Part shown: positions 1 to 64,000 of the stretch, piece after piece | Layout of the letters: every line of letters starts with the position of its first letter | Numbering within the stretch: the stretch's first letter is position 1 | Source: Coriobacteriales bacterium | Lineage (GTDB): Bacteria; Actinomycetota; Coriobacteriia; Coriobacteriales; UBA8131 | Assembly: GCA_031282405.1 (NCBI GenBank) | Contig: JAITDU010000048.1 | Location: forward strand, 62,001-126,000 | Length of the DNA stretch: 64,000 nt | Direction: 5' to 3' | Position numbers and translations under genes: made by a program | The notes under the pieces: model-generated | What the model was told of the DNA's origin: nothing | Database searches by the model: none | Seen by the model: only the letters and a program-made list of their open reading frames with translations

Positions 1-3000
1 CGGCCGATACGAGGCAATGTGGCCTTTTTGGGAGGACCCCTGCAATACCTCCCCGAGCTACGTAAACGCTTCGTTCTTACCTTGAACCTAGCGCCAGGGC
101 AGATCATCACACCCGATAACGCGCATCTGTTTGTGGCTACCGGTGCCGCTTTGGCCCAGGCCCACGAAGTCCAACGAGCGACCCACGCCCAAATGGGCGC
201 TCGTTCGGACAACACTGCTCCGAGCGAATCTTTATATCTAACGCTGCCGCAGATACGCTCTCGCCTTAGGAATCTGGGAGATGCCCAAGGCAGCGAAATC
301 GCCCGTCTGGAACCGCTGTTTGTCGACGAGGAGGACTACCGGAGCTTTTTACAAAGACACAATGAGGCCACGGTTCCCACGGCCTCTATCGATGATTATC
401 GCGGCAGGGCCTTTTTGGGTATTGATGCCGGTTCCACGACGTTTAAAATCGTACTCGTTGGTTCCAGCGGAGAATTACTATTACAATATTATACGAGTAA
501 TCAAGGCGATGTTCTGGCCACCGCCCAAGTGGCTCTTGCCTGGCTTTACGAACAGTTGCCCAAAGATCCCATCACCGACGAGGCGCTCGTTACGATAGGC
601 CACACAACGGTTACCGGTTATGGCGAGGGCCTTTTGCGAGAAGCTCTGCAATGCGACAGTGGCGAGATCGAGACCATCGCCCATCTACGCGGTGCTCAGG
701 AACTCTTGAGCGACGTCGAGTTTATCTTGGATATTGGGGGGCAGGACATGAAATGCCTTCGTGTCCACAATGGGGTTATCGACCACATCATGCTCAACGA
801 GGCCTGCAGCAGCGGTTGTGGTTCGTTCATCGAGAGCTTTGCGTTGTCGATGGGTATGAGTGTCAAGGAGTTCGCGGCCGGTGCCATCCAGGCAAAAAAC
901 CCCGTAGATCTGGGCAGCCGGTGTACGGTATTCATGAACTCGCGCGTCAAACAGGCTCAAAAGGAAGGCTCAACCGTCGGCGACATCTCGGCCGGACTGT
1001 CGTATTCTGTGATAAAAAACGCACTGTTCAAGGTAATCAAGCTGCGTGACCCCAAAGATGTGGGTGATAAGGTCATTGTCCAGGGCGGAACGTTTCTAAA
1101 CGACGCCGTGCTGCGCGCCTTTGAGTTATTGAGCGGTAAGACGGCCGTACGCCCAAACATCGCCGGTACCATGGGGGCCTTCGGCGCGGCGCTGCTGGCC
1201 AAGGATCGCTATGAGGCGGCGGCTGACCTAAACGGCCCGGAGCTTCTTTCTCCCGATGTCTCTGAAAACACATCCCGTGCCAAGTCGCCCAGTGTATCTG
1301 CTTTACTCTCTGCCGCTGAGCTGCGCGCCTTAAAGGTTACCCACAAAACCACGCGTTGCAAGGCCTGTTCCAACGCGTGTTTGCTTACCGTAAGCAGCTT
1401 TGGCATAAACCCCGAGACCGGACGCTCACGACGCTTTATCACCGGCAATCGCTGCGAAAAAGGCGTGGGCTTAAAGCCCACCCAGGCCGACCTGCCCAAC
1501 ATCTTTGCATACAAATATCAGCGGCTCTTTGCCGGCAGCGCACAAAACCCCTACCACCCCTTGAGTCCCGAGGATGCCCACAGACCGACTGTGGGTTTGC
1601 CCCGCGTGCTGAATATGTATGAGAACTACCCGTTTTGGTTTACCCTGTTCAAACAGTTGGGCTTTGCCACCGTGCTCAGCAGCGAGACAAACAAAGATAC
1701 CTATGAGGCCGGGCTGGAATCTATGCCCTCTGAGAGCGTCTGTTATCCGGCCAAGCTGGCACACGGTCATATCATGGAATTGCTGCGACCTCAGACGGGG
1801 GTAGACCTTGTCTTTATGCCCTGTATCCGCCATGAGCGCCAAGAGGATCCCGGGGCACCTAATCACTTTAACTGTCCTATAGTCGTAAGTTATCCCGAGG
1901 TCATCAAGCTCAATGTAGACGAAATCGGCCAGCCCGATACAAAGGCGGTGTTCCTCAATCCGTTTTTGCCGTACGACAGCCGCGAGCTTTTGCCCAAGCG
2001 CCTGCACAACATGCTGGCAAAGTTCTGGCAGGAGCACCCCGATGCCAAGGGCTCGCCTCCCACACGGGCCGAGATCGAGCAGGCCGTAGCGGCAGCTTGG
2101 GAGGAGGATGAGCGTTTTAAGACCGACATCCAAACAGAGGGCCAGCGGGTTTTAGATTGGATGCAGGCCACGAATACCCACGGCATCGTGCTGGCCGGAC
2201 GTCCTTATCACCTTGACCCCGAGATCAATCATGCCATACCGGAACTGCTTGCCGGCTTTGGCATGGCTGTACTTACCGAGGATTCGGTCTCGCACCTTAT
2301 CAAGCCCGAGCGCCCCCTGCGCGTCGTGGATCAATGGATGTACCATACCCGACTGTATGCGGCAGCCAAGCTCGTCACGACCCGCCCCGACCTGGATCTG
2401 ATACAGTTGAACAGTTTTGGGTGTGGCCTGGATGCCATCACTACCGATCAGGTACAGGAGATACTGGAACCGGCCGGCAAGATTTATACCGTGTTAAAAA
2501 TTGATGAGATATCCAATCTTGGGGCGGCGCGTATCCGTGTGCGCTCGTTGTTGGCAGCGCTGCAAGATCAAGGCGTGGTCGGACAGAATGGACAAAGAGA
2601 ATACACGGGTCAACGGGGGCATAGTGAGAGCAATTTGGCTTGTCGGTCTCGGCCTGGTGACACGGGCCTGTCGACGGCATGTGCCAAGCCGCAGTTCACC
2701 GAAGCGATGAAAGCTCAGCGCTATACGATACTGGCGCCCCAGATGGCGCCGATCCACTTTAGCCTGCTTAAAAGTGTCTTCGACTTTGGCGGCTATAACC
2801 TGGAGCTTTTACCCTCGGTCGACCAAGGTGCCGTGGAGGCCGGACTCAAATACGCCAATAATGACGTGTGCTATCCTTCGATACTGGTAACAGGTCAGGT
2901 CATGGAGGCCGTTACCTCCGGCAAATATGACCTGGACAAGACCGCGGTCATCATCACCCAAACCGGTGGCGGTTGTAGAGCCACAAACTACATCGGTCTG

Positions 3001-3942
3001 ATCCGCAAAGCGCTCAAACAGGTCGGTGCCGAACAGATCCCCGTCATCGGGTTAAGTTTTCATAAGGGGTTGGGCGAGACGAACCCCGGTTTTAAGGTCA
3101 CACCGGATCTGCTGCGTCGGGCAGCTTACGCCTTTTTCTACGGCGACCTTTTGATGCAATGCCTGTATCGCACACGACCTTACGAAGCCGTACACGGCTC
3201 AGCAGAGCAGGCCTTTGAACGCTGGATGGCTGTATGTCGCGAACAGATCTGCTCCAAGGTCAACCGACGAATATTCAACCGCACCGCCCGAAAAATTGTT
3301 AAAGAATTTGACAATTTAGAACTTGTCGGTGAGGGACAAAAGCCTCGCGTCGGAGTCGTCGGCGAGATACTGGTCAAGTTCCACCCTACCGCGAACAACG
3401 GCATCGTCGACCTTATCGAATCCGAGGGTTGCGAATGTGTGGTACCCGGCCTCACTGAGTTTTTCCTGTTTGGCATCAGTGGCGGCATCTGGCAACACCG
3501 CGAACTCACCAAGCCGCTCAAAAGCGAACTGGGCACCCGGGCCTCGTTAGCGATGATCCGGCTGTGGCGGGCCCCGTTAAACCGTACGTTGCGCAAATCG
3601 CGGCGCTTTTCTCCCCCGGCAAACATCTATGAACTCGCTGAATATGCCCGCGAGATATTGAGTCTGTGCAACTCCATGGGAGAAGGCTGGCTCTTGACTG
3701 CAGAAATGGTAGAGCTAATCAAAAGCGGCGCCCCAAACATCGTCTGTACCCAGCCCTTTGCCTGTCTGCCCAACCATGTTACCGGCAAGGGGGTCATCAA
3801 GGAGTTGCGACGGCGCTATCGGCACAGCAACATCGTAGCGGTGGACTATGATCCCGGCGCCAGCGAGGTCAACCAACTCAATCGTATCAAGCTGATGATC
3901 AGTGTGGCAAAGGCAAATTTTGCCACGCAACAGTCAGCATGA
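1..3942 (+). CDS. Acyl-CoA dehydratase activase / 2-hydroxyglutaryl-CoA dehydratase-type protein (BadF/BadG/BcrA/BcrD ATPase family), 5'-truncated by window edge
   Basis: Frame is open from base 1 (RPIRGNVAFLGGPLQYLPELRKRF...), which reads as the end of a first activase ATPase domain. A second ATPase domain (FLGIDAGSTTFKIVLV, DIGGQDMK, CSSGCGSFIE) and dehydratase-like C-terminal regions follow. Confidence 0.9.
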   Translation, partial: RPIRGNVAFLGGPLQYLPELRKRFVLTLNLAPGQIITPDNAHLFVATGAALAQAHEVQRATHAQMGARSDNTAPSESLYLTLPQIRSRLRNLGDAQGSEIARLEPLFVDEEDYRSFLQRHNEATVPTASIDDYRGRAFLGIDAGSTTFKIVLVGSSGELLLQYYTSNQGDVLATAQVALAWLYEQLPKDPITDEALVTIGHTTVTGYGEGLLREALQCDSGEIETIAHLRGAQELLSDVEFILDIGGQDMKCLRVHNGVIDHIMLNEACSSGCGSFIESFALSMGMSVKEFAAGAIQAKNPVDLGSRCTVFMNSRVKQAQKEGSTVGDISAGLSYSVIKNALFKVIKLRDPKDVGDKVIVQGGTFLNDAVLRAFELLSGKTAVRPNIAGTMGAFGAALLAKDRYEAAADLNGPELLSPDVSENTSRAKSPSVSALLSAAELRALKVTHKTTRCKACSNACLLTVSSFGINPETGRSRRFITGNRCEKGVGLKPTQADLPNIFAYKYQRLFAGSAQNPYHPLSPEDAHRPTVGLPRVLNMYENYPFWFTLFKQLGFATVLSSETNKDTYEAGLESMPSESVCYPAKLAHGHIMELLRPQTGVDLVFMPCIRHERQEDPGAPNHFNCPIVVSYPEVIKLNVDEIGQPDTKAVFLNPFLPYDSRELLPKRLHNMLAKFWQEHPDAKGSPPTRAEIEQAVAAAWEEDERFKTDIQTEGQRVLDWMQATNTHGIVLAGRPYHLDPEINHAIPELLAGFGMAVLTEDSVSHLIKPERPLRVVDQWMYHTRLYAAAKLVTTRPDLDLIQLNSFGCGLDAITTDQVQEILEPAGKIYTVLKIDEISNLGAARIRVRSLLAALQDQGVVGQNGQREYTGQRGHSESNLACRSRPGDTGLSTACAKPQFTEAMKAQRYTILAPQMAPIHFSLLKSVFDFGGYNLELLPSVDQGAVEAGLKYANNDVCYPSILVTGQVMEAVTSGKYDLDKTAVIITQTGGGCRATNYIGLIRKALKQVGAEQIPVIGLSFHKGLGETNPGFKVTPDLLRRAAYAFFYGDLLMQCLYRTRPYEAVHGSAEQAFERWMAVCREQICSKVNRRIFNRTARKIVKEFDNLELVGEGQKPRVGVVGEILVKFHPTANNGIVDLIESEGCECVVPGLTEFFLFGISGGIWQHRELTKPLKSELGTRASLAMIRLWRAPLNRTLRKSRRFSPPANIYELAEYAREILSLCNSMGEGWLLTAEMVELIKSGAPNIVCTQPFACLPNHVTGKGVIKELRRRYRHSNIVAVDYDPGASEVNQLNRIKLMISVAKANFATQQSA

Positions 3943-4027
3943 GCGAAGGGTGTCTTGAGTCAAGATAAAGAAGTGCCGCGTTATATCCGCGCTGTTTATG
4001 GGATAATTCTGGTCAGACGAACCTGAT

Positions 4028-7000
4028 ATGAGAGACCAGATGCCAAACGATACCGACTCAGCCCACAGCATGACCGCTGTCGACACAGCCCTTGCCCAAC
4101 TCAATGCCGAGCAAAGATTGGCAGTAGAAACCCTGGATGGACCGGTGTTGGTAGTGGCCGGTCCGGGCACCGGCAAAACCCAACTATTGAGCCTGCGTGT
4201 GGTTACTATCCTGCGCAATCGCGATGTCTTGCCTAAGAATATCCTCTGTCTGACCTATACGAACGCCGGTGTCGAAGCCATGACGAAACGCCTGGCCGGT
4301 TTTATCGGTCGCGACGCCTATGGCGTGCGCATAGCCACCTTTCATAGCTTTGCCGAGGCCATCTTCAACGAGTACCCTCAATTTTTTGAGCGCAGCGCCT
4401 TGGACAGCGCCATAACAGCGCTACAAATTGATACCATAATTGCTAAATTTTTAGACAGTTTATCGATCAGCGACCCACTTTATCAGGCACCACAGATGGG
4501 AGTCAACCGCAATCTCAAGGCCGTCGTCAGTTTCATATCCAGTTTCAAGCGATCCGGTCTGACAGTCGAGCAGCTGGAGAATATACTCAATCAGAACCGG
4601 GAAGCCTGCGCCTACATTGCCGCAGATCCCCGGATCAAAGAACTCATTAACACGAATATGAACCTGGGTAAAACCGAGAAATTGGCACTGTGCGCGCAAC
4701 TGCAAGACACCATCGCCGAGATAGCAAGTGCGGCACCACAAAAACTGACGCAGCCGCTGGTTGCGACTCCCGGCATCTATATACCCTTGATAACGTACTT
4801 TGCCCGAGAGTTTGGCAACGAGCCGTTATGCGATGATCTTAGTTCACGCGGCAGCACTGCCCGGCTGAGCGAACTCAAACGGGCATTTTTCAAAAAGGAT
4901 GCCTCCGGTCATCTGGTACTCAAGGCCCACGACGAAGCCGAGCGGATGTTGTCGATGCTGGCCCTCTACAGTCGTTATCAGCAGCATCTGAGCGAACATC
5001 ATAAGCACGACTTTGACGACATGATCCTCGACGCTATCTTTGCTATAGAGCATCATCCGGAGTTACGCCATCAGCTTATCGACACCTATCAATACCTCTT
5101 GGTTGACGAGTTCCAGGATACCAACGGTTCACAAATGCGGCTGCTCGACTTGATATGTGGCTTTACGAATGAGGGAGAAGTGCCGGGTGGCGAAGTGCCG
5201 GGTGGCGGCGTTTCTGCCGCGGGCACTGACGACACTACTGACAGCAGGCTTCTTCCCAATATCATGGTAGTTGGCGATGACGATCAGGCCATCATGCGCT
5301 TCCAGGGGGCCAGTGTGGAGTATATCAACCAGTTCGAGAACCACTACAAACCGGGCAGCGTCAAACGTATTGTACTCAAACAGAATTACCGTTCCACACC
5401 AGCGATAGTCAATCTGGCTGGCACGGTTGTAAACCAGATAAGCAACCGCTCGGCAGCAAGCAGACAGGAAAAACAGCTCGTGGCCGCCAAAACAGGCAAC
5501 GCGGACCGCAACTCGCACAGTGCGATCAACGCTCCGGACAACGCAGGCGTGAGACAAGATGGCACAAACGCTGAACAAGACGGCTCAAGCGTTGAGCCTT
5601 TGGATTTGGTAGCTCGGATTTATCCCAACAAAGATTTACAGTATTTTGAGGTGGCCCGGGATATTGCGCAGCTTCTGGATGCCGGATTCCTTGCGCAGGC
5701 CGCCGACCCTGCCACCGCACTGGCGATCGTCGCCTCGCGCCACGTGAGCCTGACGGCGATGATACCTTATCTTAACCACTTTGGCGTACCCTTTGAATAT
5801 GTGCGCCGCTCCAGTCTGGCCCATGTGGCCTCGGCACAGACGTTGTTCGCCTGTATGCGCTTTGCGGCTGCCGTGTCGCGCGCGCGCTTTGATTACGCAC
5901 AGCAGTACCTGCCACAGATACTGGCGGCACCGGAGTTTGGCATACCTGCCGTGGATTTTTTGCGCTTTGCCCTGGCGGTCAGGGCAACAAAGAAAAGCTG
6001 GCTGGAGGCATTGCTGTTTTGCAGTCAACACAAAAGGCGAGAAAAATCCCCAGCCGGACAGGCCGGGCAAACCATGCAAGCCGAGCAGGTCAAACAGGTC
6101 AAACAGGCCGAGCAAGCCGTACAGACTGAACCGAATAAGCAGGCCGAACAAGAACTGATAGCCAGCGCCGGCCCAGCACTGATGACCCTGTTTGCCTATG
6201 TGCAGGATACGGCGGCCAAAGCTGCCAGCCAAACGCTGAGAGATGCCCTGCTCACCCTGGCAAAACCACTGATCGCGCATTACGATGCTATGAGCAAAAA
6301 CGATCCTTACGCGCTCATGGAACTGAACTACAGTCTGGCCGCTCTGCTCAAGTTTGCCACAGAGGAGCGGGGCGAGCCAGGCTCTCTGGGACCTTCGTCA
6401 CGCCTGGCCGATCTTGTAGAACTGTTGGATCAAGCTGAGCGTTACGACTATAAGATCGACATTGCCATCCCGCTGGCTCAAAGCGATGCCATCACCCTTT
6501 GCAGCGCTCATGGCTCAAAAGGCCTGGAGTTTGACAAGGTCTATCTTATCGATGCCGACCAACGGACCTGGCACAACAAGGAATCCGGCGAGGCCATATC
6601 AGCCTCCAATCTGCTGTTTGGCACCAGCAAGGATGCCAATGACACACGCCGGCTTTTGTACGTAGCGCTCTCGCGCGCCCGGTACCAGATTCAGGCATCT
6701 ACCGGCGGCAGTGACATCGTCGGCGAGCTTTTGGACAGCTATGAACAAGAGCGGGTCAAACCGGACGCACAGGAAAGCGCCATTCAGGCACAGGTAGACT
6801 GGCAGCAAAGCTATTATCCCCAAAATCCCGATCTGCTCACCCTGTTCAAGCCCATCTTGAACAAACTCAGGCTCTCGCCATCGCTGCTGAACAGCTTTGT
6901 CGCCTACGATCCGGCGCGCCATGACCACCGCGACTTCATCCTGGACCGGGTAGTACGCCTACCTGAGCGTCCCTCAGTTGCGCGGGAGTTTGGCACACTC

Positions 7001-7723
7001 ATGCACCAGTTCATGGAAGATTATATCAACCGGGTGCTTAAGGCCGGGTCCTTGAGCCTGGAACACCTAAAGGCGCGTACGCTCGCGCGGCTGAATGGTC
7101 TGGATCTGGGCAAAGAGGATAAGCGGCAGATGGAAGAGCGTCTTGATGCCGTCATCGCACAGTTTTTGCCGCACTTTTGCGAATTGATCCGTGGCGAGCT
7201 AAGATCTGAGCAGTGGTTTTCCACTGAGTTAGACGGCGTGCCCGTAACAGGCAAAAGCGATCTGTTGGAGTTCGACCGTGCTCATAAGCGGATCACTGTC
7301 TATGATTTCAAAACCGGTAAACCGGGAGATAAGACCGCCGGATACACCCGTCAGCTCCAATTCTACAAGCTACTTATCGAGAACCTGCCCGAGTATGACG
7401 GATATACCGTGACTGCCGGCGCGGACCTGTTCATTGAGCCGATCAAAGCCTACAATTGGCAGATAGCGCCGGTGGAGTATACTCCCATTGGCACTGAAGA
7501 GCTTGAGCATCTGCGTTGGCTGATCAAAGCGGTTTGGGCTCGACTGCAAAGCGGACACTTCGACACCTCGGGCTTTGAAGATTCGCCGCACAAAGCCGCG
7601 GTTTTATCGGGCAACACGAAGAGCAACGGCGAGCCCAAAACACCCAAGAAGTCAGAACTACAGGCGGCTTTTGAACAATGGTTGATAGACGAATACCGAA
7701 GGGTGATTATTGACAATGACTGA
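4028..7723 (+). CDS. UvrD/PcrA-like ATP-dependent DNA helicase with C-terminal RecB-like PD-(D/E)XK nuclease domain
   Basis: Walker A VVAGPGTGKTQLL, LVDEFQDTN, VVGDDDQAIMRFQGA, QNYRSTPAIV, SAHGSKGLEFDKVYLI, and nuclease motif KSDLLEF...YDFKTGKP. Confidence 0.92.
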   Translation: MRDQMPNDTDSAHSMTAVDTALAQLNAEQRLAVETLDGPVLVVAGPGTGKTQLLSLRVVTILRNRDVLPKNILCLTYTNAGVEAMTKRLAGFIGRDAYGVRIATFHSFAEAIFNEYPQFFERSALDSAITALQIDTIIAKFLDSLSISDPLYQAPQMGVNRNLKAVVSFISSFKRSGLTVEQLENILNQNREACAYIAADPRIKELINTNMNLGKTEKLALCAQLQDTIAEIASAAPQKLTQPLVATPGIYIPLITYFAREFGNEPLCDDLSSRGSTARLSELKRAFFKKDASGHLVLKAHDEAERMLSMLALYSRYQQHLSEHHKHDFDDMILDAIFAIEHHPELRHQLIDTYQYLLVDEFQDTNGSQMRLLDLICGFTNEGEVPGGEVPGGGVSAAGTDDTTDSRLLPNIMVVGDDDQAIMRFQGASVEYINQFENHYKPGSVKRIVLKQNYRSTPAIVNLAGTVVNQISNRSAASRQEKQLVAAKTGNADRNSHSAINAPDNAGVRQDGTNAEQDGSSVEPLDLVARIYPNKDLQYFEVARDIAQLLDAGFLAQAADPATALAIVASRHVSLTAMIPYLNHFGVPFEYVRRSSLAHVASAQTLFACMRFAAAVSRARFDYAQQYLPQILAAPEFGIPAVDFLRFALAVRATKKSWLEALLFCSQHKRREKSPAGQAGQTMQAEQVKQVKQAEQAVQTEPNKQAEQELIASAGPALMTLFAYVQDTAAKAASQTLRDALLTLAKPLIAHYDAMSKNDPYALMELNYSLAALLKFATEERGEPGSLGPSSRLADLVELLDQAERYDYKIDIAIPLAQSDAITLCSAHGSKGLEFDKVYLIDADQRTWHNKESGEAISASNLLFGTSKDANDTRRLLYVALSRARYQIQASTGGSDIVGELLDSYEQERVKPDAQESAIQAQVDWQQSYYPQNPDLLTLFKPILNKLRLSPSLLNSFVAYDPARHDHRDFILDRVVRLPERPSVAREFGTLMHQFMEDYINRVLKAGSLSLEHLKARTLARLNGLDLGKEDKRQMEERLDAVIAQFLPHFCELIRGELRSEQWFSTELDGVPVTGKSDLLEFDRAHKRITVYDFKTGKPGDKTAGYTRQLQFYKLLIENLPEYDGYTVTAGADLFIEPIKAYNWQIAPVEYTPIGTEELEHLRWLIKAVWARLQSGHFDTSGFEDSPHKAAVLSGNTKSNGEPKTPKKSELQAAFEQWLIDEYRRVIIDND

Positions 7724-8702
7724 TGAACACGTCGCTGATTTGGCACAAAGTGGGATTGTGTTTGACGACGCGGGCCTCGTACCCATTGCCGAGCGTGTGC
7801 GCAAGGCTGTGGAGTATATAGATGAGCAGCTGCGCACTGCTGCTGCGACCGAGCACTTCTCGCCTCGCATCGCTCTTATCACCGGCTCGGGGCTGAGTAA
7901 GCTGGCGCAAAGCATCGATGTAGTAGTTTCTTTGGACTATGCCGCAATTCCGTATTTTCCCAGGACCGGCATGCGTGGTCACCCCGGCAAGCTGCTGTTT
8001 GGTGTCCTGTCCGGTCAGCAGGTGGTGTGTTTCCAGGGCCGACTGCATACCTACGAGGGACACTCAGCATTGATGACGGCTTTCCCGGTGCTGGTTGCCC
8101 GCGTTTTGGGCGCACAAACAGTGATCATAACCAATGCCGCCGGCGCGATCAACACCGAGTTTGACGTCGGGCAGATTATGTTGATAAACGATCATATTAA
8201 CTTATCCGGCCAAAATCCCATCCACTTTAACGATGTCTGGGGATTAGGCGATGTATTTAAGGCGAGCAGAGAGGCGAACAGAGCTGCCTTCAATATTGAC
8301 GCTGCTCATACGTCGACTGTTCCCAATCTTGACATGACCTTTGCCTACACGCCGGCTTTGCGCGAGACGGCTTTACAGGTAGCCGCCGAAGAGGGCATCA
8401 TCTTACAACAGGGAGTTTATGTAGGGGTCCGCGGTGCCAGTTTTGAGACCCCGGCCGAGATACGGGCCTTTCGTATCCTGGGCGCCGATGCCGTAGGCAT
8501 GTCCAGTGTCCATGAAACAACCACGGCGGTGTATCTGGGCATGCATGTACTGGGGCTCTCGTTGCTCACAAATATGGCGGCAGGTACTACAAAGGCGGCC
8601 ATCAGTCCCGACGACATCATGAACATCTCTACAGCCAGCACCGCCATGCTCACAACTCTGGTCGAGCGGGTCATCGCCCGACACCTCTCGCCAATTCTGT
8701 AA
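7716..8702 (+). CDS. Purine nucleoside phosphorylase (trimeric PNP family)
   Basis: ALITGSGLSKLA, GRLHTYEGHS, ITNAAGAIN, VGVRGASFETPAEIRAFRILGADAVGMSSVHE. The ATG overlaps the helicase stop. Confidence 0.92.
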   Translation: MTDEHVADLAQSGIVFDDAGLVPIAERVRKAVEYIDEQLRTAAATEHFSPRIALITGSGLSKLAQSIDVVVSLDYAAIPYFPRTGMRGHPGKLLFGVLSGQQVVCFQGRLHTYEGHSALMTAFPVLVARVLGAQTVIITNAAGAINTEFDVGQIMLINDHINLSGQNPIHFNDVWGLGDVFKASREANRAAFNIDAAHTSTVPNLDMTFAYTPALRETALQVAAEEGIILQQGVYVGVRGASFETPAEIRAFRILGADAVGMSSVHETTTAVYLGMHVLGLSLLTNMAAGTTKAAISPDDIMNISTASTAMLTTLVERVIARHLSPIL

Positions 8703-8866
8703 ATTTTGTGGAGATTTTAATGCGTGGGTCACACTCAAAGACATTAAGTGGTACATTGATAGGAAACTTTTTTTGTGTGGCAAAATGCGCTGAGGAAGAC
8801 ACCAGGCCACTGTGAGAAACGCCACCGCAAGACAAAAGGCCACTGTACGATACCGAGGAGGTTATC

Positions 8867-10435
8867 ATGGCAAAATCGAAAGATGACAAACCCCAGGGCC
8901 CTGCTCCACTCAAAACGCCCGAAACCGACCATAAGCTCACTACTGCTGCAGGAGCGCCGGTGCCTAACAACACCGACGTGATGACCGCAGGCAAGCTTGG
9001 GCCGGTGCTCTTGCAGGATGTCTGGCATCTGGAGAAGATGGCACACTTTACCCGCGAAAACATTCCCGAGCGACGCATGCACGCTAAGGGCTCCGGCGCC
9101 TTTGGCACCTTTACGGTCACACACGACATCAGCGCGTACACCTGTGCCAGTGTCTTTGAAGGCGTGGGAAAGCAGACCCCCGTATTTGTGCGTTTTTCTA
9201 CCGTGGCCGGTGAGCGAGGCGCTGCTGACGCCGAGCGCGACATTCGTGGTTTTGCCACGAAGTTTTACACCGACCAGGGCAACTGGGATCTTGTGGGTAA
9301 CAACACGCCGGTGTTTTTCATCCGCGACCCACACAAGTTCTCTGACCTCAATCGCGCGGTGCACCGCGACCCCAAGACCAACCTGCGCAGCGCACAGAAC
9401 AATTGGGATTTCTGGAGTTGCCTGCCCGAGGCTATTCATCAAGTCACCATTGTGATGAGCGACCGTGGCATCCCGGTAGGCTATCGCAATATGCATGGTT
9501 TTGGCAGCCACACCTTCTCATTTATCAACAAGGACAAAAAACGTGTCTGGTGTAAGTTCCACTGGGTGTGCCAACAGGGAATCAAGAACTACAGCGACGC
9601 CGAGGCCGCAGAGGTCGTGGCACACGACCGCGAGAGCTCCCAGACCGATCTGTTCAACGCCATTGAAGCGGGCGATTTTCCCACATGGGAACTCAACGTC
9701 CAGATAATGACCGAGGAACAGGCACAAAAACACCCCGAAAGTCCCTTTGATATTACGAAGGTCTGGAAGCACGGCGATTATCCACTGATGCCGGTGGGCA
9801 CACTGGAGCTCAATCGTAACCCCGAGAACTACTTTGTCGATGTCGAGCAGGCGGCGTTCAATCCGGCTAACGTGGTTCCGGGCATTAGCTACTCGCCCGA
9901 CAAACTTTTGCAGGGCCGTCTGTTTGCTTACGGTGATGCCCACCGCTACCGCCTGGGTGTGAACAACGACCTGATTCCGGTAAACAGACCTTTGGTGCCT
10001 ACACATTCGTATCACCGTGACGGCCAGATGCGTGTTGATGCCAACTACGGAGCTGCGGCCGGTTATACGCCAAATTCTGTTGGTGAATGGGTTGAGCAGA
10101 CTGAATTTGCCGGTACAATAGATCCGCCTTTGCCGCTGGATGGCGCAGCTGACCGCTACAGCCCCTATATTGATGATGATTGCTTCCACCAGCCGGGCGA
10201 TCTGTGGCGTCTGTTAACTTCAGAAAAGAAGCTTTTGCTCATTGATAACACCGCGCGCAATATTGAGCCGGTAACCCAAAACATCAAAGACCGACACGCC
10301 GCGCATTGCTATTTGTGCGACCCAGACTATGGTATGGCGATCGCCGAGGCTATTGGTGTGGAAACCACGTGGATGCAGGACCTAGCGGCGATGCCGCTCG
10401 ACGAACGATTGGCAGCTACAGTAACTAAACCATAG
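8867..10435 (+). CDS. katA: Heme catalase (clade with NADPH-type small subunit architecture)
   Basis: [49 protein letters not shown] and downstream catalase motifs. RBS gaggagg upstream. Confidence 0.95.
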
Positions 10436-10478
10436 GAGATAATCAGACGATAGATAGATGATAGGTGGGCTGTCCGTA

Positions 10479-10513
10479 ATCGGAATGACCAGCACTACGC
10501 TGGCCATTCCGAT
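10479..10513. terminator. Strong stem-loop between katA and the LuxR gene
   Basis: atcggaatgaccagc-actac-gctggccattccgat: 15-nt arms with one mismatch, 5-nt loop, no clear T-run. Confidence 0.55.
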
Positions 10514-10543
10514 GGTGGCCTTGTAATAACTGAACGGCAAAAA

Positions 10544-13129
10544 GTGGGTGGGAATATGAAGAACAGCACGGCTGTAAGAAAAGAAATTTCTGGGCCGCAA
10601 ATACGAATTGAAGGGCGCAAAGTTTTGCGCCGGACACGATTGAACGCTCAGTTTGACGAAGCAATGAAGCGACCGGTTGTCACTGTTATCGCAGGCTCTG
10701 GATATGGTAAGTCGATGGCGGTGTATTCATACCTTCGCGAAAGCGAGAACTACACAATATGGGTGCAACTCTCGGATAACGACAATGCTCCATCTCACTT
10801 TTGGGAGACCTTTTCGCAGGCTTTTGTCTACCTCAACCGAGAATTATCTGCCCGTCTGCGCGCGTTGAGCTTTCCGGAATCAGAGGAATCTCTCGACTAT
10901 ATCATTGATATGCTGCGTCATGAACACAAACCACACAAATGCTATGAACTGGTATTAGACGACCTGCATCTGCTCAACCCCGGGCCGGTGTTCGACTTTA
11001 TCATGCGCGTTATCAATACGATAGCTGAGGGAACAGGAGATTGGGTCATAGTCATAGCTCGGCGTGATATTTTTCCCAACACCAGCGCCTTGATCCACGA
11101 CGATCACTTGTCCCAGATTGATGAAAGCGACCTGGCCTTTACAAAAAGCGAAATCCAGGAGTATTTCGAGTTGATCGGGGTCGATGCCTCCAACGATCTC
11201 GTCAACAGTGTCTATAAAGACACCGAGGGATTGCCGTTCGTCGTTTCGCTCTCTGCGCGGCTATTGGAACACAACCCCGGAGACAGCGGCTACATCCATA
11301 CCGCTCTGATAGGTAGTTTCGAGCGCATCATCGACACACAGCTTTTCTGGTTCGTATCTGAGGATCTGCGACGTTTTTTGGTCAAACTCTCGCTCATCAA
11401 GCATCTATCACCTGATCTTATCAATGAATTGGACGACGGCCATAAGCTGATGAGCCAGTTGGCCAGCATTAGTTCACTCGTACGCTATGATCGCTATATG
11501 CATGTTTACCGACTCCATAACCTGCTCTTGGAGTACCTAAAAAATAAACAGAACATGCTTACCGAGGATGAGCGTAGAGAGGTTTACAGTAAGGCCGCGC
11601 GTTGGTGCGAGACCAACGGTTATCATATTGATGCCATCGCGTATTACCGCGCCATGGGCGACTACGACTCTCTCGTGAATATGGCTAATAACTATCCCTC
11701 GCTGATACCCCACGACATCGCCGTGGAATTGTTGGCCGCTTTAGATCAGGCACCCGAGGAATACCTTTCTGCTACTCCCGATGCCTGTGTGCTTTATCCG
11801 CGGCTTGTGATGACGGTTGGGCGAGTCGATGAAGCGTTGCGGCTTACGCATGAGCACATCCAGGCCTGCGAGCAGCTTCCGCCCAGCGCTGCCGTCGATC
11901 GGATGCTGGCGGGCTTTTACAACTGCCTGGGTTTTGCCGGCATGATCAACTGTCCCGAGACCCATGATTATAGTTTTGCCACGTATTTTGAGAAGGCGTT
12001 GAGCTATTTTGGATCAGCAGCAAAAGTCGAAGCCCCGGGGCATATGATCTACAGCGTCGGGCCCTATGTCCTCAGGGTCGGGCGTGCCCACCTCAATGAC
12101 CCGGAGAATTACATAGCGGCCGTAGGCAGATCGGCGGTTTGTACAACGCAGACATTGCGGGGCTGTATGCACGGACTGGAAAACCTTACTAAGGCAGAAT
12201 ACGCTTATTTTCGCGGCCGAAGCAATGAGGCCGAGAATCTTGCCCTTCGCTCCATCACCGAAGCGCAGGGCTTTGGTCAAACCGATATTGAGGCCAGAGC
12301 ACTGTATTTGTTGATGCGCATCTATCTGCAAATGGGCAAATACGAATGTATCGTCGGCGCACTGGCACAGTTAGACAAGTTGATACTAGACAGGTCCTTC
12401 CCCAATCTTTATCTACTCTACGAGATAGCCACGAGCTGGTTGTACGCCTCTATCGGCGAAGTTCAACGAGTGGAATATTGGCTCAAGAGCGACCTATGGC
12501 CCTCAAGGCTCAACGATCACATCAGCGGGCTGGATGACTTTGCCAAAGTCAGATATTATCTGGCGAACAAGGATTATCAGGCACTTTTGAACTTTACCGA
12601 GGATCGCTCTCAGCGCTTTGGCATTACCCGTTTCGTGCTCGGCCAGTTAGGGGTACATATCATTAAAGCCATTTGCCACCAACGGCTGGGCAACCACAAA
12701 GAAGCCCTGGAGTGGCTAAAGCAATCCTATCAGATAGCAAAGCCCAACAAATTGGTCATGTTGTTTATCGAGTTCGGCAACAACATGCGCAGCCTGGCAA
12801 GCCTTGCCTTGAAGACGCCTAACTTCGGGGTGCCCACAGAGTGGTTGGAAACCATTCGTTGCCGCTCAACCACGTATGCCAAACACGTTGCCTATGTGCG
12901 CTCCTGTTATTTGCAGGCACATGGTTCCAAGACCAACGTCCATCTTACGTCCAAAGAGCTTGACATCCTTGTGGACCTCTCGCACGGTCTGTCACGCACC
13001 GAGATATCACTCGCCCATGGCATTTCTATTAACACGGTTAAATCGGTACTACAGGTTATCTATGACAAACTTGGAGCCGAAGGTGCCCTTGATGCCGTGC
13101 GAATCGCCGTTGCCAAACAACTCATCTGA
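10544..13129 (+). CDS. MalT-like LuxR-family transcriptional regulator (STAND NTPase + C-terminal HTH)
   Basis: P-loop VTVIAGSGYGKSMAV, ELVLDDLHLL, and C-terminal LTSKELDILVDLSHGLSRTEISLAHGISINTVKSVLQVIYDKLG. Confidence 0.9.
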   Translation: MGGNMKNSTAVRKEISGPQIRIEGRKVLRRTRLNAQFDEAMKRPVVTVIAGSGYGKSMAVYSYLRESENYTIWVQLSDNDNAPSHFWETFSQAFVYLNRELSARLRALSFPESEESLDYIIDMLRHEHKPHKCYELVLDDLHLLNPGPVFDFIMRVINTIAEGTGDWVIVIARRDIFPNTSALIHDDHLSQIDESDLAFTKSEIQEYFELIGVDASNDLVNSVYKDTEGLPFVVSLSARLLEHNPGDSGYIHTALIGSFERIIDTQLFWFVSEDLRRFLVKLSLIKHLSPDLINELDDGHKLMSQLASISSLVRYDRYMHVYRLHNLLLEYLKNKQNMLTEDERREVYSKAARWCETNGYHIDAIAYYRAMGDYDSLVNMANNYPSLIPHDIAVELLAALDQAPEEYLSATPDACVLYPRLVMTVGRVDEALRLTHEHIQACEQLPPSAAVDRMLAGFYNCLGFAGMINCPETHDYSFATYFEKALSYFGSAAKVEAPGHMIYSVGPYVLRVGRAHLNDPENYIAAVGRSAVCTTQTLRGCMHGLENLTKAEYAYFRGRSNEAENLALRSITEAQGFGQTDIEARALYLLMRIYLQMGKYECIVGALAQLDKLILDRSFPNLYLLYEIATSWLYASIGEVQRVEYWLKSDLWPSRLNDHISGLDDFAKVRYYLANKDYQALLNFTEDRSQRFGITRFVLGQLGVHIIKAICHQRLGNHKEALEWLKQSYQIAKPNKLVMLFIEFGNNMRSLASLALKTPNFGVPTEWLETIRCRSTTYAKHVAYVRSCYLQAHGSKTNVHLTSKELDILVDLSHGLSRTEISLAHGISINTVKSVLQVIYDKLGAEGALDAVRIAVAKQLI

Positions 13130-13156
13130 ACGCGACTCTCTCCTTCTCCCTCTCCT

Positions 13157-13189
13157 CCTTAATTTGCTAAATTATTTAGCAAATTAAGG
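13157..13189. repeat. Perfect inverted repeat (15-bp arms, 3-nt loop)
   Basis: ccttaatttgctaaa-tta-tttagcaaattaagg, 27 bp after the luxR-type stop; preceded by a polypyrimidine run. Confidence 0.85.
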
Positions 13190-13246
13190 GCTCACGTGCG
13201 CATACACGAGCCCCTCTGCGCGCATATGTGTGCTCTATGCGGATCA

Positions 13247-13330
13247 GGGCGCGGATCAGTGATGCCTCCCCCTCCTCATGGCAACACGCAAGACCACCAC
13301 ACGGGCGCGGATCAGTGATGCCTCCCCCTC
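13247..13330. repeat. 28-bp perfect direct repeat, period 56
   Basis: gggcgcggatcagtgatgcctccccctc at 13247-13274 and 13303-13330. Confidence 0.9.
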
Positions 13331-13433
13331 TCCTCTGCGCGCACATGTACGCGCCGCGCCGCAAGGACAGGCCGGTAACCGATGCGACGGCAAGCCACTG
13401 GTAGGTTCTTTTGTCTCATGGTACCCTTTGCTT

Positions 13434-14243
13434 ATGGCGCACATCAAAACAATAACAAAAGCGGAAGCGGTGTTCGACTATACGCTTAAGCGTTCCCAGC
13501 GCAAAACCATCGCCTTATATGTACGCAATGGTGCGGTGGAAGTGCGGGCACCGATGGGGACATCACCGGCCGAAATTGACCGCTTCGTAGCGTCCAAAAA
13601 TGACTGGATAGCAAAAAGATTGTCATCGTGGACCGCAAAGCGCGAGCAGCGCCGGGAGTTCACGCTGGATTATGGCAGCGGCGTGGTTTTTCGAGGTCAC
13701 ACCTATCCTCTTGTCGCCAAGGAGGGCAGCCGTGCCGGTTTTGACAGTAGCGGGTTTTTTATCCCGCCCGATCTTTCTCCCCCACAGATCAAAGCGTCCT
13801 GCCAGCGAATTTATCGCCTACTGGCTAAGCGCTACCTTACCAAACGCACACACGACCTGGCTCAGTATATGGATGTCGCGTTGCCCGAGATATGGATTAC
13901 CGGGGCAAAGACACGTTGGGGCAGTTGCTCAGTTCGAGCCGGCGTCCGGCCGGGCACCTGCTCTGACGTCCGGATTGACAGGTGGACTCATACCCATACG
14001 CAACAGGGTACAGCGACAGATCGTGAGCCGCCACGGCCCCGTATCTGCTATTCATGGCGACTCATCATGGCCGATGACGAGGTTATTGACTATGTGGTGG
14101 TCCACGAATTGGCGCATCTGCTCGAGATGAATCATTCGACACGATTCTGGAACATCGTAGGCGACATTTTGCCCGATTATCGCGAGAGAAAAAAGCGACT
14201 CAAAGCCCTGCATGAACGCCTGGATAACGAGGATTGGGGATAG
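13434..14243 (+). CDS. YgjP-like/M48-type metal-dependent hydrolase
   Basis: KTRWGSCS...WRLIMADDEVIDYVVVHELAHLLEMNHSTRFW. Start at the ATG MAHIKTITKAEAVF; the ORF track start at 13278 is probably too early. Confidence 0.82.
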   Translation: MAHIKTITKAEAVFDYTLKRSQRKTIALYVRNGAVEVRAPMGTSPAEIDRFVASKNDWIAKRLSSWTAKREQRREFTLDYGSGVVFRGHTYPLVAKEGSRAGFDSSGFFIPPDLSPPQIKASCQRIYRLLAKRYLTKRTHDLAQYMDVALPEIWITGAKTRWGSCSVRAGVRPGTCSDVRIDRWTHTHTQQGTATDREPPRPRICYSWRLIMADDEVIDYVVVHELAHLLEMNHSTRFWNIVGDILPDYRERKKRLKALHERLDNEDWG

Positions 14244-14248
14244 GGCTT

Positions 14249-14345
14249 TTAACGAGTAAACCCGACCTCAAAAATGTGCGTGCCAGGAGCAAGCGTGTCG
14301 AGATAGGCCGGCAGCAAGGTGATGACGGTTGAGCCGCTGGTGGCG
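14249..14345 (-). pseudogene. Decayed C-terminal fragment of an Ig/X2-like surface-protein domain
   Basis: Minus-strand ATSGSTVITLLPAYLDTLAPGTHIFEVGFTR* resembles SAIVTLTSEFVDTLDDGAHTLHLRF in the giant surface protein of this window. No complete gene remains. Confidence 0.5.
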
Positions 14346-14530
14346 AGCATCATCACTATAAAGAGCGGCAGGCTTACGGTCGTGAGGCGTTTGATCACAC
14401 CCGGATGAGAAGTATACGGTGTGTCTGTTACAATCTTCTTGGACTCATTTATTTTTGTGCTCACTAAGGATATTCTTTATGAATACACTGCGTTGTACCA
14501 CCGTGAAACTGCCGACAGGAACAGTATAGT

Positions 14531-15106
14531 ATGTCTAAGACACTTCAGGATATTCGCGAGGAACTCGGCGAGTGCCGTCGCTGTGAGCTCTGCGAGACGC
14601 GTACGACGATCGTCTTTGGCGTAGGCAATCCCACAACCCAGGTGATGTTCATAGGCGAGGCTCCCGGCAAGCAGGAGGACCTGGGAGCAGAGCCGTTCAT
14701 CGGCGCGGCCGGCAAGCTCTTAAATGAGCTTTTAGGCATCGCAGGGCTCAAACGCTCAGAAGTCTACATTGCCAATGTGCTCAAATGCCGCCCGCCACAC
14801 AATGCCGATCCACTCCCCCACCAGATAGAGGCCTGTACCCCATTTTTACGCGAACAGGTCCGCAGCATCTCTCCCGTTGTCCTTGTGACCCTGGGCCGCT
14901 TTGCCACACAGTTCATCCTGCGCACCGATCAGGGTATCTCGCAGTTACGTGGCCGGATTCAAATTACAGGGCGCTTCTCAGTGCTGCCGATATACCATCC
15001 GGCCGCAGCAATTTACGATCGTGCCAAACTCCCCGTGCTCGAACAGGATTTTGCCTTGCTCGGGGCACTCGTAGCCAAGCGCCGCGAGGAGTTAGGGCTG
15101 TCATGA
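14531..15106 (+). CDS. Family-4 uracil-DNA glycosylase
   Basis: CRRCELCETRT...VMFIGEAPGKQEDLGAEPFIGAAGKLLNELL...NVLKCRPP. Confidence 0.93.
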   Translation: MSKTLQDIREELGECRRCELCETRTTIVFGVGNPTTQVMFIGEAPGKQEDLGAEPFIGAAGKLLNELLGIAGLKRSEVYIANVLKCRPPHNADPLPHQIEACTPFLREQVRSISPVVLVTLGRFATQFILRTDQGISQLRGRIQITGRFSVLPIYHPAAAIYDRAKLPVLEQDFALLGALVAKRREELGLS

Positions 15107-16035
15107 GGAGCAGCGCCGCTGTGCTCCAGGCAAACAGCTCCTCTGTTGCGCAGACCATGGCTTTGGGGAGAATGACCGGACGTTTACTCAAGGGCGGCGA
15201 TGTAGTGTTGCTCAGGGGCGACCTGGGTGCCGGAAAAACACATTTTGCCAAAGGTGTCGCCCAAGGACTGGAAATACGGGATCCGGTATGCAGTCCGACC
15301 TTCAATCTGGTGCTGGAATATCCGGTGCCGCCCAAAAGTGACACAGGCTCTCAGCATCCGGACAATGAGAGCACAGTCTGTGGTGACGTTGGCGAAACTT
15401 ACCATGTGAACCACCCACAGCTCTTGCGCCATTTTGACCTCTACCGCCTGGACGACACTCGCCAATTGGAAAGCATCGATTACTTTGGCCTCATAGAAGA
15501 TGAACGGGCAGTCAGCCTCGTGGAATGGGGCACGAAATTCGTCGATGGCCTGCCACTGGATTATCTACTTGTAGACATAACGATCCCACGAAACGCGACA
15601 CCAACTGCTGTCGGTTCACCATCAGGTAGGACAGAGAACCTGATCGACGATCTTCTCGACGATTCCACGAATCTCAGGCTTGCGCGCTTTACGGCCCACG
15701 GCGGCCGCTCCGAGCAGTTGCTGACCCATATCGCCACAGCTTTTCGTAACCGCGCGGTCCTGCCCAAAGATGACGGCAGCGATGATTTGACCCATATCGC
15801 CACAGCTTTTCTTAACCGCGCGGTCCTGCCCAAAGATGACGGCAGCGATGATTTGAGCCGCGGCGACAATGCAAACCGCGGCGACGATTTGAACCATAGC
15901 GACGCTACGAGTCGCGACGACAATGCAAACTGCGGCGACGATATGAACCGCAACGACAATAGGAGCCGCAACAACGCAGAGGGCCACGATGTTTCTTGTG
16001 CCCACTTTCCTACCGACACAAGCAGGCAGCCATGA
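15103..16035 (+). CDS. tsaE: tRNA t6A biosynthesis ATPase TsaE with long repetitive C-terminal tail
   Basis: LLRGDLGAGKTHFAKGVAQGL...SPTFNLVLEY...HFDLYRL...VEWG. ATGA overlap with the udg stop. Confidence 0.9.
   Translation: MRSSAAVLQANSSSVAQTMALGRMTGRLLKGGDVVLLRGDLGAGKTHFAKGVAQGLEIRDPVCSPTFNLVLEYPVPPKSDTGSQHPDNESTVCGDVGETYHVNHPQLLRHFDLYRLDDTRQLESIDYFGLIEDERAVSLVEWGTKFVDGLPLDYLLVDITIPRNATPTAVGSPSGRTENLIDDLLDDSTNLRLARFTAHGGRSEQLLTHIATAFRNRAVLPKDDGSDDLTHIATAFLNRAVLPKDDGSDDLSRGDNANRGDDLNHSDATSRDDNANCGDDMNRNDNRSRNNAEGHDVSCAHFPTDTSRQP
15722..15853 (+). repeat. 66-bp in-frame tandem duplication in the tsaE tail
   Basis: tgacccatatcgccacagctttt...gcagcgatgatt repeated with period 66 (22 aa: THIATAF[RL]NRAVLPKDDGSDDL). 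Confidence 0.95.
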
Positions 16036-18812
16036 CGCGCCGACAGCAAACACCTACCCAGGAAGTGCAATACCAGCAGGCACCCGTCCCGGATGCGCGT
16101 CAACAACAGATGCCTGCCTCGAGTCTGGTGCTGGCCTTGGACACATCCACAGATCAGCTTGCCTGCGCGGTGGGCGAACTGGCGCACAAAGAACCGATTG
16201 TGCAAGAACCGGCCGAGGACGCAATAGCTGTCTCAAGACCAACGAACCACAAAGCGGCTGGACAAGAGTCGACCGGCCACATACAAAGAAGCATTCGGCT
16301 TTTGGCCGAGGCTCATCTAAGCGCCCGGCGCCAGGCCAATGTGCGACTTATGCCAACCATAGACGACTTATTCAAGACTCAACACCTGGATAAGTCTCTG
16401 GTCAGAACTATCGTATGCGGACGCGGACCCGGCTCTTTTACCGGAGTGAGAATAGCCATGGCCACCGCCAAGGGACTTGCCACAGGGCTGAACGCAAAAT
16501 TGTATGGCGTGTCCACGTCAGACGCGTTGGCCTGGGATGCCTGGGGCCGCGGTATTCGTGGTAGCCTGCGCATAGTGACCGATGCCCTGCGCGGCGAAGT
16601 CTACCCGGCCCGTTTTGAACTGGAAAGTGGCGGTGTCAGAAGACTTGATCCCCACAGCGTCATCAAAGCGGAGATACTGGCTACCACAGGGCAAAACGAC
16701 AGTAATAAACAGGTCTACCTGGCCGGCGATGCCCTGTATAAATATGCGGAACTGTTCCGAGGATTTGAGTTGTTGCCTCAAGACCTCTGGCTGCCCACCG
16801 GTACCGGATTGCTCAGGGCGTTTGCCGCTCTGCCTGTCGCACGCGATGGGGACAATACAGGACCGGTGAGTAACACTGACGACTCCCGCGGGATTCCTAG
16901 GTTCTTCGGGCGTGAACGCAAGAACGCTTCCAAAGACGACTACAGGGGCAATCACAGAGGCGGCCAGACGGGCGACCCTGCCACCCTGTTGCCTGTCTAC
17001 ACCCGGCTTTCCGACGCCGAGGAGAACGAACGTAAGCGCCTTTTTGCCCATGGTGCCCTTGCCCAGGGGGCATTGGTGGAAGTACCCAGCAGCGGTGTCG
17101 GCGACCCACAAAGCCTGAACATCCCTGTGTTTCGACCGGCAGCTATCCAAGATGTTGGTACTATGGTCGAGTTGGAAAATAGCCTGTTTGGCAACGAGAA
17201 CACCGCTTTGAACGGCGAGTGCTGGACCCCGGAGATGTTTGCCGAGGACCTGGAAAAGGCTACCAATAGCTGGTGGGTGTGCTATCGGGGAAGCGAATTG
17301 TGGGGTTACGCCGGTGGACGGCTCAGCGACGGAGAGCTGCATATCATGGACTTGGCTGTTCTCCCACAAGCCCGCAGACGTAAGATAGCCAGCGGACTTA
17401 TTAAGCGCCTGGCCGACGACGGCAGGGCACTGGGCGCAGAGAGTATCACGTTGGAAGTGCGGGAACACAACAGCGCCGCCATTGCGCTGTATCGCTCCTT
17501 GGGCCTGACCGAGCAAGGTCGGCGCAAGCGCTATTATGCGTCAGCAGTAAGCGGTGGAGCCCGCGAGGATGCGCTTATCATGACCGGCAGTATCGACATC
17601 CCGGCGCTCAACCCTGTCGACCCTTCCGGCGCCGCTGCTTCTGTCGATCCTGACGACACAAATCCTTCCGGCGCCGCTGCTTCTGTCGATGCGGACCCCG
17701 CTGGTGCTGCTGACCTCGCTAACCCCGGCAGCCCTGCCGACCCTTCCAATGCAGATCATCCTCGTGAACAACCGCCTTACAAAGCGCATGATCATCCGGT
17801 GATCCTGGCCATCGAAAGCTCCTGTGACGAGACCGCCGTAGCCGTCATCGACGGCCAGGGGCAACTCATGGCTAACCAGATAGCCAGCCAGATAGACTTT
17901 CATGCCCGCTTTGGCGGTGTTGTGCCCGAGATCGCATCGCGCAAGCACACCGAGTCGATAGTGGGCGTGGTACAAGCTGCCATGACGGGGTTGGATTGGT
18001 CGCAGCTTGATGCCATCGCCGTGACCTACGCTCCCGGCCTGATAGGCGCCCTCGTTGTGGGCATGGCCTTTGCCAAAGGGCTGAGCTGGGCGCTCGACGT
18101 GCCGCTTATCAAGGTCAACCACCTGGAGGGCCACATCTATGCGGTGCGCTTTGCCAATACAGGCGGCAGCACGGCGGCTCCCCCCTTCGTCATCGCATTG
18201 CTCAGCGGCGGCAATACGATGCTCGTATACGTCAAAGACTGGGGAGAATACCGCATCTTGGGAACCACGCTTGACGACGCAGTAGGCGAGGCCTACGACA
18301 AGGTGGCCAAAGCGATGGGATTGGGGTATCCCGGCGGACCGAAGATTGCCGCATTAGCGCGCCAGGGCGACCGTGCCGCCGTTGCCTTTCCTCGGGCACT
18401 GCTGCACTCCGGCGACCTGCAATTCTCGCTCAGCGGTCTCAAAACAGCTGTCTTGACCTACCTTAAACAACAACAACTCCAGGGGATAAGCCCCAACCTG
18501 GCCGACATCGCCGCTTCATTCGAGCAGGCCGTCATCGATGTACAGGTTGCCAAAGCGCTGCGCGCCTGCGAACAGTGGAACGTAAGCACGTTTTGTCTGG
18601 GTGGCGGTGTAGCAGCAAACGAGGCGCTTCGCACGGCCTATCGCGCGGCTTTGGAGCCGCGAGGAATACGCGTGGTGTTTCCTCCCCCCTTTGCCTGTAC
18701 AGATAACGCCGCGATGATTGCGGCCGTGGCGCTTGAACGCTATCGTCGGGGCCGGTTTGCGACGCTGGACAGCGACGCTCTGGCTCAGGGCAGCCTGGAA
18801 GAGCCGTACTAA
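16032..18812 (+). CDS. Trifunctional fusion TsaB - RimI - TsaD
   Basis: TsaB-like LVLALDTSTDQLACAV...GRGPGSFTGVRIAMATAKGLA; GNAT/RimI IMDLAVLPQARRRKIASGLIKRL...LEVREHNSAAIALYRSLGL; TsaD VILAIESSCDETAVAVI...VPEIASRKH...NHLEGH. ATGA overlap with tsaE. Confidence 0.93.
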   Translation: MTRRQQTPTQEVQYQQAPVPDARQQQMPASSLVLALDTSTDQLACAVGELAHKEPIVQEPAEDAIAVSRPTNHKAAGQESTGHIQRSIRLLAEAHLSARRQANVRLMPTIDDLFKTQHLDKSLVRTIVCGRGPGSFTGVRIAMATAKGLATGLNAKLYGVSTSDALAWDAWGRGIRGSLRIVTDALRGEVYPARFELESGGVRRLDPHSVIKAEILATTGQNDSNKQVYLAGDALYKYAELFRGFELLPQDLWLPTGTGLLRAFAALPVARDGDNTGPVSNTDDSRGIPRFFGRERKNASKDDYRGNHRGGQTGDPATLLPVYTRLSDAEENERKRLFAHGALAQGALVEVPSSGVGDPQSLNIPVFRPAAIQDVGTMVELENSLFGNENTALNGECWTPEMFAEDLEKATNSWWVCYRGSELWGYAGGRLSDGELHIMDLAVLPQARRRKIASGLIKRLADDGRALGAESITLEVREHNSAAIALYRSLGLTEQGRRKRYYASAVSGGAREDALIMTGSIDIPALNPVDPSGAAASVDPDDTNPSGAAASVDADPAGAADLANPGSPADPSNADHPREQPPYKAHDHPVILAIESSCDETAVAVIDGQGQLMANQIASQIDFHARFGGVVPEIASRKHTESIVGVVQAAMTGLDWSQLDAIAVTYAPGLIGALVVGMAFAKGLSWALDVPLIKVNHLEGHIYAVRFANTGGSTAAPPFVIALLSGGNTMLVYVKDWGEYRILGTTLDDAVGEAYDKVAKAMGLGYPGGPKIAALARQGDRAAVAFPRALLHSGDLQFSLSGLKTAVLTYLKQQQLQGISPNLADIAASFEQAVIDVQVAKALRACEQWNVSTFCLGGGVAANEALRTAYRAALEPRGIRVVFPPPFACTDNAAMIAAVALERYRRGRFATLDSDALAQGSLEEPY
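17622..17690 (+). repeat. 27-bp in-frame direct repeat (period 42) in the RimI-TsaD linker
   Basis: ccttccggcgccgctgcttctgtcgat at 17622-17648 and 17664-17690 (PSGAAASVD). Confidence 0.95.
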
Positions 18813-18824
18813 TCCTGCAATAGG

Positions 18825-21800
18825 CTACATGCGTATCTTCAGGCGAGGTCTTATCGGTTTACGCCGTAGTCGCTGTAGGATTTTGGTAATCAGTAACGTA
18901 GCTACACAGACAATCTGAATAGTCGTGATCGTGACAAGAACCGGCGTCCAGACTGGATGCTCTGCTATCAGCTCATCAAGCCCAGACTGCGAAAGCACAA
19001 ACAGCGAGAGACTTACCACTCCCAAACTGGAAGACACCATAACCAAGGTCTGACTGAGTAGGCTTGAATTTTGCGGAGAAACTGTAGAGCGTGCGGAGCG
19101 CCTCGGCTGGCCGCCACCTCTGAGCATAGTCAGCGACACTACACAGACCACAGAAGAGACCGTCATCAAGGCTACATTTGCCAGCAAAAGTTCGCCCTCG
19201 TCGCCTATGAACATCGAAGAGAGCGGTATACGGGCATCGCTGATAGTCAACTCCGTGGTGCCTGGTTGCGAATCAGGCAGGTCTATGAATGCGTCAACAG
19301 GAAGCGCTAGCTCCATCACCTCGTCGAGCACCACACTACCCAAAAAACCGAGCGTATTGCTGGTATCGTTGCCGCCCGTATCACCGACGCTGCCCTCATT
19401 GAGGCCCGGCCCCGGCTCGACAGAGCCCGCACTCGTGCCCTCATCGACATTATCAGTATCTATGAGATCAAGGTTAATCTCAAAATCAGCAACAGCCAAA
19501 GCATCTATCCCCCACTCAGATAACCAGGCATCCACACTCGAAATACCGGTATTTAGTTTAAGAGAGATGACATAGCCGCGGGTTGTCTTATCAAAGTTGT
19601 CATTTTGGGCGATATCCCTGATGAACAGGTCGCGATCAACCCACAAGGTGTTATCGGCAAAACTGAAACCCGCAGGCAAGGAGCCCACCGCCGAGATCGG
19701 CAAAACAGAGTGACTCAAACGATGGTCGATTTTATAAAAAGCAAGCAGGCGATTGATCTGAGCGATAACGGCATCCAGCGTATCGAAGTAGACGCCTTCT
19801 TTGAACGTCGCCGTTGGGTCGGCACTACTGAGATTACCCGAGTCGCACCGTACGATAGTTGGATTAGGAATAGAGCGAAGAGCCGCAGCTACGCTTTGAG
19901 CGCTGCACTCGGCTACCTCTATTGCGCTGACCCAAAGTGTGCTGATCTCGGCATCAAGCCAGTTGGTGATAAGGGCAAGATTGTCACTCAGCGTCAGTTC
20001 CAGACTCACACAAAGCTGATCCAAACGACTGAGCAATGCCGCGGCGACCGACTCATCCCGCACAAAGCCATTGATGAAATCCCTGAGTTTGGTCAGCTTA
20101 TCTCGATACGATTGTGAGTCTGCCTCCCCGCTTTGGCCATCGCCACTACTGCCAAAAGCGCCAGACTTGAAATAAGCGATGGTGTCTACTATCGACTGAG
20201 TCAAGTTGGCTACCTGGGCTAATGATCGGGCGATCTGCCCAGACACGGCGACAACATCTTTCAGGCTTACCGTGGGCAGTGAGCCAAGAGCTTGTTGGAT
20301 ATGAGAATCGAGTTCTGCAAGCACTGTAGACAGCACAGCGGCCATACTGCGAGCGTGAGCCTCGCTGTGCATATAACCGATAAGCCTGTCTACGATCGTT
20401 TGTTTGACCTCGACCGAGAGCAGCTTTGCCCAAGCAGCAGCGGCAAGGTTGCCAACAAACTGGTCGGATCGTTCAAAGGAAGCAAAAACCGTACGAGCGA
20501 GTATGCTATCAGAATAAACAAATCTGCTCAATGCCCCATCGAAGGCCGTATAACGGGCACTTAGACCCTGAACGTAGGCGTGAACCGCAGTCAGATTTGT
20601 CAGTTTGGAATAATCGGTACCGGTCACATACGTCTGCAAGTCGCCGTAAGCAGCAACAAGCTCAGAGAAAGGCACGATCTCGCCCGCAAAGACGTCCCAG
20701 GCAGCACACATGGCCTGCGTATATGCCTGAGGGACCGAAGGCAACCTGAACAGTGGGTAACCACTGACGGCCACCTGTTTGTTCATCGGCATCAAAGCCA
20801 AAAACGGCTGAACTGCCTCTATCGCCAGAGCGCCCAACTCCGTAACGCCAAACAGTGTGTTATCAATCCTACCGATCGTACGCAGCCTGCCGGCCAGAGC
20901 TTCAGTACTCTTGGAGTCAAGCGTTGGCCGGCCGTTATTCCACATCAGATCGGCGGGGCCGACACTGTCCAAAAATGCTTCCAGGTGGGTACTATAGGTT
21001 TCGTCGATCATCTCCGGCGGTAACGACCGGGCCAAAGACAACAGCTCTTCGGCTTGGCTTTGGATGGCCATAAGTTGTTGGCGTTGCTGTTCGTAGGCAT
21101 CGTCATAGTCGTTGACTACGGCCAGACTCACCGACAACTCATCTGAGAAACCCTCGGCATCGGTAGCTACGACCGCAAAGTCGTACACACCGGCGTTGGC
21201 CTCGCGTGCCACGACGAGTGTGCCTTTCTCGCTCAGCGTGATACGCCCCCAGGGCTCGGTTATCGGAGTATCATCGCGCAGGCGGTAGATGATGGTGCCC
21301 GTTGCGTTAAGTGGTTTAGGCAGGTTCAGAACCGAGGTCTGATTTGTGCTGTCACAAGGAGTAGTGGTCACAAACACACTGCTCGAAAAAGCCAGGGTAT
21401 CCTTTACCTGGACGGTAAAAACCAAAGGGGACACGTTTGCGGTATAACTACCGGTCTGCTCGAACACCGCGCTGACACTGACAGTAAAGCTACTCGTTTG
21501 GGCGGCGACATCAATGCTCAGAACCGTGTCTTGGATGCTGACATCGCAAAACCCGTTTGTATCCGTTGTATGTACTACCCAATGATAGCGTGAGAAGTCC
21601 GCCGCCCCATCGTCGCTGGGAAAATCCGCGGCAACAGCCAGGTCCACTACGAGGCGCCTGGTGGCATTTTGCGCAGAAAGGGTAACCGTTGTGTTGTGAG
21701 CCAGGGTCTCCGGCGCAAGCGGTGGTGCAGTCCGCGTGCCTGTGATACTCACAGGCACCGTCTTTAGTTCAAGCAGAGCTGCCTCTATCCAGGCTACAAG

Positions 21801-22895
21801 GGCACCGTAGTTGTTGGCATACGTCGCAGTGTCATCTTGTGGCCCCGGTTCGGCCGAAAAGGCCCGCTCAAGAGCCCCTCTGGCCCCATCAAGCCGATCG
21901 CCGGCCGTCGTCAACTCCCCAGTGGCGGCAGCGCATCTGTCATCATAGGCGGCACAGGCGGTCGTATATTCCCAAGCAGCCCCTGCGCCAGCTAACAATG
22001 TGTCGGTAAATTCTCCGGCTCGGGTGAGCACCTGGGGCATCACGAGGGCAAAGTAGGCCAAAGCCAGCGGTCGTGTGCCTTTATCGACAAGCACCTCGGC
22101 ATACCAACGGAACTTTGAATCATCCAGGGTGGTACTCGAATCGACGGCCGCCGCAGCTAAGGCCTCAACACTGAGGGATGACCCCTCCTCTTTGGCATAC
22201 GCCAGGACGTTGAGTAGTTTGATGGCTTCATCGCGAGGTTGGTAGCGCCACGAACCAAAAAACAGTGACTTACCACTCAGCTCGACCGGCAGGGCACTCA
22301 GTGAATCGTTCAGCGCTCCCTCAAATGCGCTGCCGTCGGCAAGCTGCCCGACGACCAGGTCATATGCGGTAGCAGCGGCGAGATAGTCGCTTAAAGCGGT
22401 ATACAGGCGGTCTCTGTTGCTGGTAAGCAAGGCAAGAGCTTCGCAGGGATCCGCCGTAGCAGTTCCGTCGTTATCGGGCCACACGTAGTCGCTCAGCAAA
22501 GGATGGGTTAAGCGGGCAGCCACAGTGTCAAGTTGGTTTTGGGTAGAATCCAACAGGGCGATGTCGCGCTGCGGATTCTGACCTCTCCAGTCAAAACCGA
22601 TTGCATCCAACTTTTGATAGATGCTAATAAGTTCGCTTATGGATGTATTTGTAGATACGCCTGGTAATGTGCCGGTTTGTTGAGCGCCCTTTTGACTGCT
22701 TTGGACACTCGTCTGCCTATCTTGAGCCCATGCCGCTTTAAGCGCGCCAGGCACAGCAGACAACCCAGCGCCCATTATCAGGGTCAGGGTTAGAACTATG
22801 GACAAGAGCCTCTTTATAATCAGACCCCCAATAGAGTGCCCCTCACAACACCGCTTACAGGTTCGATTTTTGTAAAACGAACATAAGTATATCAT
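18825..22895 (-). CDS. Large secreted/membrane-anchored surface protein of unknown function
   Basis: N-terminal signal-like IIKRLLSIVLTLTLIMGAGLSAVPGALKAAWAQ, Ig/cadherin-like region, and C-terminal hydrophobic segments followed by KILQRLRRKPIRPRLKIRM. Exact start uncertain. Confidence 0.7.
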   Translation of the reverse strand: MIYLCSFYKNRTCKRCCEGHSIGGLIIKRLLSIVLTLTLIMGAGLSAVPGALKAAWAQDRQTSVQSSQKGAQQTGTLPGVSTNTSISELISIYQKLDAIGFDWRGQNPQRDIALLDSTQNQLDTVAARLTHPLLSDYVWPDNDGTATADPCEALALLTSNRDRLYTALSDYLAAATAYDLVVGQLADGSAFEGALNDSLSALPVELSGKSLFFGSWRYQPRDEAIKLLNVLAYAKEEGSSLSVEALAAAAVDSSTTLDDSKFRWYAEVLVDKGTRPLALAYFALVMPQVLTRAGEFTDTLLAGAGAAWEYTTACAAYDDRCAAATGELTTAGDRLDGARGALERAFSAEPGPQDDTATYANNYGALVAWIEAALLELKTVPVSITGTRTAPPLAPETLAHNTTVTLSAQNATRRLVVDLAVAADFPSDDGAADFSRYHWVVHTTDTNGFCDVSIQDTVLSIDVAAQTSSFTVSVSAVFEQTGSYTANVSPLVFTVQVKDTLAFSSSVFVTTTPCDSTNQTSVLNLPKPLNATGTIIYRLRDDTPITEPWGRITLSEKGTLVVAREANAGVYDFAVVATDAEGFSDELSVSLAVVNDYDDAYEQQRQQLMAIQSQAEELLSLARSLPPEMIDETYSTHLEAFLDSVGPADLMWNNGRPTLDSKSTEALAGRLRTIGRIDNTLFGVTELGALAIEAVQPFLALMPMNKQVAVSGYPLFRLPSVPQAYTQAMCAAWDVFAGEIVPFSELVAAYGDLQTYVTGTDYSKLTNLTAVHAYVQGLSARYTAFDGALSRFVYSDSILARTVFASFERSDQFVGNLAAAAWAKLLSVEVKQTIVDRLIGYMHSEAHARSMAAVLSTVLAELDSHIQQALGSLPTVSLKDVVAVSGQIARSLAQVANLTQSIVDTIAYFKSGAFGSSGDGQSGEADSQSYRDKLTKLRDFINGFVRDESVAAALLSRLDQLCVSLELTLSDNLALITNWLDAEISTLWVSAIEVAECSAQSVAAALRSIPNPTIVRCDSGNLSSADPTATFKEGVYFDTLDAVIAQINRLLAFYKIDHRLSHSVLPISAVGSLPAGFSFADNTLWVDRDLFIRDIAQNDNFDKTTRGYVISLKLNTGISSVDAWLSEWGIDALAVADFEINLDLIDTDNVDEGTSAGSVEPGPGLNEGSVGDTGGNDTSNTLGFLGSVVLDEVMELALPVDAFIDLPDSQPGTTELTISDARIPLSSMFIGDEGELLLANVALMTVSSVVCVVSLTMLRGGGQPRRSARSTVSPQNSSLLSQTLVMVSSSLGVVSLSLFVLSQSGLDELIAEHPVWTPVLVTITTIQIVCVATLLITKILQRLRRKPIRPRLKIRM

Positions 22896-23082
22896 GTTTT
22901 CCAGACAATATACCCATAATCATAAAAATTTGTTGCTACCGAACAAAAAGAGCATCTCCTGAACTGTTACTGTTGAGTTTGCGCCAATCATGCCACATAT
23001 TATTTTCTTAGACATAATGGGATGGTTCACTTATGTCTTTGCCTCGCAAGTCTTTGCCTCGCAACCGCCTGGTGACAGTTGG

Positions 23083-23961
23083 CTACCGGGGTTGGTCGGT
23101 CGTAAAGAAAAGCGCTACGGTCCCCGGGCCGGCATGAGCGCCAATGACAGGATCCAGCTCGTTTATCACAAAATCTTTGGTACCGCAACGCTCGGCAATC
23201 TGGTCTCTGAGAAACTCGGCATCTTCAAGACAGGCCGCATGCGAGATACAGACCAACTGCTCATTTTGCGGTTGGGAGGCAAGGGTCGCAAACTTATCTG
23301 CAAGTGCCAAAAGCGACTTCTTGCGGCCACGCACCTTGTCCGCGGGCACAAGACGCCCCTCATCGTCCACATGCATGACGGGTTTGATACTCAGGATAGA
23401 GCCGGCAAGCGCCGCTCCTTTGGAAAGGCGGCCGCCACGTTGCAGATAGGTGAGGTCGTCAACCGTAAACCAATGGGCAAAACTCAGGCGCTTTTTACGA
23501 GCCCAGGCGGTCACCTCGGTAAGCGACGAGCCCGCGTCACGCAGCTTAACAGCCTCCAGTACGAACAGTCCTTCTCCCAAGGCTGCAGCCAGCGTATCCA
23601 CGCATTCCAATTGCCGCTCGGGGAACTCCTCCTCATGAACCTGCTGGAGATATTTCGAGATGCTGTCATATGTGCCGCTCAGAGCGGAATCAAAGCCGAG
23701 GTACAGCACGTCCTGACCAGCCGAAAACAGCTCTCGGATCAGGGTGTCAGCCGACTCGGGACGGGCCAGCGACGTGGTTATCACCTTGCCCTCGCGCATC
23801 ATCGTATAAAACTTACCAAGGTCAGTCACACTTCCTTTGAGGTAGCTGTGATACACCTGGCCCTCGACAATGAACTCCAACGCTATGACGCTAAGCTGGT
23901 GTTTGTCAATAAGCTCCTCGGGGAGATTGGACGATGAGTCGGTGAGTATGGCAAAGCTCAT
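23083..23961 (-). CDS. DegV family fatty-acid-binding protein
   Basis: MSFAILTDSSSNLPEEL...TSLARPES...GTYDS...LSIKPVMHVDDEGRLVPADKVRGRKKSL...IGAHAGPGTVALFF. Confidence 0.92.
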   Translation of the reverse strand: MSFAILTDSSSNLPEELIDKHQLSVIALEFIVEGQVYHSYLKGSVTDLGKFYTMMREGKVITTSLARPESADTLIRELFSAGQDVLYLGFDSALSGTYDSISKYLQQVHEEEFPERQLECVDTLAAALGEGLFVLEAVKLRDAGSSLTEVTAWARKKRLSFAHWFTVDDLTYLQRGGRLSKGAALAGSILSIKPVMHVDDEGRLVPADKVRGRKKSLLALADKFATLASQPQNEQLVCISHAACLEDAEFLRDQIAERCGTKDFVINELDPVIGAHAGPGTVALFFTTDQPR

Positions 23962-24221
23962 AGGTGCTCCTTACGCTCTGTAGTGGGTATACCGCATCCG
24001 GCTTGTGAAGAGGCCGTCGCAGACACTGACGAATTCAGGGTCAAATTCAGGGCTATCATAACAAATATACGCGATGAACAAAGGAGCAATCCACCTGATG
24101 CGCATATCTGGCGGCAGATACCTGACGATCTGTGCCTGGATTGCCGCAATCGGCGTATCTGGAGCTGCCAAAGTCAGGGAGGAGGCTCAAACGCAGAGGA
24201 AAACCCAGGGCGGAAGGGCTA

Positions 24222-24491
24222 TTAATATAGCTCAAGAAACGCGTCCAACTCAGACTGCAAGATGTCCAGCTTTAACAATTTGTGGCGAGAAGTGTGCCCA
24301 CGTTTGATGCTGATGGCGCGTTTGGCTATGCCCAGTTGCTTGGCGAGCAGCACTACGAGCTCATTATTGGCTTTATTATCGGTAGGTGAGGATACGAGTT
24401 TAATAGCAAGTTCGCTTTTAGTGGTGTCCGTCCAACCCACGACGACGCTCTGGGCGCTTCTTGGCGTTACCTTTACCGCAAGCGTAGGCAT
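24222..24491 (-). CDS. DUF167/YggU family protein
   Basis: LAVKVTPRSAQSVVVG...LAIKLVSSPTDNKANNELVVLLAKQLGIAKRAISIKRGHTSRHKLLKL. Confidence 0.85.
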   Translation of the reverse strand: MPTLAVKVTPRSAQSVVVGWTDTTKSELAIKLVSSPTDNKANNELVVLLAKQLGIAKRAISIKRGHTSRHKLLKLDILQSELDAFLELY

Positions 24492-24614
24492 CCGTCAACG
24501 CCGAGCAAACTCGGGTGAATACACGCCGGAGTACTCAGAGCCGTCGCGTTCAAAAATCCTCACCACGCACCAAGCTCAAATAACACGTGCGATCCTGCCA
24601 CTGAGAAGCGATAC

Positions 24615-25418
24615 CTAGTCGATTTCTTCAATGTCCAGTTCGTCATCAAGGTCGTCAAGGGTTATCTGGGCAGACACATTGCTCTGGGTGTTGTCCGTAG
24701 CGCGCAACGACTCAGGCGCTGATGCAGGAACTGGGGTGGATACCTGCTCAGGCGCTGGCATTGGAGTTGGCGTAGGCTCAGAGGTCAGGGTCTGCTCTGC
24801 AGTCCGAGTGGCGATGGCGTCGGCGCTGAACAGTTCACGCGCGTTTTTTGCGGCCTGTTTTTCTTGAGAGATATCCGGAGCGATAGTGTCGATGGTCGGC
24901 ATGGTCTTTTGGGCATCGGCCGAAAAATGATTGAGCAGTGCCAGATATTCGGTGCGAAACTTCTCCGTCGAGACCCGCAGCCTGTCGATCTCTTCCAAAA
25001 TCCGTTGTTTTTCGGCCAGCGCGTCGCGAACGATGTCGCGGGCGCGCATCTCGGCTTCGCGGTAGACCTTCTCGGACTCCTTGCGAGCGCTCTCGCGCAG
25101 ATCATCCGCGCTCCTTTGGGCGGCAATAAATGCCTGAGCAATCTGTTTTTCCGTGGCGACAGCCTCGGTCGATCCTTTGGCGCTTTGCGCCGCCTGAGCT
25201 GCCTGGGTCGCCTTGATGGCCTGATTGGCTTGGTACTCGGCCGCCTTGGCGCGGTTTTCAGCCGCCTCTATCTGCGACCTGGCCTCTTGCAATGCCCGAT
25301 TGAAATTATCGGTCTCGGTAGCAATGCGCTCCAGGAATACGTCAACCTCCTGAGGGTCGTAGCCATGTCGAGACGTGCCAAAACTCTGGTTCTGGATATC
25401 CAACGCAGTAAGCGCCAT
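24615..25418 (-). CDS. divIVA: DivIVA domain-containing protein
   Basis: MALTALDIQNQSFGTSRHGYDPQEVDVFLERIATETDNFNRAL followed by coiled coil. Start chosen at 25418. Confidence 0.9.
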   Translation of the reverse strand: MALTALDIQNQSFGTSRHGYDPQEVDVFLERIATETDNFNRALQEARSQIEAAENRAKAAEYQANQAIKATQAAQAAQSAKGSTEAVATEKQIAQAFIAAQRSADDLRESARKESEKVYREAEMRARDIVRDALAEKQRILEEIDRLRVSTEKFRTEYLALLNHFSADAQKTMPTIDTIAPDISQEKQAAKNARELFSADAIATRTAEQTLTSEPTPTPMPAPEQVSTPVPASAPESLRATDNTQSNVSAQITLDDLDDELDIEEID

Positions 25419-25947
25419 GGTGCTTCCTTTCTCACTCGTCTCACTTACGCCAAAGCCTGACGGAACCGGTATAATCTGCAGCACCCTGCAAACGGTCGGG
25501 TCGGACAATGGTCTGTTCAGGCTGGCATAATACCGCTGAACACAATGTTCAAATACGTCACCATGCAGTACCCGCGCTATGCTTCCTGCGTGCTTCCTGC
25601 GGTATTCTCAGCCAGACAATACTGTCAGTCGGATAATAGTAACATAAGGCGAGCCGCCTCGTCACTCAGAGGAGGCAGTGATAGGCGACGGTTTACTCTG
25701 GCTGGCTTAAGCTCGTAGGGCGATGTGTGGAACAGCAGTACTCTGGCAGCACTGCGGCCGCGAAGCACAAAAACCGCCGTCCTTTGTGCTCCGGGCGTGT
25801 CACCTGATGCGTCCCTGTGACGGAGCGTTGTTTCAGACACCTCGCATGAGGAGTGTCCGGCAAACTTTGCAGACCGAGAAGCTTTACTTGTGGACTAGAG
25901 ATGTAGGGCAGACTTTGCGGTCAGTTCGATGAGTGATCCAAGTGCGC

Positions 25948-26430
25948 CTATTTCAGCGTAATGTTTCTTTTGGGCATCACAGTTCTGTGGTCCGAGCAGT
26001 CGTCGTCCCATCCGATAATGAAAGTGTGAATTGTCCCAGTGTTAACCATGACAATGTAGGACATTTCTGCGCTATCCTTTGGGAGCATTCTCGGATAAGG
26101 AGACCAAATGTCAATCACGTTTTAGTTTACTGGATAATCATTTCTCGCTATTGAGACAGTCACATTTTTTGCTGACGACTGGCCAATGTTGAAGACACGG
26201 AGCTTGATAGTTTTGTCATCAGCATAGCTATCTACCTTTAAGCCTGCTTTCTTCACAGTTGACAGTTCATTTTAGAAGAATCCTGCGAGTGTTTTCTCGT
26301 TCAGTTCACGCTGCTGTTTATGCAGCTTCCAAGAGCTAACAACTGAGTATAGTAGAGCAATGATAGATATGCCAAGCGCTGTCCACAATGCAATCAGAGA
26401 AGCATCCGTGACAATCAGTTTCTCATGCTG
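25948..26430 (-). pseudogene. Degraded small single-TM membrane protein gene with two in-frame TAA stops
   Basis: One frame reads LIVTDASLIALWTALGISIIALLYSVVSSWKLHKQQRELNEKTLAGFF*NELSTVKKAGLKVDSYADDKTIKLRVFNIGQSSAKNVTVSIARNDYPVN*NVIDIWSPYPRMLPKDSAEMSYIVMVNTGTIHTFIIGWDDDCSDHRTVMPKRNITLK*; stops at 26272-26274 and 26122-26124. Confidence 0.75.
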
Positions 26431-28105
26431 AAAGCCAGTTCAATGCGTAGCCTGTTATTTGCTGATACCAGTCACTCTCGTCAGAGGCTGTGTCAGCAAT
26501 GGTTTTTGAGTACTCAAATAGTGCTTTGACTTTGCTCGGGTCAGGGACGTAAGGAGCTGTATAGCTGTCCTGAAGCATCTTTCTGAATACAGATAGCTGC
26601 ATTGGCACGATGGTGGCCGTTCCCCCATACAGAGATATCGGTATCTTGTGTAGGCCATAGAAATGAGCTACAGATGCGCTACTAATAGTTGGAGCAATGA
26701 ACAAGCAATACGTTGTCTTTCTCACAAGCTCCTTATGACGGCCAACGTGCCTGGCGACTGGTTCGCCTTCGTTGTCATACTGCTTCTGCCCTGCTTGCAA
26801 AGTGACCTCGACCAGCAGGTCGAAATCGCCATAATCGCAGAGTATGTCAGGAGTGTTACCTGCGGCTGTAGATAGTGGCTGATGATCATCATCCAGATTG
26901 AAGTTGCCCTCAATGTCGCCGCCATCGAGCATCGTCATTGCCCGCCAAGTGTTCCATTCGAGCATCAAGGGATTATCGTAGAAACGTTTTTGTTCTATTC
27001 CGTCAAAGACATCGTTGATGTCATCATAGGCGCGGTAGTTTTTTATCTCGATTATCTCTACATCACGTTTTATTAATTTGCTGCGGGCGCGGAGCATCAG
27101 CTCGGCATCTTTCAATTGGCCAATGGTTTTGCCTTTTGCATCGAAAGACGGGTCAAGGTCAGCAATTTTACTTACCAAGGAATCCCTGTCATCAGAGTAT
27201 AATTTTGGTAACCCTGCATTGAAGAGGTAGTTTTTGTACACAGTCTCGTCATCAATGAAAACAGGTTCACGTGGGACATTCTTCAAGATGAACTCAACGT
27301 CTATCTTTCGATCTTTGGCTATCGATAGGGAATGTCCGGATTGTGAGATATTGACAATCTCGGTTGCCCTGAGATATCTGAAACAGGCATCAGTGTAGTC
27401 ACGAAGATTGCTCTTCTTGGTCTTGATAAAGTTTGCAGCAGAGCGGATATCCGATTCACGCACAGCGGTTTGCCCGCTGCTGATTTCCTCCGAGTAGATG
27501 GCTCCGATCTCGCTCTCACAATACTTGCCAAAGAAAGCTCGGTAGCTATTCGGCGTCGTTGCCTTTGCCTTGCGAAACGTATCGATCTTTTTAACTATCT
27601 CATCGAACCTGTTGATGCTTGTCAACTGCATACCGAACAGCATAAGCTCATTAAAGGTGAGCGACCCAAAGTGTTTTACAAGGCGGAGGATTTCTAGATA
27701 GGGCTTCACAAAAAAGTTTTGGCTCGAATTAGATGGAAGCTTATGGAACGGTGATGGCAGTTGGAACTTAAGTAATTGGCGCAGTAACGCCTCGCTCTGG
27801 CGGCTGCCGTTTATGTACTCAGCGCCTGCATCGGTGATTGTGATAACGGGGCTCAGGTCGATAAAGCCGAGAGCCTTGGGTGACCTGTTGATTCTGTCTC
27901 GCGCCGAGAAGGCAGGGTCTGAAAGCTGTTTTGTTCCTGTGTAGAAATCTTGCTTCACGAGCATGTCCATGAAGGCAATCTGGGTAGTCTTATTCCATGG
28001 AAAGCCATCGAAACTGTTTGCGAGCAAGGCGACCTCGGGGATCATTTTTGCAGGAGTCCTTGGCGATGTGGTGAAAAATAGCGTCTTCCCGTGAATGTAC
28101 GCCAT
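26423..28105 (-). CDS. AlwI-family-like type II restriction endonuclease
   Basis: N-terminal FTTSPRTPAKMIPEVALLA...; PD-(D/E)XK-like TPDILCDYGDFDLLVEVTLQ; TGATG coupling to an adjacent Dam-type methylase. Confidence 0.75.
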   Translation of the reverse strand: MAYIHGKTLFFTTSPRTPAKMIPEVALLANSFDGFPWNKTTQIAFMDMLVKQDFYTGTKQLSDPAFSARDRINRSPKALGFIDLSPVITITDAGAEYINGSRQSEALLRQLLKFQLPSPFHKLPSNSSQNFFVKPYLEILRLVKHFGSLTFNELMLFGMQLTSINRFDEIVKKIDTFRKAKATTPNSYRAFFGKYCESEIGAIYSEEISSGQTAVRESDIRSAANFIKTKKSNLRDYTDACFRYLRATEIVNISQSGHSLSIAKDRKIDVEFILKNVPREPVFIDDETVYKNYLFNAGLPKLYSDDRDSLVSKIADLDPSFDAKGKTIGQLKDAELMLRARSKLIKRDVEIIEIKNYRAYDDINDVFDGIEQKRFYDNPLMLEWNTWRAMTMLDGGDIEGNFNLDDDHQPLSTAAGNTPDILCDYGDFDLLVEVTLQAGQKQYDNEGEPVARHVGRHKELVRKTTYCLFIAPTISSASVAHFYGLHKIPISLYGGTATIVPMQLSVFRKMLQDSYTAPYVPDPSKVKALFEYSKTIADTASDESDWYQQITGYALNWLSA

Positions 28106-28968
28106 CAGGCAACTGCCTCGTAGTTTGCTACTAGAATGTGATTGCTCTCAGATTTGAAGCGGTTGCGAATATTAACCGCATACGCCTTTCCGTACCGATG
28201 GATAATTGAGTCCTGATACAGCCCGTGAGTCAATGTGGTTTCTCCAATCACCATCAGTGCTTTGCACGGCAGGGCATAGAACGCTTTCGCCAAGCGTCTA
28301 TGTTCGTCTTCGTTAAAGCCCAGCTTGGTTTCCTCGTTGCCGTAATCAGAGAATACACAGTCGTATGGTGGGTCAAGGAACATAAAGTCGCTTGAAGTGC
28401 ATAGGTCGAAGACGTTTTGATAATCGTCTGTGGTAATCTCGGCATTTTTCAGCAGCGCTGAGTGGGTCTCTGTCACCAACCTTGTGTTGAAGTTCTTATA
28501 GCGCCCGTATGGGACGTTGTATTCGCCATCGCTGTTGTAGCGAATCATACCGGAATATGCTGTCTTATTGATAAAATAGTAGATTGTCGCATCTGAATAC
28601 TCAGGTTCCTTTTTGCCATTGAACATGTCGCGGATTGAGTAGTACAACTCCTCATTGGGGTCGAAAACCCTCTTTTCTGGAGACTTTTTCTTGCTCTCAT
28701 CAAATACCTTCCGATTGGATAGGTATTGGGCTTCAAGGCATTCAAGCTCATTGCTCAATGATTTGAAATCATTTCGAACACCACAATAAAAGCCCATAAG
28801 CTTTGAATTCAGGTCATTTATCACTGCGCGCTCGGGCATTAGGTGAAAATACATGGCTCCACCACCAAAAAACGGCTCAATATAGCGATCATAGTCTTTG
28901 GGTATAAAAGGCACCATCTCGGCCAATTCCCGAGATTTCCCACCCCTGTATTTGACCATAGGTTTCAA
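28105..28968 (-). CDS. Dam-family (D12 class) DNA adenine N6-methyltransferase
   Basis: KPMVKYRGGKSREL...YIEPFFGGGAMYFHL...NKTAYSGMIRYNSDGEYNVPYGRY...FMFLDPPYDCVFSDYG. Confidence 0.92.
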   Translation of the reverse strand: MKPMVKYRGGKSRELAEMVPFIPKDYDRYIEPFFGGGAMYFHLMPERAVINDLNSKLMGFYCGVRNDFKSLSNELECLEAQYLSNRKVFDESKKKSPEKRVFDPNEELYYSIRDMFNGKKEPEYSDATIYYFINKTAYSGMIRYNSDGEYNVPYGRYKNFNTRLVTETHSALLKNAEITTDDYQNVFDLCTSSDFMFLDPPYDCVFSDYGNEETKLGFNEDEHRRLAKAFYALPCKALMVIGETTLTHGLYQDSIIHRYGKAYAVNIRNRFKSESNHILVANYEAVA

Positions 28969-29153
28969 GCGCTCTCCTACGCAATCAAGGTTTCAGAACA
29001 ATGTACTCAAAGTATACAGCAATATCTGCCCGTTTCGTTTATTGGCACATTACAGTCAACTGAAAGGATGCTTACGTGGAACTCATCGACCGTTTAACCC
29101 GGGGACTGGATTGCCACACCTTTGCGACGGCTCAGAGTGACGGAGCGTTGTTT

Positions 29154-29420
29154 CTACGGCAATATGAAGATAATCGCGCGGGCCAGAAGTTGCAGAACTA
29201 TCAGCGCGATGAAAGGCGAGAGGTCCAGGCCACCGAGCGGTGGAATGAATCGACGGAACAGGTTGACAAAAGGAGCGACCAGCTTATCAAGGGCATTGTA
29301 GATATCTCGCACTACCGCATTGCCGGTGTTGAACCACGAAAGTATCGCCCACACAAAGATCAACAAAGTGTAGAGGCTGATTACCGTATTGATTACCAGA
29401 GCTATCTGCGCAGTAAGCAT
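29154..29420 (-). CDS. YggT family membrane protein
   Basis: LYTLLIFVWAILSWFNTGNAVVRDIYNALDKLVAPFVNLFRRFIPPLGGLDLSPFIALIVLQLL. Confidence 0.92.
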   Translation of the reverse strand: MLTAQIALVINTVISLYTLLIFVWAILSWFNTGNAVVRDIYNALDKLVAPFVNLFRRFIPPLGGLDLSPFIALIVLQLLARAIIFILP

Positions 29421-29421
29421 A

Positions 29422-30261
29422 TTATGCCATCTCCTCGGCGCGGCGGCGGGCAGCCTTAACCGCTTTAGCTACAATCTGGCCAAAGCCATCATCCGCAAAA
29501 GATTCCAGCGCGGCCTGGGTTGTGCCCCCCGGGCTCGTGACTGCCTGACGCAGTTCTGTGGGAGAAATACCGCTCAGCTGGAGTTGCCGAGCCGTGCCGA
29601 TCAAGGTTTGAACAGACAGTTGCTCGGCCCTGTCCGCAGCAATCCCCATGGCGCAAGCAGCCTGGGCCATCTCCTCGGCGAGCAGAGCAAAATACGCCGG
29701 GCCAGAACCGGACAGAGCCGTGATGGCGTTCATCTGGGCCTCGTCCACCAAGACGGCCTCGCCCATTAAAGCAAACAGTGAGCGTGCCAGTTCGCCTTCG
29801 GCCACTGGGGTACCGTCAGCGATTGCAACGGCACTCATACCGGCACCGACTAAAAGCGGGGTATTGGGCATGACCCGGACAATCGCTATTTTATTAGCTT
29901 CCTTATTAAACAGATCGCTCAGAGTCTGTGTATCCACACCAGCGGCGATGGAAATAACCCGCTTGGGAACAAAGGTTGTCGCCTGGGCCAGCCGGCTGGC
30001 AACCTCTTTGAGTACCTGAGGCTTTATGGCAAGTATGCAGGTATTTACACCCTGAATCTGCTCGCCGGATGCCACACAATCCACTCCATAGGTGGCGATA
30101 AAATGCTCCCGACGATGCTCGTTGGGGTCGGCAACGATGATCTGCCGTGGGTCGAGCATAACACCTTGCACCAGACCGGCGACTATCCCCTCTCCCATCT
30201 TACCGCCGCCAATCAGAGCTATGACACCCAGCTCCTCAAATATGTCACTCTGATCGGTCAC
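29422..30261 (-). CDS. proC: Pyrroline-5-carboxylate reductase
   Basis: VIALIGGGKMGEGIVAGLV...ILAIKPQVL...VRVMPNTPLLVGAGMSAV...ALSGSGPAYFALLAEEM...SPGGTTQAALE. GTG start overlaps the sepF stop. Confidence 0.93.
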   Translation of the reverse strand: MTDQSDIFEELGVIALIGGGKMGEGIVAGLVQGVMLDPRQIIVADPNEHRREHFIATYGVDCVASGEQIQGVNTCILAIKPQVLKEVASRLAQATTFVPKRVISIAAGVDTQTLSDLFNKEANKIAIVRVMPNTPLLVGAGMSAVAIADGTPVAEGELARSLFALMGEAVLVDEAQMNAITALSGSGPAYFALLAEEMAQAACAMGIAADRAEQLSVQTLIGTARQLQLSGISPTELRQAVTSPGGTTQAALESFADDGFGQIVAKAVKAARRRAEEMA

Positions 30262-31202
30262 AGCACCCCCCTGGCCTGCAAAAGTTCCAATTCTTTGGGA
30301 GTGAGCGCGTATTCGCTCGTAAATACATAGACTCGGTTGGCCGGGCGCGAAGCCTGGCCGGATAGCGCTGCTGTGGCACCAAAGGCAAAATCCAGTATAC
30401 GCCGAGCCAGCTCCGAATCGGTCTGTTCGAGCACGACGCACACGACGTTGCCATTTTTGAGATTGTGCGCTATCTGCTCGGCATCTTCATAAGACTGCGG
30501 GCGAACAACCACAGTCTCGCGAAAACGCTGAGGCTTACGGTACTCGCCGGCAGCTCGCACATGCCCTACGCCGGAGCGGCTGGCATAATAAGCGGGAGAA
30601 GTGGCATTGAAATCGCCCGTATTACTTAATGAGTGACGCCGGAGCAGCGGATCGTCAACGTCTTGCAAGCTGTAGATACGTTCGGACTCCAGTGGTTGCG
30701 ATAACGTTACGCCGTGAGGGGCGTACCCCTGGCCGCGCGTGGGTGTCCTGCTGTCCAAAGAGGTCGCGTTGGCGGCGTTGTGGCTGGTTGTGAGCGGAGG
30801 AAGTTCCTGCGAGCGCACATCTGTCATGCTTATCAGCGGAGCATGCTCGTCTATGACATAATCTGAACGTCGGGTGCCGAAGGGCCTGACACCGCCTGCC
30901 TGCTCCGGTAGATAGTCTAAAGCATCCGGGTCATAGTCATGGGCCGTTTGGTTGTTCGAACCTGAATACTGTTGCCTCTGATAGTCTGAGTCAGAGCCGT
31001 TTAGATTATCGCCATAGCCGTATGCCTGCGTCTGCGCTCCATACGTGCCTTGGTCATACGTTCCCCGATCGTAGCCATCCGGATCGTAGCCATCAACATC
31101 GGAGTCGTAGGTGCGCTCTGCATAATCTTCGTCGTCGTATGTGTCTCGGCTGGCTCCCGTTCGCGGGCTGACCCTGTTCTTGATGTTGTCTAATATCCCC
31201 AT
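30258..31202 (-). CDS. sepF: Cell division protein SepF with extended Y/D/G-rich N-terminal linker
   Basis: MGILDNIKNRV...; C-terminal VVVRPQSYEDAEQIAHNLKNGNVVCVVLEQTDSELARRILDFAFGATAALSG; next to ftsZ. Confidence 0.9.
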   Translation of the reverse strand: MGILDNIKNRVSPRTGASRDTYDDEDYAERTYDSDVDGYDPDGYDRGTYDQGTYGAQTQAYGYGDNLNGSDSDYQRQQYSGSNNQTAHDYDPDALDYLPEQAGGVRPFGTRRSDYVIDEHAPLISMTDVRSQELPPLTTSHNAANATSLDSRTPTRGQGYAPHGVTLSQPLESERIYSLQDVDDPLLRRHSLSNTGDFNATSPAYYASRSGVGHVRAAGEYRKPQRFRETVVVRPQSYEDAEQIAHNLKNGNVVCVVLEQTDSELARRILDFAFGATAALSGQASRPANRVYVFTSEYALTPKELELLQARGVL

Positions 31203-31205
31203 TTT

Positions 31206-31931
31206 CTACTCCCACAGTCTGCGGCCGATGCGGACAATAGTGGCACCTTCTGCCACCGCAAGCTCAAAATCGTTGGACATGCCCATCGAAAGCTCACTCA
31301 ATTCGATGGCATGGGCGCCTGTGAAGCTCGCTGCAGTTTCGTCGCGCAGCTCCTTCAGGTCGGCAAAGCATCGGCGGGCATCATCAGCACTCCTGCCAGC
31401 ACCCCTGTCAGCACTGTCCAAAAGTGCTGCCGTCAGAGGCGCCATCGTCATCAATCCACGTACGGCTACACCGGTCATACTCACAGCCGCTTCCAGCAAG
31501 GGTGCTAACTCTTTGGGGGCAATGCCGTCTTTGCTTTGCTCACCAGAGACATTGACCTCTATCAGCACCGGCTGGACGAGGGCCAGAGTTGTAGCCCGTC
31601 TGTCGATGGCACTCAGAGCATGTTCGCTGGCAACGGAGTGGATCAGCTTAACCTTTCCCACGTAATCCTTCAGCTTATTCGTCTGTATTCTGCCGATAAA
31701 ATGCCAGCGCTGCTGCGCGAACTTTTGCTGTCTGGTCTTGAGAGCGGCGGCGCGATTCTCGCCAAAATCTGTGATTCCCAGACGTATGGCCGCCTCAATA
31801 GCATCTTCGCCGACCGTTTTGCTCACGGCAACCAGTGCCACATCCTCAGGGTCGCGGCCAGCACTCTGGGCAGCCTCCTTGATTGCTAGCTTAATATCAT
31901 AATAGTTTTGTTCGAGCCTCGTGGCTATCAG
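31206..31931 (-). CDS. YggS-family PLP homeostasis protein; probable CTG start overlapping ftsZ stop
   Basis: ALVAVSKTV...[19 protein letters not shown]...[13 protein letters not shown]...[14 protein letters not shown]. Homologous N-terminus [26 protein letters not shown] extends upstream of the GTG at 31841. Confidence 0.85.
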
Positions 31932-33040
31932 AAACCTCGCTTAAGAAAGTCCGGTATGTAATCATCGTCAAAGCTCGCGCCTCCGTTACTGTATGAGGAG
32001 CGCCGTGCAAATGAGGGCTCCGGAGCGCTGATGTCTCTGCTATTTGGAAAGCTCAGCGCGTCAAAGTCCAGCGCGGATTGCGTGTTCTTGTCATTAAAGC
32101 CCGTCGCGATCACCGTAACGCGTACCTGGTCGACAAGCGTATCGTCTATGACCGAACCAAAAATGATCGTAGCTTCGGAGTCGGCGGCCTCGGTCACAGC
32201 GTCGGCAGCTTCCGAAACCTCAATCAGACCCATGTCCGACGCGCCGGCAACCGACACCAGGATGCGATTAGCACCGACGATCGAGGATTCAAGCAGCTTG
32301 CTTGATATGGCCTGAGTGGCAGCTTCGACGGCGCGGTTCTCGCCCGATGCCAGGCCAATGCCCATCATGGCCGTGCCGGCATCCTTCATGACTGTACGCA
32401 CGTCGGCAAAGTCCAGATTAATCAGTCCGGGAATCGTGATAAGGTCGGTGATGCCCTGAGTGCCCTGACGCAAAATATCGTCGGCGATGCGGAAGGCATC
32501 GAGCATCGACGTTTTCTTCTCAACAATCTGCAACAGGCGGTCGTTGGGTATGACAATCAGTGTGTCTACCTTTTGGGATAACAGCATGATGCCTTCCTCG
32601 GCCTGGCCCAGGCGCTTCCTGCCTTCAAAACCAAAGGGCTTGGTCACCACGCCGACGGTAAGCGCTCCAATCTCGTCGCGGGCAATCTCGGCCACAATCG
32701 GCGCTGCGCCGGTGCCGGTACCGCCACCTTCTCCGGCTGTAACGAACACCATATCCGCACCGGCCAAAGCCTCGGCGATCTCAATTCGGGATTCTTCAGC
32801 AGCCTGAGCGCCGATCTCCGGGTTAGCGCCGGCTCCCAGGCCCTTGGTAAGATTCTCGCCAATGTGCACGGTCTGATCGGCATCCGACATCAACAGAGCC
32901 TGACGATCAGTATTGATAGCAATGAACTCGACACCTTTGATGCCTGCTTCAATCATCCTGTTGACGGCGTTGGTTCCCCCGCCGCCTACGCCAACGACCT
33001 TAATAACGGCCAGGCGGTCCGTACCACTGAAATCCGACAT
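31928..33040 (-). CDS. ftsZ: Cell division protein FtsZ
   Basis: [19 protein letters not shown]...[24 protein letters not shown]...[22 protein letters not shown]. Confidence 0.98.
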
Positions 33041-33306
33041 AGCGTATCCTCCGTCTTGATTGTGCTGCATTTCTTAGTGTTTCTTAGTATAAGACGATTC
33101 ATTTACGATAACTCTCAGCGTAAATAGTAACCAAAATAGCAAATTGGTCAAGGGATACGCCCGGTTTTCCTGCGACTTGGCCAATATTTGCTTTATTTGT
33201 ACACAGATTTGTGGCTACACCCTTCTTATTGCTCTCATGGGCGCATCGTTTTGTATCCGAATCGGGGACACACCACCGGTTTTCCCCACCGCGGGTAACG
33301 TTTGAG

Positions 33307-34410
33307 CTATCGGTTTACTATGTAGATCTGATCCGGCGGAAAGAACAGACGAAGATGCTGGCCTTTTTGCGGCCACTGTTCAGGTGGAAGCAACAATTTA
33401 TCGGCCTGCCAGTTGATGTTGCCCGGTTCTAAAATGGCATTGCGAACAAACCGCGAGTCAGAGACCCGACGCACATCGAAATCAAAGACATTGGTGCCTG
33501 TTGCATCGGTGCTATCTTCAGCAGTACCAGCAGTACCCCCAGTGTCTCTGCTGTCCTCAGCGTCGACCAAACGCAGATACGAGGCCCGTATCCCCAGATA
33601 CCTGGCATCATCCGCCACCGGCTGCGTAGTGCTCAGCGTTATACCCCAATCCAAAGCTTCAACCAAAAACGCGCCGGCCTTGCGCGCCTGGCTGATGTTC
33701 TTGACGCCCGAAACCTTGATAGTCGCCAACGACCCGGGTTTGGCAACGATATCCTCGGACGGAGCTACCTCGGTAATGGTACCGTTGTCGATAACAGCGA
33801 TGCGGTCACAGAACCTGAACGCCTCGTCGATGTCGTGGGAGACGTAGAGAATGGTACCCTCAAAAACCTCGAATAAGCCCACGAGATTATCTTCCAGTTC
33901 GGCTTTAAGGTAGGAATCCAAGGCCGAAAAAGGCTCGTCCAGCATCAGGATATGCGGCTGTGCCGCCAGCATTCTGGCCAAAGCGACCCGTTGCTGTTGG
34001 CCGCCCGAGAGTCGAGAGGGGTAGCGTGAGCCGTAGCCTTTGAGGCCAAAACGTTCCAGCTGTTCTGCCACCCGATCATGCACCTCATCTTTAGTGAGTC
34101 TGCGGCTCAGACCGGCAGCAATGTTCTTGGCAACGCTGAGGTTAGGAAACAGCTTATAGTCTTGGAACAGCAACGCAGTCTTGCGCTGCTGAGCAGTAAG
34201 GTTGATCTTGGTTGTGGAATCGAAGAACGTCTGTCCGTTGACCACAATGCGGCCCTCATCCGGAGTGACCAGGCCGGCAATGCTGCGCAACGTCAGACTC
34301 TTGCCACTGCCAGACGCGCCGAGAAAGCCCAGCGTTTCGTTTCCGGCCTCGATTGACACATCATGCACAAACGTGCCGTAGTTTTTCTTGATGTCGATAG
34401 AGATGCTCAA
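33307..34410 (-). CDS. modC: Molybdate/tungstate ABC transporter ATP-binding protein
   Basis: FLGASGSGKSLTLRSIAGLVTPDEG, ALLFQDYKLFPNLSVAKNI, LSGGQQQRVALARMLAAQPHILMLDEPFSALD; adjacent to permease and binding protein. Confidence 0.88.
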   Translation of the reverse strand: MSISIDIKKNYGTFVHDVSIEAGNETLGFLGASGSGKSLTLRSIAGLVTPDEGRIVVNGQTFFDSTTKINLTAQQRKTALLFQDYKLFPNLSVAKNIAAGLSRRLTKDEVHDRVAEQLERFGLKGYGSRYPSRLSGGQQQRVALARMLAAQPHILMLDEPFSALDSYLKAELEDNLVGLFEVFEGTILYVSHDIDEAFRFCDRIAVIDNGTITEVAPSEDIVAKPGSLATIKVSGVKNISQARKAGAFLVEALDWGITLSTTQPVADDARYLGIRASYLRLVDAEDSRDTGGTAGTAEDSTDATGTNVFDFDVRRVSDSRFVRNAILEPGNINWQADKLLLPPEQWPQKGQHLRLFFPPDQIYIVNR

Positions 34411-36191
34411 CCGGATTCGCCCTCCTTGTCTGTTGGGGCATCCTTGGCTTGGGTAGCCTTATCGAACGCAGCAGCGTCGAGTGACGTTGTGCCGGATGTT
34501 TCTCGTCCCGATAGCTGTGGCATCTTGGATGTATCCACAGACGCATCCGCATCAGATGCCTGCGACGCGGAGGGCTTATCCACCGGCATGACTATCTGCC
34601 TATAGGCTTCTTTGCCCGCGTAATCCAGGCCGGTGTCATTGTCGTCATCCTCGTTGGCACCTCGCTTACGGAAGCGCTGAGTATGACTGGCGTATAAATT
34701 GATAAATAAAATAACAATAAAGGAGATCAGGATAACAACAACAACCCAAAAAGTCGCAACGTCAGTACGTCCACCCATCCATTGGAAGTAGATAGCTATG
34801 GGCATGGTCTGGGTTACACCGGCATAATTACCGGCCACAAACAACGTAGCGCCAAATTCGCCCATGGCGCGCGCAAAGGCCAGTACCGTGCCGGCGGCAA
34901 TAGAAGGCCAGGCCAAAGGGAGCATCAGTCTGAAAAATATCCGCTGTTCTCCCCAACCCAGGGTGCGTGCGGCATCCAGCATATCGGAATCCTGAGCCTC
35001 AAACGCGCCTCTTGTCGTGCGATACATCAAGGGGAAGGATACGACTACGGCCGCTATGACCGCTGCCGGCCAACTGAACACCAGTTCAATGCCATGGTCT
35101 ATGAGCCAGCGCCCAAACGCGGTGGAATTGCCAAAAGCCACAAGCAACAAAAAACCGCAGACTGTAGGCGGCAAAACCATGGGGATCGTAAAGATGGCAT
35201 CGAGGATGTCTTTGACGCGACTGTTCACCCTGAGCGAAAGCCGAGCTGCCGCCAGGCCGAGGATGAACACGAAGATCATGGCTACAGCCGAAGTACGCAA
35301 AGATACCCAAAACGGCCGGTAGTCGATACCGCCCAAAAAATCCTCCAGAGCAGCCCAACCCTCGGGTGTCGCTGTTATATTCACGCTGGAAGCAGGCGCC
35401 AAGATGCCCGTCTCGCAAAATAGGGCAACATGGCTGAGATCGGCAGGCTCGCCACTGGCCACATCGGGTGAGGTGGTCGTGTCAGGCGCGCTGGTCACGG
35501 CAGATGTGCTGGCCACATCGGGTGAGGTGGTCGTACCAGCAGCGTTGATGGCAGCATAATAGTAGCCCGACTCAACCTCCAGGCCAAATTCCACCGTGTA
35601 AGCGCCCCAAGTGATACGAGGCTCACTCGTAAAGACAGCAGGGTGCGCCAGTTGGGCCAACGTTGTGCCCCCATTGGAATTGGCATCATCCAAAGCCTGT
35701 ATCAACTGCGTCAGCATGTGCTGGGCATCGGTATCGTAAAGGTTCAGGCCCAGGCTTTTGGCAACATCGGCAGGCACATAAATATAGGTCACGCTATCCA
35801 GCGCCAGCACGGCCAAGGCATCCTGCGAAGCCAGAGGGTAACGGTAGCCATAATCTTTGTTGTCGACGCTGCGAGCAGTACCTTTATTGGAACGGCTGAA
35901 GTTGGTGAGAGCAAACTCAAAACCGGCTATGGCCGCCGCGTCTTTTTCCTTAGAGATTTCGACCGCAGGCGCATCGGTCGTATCAGACACATAAGTTTTG
36001 GATCCGTTGGCACCGTCCACACTGGTGCCCTTGACACTGGTAGCAATCGCAGACACCCTGCCGGCATCGTTACTATCAGAAACACTGGTACCGCCAAGCG
36101 CATAAGCTAAAGGCGGCACAAATAGCATGGTGCCTGCCACAATGGCAAGCACCCATGCAATCAAACGCTTGTGTTTATTGATCAGCCACAT
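34407..36191 (-). CDS. modB: Molybdate ABC transporter permease (ModB-like) with ~280-aa N-terminal extracytoplasmic extension
   Basis: C-terminal permease core: PMVLPPTVCGFLLLVAFG, TRGAFEAQDSDMLDAARTLGWGEQRIFFRLMLPLAWPSIAAGTVLAFARAMGEFGATLFVAG. Long N-terminal region after the first TM. Confidence 0.88.
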   Translation of the reverse strand: MWLINKHKRLIAWVLAIVAGTMLFVPPLAYALGGTSVSDSNDAGRVSAIATSVKGTSVDGANGSKTYVSDTTDAPAVEISKEKDAAAIAGFEFALTNFSRSNKGTARSVDNKDYGYRYPLASQDALAVLALDSVTYIYVPADVAKSLGLNLYDTDAQHMLTQLIQALDDANSNGGTTLAQLAHPAVFTSEPRITWGAYTVEFGLEVESGYYYAAINAAGTTTSPDVASTSAVTSAPDTTTSPDVASGEPADLSHVALFCETGILAPASSVNITATPEGWAALEDFLGGIDYRPFWVSLRTSAVAMIFVFILGLAAARLSLRVNSRVKDILDAIFTIPMVLPPTVCGFLLLVAFGNSTAFGRWLIDHGIELVFSWPAAVIAAVVVSFPLMYRTTRGAFEAQDSDMLDAARTLGWGEQRIFFRLMLPLAWPSIAAGTVLAFARAMGEFGATLFVAGNYAGVTQTMPIAIYFQWMGGRTDVATFWVVVVILISFIVILFINLYASHTQRFRKRGANEDDDNDTGLDYAGKEAYRQIVMPVDKPSASQASDADASVDTSKMPQLSGRETSGTTSLDAAAFDKATQAKDAPTDKEGESG

Positions 36192-36210
36192 GTCTTGGTC
36201 GTACTATAAC

Positions 36211-37119
36211 TTATTTGGCTGCCACCTCAAAGCCATACTGCGCCCAAATCTTCAGCGCATCCGGATCCGTCAGGCAAAAGTCCAGGAACTTGGCGGCGGC
36301 GTCGGCATACGCAGAGCCCTTGACCACAGCACCCGGATAGACAATGGCCTTATGAGTATCGGCCGGAACGGTAAAGGCTGACTCTATGCCGTCATAGCGA
36401 TACAGGTCGCTCGTGTACACAAACCCAATCTGGCAATCGCCCGTTGAGACAGTCTTTGCTACATTACCTACCGTAGACTGAATGACGACCTTGTCGCCAA
36501 AGCCCTCAAGATACTCGCCACCCTTGCCGGAGGCATCGGAGTACAGACCGATGGTATGAAGCGATTGGTTAGCGTAAGCCCCGGCCGGTACCGCGTCGGC
36601 ATCGCCGATGGCAATACGCGTAAAGTCAGGAGATTTAACGTCGTCCAACGAGGTGATCGTTGTAACAGCGCCCGTAGGTACAACGACGATCAGGTCATTA
36701 TTGAACATATTCGTGCGCGTCGCAGGATCGATGGAACCGTTTGTGTTGGCCGTGTCCATCGTGGCCGCAGAGGCGGTGATAAGGATGTCGGCCGTAGCTC
36801 CACCCTGAAGCTGCGTGACAAGATCGCCCGAGCCCTTGAACTGACTGTCAGCAAAGGTCACGTTGGGATTGGCTTTCGTATAGAGAGCCTGAACCTCGGG
36901 TAAAGCCTTCTCAAGAGAATTGGCGGCGAATATCTGCAATTCGGCCTTAGGCTCAGACGCAGATGAGGTCGCGCTTGACGTAGTGGAGGAACTGGATGGA
37001 GCAGAGGTAGTGCACGCTCCCAGCAGCGCCGCCGCCAAGGCTAAAACCAGCACACTGAGAACACATGCCGCAAGCTTGGCCTTGATTGCTTTGACTTTTG
37101 AAGGGAATCTGATGGACAT
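36211..37119 (-). CDS. modA: Molybdate ABC transporter substrate-binding lipoprotein
   Basis: Lipobox-like LAAALLGACTTS; ELQIFAANSLEKALPEVQALYTKANPNVTFADSQFKGSGDLVTQLQGGATADILITAS. RBS aaaggag upstream of the ATG. Confidence 0.92.
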   Translation of the reverse strand: MSIRFPSKVKAIKAKLAACVLSVLVLALAAALLGACTTSAPSSSSTTSSATSSASEPKAELQIFAANSLEKALPEVQALYTKANPNVTFADSQFKGSGDLVTQLQGGATADILITASAATMDTANTNGSIDPATRTNMFNNDLIVVVPTGAVTTITSLDDVKSPDFTRIAIGDADAVPAGAYANQSLHTIGLYSDASGKGGEYLEGFGDKVVIQSTVGNVAKTVSTGDCQIGFVYTSDLYRYDGIESAFTVPADTHKAIVYPGAVVKGSAYADAAAKFLDFCLTDPDALKIWAQYGFEVAAK

Positions 37120-37140
37120 AAAAATCTCCTTTACCAATCG

Positions 37141-37184
37141 TGCTGGCAGCTGCCAGCAATTTACATACTTTGGATTATATAATC
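37141..37184 (-). promoter_or_regulatory. Two perfect palindromes in the modA leader
   Basis: tgctggcagctgccagca (37141-37158, 18 bp) and gattatataatc (37173-37184, 12 bp) just upstream of the modA RBS. Confidence 0.5.
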
Positions 37185-37622
37185 TATAAAAAGGATAATC
37201 AACCATAAATACAGGGGGAAACACACGGAAGTTAAAAAATCTCGGCCAGTCGGCTTGCTTGAGACCTATCTGGCCCCGGGCGAAAGAGACGATAAGCCAG
37301 AAGGAGGTTAGCCAACGGTCCGGTAGTTTGAACAGGCCTGCACAGATAAAAAGCCGGCTAAACTGTTACTGAACCGATTGCGCCACTTTCGCCATGGCCA
37401 CACAAGCAGGGATCGTCCAGGAGATCCAAAGGAATAGCAGGGGTGTCGTGTATATACTTTGTCGCGCTCTGTTCTAACCCTGTTATATCCTGTAGTAAGG
37501 ATAATACTACCGCGCTCGTATTCCGCTGTCAATACCTGATTAAAAAATTTTCATACGAGTCCGCCGGTGGCACAAGGATCTGTGAAAAACAGGCACGCCA
37601 ACACAAAAGGCGCTCACAAAAG

Positions 37623-37662
37623 CAAGTGCCCGACCGTCGATACTCCGACGGCCGGGCACTTG
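37623..37662 (-). terminator. Rho-independent terminator for the giant surface-protein gene
   Basis: caagtgcccg-a-ccgtcg-atactc-cgacgg-c-cgggcacttg, followed on the minus strand by CTTTTGTG. Confidence 0.8.
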
Positions 37663-37715
37663 ATGCGCTGCTCAGTTGGCTATATCTTCTCTCAGAAGCG
37701 AACTATCCCTTCTTC

Positions 37716-40700
37716 CTAAAGCCGGCTGCGCCTTCTTCTCACCATAAAGATAGTCGCGGCGGCACCAAGGAGTCCCAGCGCCACAAGTACGATCAGGACT
37801 ATCAAAAGAGGGGTAGTCACACCAACGCTGCTGGCGGTTTCTGCACGGGTCGTATCGGCACCTCCAGTAGTGGTAGCATCCATGAATTTATCTGCGTCCT
37901 GGCCCAAAGCGGCCACCTCCGCGTCGAGCGCATCATCATCGAGTAGCTCGGATTCGACAACAGGAGTGTCGAGTGCGTCGGGGGCAGCAGGAGCGGGGCG
38001 CGTAATCGTAAAGGTAGTACTGCCTGTGCCGCTACCATAGTTATCATCAAAACGCAGGTGTAAGGTATGCGCTCCGTCGTCAAGCGTATCGACAAACTCC
38101 GAAGTCAGCGTCACAATAGCGCTGCCCGCAGTGAGCGTACCGGCAAAAACACCGCCCGCCCAAAGCTCATAGCTCGTATCCGACACCTTGACCTGGCGCA
38201 ACTGAACACCGTTAAACAGTACTGCGCTGACGCTGCCAAAATGACCCTTAAAGCGCACGGTCACACCTACGCCGCTATCCGTTATGCCCTCAAGGGCCGA
38301 GTGCTCAATTACCTGGTGGTCGTGGACCAGAACAGAAAGAGCGGCTTCAAAGGCAGCCGTTAGGCTCTCTACAGCGCCTTGGCTCAGGCTCGGGCCATTT
38401 AGGGCCACCTGAGTATCAAACAGGAGTTGATCCAGGGCCGCAAGCGTGTCCTCCGCGTAGTTCTCTCGATAGATACCGAGCACGGCAGTGCGGGCCTGGG
38501 TTATATCCTGGATAAGCTGCGTCCGGATCGTCTCGGAAGGCAGCACCGTTACCGGCACCAAAAAGCGCAGGGGTGTGTAATTGGTCGCATAAGGAGCCTG
38601 GGGAGAAAACACCGCCGTAGCATAATACACACCATCATCTTTGGCGTAGTAGCTTGTGCCAAGAGCATCCTGGCTGGTTTCATAGCCGGGAGCGCCCGGT
38701 ATGAGAGCAGCGTTATCCCACGTAAGTGCACCGGAAATATCCGCATCGTCGGCAACACCCGCAAATAGGTAGCCGAGTCCGTCCAATCCAGAACCGGCAG
38801 CGCTCAAAGCATCGCCAAAGGCAAGGGCGGGAGAGGCACCCGCGTGAGCCACCGTCAGCGCGGCAGGAGTGATGGCCGCTGTCGTATCTGCCGGTTGGGC
38901 GGCCAACTCGTAGTTGTGAGCCCGAGCGCCCATCAGGGCAAAATCAGAGAAGCTCACCGGCACCGCAGAATCGACATCGGCAGAGGCAAAAGTCGCTTGG
39001 GCATGGGAGGTGTCGAGAGAAACGTAGCTCGCGTCTGCTGGAAGTACCTCGTCAAAAACAGCGCTGTCTGCTCCGACAATAGTGGCTCCAAGCGTTTTAT
39101 CGTAGCTCTTATCAGCCGCGCTCACACCGCTTGCAATGACAGGACGCGGTGTTATGCTCCCCGTAACAGTGGGGAGCACAAAGGTATAACTTGAGAACTT
39201 GGGGCTGGAGGCAAGCAGGGCAAAGCCCGTGAGGGTTACCGGCTTGTCTTGCTCCGCGTCAGGGCTTGCAAAAGCGGCGGTGCCCACGGTTAAGACAATC
39301 GCGCCTGATGAGACATCGGCGGCTATCGTTGCCTGAGCAGCTTCTTGGGCCAGGGGAGAGAGCGCGCTTGGCCCCAAACCCTGCTCAAGAGGCTGCATCG
39401 TATCTGCGTCTACTGTCTGAAGCGTCGGTGTGCCCGTCAGAGGCGCAACAAGTGTTCCGTCGTAGACGCGGTCGAAGGAGCCCAAATTGGCAAGGGTAAC
39501 CGCGCGGGGCGCGATGTTCAGCACAACCGAGGCTACGGGGGATTCTCCGTAGTTGGTATCGGCCAGACGCTTGACATAAATTGTTGCGGAACCTGCCGCT
39601 TTGATTAAGACACGGCCGCTGTTCGCGACTTCGGCAACGGATGCGTCTGAACTCCACCACTGCAAAACGCCTGTTCCAGCGGCACCTTGCGCCGTAAGTT
39701 CCAGGGGCAAGTCGCCGTAGGTAGCCGCAATCGGGCTATCCGTGCCGCCCACTTCAGCGTTATCATAAGAGATGGTCGGCGCTGTGGTCGAGGGCGCTTT
39801 GCTCACGGTATAGTTGACGGTTACGCCGTTTTGAGAGGCCGCGAGATATTCGCTGCCCGCATAGCTGGCAGAAAGGTTATGGTTGCCTGCCGCAAGCGTG
39901 ATGGTGGCAGATGCCCGAGCGGCGCCTTCCACTACAGTTACGTCCTCACTGGCAATCAGCACCTTGGGGGTGGCGGAATCACCGTCGGGATCGTCGTAGA
40001 AGTTTACTATAGCGCCCGTTCCTGTGGCTGCGACTGCGCCTGACTGGCCACCGCTAACAGTCGCGGTAAGGGTCACGTTGTCTGTGCCATAGGCCGGCGG
40101 GCTATCGGGAGAAACCGCAAGGCTCAGCGTTGATGCAGCCTTTGTGACCGTAAGCACAATCGTGGTGGTGGCCGGCTCTTCGCTTGTGGGAAGAGACGTG
40201 TTGTAAGCCACACCCCGCGGGTAGTAGGAAACTTTAAAGCTATGGCTGCTGCCGGCGCTCAAGCTGTTCAGGTAGGTCGCCGTAAACGCGATGCCGTCTG
40301 ACGTGAGCGTGTAGTCGTTGCTGGCACCCAAAGTAAGTATAGCGGGCACACTGCCTGACTTTTCTACCGAGGCAACCGTGTTGGCGCTGCTCGCAAGCCC
40401 CAGGCCGACCGAAACGCCTACTGGAGAAGTCTTGGTATAGGAGGCCGATTCTGTAACGGGGCCGTCTGAGTAAATGACGATACCGGCTGAGTTGGCCACA
40501 CGCACATTGCCGGCATTATCGGTAACGCGGGCATAGACGATATATTTACCCGGGGTAGTGAGCGTAAGACTTGCACTGCCGGAAGAAACCGTTGTCCAGT
40601 TTGCGGAGGTATCTGCGATGGCAGCGTCTTCGTTTGCAAAGGCCGCCACGCCTGAGGAAAAGTCGTGTAACAAGTACTCAACTTTTGCAACACCGGAGTG

Positions 40701-43700
40701 CGCATCGGTGTCTGTGATGACAACGGGCGCGCCAGGACTTGCCTTGTAGAAATGAGAGAAGCCGCTGGGCACCGAGAAGTCCAGGCGAGAGATGCCACGC
40801 ACGCTCACTTGTGCGGTGGGTGCCGTTTTGTCAAGCCCGATAGTGGCGCTCTTGACCTCCTCGATATTATCGGCTGCGTCGACCGACCAGTAATGTATCG
40901 TGTGCGTGCCTTCGGCCAGCGGGCTGTTTTCTGCATCAAACAAGGCGCTAAGCACGAATGGTCCCGAGTAGGCCTTCTCTGCGCCTCCATCTACGGTGTA
41001 GCAGGTGGCGACAACCGTGCCCAGCCCACCGGTGGCGGTTACATCGGCATCCGTGGCCGTGAGCGTAACCTTGCCATCTGCGGCAAGCCAGCCGCTCTCA
41101 GGCGTAATGGCTGTCACCGGCGCCACGCCATCGGTGTAGTTAGGTCTAAACACCAGAGGTGTGGCGGAGGTGCTGCCCACGCCGGGGGTGTCCGCCGCTT
41201 CAAGAGCTTCAGCCGTCGGCATCGTGATAACCGCTGTGCTGGTGGTGGGGATAGCGTCCACCGAGGCACCGGCGATCTGCGTCCAGGACTCAAACTTGTA
41301 GCCCTCATTTGGCGTACCCGCCACAAGCGTGACCTGCCGTTCTGCCGCGTAGGCACCGGCTGTCACAGCGGTGTTTTGAGGAATACCATTGGCAGAATGT
41401 ACCTTTGTACCTGTGCCACCCGTGCCGTCAGTAACCTCAAGCGGATAGGTTTTGGTAATGCCCTTAACTTCAAGGCTGCCCTGAGCTATGCTCATACCCG
41501 CGGCATCATTGTCAAAGATAATATGTATAGTATGCGTACCGTTTTCTGTCATCCAGCCGCTGAGTAGACGCAAGGCGAGTTGGTTGGTAAAGTCATCTTT
41601 GTGCACGTGGTCAAATATGTAGGTGCCCGCTCCGCCATCTACGAACTCGTAGTTTGTGCCTACGTCAATGATCTTGCCGTCAAAGTAAACCGTAGCGTTG
41701 GAAGCGTTGTTGTAATCATCACTAAACTCCTTGCTCAGCCTGAATTCTTTGACTGGTGCGCTATAGGCCCCTCCGGCATCTTCTGGATTCAGTATCTGAA
41801 GCGCGGTGTCTTTATCAGTGGGGAAGTTGTTGCCCGAGGTGCCTAAGAAATAGTCCACCAAAGCGATAGCCTTGTCTGTCTTGGTTATTTTGCTTCCCTC
41901 CAACTTAGAGGGCAGAACGCCAAAGCCGGGGATGGACACGCGCACAGAGTAGGAGCCTTGCGCGACACCCGAATCGATCTCAAAGAGTACGCGGTAGGTA
42001 TAGCCCTCGTCTGCGTCCACTTTAACAACACCGTTTATTGTAAGAGCAAGGGCAGGATCGACAACGGGGTTACCCGCTTCGTCCACTTGTTCTATCTTAA
42101 CTTCACCTGCACCGACGCGATTTAGATACCCCATACCATCAGGGTCACTTGTGCCGTACCACACCAATGCATCAGGGCTTATCGGGGATTTTTCGTGATC
42201 GAGCGTAAACTGCAATACGCCGGAAGAGTAACCTTCAATGACAGGGACAATATGGGCTTCTTGAATCGCTCGGGGGATGGTGACTGTTGGGTAGTCATGC
42301 AGGCGCGTATCTTCTGAGTCTGTAGGTGCTGGTGGACGGACATTGCCGTCATGGAGCGTTGATGCTTGAACGGCGTAGGCAGAGATGTTGGTTATACCTG
42401 CCCAGACCTCAATATCGTCTCCGGTCTTATAGATGGCCTCGGCAAGTTCTTGCGAAGTGGTCCCAGAAATACCCTTGGGCACAACGGGGATAGTGTAAGT
42501 TTTGAGATTGTCAGAGACAGTGATGTTATTTACCCCTGTGCGCACGGCAGCACCCGCTACGCGCAAATCTCCTTGCCCCAGCTGGGTGGGATAGGCGAAT
42601 GTGACCTCGACTTCATTGGTAAGTCCGGTTGTAGTATCGATATGAGCCTCAACCGACTCGAACTCGACTTTGGGATGTACCGTAAACCAAACGTCTTGCG
42701 TAGCGGTATCTGCGTTATCATCGTTGTCCTCATACGTTATCGTTATTTGAGCATGGTAGGTATGAGAAGAAACCGTTTTGGTGCTGCTGTCAAAGGTGGC
42801 CTCCAGCTCATCTCCTGGTTGGATATACCACTCGGTTGAATTATTTTCATGTGAGATAACAAAGGCATCGCCACCCTCTCCTATGTTACTTGCGAAGGTA
42901 ACGCCTGTTATCGTAAAGGCGGGATTGAGTTTTACGAGCTGCGGGCTGGTATCTGAGCCATCACCTAAGCCAGCAGACAAAAGCTCGTAACCTTCAAGCT
43001 GGGCATTAAAGCGTACCTCGTCAAAGGCATGTACGGTAGCGGTAACAAAGTCAGAGGCAAAAGAGCTGGCTGTAGCCTGGATACGAATGCGATAGCGGCC
43101 ACCATCCAAGTCACTGATGCCTGCTGCAGCGTCAAATACTATCCAGGCACTTTCAACACCAGTAGAAGATACCGAACAATACTCATAAGTCTTAGAGACA
43201 TCCGGATCAGTGATGCTGATAGTGCCTTTGTCATTGGCAGCTGCAGGCGAGGTAACACTTACCTGCGGGGTACCAGGGCGCTCAGGCACATAGATGTAGT
43301 AGATCTCTGAGTCTACGTACGCTTCGGCGGCGGCGGCCATGCGCTGCACGCCTAACCAATAACCAAAGGTGCTAAAGGGGATATGGTTGTAGTAGCCTGT
43401 AAAATCACCCGTAGCGTCAGTAAGTGTGGCAGCCGAGACAGCACTGCCAAACGTGCCGCCTTCGCCATGTTGGAAGCGATAGGTCTCCCCTGCCACCAGA
43501 TCGACTATATGTGCATTGGCAAAGTCTATGGCTGCTTCAGCGGGAGTAGCTTTAGGTACCGGCTTATAGACAACTACGCCATCAACCTTAGAGTCTTCGT
43601 TTGTAACAATGTAGATGTGCCCATCTGCTGCCGTCCAGGTGCCGCCTGTCATGGTCACGGTGGCTGCTTCGTTGTTGGCGATTACTTTTATGGGAACAAG

Positions 43701-46700
43701 CCAAACTCTGCCGTCATGGTCACCTGCAATGGAGGTAGCACCGTTCTTTCCTGCCGCACCGCTCACACTCACGCCGGTACCGGCAAATTCGACAAAGCCG
43801 GCCACAGGCTTATCAAAGGTAATGAGGATGCCACTTGAGGCTACCTTGCCGTTGGTGCCGCCTACCTGCTCGGCGGTAAAGGACACTTCAAGCGGTGTTA
43901 TAACCGCGGTGGCTACGTAGGCAGCTTTGTTCCCGGCGGCGTCTACTACCACGACGTTAAACCAGTAGGGGGTGTCGGCGGTAAGGCCGGTAACTGCGTA
44001 GGTCAGCGTGTCTACGCCTGTTTCTTCTTCAACGCCGTCGCCATCTTGGTTCAGCGGTGTAAGCGTACCAGCTTCGATGCCATCCAATGTGGCGATAGTA
44101 TTGCTTATACCTTGTGCCTGGTAGATGTAGTAGGTAAGTTCACTGTCTTGTGGGAAAGCATCAGTGGCCTTTGTCCAGGTAAGGGTAACGCCTGTCTCGC
44201 TTACATCAGAACTCGTGATAAGGCCTTGTGCTCCCGCAACAGGTGGAGTGGTTTCTGCCTGAATGGTCAGGGCGACCGTAATCGCGGCGGAGTCGGCGTA
44301 GTCCTCGTCGCCTGCGCGATACACGCTTATCTCAGTTGCGGCATCTGCTGCGCCGTCGCCCGTAAAGGTGACAGTGCCGGTGGCGTTGGTAATGCCGCCA
44401 CCACTGGTAGAGCCTGCGACCGTAGCAACATCCTCGTCGCTACTCTCCCACACAAAGCCACCCGTACCCTCACCACCCGAGGCGGTGAGCGTATAGTCGC
44501 CCGCCTCGCGCGCCAGCGAAACCGCACCGGCCACAAGCCCCGCGCCAGAAACGCTCGGCGCTGCCTGTGGGGCCTTGCTCACCACAACCGTAAAGGTCGT
44601 GGTAGCGGGAGCTTCGTTCGTGTCGGTTTCGGCCACGCCCCGGTTATCCGGCTTGTAGCTTTCCCCCAGCGGGTTGTAGCTCACGGTAAAGGTATGGGTA
44701 CCCGCCTTAAGCCCCGTCAGGTAGCTGCCTTTAAGCACAAGGGCATTGCCGGAGATGGAGTAGTCCGTATCCAGCGCAAAGCTGGTTGCAGCGTTGTCGC
44801 GCCCCGCGCCCTGAGCGCTGCCGCTCGCAGAGGTGTTAACAAGCGGACTGTCGTCGCCTGGAGCCACATAGCTCGTGCGCTCAAGCCCGGCGATCGTGTT
44901 GCCCTGCAGCGTCACATAGATGTTTTGATCCACGCTGGTAAAGCGCGTGATGTTCACACTTTGCGTGTCCGGCACGCTGTCGGTGTAGATGACGACGCCG
45001 TCTTTATAGGTGGTGAAGTTGCCCGCCTTATCTACCACCTTCACATACAGCGCGAACTTCGCGTTGGGCGCGGCGCTCAGCGAGGAGCCGTAGGTCTGCC
45101 ACACCCCCTCCAGAGCTGATGCGCTCAGCTCTGCGCTGGGGTTGTAGTCACGATAATACGAGACCGTCTCCACATCTGAGCCACCCGTATCAGTAGATGC
45201 TATGGTAATAGTAGTAGTGTCTTTGAAGAACAGGCCAAAGGTGATGGAATTCAGGAACTCCCGGAAACCATCGCTGCCGTATTGCACCGTCGCCGTGGGA
45301 GCCGCGCGGTCGATCCCAAAGGTCAGGGTCTTTTGCTGGGATATCTCATAGCGCGCAATGGCACCCTGTCCACTACCTACCGCATCGCCCACACGCCGCA
45401 CAAAGAAGCTCACCGTGCCGTCTGTCACAGCACTGGAAGCCACAACGACAGGTTCGGTAGTCCACGGGCCCGCAGCGCTCGCGCTTGCATCCATGCTCAA
45501 AGCATAGCCCGAAACTGCCGTAATAACAAAGTCGTCCTTTGTCCAGCCCGCGTTGAGCGGTGTGGAGGTAAAGTGCACGCCTTCCTGCGGCTCAAAGCCG
45601 GCGGTAATCGAAGCGGCATTCGTAATGGACATAGCCGGCTGCATGAGCGTATAGTTGGCCGCCGCGCTGCCGCTGAGCGAGAAGTCGCCCGTACACTCCA
45701 CGGTCTTACCCGTAGCTATGGACGCATCTGCAAAGGCGTAGCTAACGCCCGAGGTAACCAGGCTCACGTTGTCGCCGGCAACAGCACCGCTGAGCACAGG
45801 CGCGCCCGTAACCGCAACGCTTGTGAGCCCGTCAAAGTGCTTGCTCGCAAAGAACAGGCCGCTCATATCAACACTTACCAGCCGCGCAGAGACGAGGATA
45901 TCCACGCCCACGTGTAAGACAGGTACGTTGTTGTCCATATCGGAGGGGGTAAAGGTCGCCAGATGGGTCTGGGTGCCCACGGTACCCACGCGCGTCAGGG
46001 CCGGGCTTGCGGCCTCCCAACTCCAGGTGCCGGGGACATTATTGGTGCCGCCGGAGCTCAAAAAGCCCGCCAGGCTCACACCAGAAAGCATAGTACCGTA
46101 AGGTGCCGTAAGCCCTGATGGAGCCGAAACATCGGGCGCGTTTTTCGCGATGGTCAAGACGAATTCCGCAGAGTCAGAGCCCGCCAGCCAGTCGCTATCA
46201 CTCGCGCGTTGTGCCACGATGATAACCTGTCCGGCACCGTAAACGGTCACGGTGCCGTCGGCAGCAACCGTAGCAACGCTGTCTTTGCCAGCGGTGCGCC
46301 TGAAGCTTATCGCACCGGTACCCTCGCCGCCTGTGGCCTGCAGGGTAAAGGTGTACGGGCCGGCTTTAACGGCCTTTTGCCCGGGATCGGTGATAACAAC
46401 CGCCGAGGTCTGCGCGCGCTTTACCACGCTAACGGTGGCGACGGCGGAGCGCTTCTGGGCAGTCTTCTCGCCATTTACGGATGTGTTCGTATTGGTAACC
46501 ACGCAGTAGTAATACGTCGTTGCCACCGCGTTGCGCTCGGGCGTATAGCTCGCATCGGTCGCACCAACTATCGCCTGGCCGCCCGTGCCGTCAGGCGCGG
46601 TGGCCGTATACCACTGATAAGAAAGCGCGCCGCCACTGGCCGCGTCGGGGGCCTGGGCGCTTACGGATAAGCTGAGCTCGTGAGCCGGGTCGGCAGCTGC

Positions 46701-49700
46701 CGTATAGACCTCGCCCCCCTGCGGCTGTACGCCGATGAGGGGTGTGGCAGCGTGGGTGGTGGGAGCGATGACGACCGTAAGCGTAGCGCTCAGACCGCCG
46801 GCGTAACTGTGATAGCCAGGGGTATCTCCCAGGGTCGCAACGAACGTATAGCTGCCCGCCACCTCAGTGTCATAGGCACCCTGTAGTGTCCAGGCGCTCA
46901 CGGGGTAGGCGACGGTGCCGTTTGTGCAGGTGGCCGTAACAGTGGGATGGAGCGCCAGCAACGTGGCGGCCACGTTCTCCGCCTCAAAGCCCGAGGTCAC
47001 GTATCCCACGTTGCCGCCGGGTACTTCAAAGGGTAGAAAACCCGTTACCGCGTTGGGGCTCACGGCAAAGCTTACATCGACGGAGGCTGCGATGCCGTTT
47101 TGCCCACTGACCACAACCGTGGCGGTATAGCTGCCCGGCACAAGCCCCGCCTTGGGGCGCACACTAAAGGGAGTGGCGCTTTCGTTTTGCGCGACAATGG
47201 TGGGGATAGTCGCCGTTGCGCCGGCAACACCGGCGGCCACGAGTTCAAAGGCCGAGGGATCCGAGCCGCCCAGTACCACGTTCATTTCTGCGGTAGGCTT
47301 ACGTCCGATATTGGTGATGGTGATGTCGTGGGCCGCAACGACTTGCGCGCCGTTCGCGCTTAAGCCCACCGCATAGCCGTACTGCGCCTCGGCAAAGGTA
47401 AGCGTGCCCTGCGCATCCAACAAGATTCCGTAGGGTAGTTCGTTGACGATGACGGTGAGCGTGGGAGCAAGGCTTGAGGTATGCGTCAGGTTTGAGCCGA
47501 AGGAGCTCAGATCAAGCGTGGCTGCAAAGGTATAGCTGCCCTCGGTATCTGGATTAAAGAGCGCGCCGGTATTCGTCCACGCGCTAATAGGCACTTCTAT
47601 CACAGCGCCACTGTCAAGGTTCGCGCTCACGGTTTTCACGCCCGTAAAAGTGTTCTCTGGGGCATCTGGCGCGGTACCATTTAATAATATATTAGCAATT
47701 TCGTCTACCGTATCGCGATCCACTCCCAGTTCGTGCGCCTTACCCGCAATCCACGAGTCCAAGGCAGAGAAGCCCGTGATGGTAGCCGCGCTCACGGTAA
47801 AGGACAACAGATAGCTTGCCAAGAAGGGCTGCGTGTGCCCGCCCTGGCCGCTTTGCGTGCCCGATACGGTAAGGGTTGCCGTGTACGTTCCGGCAGCAAG
47901 CCCCGCGTTGGGACTCACGATAATATCGGACGTACTGGCCTGGGGAGCGAGGCTTGCCAGGTGCAGCTGCGAGACGCTGAACGCGCCGGGGTTATCACCC
48001 GAAAGCGCCACCGAAAGCGCCCCCGTAGGTTGATTGCCGGTGTTCGCTACCGTAAGCGCGTGAGAAGGAGCGGCAGCATAGCCCCACGTGCGCCCAGCAA
48101 AGCTGTAGGTGGCATCCTGGGCGGTATCCAGCGAGATGCCCCAGGTTGGCTCTGTGCTGCCGGTCGCGATTGTCAGCGGCTGGGCAAAGCTCGCAAAGTT
48201 GCCTTGCTCGCCGGTAGTGGCCTTGTAGCGCAGACGGTAGTTGGAACCCGGAGCGAGGTTATAAAGCCGGTGCGCGGCTGCGTCAAAGTTCGCGAGCGCG
48301 GCGATATCGGAGACCCATGTCAAACCACCGTTATTGGAATACTCCATGCTCTCGGCCCACACGCCCTCGATGCTGCCATCGGCAAAGCCGATAAAACTCT
48401 CGGCATACGCGGTGGCGGCTGGTGCGACAGGCCGCGTCTTTATCACCAGGTTTGCCGCATCAGAAGAAAGCAGCGTGTTCGTATTGGACTTGATGAGAGA
48501 AAGCGGCGCGGTTGCACCGGTGCCCCGCCCAAACCAGGAACTGTCGATGCTGATAGTACCCTGGCTGGTTGTGCGTTGGGCAATGCCGTCTACGAGGTAA
48601 TCGACGGAGCCCACGAGCCCGGTTATCTGCTCGTGAGCGTAGTCTATCTGCGGCACAGGCTTTTTCTCGGTAACCGTCACCTGCACGGTGGCCGTCGCGG
48701 TGTGCGTAATTCCCTTGCCCTCGGGGTGGTAGGTAACAGAAAGTGTAGCGGTATGCACGCCAATCGCGAGGTTGTCCTTGGGGCGTATGCTAATGCCCAT
48801 GTTTTGCTCGCCGGCCTCAAGCGTCGTGGTGCCGGCCGGCGCAACGAGTTCAAAGTCGGTCGTGTTATCGAGCGTAACTTCTGCGGCGGCAAACGAGGCG
48901 GAGATATTGCCCGTGGCCGTAAGCGTTGCGGCGCGGGCAGCAACGGACGCGCCCTGTTCGATACGCCCCGAGCCGTCTGCGCCAAAGACCGGCGCGGTGA
49001 GGTTCAGGCTGACCGCCCTGTCATCAACAATGACCGTAGCGGGCGTGCTGGCAAAAGCCTCGGAGCCGGACGTTGTTACGGCCTTATAGCGCACGTAATA
49101 CGTCCCCGCTGAGACGGACAGGTAGGTGTCGCTGCCCTCAATCGTAACCGCGGTGACCGCAGTAAACGGCCCTGTGGCCGAGGTCGCGTATTCCATCTCT
49201 GTGGTAACACCATATATCTTGTTTGCGTAGCCGGACAGGCCCTGCGGCGCGGCTGGGCGGGCCGGGATAACGACATCGGCCGGTGCGCTGTCGGCCGTTG
49301 TGGCGTTGCCGGCGGTAACGACACGTACCGTCTGTCCGTGCCAGTCATAGGCATCACTGCCCGTGGCTGCAAGCGCTATCTGGCTGTTGGCGTTGGAGGT
49401 GCGCGAGGTCCCGTTGACAAGATAGGCGGTGTTCGCGGCCGGCAGCACGAGCGCATCTGCCGCGTAGTTGATGCTTACCTGCGGTGTGGCGGCGCGCGCG
49501 ATGGTAGAAAACGTGAACGTCTGAGCGCTGGCCTGCGCCAAGTTCTCCGTATTCGTAAAGTCGCTGACCTCTACCTGATAGGAAGCCCCGTACTCAATGC
49601 CGGAAAGGGGCAGGTTCAGTATGTTATGTCCGGCGTTCCAACGCGTGTCGTTCGCAGTGATGGCGCCACCGCTGAGTGCGGGTGCGTCACTGCCGCCGGT

Positions 49701-51174
49701 GGAGGTCTTGGTAATGGTAACGTTGCCGGGATCTGAGATGTCAATTTCTTGTGAGAAGGACAGCGAAAGCGAGCGGGTAGACGCCGGAGGAAGGTTGGTA
49801 GCTCCATCACTCGGAGCGGTGAGCGCAGCGACGGGGCGGGGTTGATCGGCCCAGGTATAGGCGCTGAGGGCCGAGATGTTGCCCGAGATATCGACGGAGC
49901 GCGCCTGGACGACGGTGTGGATATCGGGGTTATCGATAAAAGGCGTACGCGCCGTGGCTGTAAGGTCGAGCTGTCCTGCGCCATCTCCGTCCAAAACCAC
50001 GTAGTCTTTCCAGCCGTCGTTAGTTGACGCATCTATCCAGTTTGCGCCGCTGTTGCTTGAGATGCGGTACTGGTATTTAGCCACACTCTTGTCGCCGTCG
50101 TCGGTAGAATAGCCCACCGTAAAGGTGTTGCCCACCTGCGTGATGACGGGAGCTGAGGGGGCGGTGAAGTCCTCGATGATGGGAATCGAGGGATCGATAC
50201 CTGTACCGTCTGCGCTGAATGCGAGTCCCGTAGGCACATAGTTGTTCAGGACGTAGAACTGACGCAGATCGTATTCCTGCGCAACCGCCCCAGACGCGGC
50301 AGTGAATCCGATGTAGTACTCATTCCCAATGATGGATTCGATGTCTGCGGCGACGGCCAAAGTAGCCGTCGAGGGCTTGGTCGGCTTGGAGCTGACAAAA
50401 AACTTCAGGGAATTGCTCTTCGATTCATAATCCACCCAGGAATAGCAGTGGATGTCCGTTACATATTGCGTAAAAGCGCTGTCGACATATGAGAGCGCAC
50501 GCGTAGTCACTCCATCACCATCGGAATTTCCAGCGATTTCAGAAAAAAGATTTCCCTGCTGGGCGTAACCCGCGAAGGGAACTTTCTGATTCGAAGTATT
50601 GTTGTAAGTATCAACCTTGAAGGCGACGGATCTGCCGAAGGGGCCGCTCGGGCCGCCCTCATAGCCGAGCGAACCGCTTCCTTTTGTGACGCCGTTCGTG
50701 TCCGCCGCGATGATAAAGGACCAACCGTCGGCGAGACTCGCCAAATTCGCCGATTTCGCTCCCATGTACATATCAAACATAGCAGAGAAACCCGTTTCGG
50801 AGTAAATTCTACGAGAAAGGAACGCGGAACCGTACTTCCATGTCGGATTAGTTCCGAGAGCATTGGAGATGAGTCTGATGTAGCCGGGAGTATCGCCGCT
50901 CGCCGCGATGACGGCGGAATCGTTGCCCGTCAGCTTCATGGTCTTATCGCCGAGCGTCGAGGCGTTAGAGGACGAGAACGACGGTGCGATAAAGTAGGCG
51001 CCCACGGTGCTGGCGGGCTGCTCCTGCGCTGCGGGCGGCGCTTCTTCAGCTTGGGCTAAAGGTAGGCTGGTGAGCCCCCCCCCCCGGCACCAATGCCAAG
51101 GCGAGCAACAGGGCCATACCGGCCCTCCCCGCCCGCGCCAAAACAGAGCCGTTTTGCTTGTTATATTGCTTCAT
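37716..51174 (-). CDS. Giant (~4,485 aa if frame restored) lectin/Ig-like surface protein; frameshifted at a poly-G tract
   Basis: RBS GGAGG + ATG (51172-51174) + signal peptide MKQYNKQNGSVLARAGRAGMALLLALALVPGGG in one frame. The rest (LTSLPLAQAEEAPPAAQEQ..., L-type-lectin-like N-domain, MBG/YDG-, Ig-, FIVAR-like repeats, C-terminal TM + RRRRSRL) is in another frame, offset by the G11 tract at 51075-51085. Confidence 0.85.
51075..51085 (-). repeat. Poly-G (11 G on minus strand) homopolymer within the signal-peptide region
   Basis: Plus strand tgag-ccccccccccc-ggcacc, 11 C counted at 51075-51085. Confidence 0.95.
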
Positions 51175-51308
51175 GCTAATCCTCCACCCAATAATCAAAT
51201 CTAAACTATGCGCCACCCCATAAAACATACGCCCGGAGAAGCGCCCGAGTATCCCTTCCGTGCGGCCTTCTTTCCGCAATCTTTAGAATACCTCAGTACA
51301 CAACAGAG

Positions 51309-51376
51309 CCTATACTATCACAGATTTCCAAAAGTCAAGCCCCACACTCGCACTTTTTAACCAATTGTAACCAATT
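51309..51376 (-). promoter_or_regulatory. Candidate promoter and upstream direct repeats of the giant gene
   Basis: Minus strand TTGACT (51333-51338) and TATAGG/GTATAG (about 51309-51315). taaccaatt direct repeats at 51358-51366 and 51368-51376 (10-bp period). Confidence 0.45.
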
Positions 51377-51447
51377 TTTGCTGATTTTCACAAAATCTTT
51401 ACAACTCAGAGGCGCTGTATGCAGATTTTGTGTGGTTTACGCACGCC

Positions 51448-51497
51448 AGGTACCCACGTAAGCCACCGTCAGCGCAGCAGGAGTGATGGCCGCTGTC
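51448..51497 (-). pseudogene. 50-bp remnant of an MBG-like adhesin repeat, diverged copy of giant-gene segment 38833-38882
   Basis: 46/50 identity to aggcacccgcgtgagccaccgtcagcgcggcaggagtgatggccgctgtc; all four differences are transitions. Confidence 0.8.
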
Positions 51498-51646
51498 CGA
51501 TAAACAGGAAAGCATGCTGTTTACCTCAGCGCAAAGCAGCCATCAACTGAGACAGCCGCTCGTGTTCATGGGCAAACTTTTTGGCCTTGCGCTCATGCGA
51601 GGACACAAAGTTCCCTATGAGTTATTATAATAATATAATCGTTCTG

Positions 51647-52006
51647 TTATACAGCCAGGGCCTTTTTGGCAACCTCGCTTAAAGCCGCGAACGCGGCCGC
51701 ATCGTTGACGGCGATATCGGCCAGCACCTTGCGATCCAACTGAACGCCAGCCTGCTTTAAGCCATGCATAAACACCGAGTAACTCAAGCCGTTGATACGG
51801 GCAGCAGCGTTAATACGCGTAATCCACAGCCGACGAATAACACGCTTTTTATTGCGGCGGTCGCGATAGGCATATTGTAAGGAGTGCTGAACCTGTTCTT
51901 TGGCGGCACGGTAGGAGCGCGACTTGGCTCCGTAGTAACCCTTGGCACGCGCCAAGACAACGCGGCGTTTCTTTTTGGCAGTAACTGATCTTTTTACGCG
52001 AGGCAT
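51647..52006 (-). CDS. rplT: 50S ribosomal protein L20
   Basis: [39 protein letters not shown]... Confidence 0.97.
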
Positions 52007-52157
52007 TGATACCAACTCCCTCTACTTTTTATATGACTTACTATTTGTCCGAACAAGAACACACAAGAACCATCTGTGTGCATGTGCACAATACCTGTGT
52101 GCACCTCTTTGTACGTCTTACCATTTACTTGAGCGAGGCTCGCAGGTACTGAGCTGC

Positions 52158-52355
52158 TTACCGCAGGCCCAACTGACGAGCGACGACTTTGGCATCCGCG
52201 GCGGTAACTTCGCCCTCATGACGATAGTTGCGCTTGCGCTTCTGCGATTTCTTTTCCAGGATATGGCTCTTGTAAGCCTTGGCGCGCATTATCTTGCCGC
52301 CACCTGTAACCCTGAAGCGCTTGGCAGCCCCTCGGTGGGTCTTCATCTTAGGCAT
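52158..52355 (-). CDS. rpmI: 50S ribosomal protein L35
   Basis: [45 protein letters not shown]... Confidence 0.97.
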
Positions 52356-53004
52356 CCGTCTTCCCTTCTTCGTCGTGCGCGGCCGTGCTGTCTTCTGTGC
52401 CGCTTATGGCGTGCGGGCTTTGCGCGCTCTTCTTAGTAGATTTTTCCCGGGGTTTTACCGGGGGCTTTTCTTCATGCTTTTTAACAGGCGCAAAAAGCAT
52501 GTGCATGTTGCGCCCTTCCAGCTTGGGCTGGTTTTCCACCAGAGCCAGCCCTTGAAGGTCCTCGGCCAGCTTCTCAAGGATGTTCAGCCCCAGCTCGGGG
52601 TGAGCCATCTCTCGACCGCGAAACATAATCGTGACCTTGACCTTGGCACCACTCTCAAAAAAGCGCAGCATGTGCCGCTTTTTGGTTTCGTAGTCGCCCA
52701 CATCGATCTTAGGACGGAACTTCATTTCCTTGATCTCAATCCGGGCCTGCTTCTTGCGGGCAGCCTTGGCCTTTTGCGCCTGTTCATACTTGAACTTGCT
52801 GTAGTCCATCACACGGCAAACCGGCGGCGTGGCATCAGGGGCGATCTCCACCAGATCCAAACCTTGTTCGTCGGCTATGTTCTGGGCGGCATTGATACCA
52901 AAGATGCCGAGTTGCGAACCATCAATGCCAATTAAACGGCACTCGTTGGCTCTGATGTCTTCGTTGAGCCTGGGCTCAGCTGTAGCTATAGCCACCACCT
53001 CCAT
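52348..53004 (-). CDS. infC: Translation initiation factor IF-3 (exact start uncertain: ATG 53004 or non-canonical ATA at 52989)
   Basis: [26 protein letters not shown]...[12 protein letters not shown]...[25 protein letters not shown]. Confidence 0.95.
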
Positions 53005-53148
53005 AGTGCGGAGCACACACGTGCGTGCTCTTGTCCCGAACCTGTCCAAAGTGTCGGCAATCGGCCCGTAAGGCCCCAACAAAAGGCCCAAACCGATAGC
53101 GCCGACCGTGCCGAAGCACCGTGCGCTCATAAGAATACCAACAGAGCG

Positions 53149-53340
53149 CTAAAAAAAACAAAACACCCTCAGGCGCAAAGGCAGGGGTGCATATCCCGAG
53201 AGGCCTCCCGGGCTGGTTTTAGCTATGCAACCCAACAGCCCAAGGCCATTAAGGTGGGGAGAAAACCGGAGCTCATCTAACGTAACAAGTGCCGCCTGAG
53301 CACCGCCCGAATACGAGCGGGCCGGTCGTTTTCTCCCACT
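53149..53340 (-). promoter_or_regulatory. Structured infC leader with terminator-like attenuator
   Basis: Minus strand hairpin CACCCC...GGGTG followed by TTTTGTTTTTTTT. Upstream long-range pairing GTGGGAGAAAACG...GGTTTTCTCCCCAC (53326-53339 / 53254-53267). Confidence 0.55.
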
Positions 53341-53441
53341 TTGGTGCTGCGCCGCGAAGAGATCACAGGAATATCGAACGTGCAGTTTTATTCAATGCCT
53401 GAAATTGCGGTGCAACGTCTAGGAAAAAGCTGGTACGCAGT

Positions 53442-54677
53442 TTAACACAGCGAAGCTGCAATGCGGTCGAGAATTATCCGAGCCAGACGATTTTTTGTGA
53501 CAACGGCGGTTTCCTCCACGTAATCGGGGCCGACGAGCCAGACCTGGTTATGGTCGCTGGCAAAGCCCCGCGCAGGGTCGGAGACATCATTGGCCACTAT
53601 CAGATCGGCTCCCTTGGCCATAAGCTTGGCGCGGGCATGGGCCACAACATCGCTGGTCTCGGCCGCAAAGCCCACAATAAACTGCCGGCTTCGTCGCGCC
53701 GCCAGTTCGGCCAGAATGTCCGGGGTAGCCACCAGGCGCAGGTCATAGCCGTTCGTATCCAGATCGCTGCCCTTTTTGAGCTTGTGATCTGCGGTTTCCT
53801 GCAAAGAAAAATCGGCCACAGCCGCCGAGAACACGACAATATCGCAGTCATCAAAATGATCGCCGGCAGCCTCAAACATCTGACGCGCCGTTTGCACCGC
53901 TACCAGCGTAACGCCTTGGGGGGCGGGTATGGCGACCGGACCAGAGACCAAGGTGACCTCGGCACCACGCCGAGCGGCTTCACGCGCAAGGGCAAAACCG
54001 GTCTTACCACTGGCCGGAGAAGAGATAAAGCGTACCGGATCGATATACTCGCGCGTAGGGCCGGCGGTTATCAGCACGCGCTTGCCCGCCAACTGTTGGC
54101 TGTGACCCACCTCATCGAGGACCGCGTTACAGATGTCCTTTGTTTGAGCCAGCCTGCCGGCGCCCTCGCTGCCACAGGCCAAGTGCCCATAACCGGGGCT
54201 GACAAACGTAACGCCTTGTGCCAGCAGCTTTTGAATAGAGCCTTGGGTAATCGGGTTGTCGAGCATGTCCTGGTTCATGGCGGGAGCAACGATGAGCGGC
54301 GTTGTCAGGGCCAAAGCGACCGTCGTGAGCAGATCGTCGGCGACACCATTTGCTATTTTATTAAGCACATTTGCGGTACAGGGCGCAATCACCATTACGT
54401 CGGCCTCCTGGGCGAGTGAGACATGATGGACAGGCGCACCCGGCTCATCAAACAGGTCGACAGCAACCGGCTCTCCGCTCAATGCCTTGAACGTGGCCGC
54501 ACCCACAAAAGACTGAGCATGCTCGGTCATGACGACTTTGACACGCAGTCCGGCATCTTGCAAGAGCCTGAGCAACTCGCAGGACTTATAGGCGGCGATC
54601 GAACCTGTCACACCAAGCAGCACCGTTAAAGCGCGCGAAGACGCGGCCTGTTCGTTGGGTTGATGAGGCACGTTCAC
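53442..54677 (-). CDS. coaBC: Bifunctional phosphopantothenoylcysteine decarboxylase / phosphopantothenate-cysteine ligase
   Basis: LLGVTGSIAAYKSCELLR...APAMNQDMLDNPITQ...ITAGPTREYIDPVRFISSPASGKTGFALAREAARRGAEVTLVSGP. Confidence 0.95.
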   Translation of the reverse strand: MNVPHQPNEQAASSRALTVLLGVTGSIAAYKSCELLRLLQDAGLRVKVVMTEHAQSFVGAATFKALSGEPVAVDLFDEPGAPVHHVSLAQEADVMVIAPCTANVLNKIANGVADDLLTTVALALTTPLIVAPAMNQDMLDNPITQGSIQKLLAQGVTFVSPGYGHLACGSEGAGRLAQTKDICNAVLDEVGHSQQLAGKRVLITAGPTREYIDPVRFISSPASGKTGFALAREAARRGAEVTLVSGPVAIPAPQGVTLVAVQTARQMFEAAGDHFDDCDIVVFSAAVADFSLQETADHKLKKGSDLDTNGYDLRLVATPDILAELAARRSRQFIVGFAAETSDVVAHARAKLMAKGADLIVANDVSDPARGFASDHNQVWLVGPDYVEETAVVTKNRLARIILDRIAASLC

Positions 54678-55699
54678 GGTGCCTCCCGGTAGCTTATCTT
54701 AGCTATGGGGGACTCCCAGACAGCAACCTCAACCAGGTCGATGCCCTTTGGCAGCGCTGGTTTGAGTCGATGGTAGATAACCCTGGCCAGGTTCTCGGCC
54801 GTGGCGTTGATGCGATCGAAGGGTTCTCGGTCATTGAGGTAGGTATGATCGTAATCGTCAAGGATGGCCGCCAGATCGGCTTTCAGTGTCTTAAAATCAT
54901 AGACTATGCCCACCTCGTCCAATTCGCGGCCACAGACGCTGACTTCAACATCCCAGGTATGGCCATGGAGGCGCTGACACTCACCCGGATAGCCAACAAG
55001 AGCATGGGCGGCATCGAAGTGGTCGCGCACCGACAGCGTATAGCGGCTGCCCGGATACTCAGAAGCAACCGGAAAGCCGTGGTTTTCCGACCCAGCGTGA
55101 GCCTCAGGTCCACCCAACACCGGGCGGCTCGCAGGTTTGCTTGGCTCGACTTGTACCGCAGGCTCATCCGGTTCAATCTGGATTACAGGCTCACCCTGCC
55201 CGATGTGGGCTATAGGTTTGCTTGTTCCAGCATCGAGCGCAGGCTCACCCGTATAGTCGTAATCCATGCGATAGGTACCCACACTACCCGCATAGTCCAT
55301 GGCCTGATTGGCCAGGGCATCGGCACGGGAATTATCTGCGCGTCGCACATGCTCGATCTGCCAGCGCTCAAAGCCGGTCAATAGACCTCTGGCCTGTTCG
55401 TAAAGAGGTTTGATACCGGCATTTCTCACCTTATATACGCCACTGAGCTGCTTGACCATAAGCTCACTGTCAGCATGAATATCAAGAGAGCGAATACCCA
55501 ACGCCGCGGCGTTGCGCAAACCCCAAAGCAGGGCATGGTACTCGGCCTGGTTATTTGTGGCCTGACCGATAAAAGCACCGCCGTCAGCAAGAACCTCCAA
55601 GCCCGCGCCCGTGTCAATCTCGATGACAAAACCGATGCCGCTGGGCCCGGGATTGCCCCGAGAGCCACCGTCACAATGCATCAATGCCGTTCTACTCAT
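54674..55699 (-). CDS. Fusion of RNase HI and QueD/PTPS-like 6-carboxytetrahydropterin synthase
   Basis: N-terminus ALMHCDGGSRGNPGPSGIGF...NNQAEYHALLWGL...ADSELMVKQLSG...VRRADNSRADALAN. C-terminus RDHFDAAHALVGYPGECQRLHGHTWDVEVSV...GIVYDFKTLK...ATAENLA...VAVWESP. Confidence 0.92.
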   Translation of the reverse strand: MSRTALMHCDGGSRGNPGPSGIGFVIEIDTGAGLEVLADGGAFIGQATNNQAEYHALLWGLRNAAALGIRSLDIHADSELMVKQLSGVYKVRNAGIKPLYEQARGLLTGFERWQIEHVRRADNSRADALANQAMDYAGSVGTYRMDYDYTGEPALDAGTSKPIAHIGQGEPVIQIEPDEPAVQVEPSKPASRPVLGGPEAHAGSENHGFPVASEYPGSRYTLSVRDHFDAAHALVGYPGECQRLHGHTWDVEVSVCGRELDEVGIVYDFKTLKADLAAILDDYDHTYLNDREPFDRINATAENLARVIYHRLKPALPKGIDLVEVAVWESPIAKISYREAP

Positions 55700-55835
55700 C
55701 TCGCGCTCACCTTCTCCCCCACATGCTATGCTCATTCCGCGTTTACCTTCTTATCTTAGTTTCGATCAGTCCACAACCTCCGTATGGAGGGCGGCAGCCA
55801 GGCAATCGCCTCGGCGCGCCGAACTGATACCTATG

Positions 55836-56549
55836 TCAATCCACAACCATCAGTCGACCACAGTTAGGACACTCGCCTACCAACGAACCTTCGCGCAGCT
55901 TGGCTACCTGGCCCTCGCTCAGCGTAACATGGCAGCCGCTACACTGGTTGCCTTCCAGGTGCGAGGCTCCGATGCCTCCTTTGGCCTTGGCTGCTTTGAG
56001 ATAGCGTTGCCGGGGCGTGGGTTCCAGCGAATCCAACAGGGCACTGTGGGTCTTGGCCAGCGCGGCCAATTCATGCTGAATTGCTCCGCCCTCGGCCTGA
56101 TAGCTTTGGATCGTTGATTCCTCATTTGCCTTGAGCTTGTCGATGGCCTCGACGACCTGTGCGGCCAACGCATCGATACGGTCCTTTTTTTCTAACTGCA
56201 CCAGACTGTCCTCGTCCAGTTTGTCTGCCCGCCGGGTTAACATCTCCATCTCCTGGCCTAAGGCCGAGCTCTCTCTAAAGTCGATGCTGGCGTCCATCTG
56301 CTTTTGCGCCTGGACCATCTGATCCGCAGTATGGGCCGTCTCGTCCTGGAGCAGCCTGATAGTGCGTTCGACATCGGCAGACATCTTCTTTACCTGTCGG
56401 TTTTTGCCCTGAACCTCGACGAGTTTCTTTTTAATTTCCAGCAGACGACGCTTATGGGGCATATCGTCGAGCTGTTTTTGCAGGCGCAGCGTTTTAAGGT
56501 CGATATCTTGTAAGGCTATCAATATCTGTGCGAGCTGTTTTTCCTGCAT
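55836..56549 (-). CDS. Coiled-coil protein with C-terminal C4 zinc ribbon
   Basis: C-terminal GNQCSGCHVTLSEGQVAKLREGSLVGECPNCGRLMVVD after a long coiled coil. Confidence 0.88.
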   Translation of the reverse strand: MQEKQLAQILIALQDIDLKTLRLQKQLDDMPHKRRLLEIKKKLVEVQGKNRQVKKMSADVERTIRLLQDETAHTADQMVQAQKQMDASIDFRESSALGQEMEMLTRRADKLDEDSLVQLEKKDRIDALAAQVVEAIDKLKANEESTIQSYQAEGGAIQHELAALAKTHSALLDSLEPTPRQRYLKAAKAKGGIGASHLEGNQCSGCHVTLSEGQVAKLREGSLVGECPNCGRLMVVD

Positions 56550-56564
56550 GGGACACCCGGCTCC

Positions 56565-57551
56565 TTAAATGTGGCTACCGTTTTGATTGCTGATACGGTT
56601 GCTTTCGCTGCTGGCTTTGGCATCGGCAATGCGATTGGCAATGCGGTCGGACAAAGAAAGGCGACCGCGGCGATCCGGCCCCCAGAATACTATGGCTATC
56701 ATGCCCGGGCCCACATGCGAACCTATGACCGTGCCGATCTGAGTTTGCCAGAGCATGATCTGGTTTGTGGACACTTTGAGTACCTGTTCGGCTAAAGTCT
56801 GTTGTTCTTTGATGGCATCGGCCGAACAGACGAGCACCGTATTTAAGATATTGTCCTCCTGGCGCTCTTGATATATCTGCAAAAGCTGCTTGATGGCCTT
56901 TTTGCGCCCGCGGGCCACGCTGTGAAACGTCAGATTACCTTCAAGGTCATAGGTGATAATAGGTTTAATGTCCAGCTTGGAGCCCACGACCGCGGCCATG
57001 TCGGGAATGCGCCCGCCGCGTCGCAGTGATTCCAGATCGGGCATCGTAAAAAAGCCATTGACATAGTAGCGCGCCTCCTCGGCCCAGGCTACCAGTTCCT
57101 TGGCAGTAAGCCCTCGGCCCATCTGGCGCACCGCCTCCATGACCAAAAGCCCCTCGGCGGCCGAGGGAAGTTTTGTATCGACAACATACAACTCAAGCCC
57201 GGGATTATTCCTGACCATCTCATCGCGAATCATCACAGTGGTATCATACGAGCCGGAAAGCGCGGCGGCAAACGACAGGTAGACGGCAGGAACACCGCGG
57301 GCGACGACCCGCTCAAAGCAGGCCGTGATCTCAGACACCGGCACCTGGGTCGTAGTGGGCCGCTCGCCTTTGCGCATAAGCTCATAGAAGTCATGGTGGC
57401 TGAGCGTCATGCCCAGGTCATCGATATGCTCGCCATCGCTCATCATATAGGTAAAGCGGATAAGCTCAACATCGTAGCTGCTGACCAGCTCGGCCGGCAG
57501 ATCGCAACAACTGTCGATTATCAGCTGGCATTTGCGATTCTTCTCTAACAA
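56565..57551 (-). CDS. DegV family protein
   Basis: CQLIIDSCCDLPAELV...PTTTQVPVSE...LSGSYDT...LDIKPIITYDLEGNLTFHSVARGRKKAIKQL...IGSHVGPGMIAIVFWG. Confidence 0.9.
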   Translation of the reverse strand: MLEKNRKCQLIIDSCCDLPAELVSSYDVELIRFTYMMSDGEHIDDLGMTLSHHDFYELMRKGERPTTTQVPVSEITACFERVVARGVPAVYLSFAAALSGSYDTTVMIRDEMVRNNPGLELYVVDTKLPSAAEGLLVMEAVRQMGRGLTAKELVAWAEEARYYVNGFFTMPDLESLRRGGRIPDMAAVVGSKLDIKPIITYDLEGNLTFHSVARGRKKAIKQLLQIYQERQEDNILNTVLVCSADAIKEQQTLAEQVLKVSTNQIMLWQTQIGTVIGSHVGPGMIAIVFWGPDRRGRLSLSDRIANRIADAKASSESNRISNQNGSHI

Positions 57552-57584
57552 TTCTGTACTCCTTCTTGGTTCATAGCCGGTAGT

Positions 57585-57690
57585 GCTTCACGTGGCGCTT
57601 TTGGTACCTTGCGCTGGCGGCACCATTGGATGGCGCTTCACGCGGCGCTTTTTGGTGCCTTGCGCTGCTGGTTTCGTTGGGTGGCGCTTT
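57585..57690. repeat. ~50-bp imperfect tandem repeat between degV and leuA
   Basis: gcttcacg[t/c]ggcgctttt...ccttgcgctg... starting at 57585 and 57635, plus a partial third gcgctttgg. Confidence 0.8.
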
Positions 57691-57754
57691 GGTGAGAAAG
57701 GCCGCCGAGACGTGCTTTCTCATCATATATAGCTAGCATATTAGTATACTAATT

Positions 57755-59371
57755 CTATGCCACTGCTGCTCTGAGCACTCGGTTCAAGGCATTGAGATAG
57801 GCTTTAGCAGACGACACTATGATATCACCATCGGCCCCGCGTCCGGAGAAGATCCGGCCCTGCTCATCTACCAACTGTACCGAAACCTCCCCCAGAGCGT
57901 CGCTTCCACGCGTGATAGCCGACACCGCGTACCGGAACAGGTCGACCGTGAGCCGGCCATTCTGTTCGCCGTACTGCTCGCCATTTTGCTCGTATGAGCG
58001 GGTTATGAGCGCGTCGATGGCCTTGAAGGTAGCGTCAATGGGCCCCGTGCCCGAGACACAGGTGGTGACATCATTGCCATCAGGGCCGGTCAAGACCACA
58101 GTGGCTGTAGCGATCAGCGGCGAGCCGCAGGATACCTGCAAGATTTTAAGCTTCCAGATCGCTTCAAGTCCGCGGTCGTATTCGGCCATCAGCGCTTCGA
58201 GGTCTTCGTCGTAGACCTGGCTTTTTTTATCGGCTATCTGCTTGAAGCGTCGGTGGATCTGCTTGAAAACAGCGCTATCAACCGCATAGCCCAACTGTTC
58301 CAAACGATGACGCAAAGCGGCACGACCACTACGGGCGGTAAGGACGATGCTGCTCGCGCCTGCTCCCACAGTTTTTGGGTCGATTATCTCGTAGGTAGAA
58401 CGCTGCTTCAACACCCCATCCTGATGAATACCGCTGGAATGTGCAAAGGCACCGGCACCAACGATGGCCTTGTTGGCCGGCACCGCAATGCCGGTTATCT
58501 GTGCTACCAGGCGCGAAGCCCGCGTGAGTTCATCGAGCTTTATCTGTGTACATACCCCGATCTCTGCGCCATGGAGCGCCAAAGCCACGACGATTTCCTC
58601 CAAAGCAGCGTTGCCGGCACGCTCACCGATGCCATTTATCGTAGCTTCCACCTGCCCCGCGCCGGCAGCAACAGCGGCCAGAGAGGCGGCTGTGGCCAGG
58701 CCCAGGTCATTATGAGCGTGTGCCGCCAACGTAACATCCGCGATGCCCTCAACATGGGTAAGCAGGTAGCTGATAAGCTCGCCGTATTGGTTGGGGAGAA
58801 GGGCACCGGTGGTATCGGGCACATTGACGGTAGTGGCACCGGCCGCGATGACCGCCTTCAGTACCTTGCACAGATAGCTACGCTCGGCCCGACCGGCATC
58901 CTCGGCATAGAACTGCACGTCGGCGCAGTACCTGCGCGCCTCTTTGACTGCCTTGACCGCATGATCCAGTGCGTTGTCCTCGCTAAGCTGCAACTTATAG
59001 CGCAGGTGCGTGGGACTAAGGCCAAGGCCGGTTTGAATGCGCGGGCGCTCAGCAGCCGCGAGGGCGGCGGCGGCGGCCTCAATGTCGCCGGCTACCGCGC
59101 GTGTGAGCGCACAGACCACGGCCTTATCCCCCACCAGCGTGGCAACCTGGACTACACTGTCAAAATCCCCCGGGCTCGAAGCCGGAAAGCCGGCCTCGAT
59201 AATGTCGACGTTCAAACGTAAAAGCTCGCGGGCGATGCTGATTTTCTCGGTGGCGTCCATGCTGGCACCCGACGACTGCTCGCCGTCGCGCAGCGTGGTG
59301 TCCAAGACCTTGACGTGCCTGATGCCCATCGGGTCCGCGTTCGACATTGCACCGGTAACCACGCTGTTCAC
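57755..59371 (-). CDS. leuA: 2-isopropylmalate synthase
   Basis: VKVLDTTLRDGEQSSGASMDATEKISIARELLRLNVDIIEAGFPASSPGDF...HAHNDLGLATA...INGIGERAGNAALEEIV...SGIHQDGVLK. Confidence 0.95.
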   Translation of the reverse strand: MNSVVTGAMSNADPMGIRHVKVLDTTLRDGEQSSGASMDATEKISIARELLRLNVDIIEAGFPASSPGDFDSVVQVATLVGDKAVVCALTRAVAGDIEAAAAALAAAERPRIQTGLGLSPTHLRYKLQLSEDNALDHAVKAVKEARRYCADVQFYAEDAGRAERSYLCKVLKAVIAAGATTVNVPDTTGALLPNQYGELISYLLTHVEGIADVTLAAHAHNDLGLATAASLAAVAAGAGQVEATINGIGERAGNAALEEIVVALALHGAEIGVCTQIKLDELTRASRLVAQITGIAVPANKAIVGAGAFAHSSGIHQDGVLKQRSTYEIIDPKTVGAGASSIVLTARSGRAALRHRLEQLGYAVDSAVFKQIHRRFKQIADKKSQVYDEDLEALMAEYDRGLEAIWKLKILQVSCGSPLIATATVVLTGPDGNDVTTCVSGTGPIDATFKAIDALITRSYEQNGEQYGEQNGRLTVDLFRYAVSAITRGSDALGEVSVQLVDEQGRIFSGRGADGDIIVSSAKAYLNALNRVLRAAVA

Positions 59372-60111
59372 TGTTTCGTCCGTACTTGAATATGTCGATC
59401 GGCAGTGGTAAAACCAGGCAGATTGATGCGATGGGCGATAAGGCCGGCACCAAAACCGTTGTCGATGTTGACCACGCTGACGCCGCCGGCACAGGAGGTG
59501 AGCATGCCAAGCAGGGCAGTCACGCCGCCAAAACTGGCCCCATATCCGACCGAAGTAGGTACGGCGATGACCGGCACGTCGACAAGGCCGGCCACAAGCG
59601 AGGGCAGCGCCCCCTCCATACCGGCAACCGCCACGATGACTCGGGCGCTTTCGATAAGCTGACGCTGCTCCAAAAGGCGGTGCACTCCGGCAACACCTAC
59701 ATCTACTAGTATATTAGTATAAGAGCCCATAATCCGCGCTGTGAGCGCTGCTTCCTCGGCGATTGCCAGGTCGCTGGTACCGGCACAGCAGACCAAGACC
59801 TGTCCTTCTCCCCCGGGTGCCTCAAGGATAGCGGCGCAGGTGCTGCCGTGGAGTGCCACAGGAGAAGGCCGCCTGTCGATATACAGAATGTTGCAGGAGG
59901 ACACGAACTCAGCGTCCGGTGCGAGGGCGCGCGTGGCCTGAGCCTGCTCGGCGCTGGCCCGGGTCACAAGGGCGACATCGTGCTCATCAGCCAGTGCCAC
60001 AGCGATGGCGGCTACCTGCTGGGCGGTCTTGCCCGCACCATATACGACCTCGGGAAAGCCGCAACGCCGGGCTCGGTCGAAATCCAAGCTGGCAAAACCG
60101 CTTACCATCAC
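59368..60111 (-). CDS. larB: LarB (nickel-pincer cofactor biosynthesis carboxylase) family
   Basis: PEVVYGAGKTAQQV...VVAVAGMEGALPSLVAGLVDVPVIAVPTSVGYGASFGGVTALLGMLTSCAGGVSVVNIDNGFGAG. 4-bp overlap with leuA. Confidence 0.9.
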   Translation of the reverse strand: MMVSGFASLDFDRARRCGFPEVVYGAGKTAQQVAAIAVALADEHDVALVTRASAEQAQATRALAPDAEFVSSCNILYIDRRPSPVALHGSTCAAILEAPGGEGQVLVCCAGTSDLAIAEEAALTARIMGSYTNILVDVGVAGVHRLLEQRQLIESARVIVAVAGMEGALPSLVAGLVDVPVIAVPTSVGYGASFGGVTALLGMLTSCAGGVSVVNIDNGFGAGLIAHRINLPGFTTADRHIQVRTKQ

Positions 60112-60178
60112 GTCTCCCTAAGACAGCTGTTAGCGTATAATCTGGTCATCATAGGTATATTATAGATGGAGTTGGGCT

Positions 60179-61063
60179 GTGGACAAAGGCTCAAACATGA
60201 TTACCGCACTGGCAATAGCAGCAACGGCGTTGGCGTTGCTGCTCGTATCGGCCGTGCTGGCCTATGCCCCCCGTTCCACTGAGCTTTTGACTGGCTCCGA
60301 CTCAACAGTGTCTGCTGTGACGGACTTGTCCTCTGTTAACGTCAAGGGTTACGACTCCACCACTGTACCATTGGCTTTGAATCACGACACGGCGGGATCC
60401 GATCTGAGCGGATTTCTCGCCATGCTTAAGCACGGACAGCAAGTGACCAACTACGTACAGAGGGCCATCGACACGCTGGGGATCGACGGGGTCAGAAGTG
60501 AATACATCCTGGATGTGCCGCTCGTCAGCCAGTTCCCCGATTACCCGACGGGCTGCGAACTCGCGTCGGTGGCCATGTTGCTGCAATACCATGGCCGTGC
60601 GGCAGACCTCGCCTTTGTGGCCGATACGATACCGCGCTCCTCGGACGGCGACCCGCAAAACGGCTTTGTGGGCGACCCCACTGTCGCTGACGGCTACGGC
60701 TGGTATGGCGGTTGGTATGGCGGCTGGTATTACGGTTGGTATTACGGCGGCGGCTGGACTATTTATCCCGAGGCTTTGACCGCCTACCTTGACGCGCAGT
60801 TGGGCACCAGTGGCTCGGTGGTGTTGACCGGTGCCAGTCTGGATACCCTGAAAACCTATGTCAGGGGAGGAAAGCCTGTTATCATTTGGTTGATTGACCA
60901 AGAGATCGGCCCACACAGCGTTGTACTCAGCGGCTATGACACGGCCGGATTTTATGTAAACGACCCTTACGGCATTAAGGATCGCTATATAGAAAGCGAT
61001 GCCTTTGTCCAAGCCTGGGAGGATTACGACACCATGGCGTTGAGCTTTACGACAGGCACATGA
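60179..61063 (+). CDS. C39-like cysteine peptidase, secreted, with Gly/Trp/Tyr-rich tandem repeat
   Basis: ILDVPLVSQFPDYPTGCELASVAMLLQYHG...PVIIWLIDQEIGPHSVVLSGYDTAGFYVNDPYG; N-terminal hydrophobic segment. Confidence 0.85.
   Translation: MDKGSNMITALAIAATALALLLVSAVLAYAPRSTELLTGSDSTVSAVTDLSSVNVKGYDSTTVPLALNHDTAGSDLSGFLAMLKHGQQVTNYVQRAIDTLGIDGVRSEYILDVPLVSQFPDYPTGCELASVAMLLQYHGRAADLAFVADTIPRSSDGDPQNGFVGDPTVADGYGWYGGWYGGWYYGWYYGGGWTIYPEALTAYLDAQLGTSGSVVLTGASLDTLKTYVRGGKPVIIWLIDQEIGPHSVVLSGYDTAGFYVNDPYGIKDRYIESDAFVQAWEDYDTMALSFTTGT
60698..60745 (+). repeat. 12-bp coding tandem repeat x4 (GWYG/GWYY)
   Basis: ggctggtatggc ggttggtatggc ggctggtattac ggttggtattac. Confidence 0.95.
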
Positions 61064-61319
61064 CCCCAGAGCCACTGCCGGTGGCAACGGACTTCTGCGG
61101 GCTTTGCGACAGGCACGTGACCCCAGGGACTACGCGAGGCCGAGGCGTATTCATATGAGACGTATGATATATGAGACGTATGACCGTCGCGGAGTCACAG
61201 GCCCGTTAAGAGCCCTGAGCGCGACCCCAGAGCCAACGCCAGGGCAGATATGTGGCCAATCCGCTGACGAGTGCAACTGAAAGGCAGGTACGTGGCAAAT
61301 CCACTGACGATAGCAACAG
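61044..61319. repeat. Intergenic mosaic of duplicated gene ends
   Basis: gctttacgacaggcacatgaccccag (61044) recurs at 61101; atatgagacgtatga recurs at 61153/61169; the murT start region duplicated at 61241/61281 (period 40). Confidence 0.8.
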
Positions 61320-62914
61320 GAAAAATCATCCAGGGCATTGCCGGACTGCGGGGCGGCGGCTCGGCCTTACCCGGTTTAGTGGTGGAGAAGATCGAGCCCC
61401 GTTTTGCCGTAAAGATCCTGTCCCAGCTGCCCTTGGGGGTGGTGCTGGTAACCGGGACCAACGGCAAGACCACGACGGTTAAGGCAATCTGTGAGCTGTT
61501 GCTTGCTAACGGACTTAAGGTCTTTACGAATAACACCGGCTCAAACTTCATGCGCGGTGTTATCTCCTCGCTGCTGCGCAAGGTCTCGTTGGGCGGCGCG
61601 TTGGATGCCGATATTGCCGTGCTGGAGCTGGACGAGGCCCATGCTGTCAACTTTGCCGAGTTGATAAGACCGCGCTACACGCTGTTGCTGAATGTCATGC
61701 GCGACCAACTCGACCGCTTTGGCGAGATCGACTACACGGCCCGCCTGCTCACAGCCGTGGCGCGCAGTACCGAGGCTGTCGTGGTGATAAACCGCGAGGA
61801 CTCGCGCCTGGCTGCCATCCCCCACAAAGTAGAGTTGGGTGCCCAGGTACGCTGGTTTGGCTTGGCGGATGAATTAAAGCCGTTGTTCCCGGAGGATGAT
61901 GCTCTGTATGGTGAAGGTCGCCTGACAGAAGAAAGTCGCCTGACAGAAGAAAGTCACCTGACAGAAGAAGGTCACCTGACAGAAGAAAGTCATCTGGCGG
62001 CAACCGGGGGAGAAAGTCTGGCTGGTGCGGCTGATGACGAGGCGGTTACCGCAGAGGTGGCTTTTCCGGCAGAGGCGGCGGCTCTCAGCGGGGAGAGCGC
62101 CGGTACTTCTCCCCTACTCCTTGAACGCCTTGATGCCAACCGAGCAACGTTTTTCATAGATGGGCAGAGTCTTAGCGCCGAGTTGGCGCTGAAGGGCATC
62201 TACAACGTCTTTAATGCCGCGGCTGCGCTGGCATTGGTCCGTGTGGTGTTGCCCAAGGCACCGGTGGCGGAGTTGGTGGCGGAGTTGGGCCGGGTGCAAA
62301 GCGCCTTTGGGCGCGGCGAGACGCTTTACGTAAACGAACAGCCCATCGAACTTATCCTGGTTAAGAATCCCGGAGGTTTTAGGCTGGCTTTACAGTCGCA
62401 CGACGCGCGCGGTTATGCCACAATGATTGCCATCAACGACGATTACGCCGACGGCCGCGACATGAGTTGGCTGTTCGATGTAGGGTTTGCGTCGCTGCGA
62501 GATACCGGCGTTGCAGTGCTCAGCGGCACACGCGCTTATGATATGGCGTTGCGCCTGCACTACGACGAGGTTAGCTTTGGCACGGTAATCCGCGATTTGG
62601 GCGAGGCTCTGGAGGCGCTCCTGGACCAAGCGGAAAGTGAGCCGATCGACAGGGCGGATGTCACACCAAGTGACAGGGCACGTGTGACACCGAGTAACAA
62701 AGCAGGTGCCACACCGGGTGATAACTCCATCGCCCAGCCGAGCGGCACAGCAGACGTTGCGCCAAACGCCGAGCCCATCACCAATCCGAGCAGCAACCCT
62801 GTCGGCCCTGTCGGTCCAGCCACCAGCCCCAAGCGAATCTACTGCACCTACACGGCCATGCTGCAACTGCGCCGCCTTCTGGCCGCCAAAACCGAGGTCG
62901 AGAGGATTCGCTGA
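61292..62914 (+). CDS. murT: Lipid II isoglutaminyl synthase, MurT-like Mur-ligase subunit
   Basis: VLVTGTNGKTTTVKAICELLLANGLKVFTNNTGSNFMRGVISSLL...VLELDEAHAVNF...LLLNVMRDQLDRFGEIDYTARLL; followed by gatD. Confidence 0.92.
   Translation: MANPLTIATGKIIQGIAGLRGGGSALPGLVVEKIEPRFAVKILSQLPLGVVLVTGTNGKTTTVKAICELLLANGLKVFTNNTGSNFMRGVISSLLRKVSLGGALDADIAVLELDEAHAVNFAELIRPRYTLLLNVMRDQLDRFGEIDYTARLLTAVARSTEAVVVINREDSRLAAIPHKVELGAQVRWFGLADELKPLFPEDDALYGEGRLTEESRLTEESHLTEEGHLTEESHLAATGGESLAGAADDEAVTAEVAFPAEAAALSGESAGTSPLLLERLDANRATFFIDGQSLSAELALKGIYNVFNAAAALALVRVVLPKAPVAELVAELGRVQSAFGRGETLYVNEQPIELILVKNPGGFRLALQSHDARGYATMIAINDDYADGRDMSWLFDVGFASLRDTGVAVLSGTRAYDMALRLHYDEVSFGTVIRDLGEALEALLDQAESEPIDRADVTPSDRARVTPSNKAGATPGDNSIAQPSGTADVAPNAEPITNPSSNPVGPVGPATSPKRIYCTYTAMLQLRRLLAAKTEVERIR
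61921..61992 (+). repeat. 18-bp coding tandem repeat x4 in murT
   Basis: cctgacagaagaaagtcg-type units (LTEES[R/H] / LTEEGH). Confidence 0.95.
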
Positions 62915-63005
62915 TGACCAGGGTACATCGCACACAAGACAGCCCCCTCCCTCCCCTGTCTGTCTCGCAACATCTACTACGACATCGTTACCCGGAGGTA
63001 TTCTG

Positions 63006-63734
63006 ATGGAGTGTTCTGTGAAGATAGTGAACCTCTACCCCCGACAGATGAATATCTACGGCGATTACGGAAATTTACTGGTGCTGCTGCAACGGGCCGG
63101 CTGGCGTGGTATCCAGGCCGAGGCTGTGGACTTTAACCTCGGCGACGATAAGCGCCTTGTACAGGATGTGGATATTATCCTGGGAGGCGGCGGCCAGGAT
63201 TCCGGACAAGCCGCCGTTCAAGAGGACCTCCAGCGTATCGCTCAACCCTTGCAGGAGGCGATAGACGATGGCTGCCCGGCTCTCGTGGTGTGCGGCATGT
63301 ATCAACTGTTTGGCAACTACTTCAAAACGTTCGAAGGCGATGTCATTGAGGGTATCGGTATCTTTAACATGCACACACTGGGCGGACACCGCCGGATGAT
63401 CGGCAATGCAGTTATCGAGACGAATGACTTTGGCGAATTAATTGGATACGAGAATCACAGCGGCAAGACCTACCTCGGCTCAGGCACACGACCTTTGGGC
63501 AAAGTTACCGTAGGAGACGGCAACAATGGTCAGGACGGCTTTGAGGGTGCCCGCGTCAAAAACGCTCTGGGAACCTATCTGCATGGTCCGCTCCTGCCCA
63601 AAAACCCCCTGGTTGCCGACTTCCTCATAGCCCAGGCGCTGGAGAGAAAATCGGGCTATCCCGCTAAGCTCGCTCAACTGGACGATTCTCTGGTAGTCCC
63701 AGCACGCAAAGCCGCTAAGGCCCGCCCACGCTAA
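63006..63734 (+). CDS. gatD: Lipid II isoglutaminyl synthase glutaminase subunit GatD
   Basis: VKIVNLYPRQMNIYGDYGNLLVLLQRAGWRG...DIILGGGGQDSGQ...ALVVCGMYQLFGNYF...NALGTYLHGPLLPKNP. Confidence 0.93.
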   Translation: MECSVKIVNLYPRQMNIYGDYGNLLVLLQRAGWRGIQAEAVDFNLGDDKRLVQDVDIILGGGGQDSGQAAVQEDLQRIAQPLQEAIDDGCPALVVCGMYQLFGNYFKTFEGDVIEGIGIFNMHTLGGHRRMIGNAVIETNDFGELIGYENHSGKTYLGSGTRPLGKVTVGDGNNGQDGFEGARVKNALGTYLHGPLLPKNPLVADFLIAQALERKSGYPAKLAQLDDSLVVPARKAAKARPR

Positions 63735-63822
63735 GGCAGTGCCAATGTATTCTGTCACTCCAATCCCTCCTCCCCCGAGGAAGCGTGCTTTCGTCCCCGC
63801 TATCCCAAATCCGTAGCGTATC

Positions 63823-63884
63823 GCGTCAAAATAAAATCTGGTCGAAACACCATTCGTAGCGTCAAAAATAAATCTGGTTGAGAC
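63823..63884. repeat. 26-bp imperfect direct repeat, period 36
   Basis: gcgtcaaaataaaatctggtcgaaac (63823) and gcgtcaaaaataaatctggttgagac (63859). Confidence 0.8.
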
Positions 63885-63921
63885 TTCTCTTGATAGCCCG
63901 AGAGAAGAAGCGTAGTTGACG

Positions 63922-63945
63922 AAGTGTAACCATTCGGTTACACTT
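63922..63945. repeat. Perfect inverted repeat, 10-bp arms, 4-nt loop
   Basis: aagtgtaacc-attc-ggttacactt. Confidence 0.85.
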
Positions 63946-64000
63946 ATATTTAGCGGAATTCTTCCCAGTCAATAACTGCAAAATTCGATCAGCAAGGAGA

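Follow-up and report, generated by a model that had tools for sequence, protein, structure and literature searches.

We propose that a 13-kb gene on the minus strand of the 64-kb window (the whole stretch of DNA analysed here) encodes a stochastically switched, membrane-anchored giant L-type lectin adhesin on an Ig-like stalk, with a run of 11 guanines (G11) inside the signal peptide serving as its ON/OFF switch. We assign this reading a probability of about 0.74. The assembled sequence is out of frame and therefore represents an 'OFF' allele: the leader and the body are out of register because the tract is 11 guanines long. The original prediction, of a lectin-capped giant adhesin, missed this frame break, on which production and secretion of the protein depend and which is the more important feature of the locus.

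Frame geometry at the start of the giant gene

An unbroken frame of 4,429 codons spans positions 37716-51005 (minus strand; open reading frames of the window), which corresponds to a protein of ~4,400 residues. The original prediction described this single uninterrupted frame accurately but left the strand unstated, and its implied start at GTG 51005 is wrong. This GTG is the sole start-like codon in the giant frame before the lectin domain; it falls inside the mature protein, 169 nt into the true gene, with neither a signal peptide nor a good Shine–Dalgarno sequence before it. Initiation there would drop the signal peptide, and we rule it out. Upstream of the GTG the giant frame stays open to about 51170 and contains no ATG, GTG or TTG. 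The initiation codon is instead ATG 51174, which lies in a different frame from the giant open reading frame. The features of this region are as follows (all on the minus strand).

51181..51185 (-), Shine–Dalgarno-like GGAGG, read directly, 6 nt 5' of the ATG
51046..51174 (-), leader open reading frame beginning MKQYNKQNGSVLARAGRAGMALLLALALVPGGG..., start of a Sec-type signal peptide; 42 codons plus stop in the leader frame
51075..51085 (-), poly-G tract (G11) inside the signal peptide, across which the leader and giant frames are out of register
51051..51074 (-), continuation of the signal peptide in the giant frame, LTSLPLAQ, from sequence
37716..51074 (-), giant adhesin frame 3' of the tract, from the open reading frame and sequence; stop codon at 37716-37718

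The G11 tract lies where the leader frame and the giant frame overlap, and only around it do the Shine–Dalgarno sequence, the ATG and the hydrophobic leader (core Kyte–Doolittle hydropathy of about 2.7) meet the giant frame. Past the tract, the giant frame reads LTSLPLAQA-EEAPPAAQ, resembling the end of a signal peptide with its cleavage site, and the leader and body thus fit each other. The predicted cleavage site is of the Ala-x-Ala type (LAQA^EEA) and would fall just 3' of LTSLPLAQ. The locus therefore has a homopolymer in the 5' coding region, between leader and body, that sets the reading frame. Further upstream, only weak consensus matches to a sigma-70 promoter were found near 51364-51393, and a local promoter of this type was set aside.

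The tract exceeds what is expected by chance for a window of 64 kb. Runs of G or C number 223 at length 4, 50 at length 5 and 8 at length 6; there are none at lengths 7–10 and a single run at length 11. Dinucleotide shuffles of the window reached the observed G9 count in 5 of 100 cases, a figure that applies to a run anywhere in the window, before the run is required to fall within the 129-nt leader.

The genes that flank the giant (FtsZ, an ABC transporter and its binding protein, IF3 and CoaBC-type genes) look like housekeeping genes, and we ruled out a functional operon with these neighbours. The window also contains, at 54677-55735 (minus strand), a single open reading frame in which an RNase H-like domain is fused to a 6-pyruvoyl tetrahydropterin synthase domain.

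Lectin tip, stalk and anchor

The protein encoded 3' of the tract consists of a predicted lectin domain, a long series of beta-sandwich modules and a C-terminal membrane anchor (all on the minus strand).

50238..50999 (-), predicted L-type (legume-type) lectin domain with the ADG Asp and the DxYxN calcium/sugar motif (Pfam, PDB profile, Foldseek, alignments)
49491..50180 (-), two Ig/FnIII-like modules 3' of the lectin (AF2 pLDDT 61.6, Foldseek, Pfam; Big_5 weak)
47082..47324 (-), CARDB-like beta-sandwich module (Pfam, 29.8 > 22.7)
45639..45848 (-), YDG module (Pfam)
44673..44789 (-), X2 (CBM_X2) Ig-like module (Pfam, 32.5 > 28.9)
43926..44216 (-), fibronectin type III (fn3) module (Pfam, 28.5 > 25)
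41208..41441 (-), InlB B-repeat-like module (Flg_new_2; Pfam, 26.9 > 23.6)
38904..39152 (-), second YDG module (Pfam, 52.2 > 25)
37740..37811 (-), single C-terminal transmembrane helix (hydropathy)
37719..37739 (-), cytoplasmic basic tail RRRRSRL, with no sortase motif (sequence, hydropathy)

The motifs quoted in support of a lectin-like N-domain are present, and the domain matches Pfam Lectin_legB (PF00139) above the gathering score (35.0 versus 26.3 bits). Lectin_L-type_dom (PF18483) was matched with an E value of 9.7e-12, yet its 45.6 bits fall below its own cut-off of 78.3. The whole protein matched nothing in the PDB by phmmer; in a PDB search with a profile built from three homologues, all 25 of 25 matches were legume or L-type lectins. 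The AF2 model of the domain, built from three sequences, is poor (pLDDT 41.8) and we therefore used only its fold-level match: the listed top 50 PDB matches found by Foldseek are all L-type lectins, including SraP, YwfG and SasG (E values of 3e-8 to 6e-7 and TM scores of 0.3–0.4 with this low-confidence model). On these profile and model comparisons, we identify the N-domain as a predicted L-type (legume-type) lectin.

The alignments also show the calcium/sugar core of such lectins. The Asp in ADG, the D-x-Y/F-x-N motif and the Gly-Ala loop (GFTA) do not vary among three homologues and are mostly retained in two distant relatives, with the second motif in the form D-T-(Y/F)-x-N when these are added. 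In YwfG of Lactococcus lactis, D117, D152, Y154 and N156 bind calcium and mannose (PMC9815576; PDB 7yl4/7yl6), and these residues and their loop match the ADG Asp, DxYxN and GFTA loop of the giant. YwfG is likewise a surface protein with an N-terminal L-type lectin on a modular stalk; however, it is far shorter and has mucin-binding-type repeats, whereas the stalk of the giant is of Ig, FnIII, YDG and X2 modules, its transmembrane anchor is free of LPXTG and a poly-G tract interrupts its signal peptide. SraP of Staphylococcus aureus, which also has an L-type lectin tip, uses a single calcium site (D365, Y367, N369 and D382) for adhesion (PMC4047093; PDB 4m01), with D365, Y367 and N369 in the same role as the calcium/mannose residues of YwfG (PMC4047093). 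Unlike the giant, which has no Ser-rich region, SraP is a serine-rich-repeat glycoprotein. No clear counterpart of the fourth calcium ligand (Asp166 in YwfG, Asp382 in SraP) was found in the alignment: loop 7-8 has no Asp at the published spacing, and an invariant DGDG follows further on. The Glu of the classical Mn site is replaced by Lys. The conserved core suggests that the domain binds sugar; its target may be the host, a flagellate or a neighbouring cell, in line with the glycan binding on host or neighbouring cells that was originally envisaged.

The CARDB, CBM_X2, fn3 and InlB-type modules and both YDG modules exceed their Pfam cut-offs. The repeat arrays had been described as Ig-like, YDG and MBG modules, of which the Ig-like beta-sandwich and YDG assignments held; the giant gave no match to the Pfam MBG model and none to the FIVAR profile at E ≤ 0.1, and we dropped both the MBG label and that of a FIVAR-like segment. 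SiiE, a giant adhesin, is a type I-secreted protein; the giant described here shares with SiiE and Bap a very long Ig-like stalk, but differs from them in its Sec leader, C-terminal transmembrane anchor and lectin tip. Foldseek matches of the two post-lectin modules included FnIII domains and the giant adhesins SiiE (2yn3) and Bap (7dm0), again with a low-confidence model. The C terminus is as first described, a single hydrophobic helix with RRRRSRL after it. The last 200 residues contain no LPXTG-like motif, which argues against LPXTG anchoring, although the host genome encodes sortases. Structure matches to L-type lectins for the N-domain and Ig-fold predictions for the repeats support a predicted lectin-capped giant surface adhesin that lacks LPXTG.

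Poly-G tracts elsewhere in the genome and in relatives

The same tract placement is found in other surface genes. The genome contains 62 G-runs of 9 or more, and these are enriched in surface genes, both pilins and adhesins. Overlapping matches to a G 9-mer number 165 genome-wide compared with about 16 expected, a roughly tenfold excess (expectation scaled from the window shuffles, 0.52 per 64 kb). Contig C45 of the same genome, G000, encodes a second giant, 4,673 aa long (L091:488-14506, minus strand), which has a G10 tract near its start and reads in frame; its stalk and C terminus are homologous to those of the lectin giant (31–37% identity), and it has no lectin match in Pfam. A 652-aa Flg_new-repeat protein with an LPXTG-type sorting signal, MPATG (L092:228-2183, plus strand), has its G10 directly after the signal peptide and reads in frame. 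In a surface protein of 1,136 aa (L090:11146-14553, minus strand), G10 occupies the same position and the gene is out of frame as assembled. A further G10 lies near the start of a 797-codon frame (L037, around 2476, minus strand), the N terminus of which resembles molybdopterin oxidoreductase; this could be a switched enzyme. Poly-G tracts also occur within 250 nt of the ends of contigs C1, C5, C9, C31, C32, C43 and C57 of G000, which suggests that assembly is interrupted either by the tracts or by the recurrence of the pilin leaders.

At least 24 type IV prepilin-like genes (for example, L032, L047, L049, L060, L071 and L076) carry G9–G12 tracts that lead into a GFTLVELIVV motif. Using the nearest ATG to call frames, 4 of the 24 are in frame as assembled and 20 are out of frame. 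The tract lies about 20 nt after the ATG, and the leader is unusually long, with 39–142 aa from the tract to GFTLVELIVV. The genome encodes a prepilin peptidase and 41 N-methylation motifs; the sister species G008 has 56 such motifs and the same pilin leader design (L118-L121), with tracts of G11–G14. Among the 33 family genomes, this exact leader context is confined to these 2. In the open-access literature, we found no earlier example of poly-G switching in Coriobacteria, nor of type IV pilins switched in this way.

The lectin giant itself is present in only 2 of the 33 family genomes and is absent from G008. In the Coriobacteriales metagenome-assembled genome (MAG) Gx485_bin20, which is probably from a termite gut bacterium because the sample code Gx485 denotes a Glyptotermes termite (PMC11707648), the lectin domain is 59–64% identical and the homologue has an open frame that aligns with 4,054 residues of the giant at 45% identity. 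A second lectin homologue, 59% identical (L082), occurs in MAG Im510_bin135 (G417), which is labelled Clostridiales Family XIII, and there a G9 tract and frame break precede the signal peptide. That MAG also contains numerous tracts (L106-L116) that are all exactly G9 and share a conserved context, several of them 80–110 codons upstream of GFTLVEVIVVLVILAILAAIAIPALT. The relative G020 has a further giant, of 4,508 codons, with G13 at its N terminus; the G020 homologue of the lectin giant is neutral with regard to the tract because the contig stops inside the leader. The 189 tracts of the relative G004 were treated as likely sequencing clutter, being mostly at contig ends among those listed.

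Switching mechanism, alternatives and meaning

In the mechanism that we favour, translation would begin at ATG 51174 and, with G11 in the signal peptide, the ribosome would continue in the wrong frame and make no more than a 42-residue peptide. Through slipped-strand mispairing, the tract would gain or lose single bases, and lengths in one of the three classes modulo 3 would fuse the signal peptide to the adhesin, displaying the outermost calcium-type L-type lectin on its stalk of Ig-like modules. Given such slippage and a single in-frame class, expression of the surface protein would switch randomly between ON and OFF in single cells. Tract lengths would accordingly vary within the population, and the fused product would be exported and mediate adhesion. 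A precedent is provided by the sortase-dependent pili of Bifidobacterium breve UCC2003, a gut symbiont likewise from the Actinomycetota, in which the Sec signal and the body occupy two open reading frames separated by a G-tract and joined by slippage, the tract length deciding the fusion (PMC9187656). In B. breve, however, such tracts belong to pilus operons that number one or two per genome and encode LPXTG pilins, whereas here they are found in the giant lectin adhesin, in the second giant and across a large family of prepilins.

Slippage could instead act at the level of RNA, with RNA polymerase or the ribosome slipping at G11 to give a fixed in-frame fraction, and thus a low, constant level of protein from a single genotype. 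G-runs of this length can be slippery for polymerases, and the position of the tract suits RNA as well as DNA slippage, but tract lengths differ among the pilin paralogues (G9–G12) and between sister species (G11–G14 in G008), as DNA slippage predicts, and the B. breve parallel was demonstrated at the DNA level (PMC9187656); we consider this explanation unlikely. It is also quite improbable that the break arose from an error of assembly or sequencing in a gene that is always in frame. Homopolymer length can be wrong in a draft MAG: G-runs are error-prone, such an error occurred even in a finished genome (PMC9187656), and poly-G clutter is seen at the contig ends of some relatives (G004). Nevertheless, a G-run of about this length would be real regardless and only one in three length classes is in frame; dozens of genes, and a second species as well, show this design with its context precisely preserved, and several G10 genes of the same assembly read in frame.

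That the gene is a decaying pseudogene, its start lost by a frameshift, would account for the out-of-frame allele and is very improbable indeed. Decay is unlikely because the 4,429-codon frame is free of stops; moreover, 45% identity to an open-frame homologue is maintained over 4,054 residues and the Shine–Dalgarno sequence, ATG and signal peptide are intact. A different doubt concerns function, as a switched surface protein might retain a lectin fold that no longer binds sugar and act as a structural or biofilm stalk. The lack of conservation of the fourth calcium ligand and the Mn-site residue in the alignment (PMC9815576) points in this direction, whereas the invariance of the ADG Asp, DxYxN and GFTA loop in three homologues, and their broad retention in the two distant ones, argues against it; we think it improbable that sugar binding has been lost.

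Neisseria and Campylobacter are well-known examples of random switching by poly-G tracts. Here, in an uncultured member of the Coriobacteriales, such switching seems to govern a 13-kb lectin adhesin together with a large set of prepilins, and gene callers will mis-start or drop genes of this kind. We see about even odds that this genus of Coriobacteriales gut symbionts keeps a large poly-G 'phasome' of giant lectin-type adhesins and dozens of type IV prepilin genes, every one with a separate G-tract in its leader and most of them OFF. If so, each cell would show a random small subset of pili and adhesins, and the leader, poly-G and pilin design, together with the 59%-identical lectin giant in the Clostridiales Family XIII MAG, would point to sharing of the system across phyla.

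What the first reader, a model, noticed from the sequence alone, without database searches (positions are those of the whole stretch)
51060..51174. Poly-G phase-variation switch inside the signal peptide of a giant surface protein, captured in the OFF frame
Seen directly: GGAGG RBS, ATG and a signal-peptide core (MKQYNKQNGSVLARAGRAGMALLLALALVPGGG) are followed by 11 consecutive G. With 11 G the frame runs to AHQPTFSPS-stop. With 10 or 13 G it reads VPGGGLTSLPLAQA|EEAPPAAQEQPAS, a good signal-peptidase site, and continues into the ~4,430-aa ORF. The ORF caller therefore splits it into 77 aa and 4,429 aa. Established: slipped-strand mispairing at long poly-G/C tracts is a classic contingency mechanism for surface proteins, best known in epsilonproteobacteria and Neisseria. 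Inference: this locus is an ON/OFF switch in a high-GC Gram-positive.
Basis: partly seen in the sequence, partly recalled or inferred. Interest (0 to 1): 0.9.

Follow-up and report, generated by a model that had tools for sequence, protein, structure and literature searches.

The report
Poly-G switch, one of dozens genome-wide
A run of 11 G's sits in the export signal of a giant surface protein of an uncultured Coriobacteriales bacterium and probably switches the protein on and off by slippage; the same genome carries about 60 such runs, over half of them at the start of a large family of type IV pilin (hair-like appendage) genes, so this looks like a whole-cell system for randomly changing surface and pili.

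Summary
On the minus strand, GGAGGA, ATG (51174) and a signal-peptide core are followed by exactly 11 G (51085..51075). With 11 G translation stops after 42 codons. With 7, 10 or 13 G it runs on for about 4,485 aa. The ORF beyond the tract is intact, so this is no decayed gene.

The genome (2.0 Mb MAG) has 62 G runs of at least 9 nt, where about 3 are expected, and the length distribution is bimodal. Some 33 of the tracts share one module: RBS, ATG, 17-22 nt, G9-12, a 38-149-codon leader, then a type IV prepilin (GFTLVELIVV...). The tract-to-pilin distance is 2 mod 3 in 24 of 25 copies although it varies from 116 to 449 nt. All three frame states occur, and most copies are OFF. A second species of the genus and members of two other genera have the same arrangement with different flanks.

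Best reading: slipped-strand phase variation of a surface repertoire. Poly-G switches are known in Actinobacteria (Bifidobacterium, Gardnerella). A large phase-variable type IV pilin family appears undescribed in the papers I could search. Length heterogeneity was not testable because no reads were available.

The parts
51180..51185 (-). Shine-Dalgarno sequence GGAGGA
   Evidence: read directly
51086..51174 (-). ATG and n-/h-region of the signal peptide (MKQYNKQNGSVLARAGRAGMALLLALALVP), before the tract
51075..51085 (-). G11 homopolymer, the putative slippage switch; open lengths are 7, 10, 13; 11 reads OFF
   Evidence: next longest G/C run in the window is 6 nt
51046..51174 (-). 42-aa OFF product (ends ...GGGAHQPTFSPS, stop)
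37716..51074 (-). Body of the giant surface protein in the ON frame (rest of the signal peptide LTSLPLAQA|EEAPP..., 4,452 codons without a stop)
50274..50870 (-). N-terminal legume/L-type lectin-like domain of the giant protein
   Evidence: Pfam PF00139 and PF18483, residues 64-265 of P0001
37719..37817 (-). C-terminal transmembrane helix and basic tail (...IVLIVLVALGLLGAAATIFMVRRRRSRL); no LPXTG seen
   Evidence: read from the translation

Best explanation
The G11 tract is a contingency (phase-variation) switch. Slipped-strand mispairing during replication adds or removes G's. At 7, 10 or 13 G a Sec signal peptide is completed and the roughly 4,485-aa lectin-domain surface protein is made; at other lengths only a peptide of about 40 aa is made. 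It is one element of a genome-wide set. About 62 poly-G tracts lie mostly near the start of surface or cell-envelope genes, above all in a family of about 33 type IV prepilin genes, each with its own promoter-like upstream sequence, RBS, ATG and poly-G tract inside the prepilin leader. Independent slipping of many tracts would give each cell a different combination of pilins and adhesins. Shown here: the anatomy, the excess of tracts, the frame conservation, the mixture of frame states, the presence of a type IV pilus machine, and the same layout in three genera. Inferred: that lengths vary within a population, the switching rate, and the benefit (phage escape or attachment choice).
For: Observation confirmed. 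The ORF past the tract is intact, with 4,452 stop-free codons (composition-based log10 P about -67), so a permanently OFF gene is unlikely. 62 tracts of at least 9 nt, bimodal lengths. 33 copies of the pilin module. Pilin frame open from tract to GFTLVEL in 24/25 copies in G000, 17/18 in G001, 17/18 in G020, 7/7 in G021 and 4/4 in G007, with almost none open in the other frames; distance 2 mod 3 in 24/25 (G000), 16/18 (G001) and 16/18 (G020). In G000 leaders all 44 indels are multiples of 3 and position 3 is the most variable; in G001 53 of 70 indels are. Frame states 0/1/2 = 14/30/19, and paralogues with nearly equal flanks differ in tract length (7 of 9 pairs). PilB, PilT and PilC genes and a prepilin peptidase are present. 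No MutS_V match in G000, G001 or G020. Further tracts interrupt adhesins, a LicC/LicA-like fusion, a mannose-1-P guanylyltransferase and a molybdoenzyme. Proven precedent in Bifidobacterium breve: a G-tract between the Sec-signal ORF and the LPXTG ORF of a pilus gene (PMC9187656).
Against: No read-level or strain-level length data. G000 is an 88%-complete MAG, and short-read counts of 10-11 G are unreliable (PMC9187656 describes read failure beyond G-tracts). The giant's only ortholog lacks a tract at the homologous position. Prepilin leaders of 40-150 aa are unusually long, and 21 of 69 copies have an internal ATG/GTG/TTG with some RBS-like sequence. About 20 of the 65 tracts lie outside recognisable long ORFs.
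Confidence: 0.82

Rival explanations
1. Assembly or sequencing error: the true tract is uniformly 10 G and the gene is simply always ON.
For: One-base errors in long G runs are common in short-read assemblies; 14 of 65 tracts lie within 300 bp of a contig end where 1.1 are expected, so assembly is troubled near them (the shared pilin sequence also explains this).
Against: Even G10 is far beyond chance. Tracts recur with conserved flanks in 33 module copies and in four other MAGs, and all three frame states occur, which one systematic error would not give.
Confidence: 0.1
2. Programmed slippage of RNA polymerase or the ribosome on the G run makes a constant share of full-length protein from an out-of-frame gene; the DNA length does not need to change.
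For: Long G runs are slippage-prone for polymerases, so a low level of transcript slippage may add to the effect (established knowledge).
Against: A fixed slip direction would select one frame offset. Both OFF frames and the ON frame are populated (30, 19 and 14 of 63) and lengths run from 7 to 18.
Confidence: 0.06
3. The gene is a frameshifted pseudogene or a silent donor, and tracts mainly mark recombination among paralogues.
For: Pilin leaders share blocks between copies (e.g. ...PICPPAQSRVAYAKSETQTRK in several), and a few copies are truncated (L058, L069:10937) or out of frame (L043).
Against: The giant ORF is intact over 4,452 codons and most pilin ORFs are intact after the tract. Each copy keeps its own RBS, ATG and upstream region, unlike promoterless pilS cassettes. 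The giant is single-copy.
Confidence: 0.05

Closest known systems
Bifidobacterium breve UCC2003 sortase-dependent pilus loci bbr_0113 and bbr_1889 (PMC9187656)
   Same: Actinobacterial gut commensal; poly-G inside a coding region between the Sec signal and the rest of a surface protein; ON/OFF by replication slippage
   Different: Two LPXTG pilus operons per genome with length mixtures shown experimentally; here about 62 tracts, mostly type IV pilins, and no reads
Neisseria opa gene family (background knowledge)
   Same: Multigene family of surface proteins, each copy switched independently by a repeat in the secretion-signal coding sequence
   Different: Opa uses pentamer repeats and outer-membrane adhesins; here poly-G and type IV prepilins in a Gram-positive order
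Neisseria pilE/pilS and pilC variation (background knowledge)
   Same: Variation of type IV pili; pilC is switched by poly-G
   Different: pilE varies by gene conversion from silent cassettes; here many full-length pilin genes each carry their own start and tract
Genome-wide variable homopolymer tracts in Gardnerella (PMC11287997)
   Same: Actinobacteria with tens of long G/C tracts per genome linked to phase variation
   Different: There, about 70% of G/C tracts lie upstream of genes; here the main class lies inside codons of a pilin leader
Haemophilus licA phase variation (background knowledge)
   Same: One tract here interrupts a LicC/LicA-like nucleotidyltransferase-choline kinase fusion (L066)
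   Different: licA uses a tetranucleotide repeat; here G9

Membership tests
Slipped-strand (SSR) phase-variable gene | Long homopolymer in or just before the coding region, beyond chance | tested here: met
   G11; 62 runs of at least 9 nt in the genome against about 3 expected
Slipped-strand (SSR) phase-variable gene | Length decides reading frame; intact ORF in one register | tested here: met
   7/10/13 G open for about 4,485 aa, others stop within 37-43 aa
Slipped-strand (SSR) phase-variable gene | Tract length varies between cells or strains | not testable with these tools
   No reads or second strain; only paralogues compared: 7 of 9 near-identical pairs differ in length
Slipped-strand (SSR) phase-variable gene | Expression follows tract length | not testable with these tools
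   needs reporter or proteome
Sec-exported surface protein | Signal peptide with cleavage site; surface-type domains; membrane or wall anchor | tested here: met
   ON-frame ...LAQA|EEAPP by eye, lectin, YDG, CBM_X2 domains, C-terminal TM and RRRR tail; no signal-peptide predictor was available
Type IV pilin (multigene family outside the window) | Class III signal G|FTLVE and N-terminal methylation motif with long alpha-1 helix | tested here: met
   PF07963 over cut-off in 5 of 5 tested, TIGR02532, AF2 helix 4-57 at pLDDT 94.7, profile match to PilE1 8pfb E=2.5e-13
Type IV pilin (multigene family outside the window) | C-terminal domain with known pilin fold | tested here: inconclusive
   No significant Foldseek match in PDB
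Type IV pilus system | PilB, PilT, PilC and prepilin peptidase encoded | tested here: met
   L222: PilC-, PilM-like, PilB- and PilT-family genes; A24 peptidase at C46

The most novel reading that the evidence does not exclude
Several genera of uncultured Coriobacteriales carry a large type IV pilin repertoire (tens of full-length genes per genome) in which each gene is independently switched by a poly-G tract inside an unusually long prepilin leader, together with phase-variable adhesins (including the giant of this window) and glycan or phosphocholine enzymes: a combinatorial pilus-switching system not previously described.
Probability: 0.6. Interest if true: 0.8.

Novelty: new variant of a known kind. 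Interest (0 to 1): 0.72.

Why it matters
Type IV pili are common phage receptors and adhesion and motility organelles (established knowledge). Dozens of independently switching full-length pilin genes in uncultured Actinobacteria would be a route to pilus diversity different from Neisserial gene conversion. It also suggests that phage or niche pressure, not only adaptive immunity, can drive surface repertoires. It makes clear, cheap tests possible from existing reads.

Tried and rejected
Tracts as chance or GC effect: rejected. Family genomes with few pilins mostly have 0-5 tracts, though Spearman over all 33 is only 0.41 (0.50 without G005; Pearson 0.93 without G005). G005 (164 tracts, no such pilins) and G032 (12) break the link; sampling G005 showed many tracts in junk-like contig ends and a few before signal-peptide proteins, so G005 was not used as support. 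Conserved tract in the giant's ortholog: not found; the G020 ortholog (its contig length equals that of JAISEO010000058.1) has a plain signal peptide and its contig ends before the start. The sister species G001 has no ortholog. Fold search of the pilin model against PDB: no significant match. Host of the MAG: I suspect a termite or other insect gut from the record name, but a literature search did not confirm it; treat as unknown. Literature searches for phase variation or pilins in Coriobacteria found nothing relevant; only open-licence PMC papers are held.

Full report
Observation. The described features are all present. On the minus strand a GGAGGA precedes ATG at 51174, 89 nt lead to a run of exactly 11 G (51085-51075), and the frame then stops after 42 codons. 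Lengths of 7, 10 and 13 G open a 4,484-4,486-codon frame; 6, 8, 9, 11, 12, 14 and 15 do not. The 77-aa figure is the same stop counted from an upstream TTG. No other G or C run in the window exceeds 6 nt. The body beyond the tract has 4,452 codons without a stop, while the other two frames hold 168 and 199 stops. The protein has a legume/L-type lectin-like N-terminal domain, YDG, CBM_X2 and fn3-like domains and a C-terminal membrane helix with a basic tail. It lies downstream of infC and apparently rpmI and rplT; only infC was identified by Pfam, the other two were recognised by eye.

Genome context. The window is part of contig 1 of a 2.0-Mb, 57-contig, 88%-complete MAG. The nearest named record is a Coriobacteriales MAG, Gx485_bin20. 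The genome has 65 G/C runs of at least 8 nt and 52 of at least 10. In the 0.56 Mb that hold them the lengths are bimodal: 59 of 6, 2 of 7, 3 of 8, 10 of 9, 28 of 10, 13 of 11. An order-3 Markov model gives 0.86 runs of at least 9 in that sequence, so about 3 for the genome; 62 are seen.

The main family. 33 tracts share one module: an upstream element, an RBS (GGAGAGGGA), ATG, a short stretch such as AAGTCGAAAATTACGCC(GT), G9-12, CATCACCGTCTAG..., and then, 116-449 nt on, a type IV prepilin GFTLVELIVVIVILGILAAIAIPALTGYISKAEDK with a variable C-terminal part. Some copies are cut off by contig ends, and the C26 end and C32 start are probably one locus seen twice. Both out-of-frame readings meet a stop soon after the tract. 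The tract-to-pilin distance is 2 mod 3 in 24 of 25 copies although it takes 19 different values, and the frame is open in 24 of 25. In aligned G000 leaders all 44 indels are multiples of three and codon position 3 varies most. So the leader is translated from the tract side. Tested members carry the N-methylation motif above its cut-off. An AlphaFold model built on a 43-sequence alignment has a helix at residues 4-57 and mean pLDDT 94.7. The profile finds solved type IV pilins over alpha-1. No PDB fold match for the model was significant. PilC-, PilM-like, PilB- and PilT-family genes lie together, and a prepilin peptidase is present.

State of the switches. Counting from the best RBS-ATG, 14 copies over five genomes are in frame, 30 are off by one and 19 by two. 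In the window's genus 7 of 41 are ON (P = 0.017 against one third, treating copies as independent and the assembled lengths as right, which may not hold). That all three states occur speaks against a fixed programmed slip. Near-identical paralogue pairs differ in tract length in 7 of 9 cases.

Relatives. G001 (same genus) has 59 tracts of at least 10 nt and 46 pilin matches; G020 has 58 and 24, G021 16 and 11, G007 28 and 8. In these genomes the tract sits near the start of pilin genes but with different flanks (atttcgcc[G]ctcatagctTAG; ccccaaaatc[G]ctcatagcc; attgcagc[G]cgtcacagg). Pilins with a short ordinary leader (for example MKSLVKRQQELRKNGKK|GFTLVEL) have no tract. The pilin motif is much rarer in the rest of the family. 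Poly-G tracts as such are more widespread in the order (0-45 in most genomes); most of those were not examined.

Other tract genes in G000: two adhesins with Flg_new/PMP repeats (L040 OFF, L070 ON), a >2,168-aa surface protein (L065:6509, ON), a thioester-domain protein with a C tract in its signal peptide (L051), a NTP transferase-choline kinase fusion resembling LicC/LicA (L066), a mannose-1-phosphate guanylyltransferase (L057) and a molybdopterin oxidoreductase (L036). This is the usual company of contingency loci. Roughly a third of the tracts lie outside recognisable long ORFs and were not explained. MutS domain V was not found in G000, G001 or G020 (all incomplete), but was in G007.

Conclusion. 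For the window locus, slipped-strand ON/OFF switching is the best explanation (0.82). It is not proven, because tract-length mixtures were not observable. As a single locus it is a new member of a known kind, with a close actinobacterial precedent in B. breve (PMC9187656) and a genome-scale one in Gardnerella (PMC11287997). As part of a large independently switching type IV pilin repertoire with the tract inside the prepilin leader, it is a new variant.

Noticed in passing
G000 genome-wide (L032-L075): About 33 type IV prepilin genes with poly-G in a 40-150-aa leader, most read OFF; leaders share mosaic blocks, suggesting recombination between copies.
   Followed up: yes
L037:186, L038:7142, L054:6754, L065:7104: A second recurrent tract context ...CTTAACCACATTAAAACT[G8-10]CAATGACGG, mostly outside long ORFs; its function is unknown (promoter element or mobile repeat?).
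   Followed up: no
L066:6397-8272: LicC/LicA-like nucleotidyltransferase-choline kinase fusion interrupted by G9 near its 5' end, reading OFF; possible phase-variable phosphocholine decoration.
   Followed up: partly
L036:924-3324: Molybdopterin oxidoreductase with RBS-ATG-22 nt-G10 at its start: a possibly phase-variable metabolic enzyme.
   Followed up: partly
G000 contig ends (e.g. C26 end, C32 start, C45 end): 14 of 65 tracts lie within 300 bp of a contig end (1.1 expected); may reflect length variants, repeats or poor reads.
   Followed up: partly
L061:7021-7057: Adjacent poly-C and poly-G runs of 15 and 10 with a short spacer that could form a hairpin in an intergenic region.
   Followed up: no
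G043, G117 and f2 genomes: Other Coriobacteriales genomes with 30-264 poly-G tracts; not examined.
   Followed up: no
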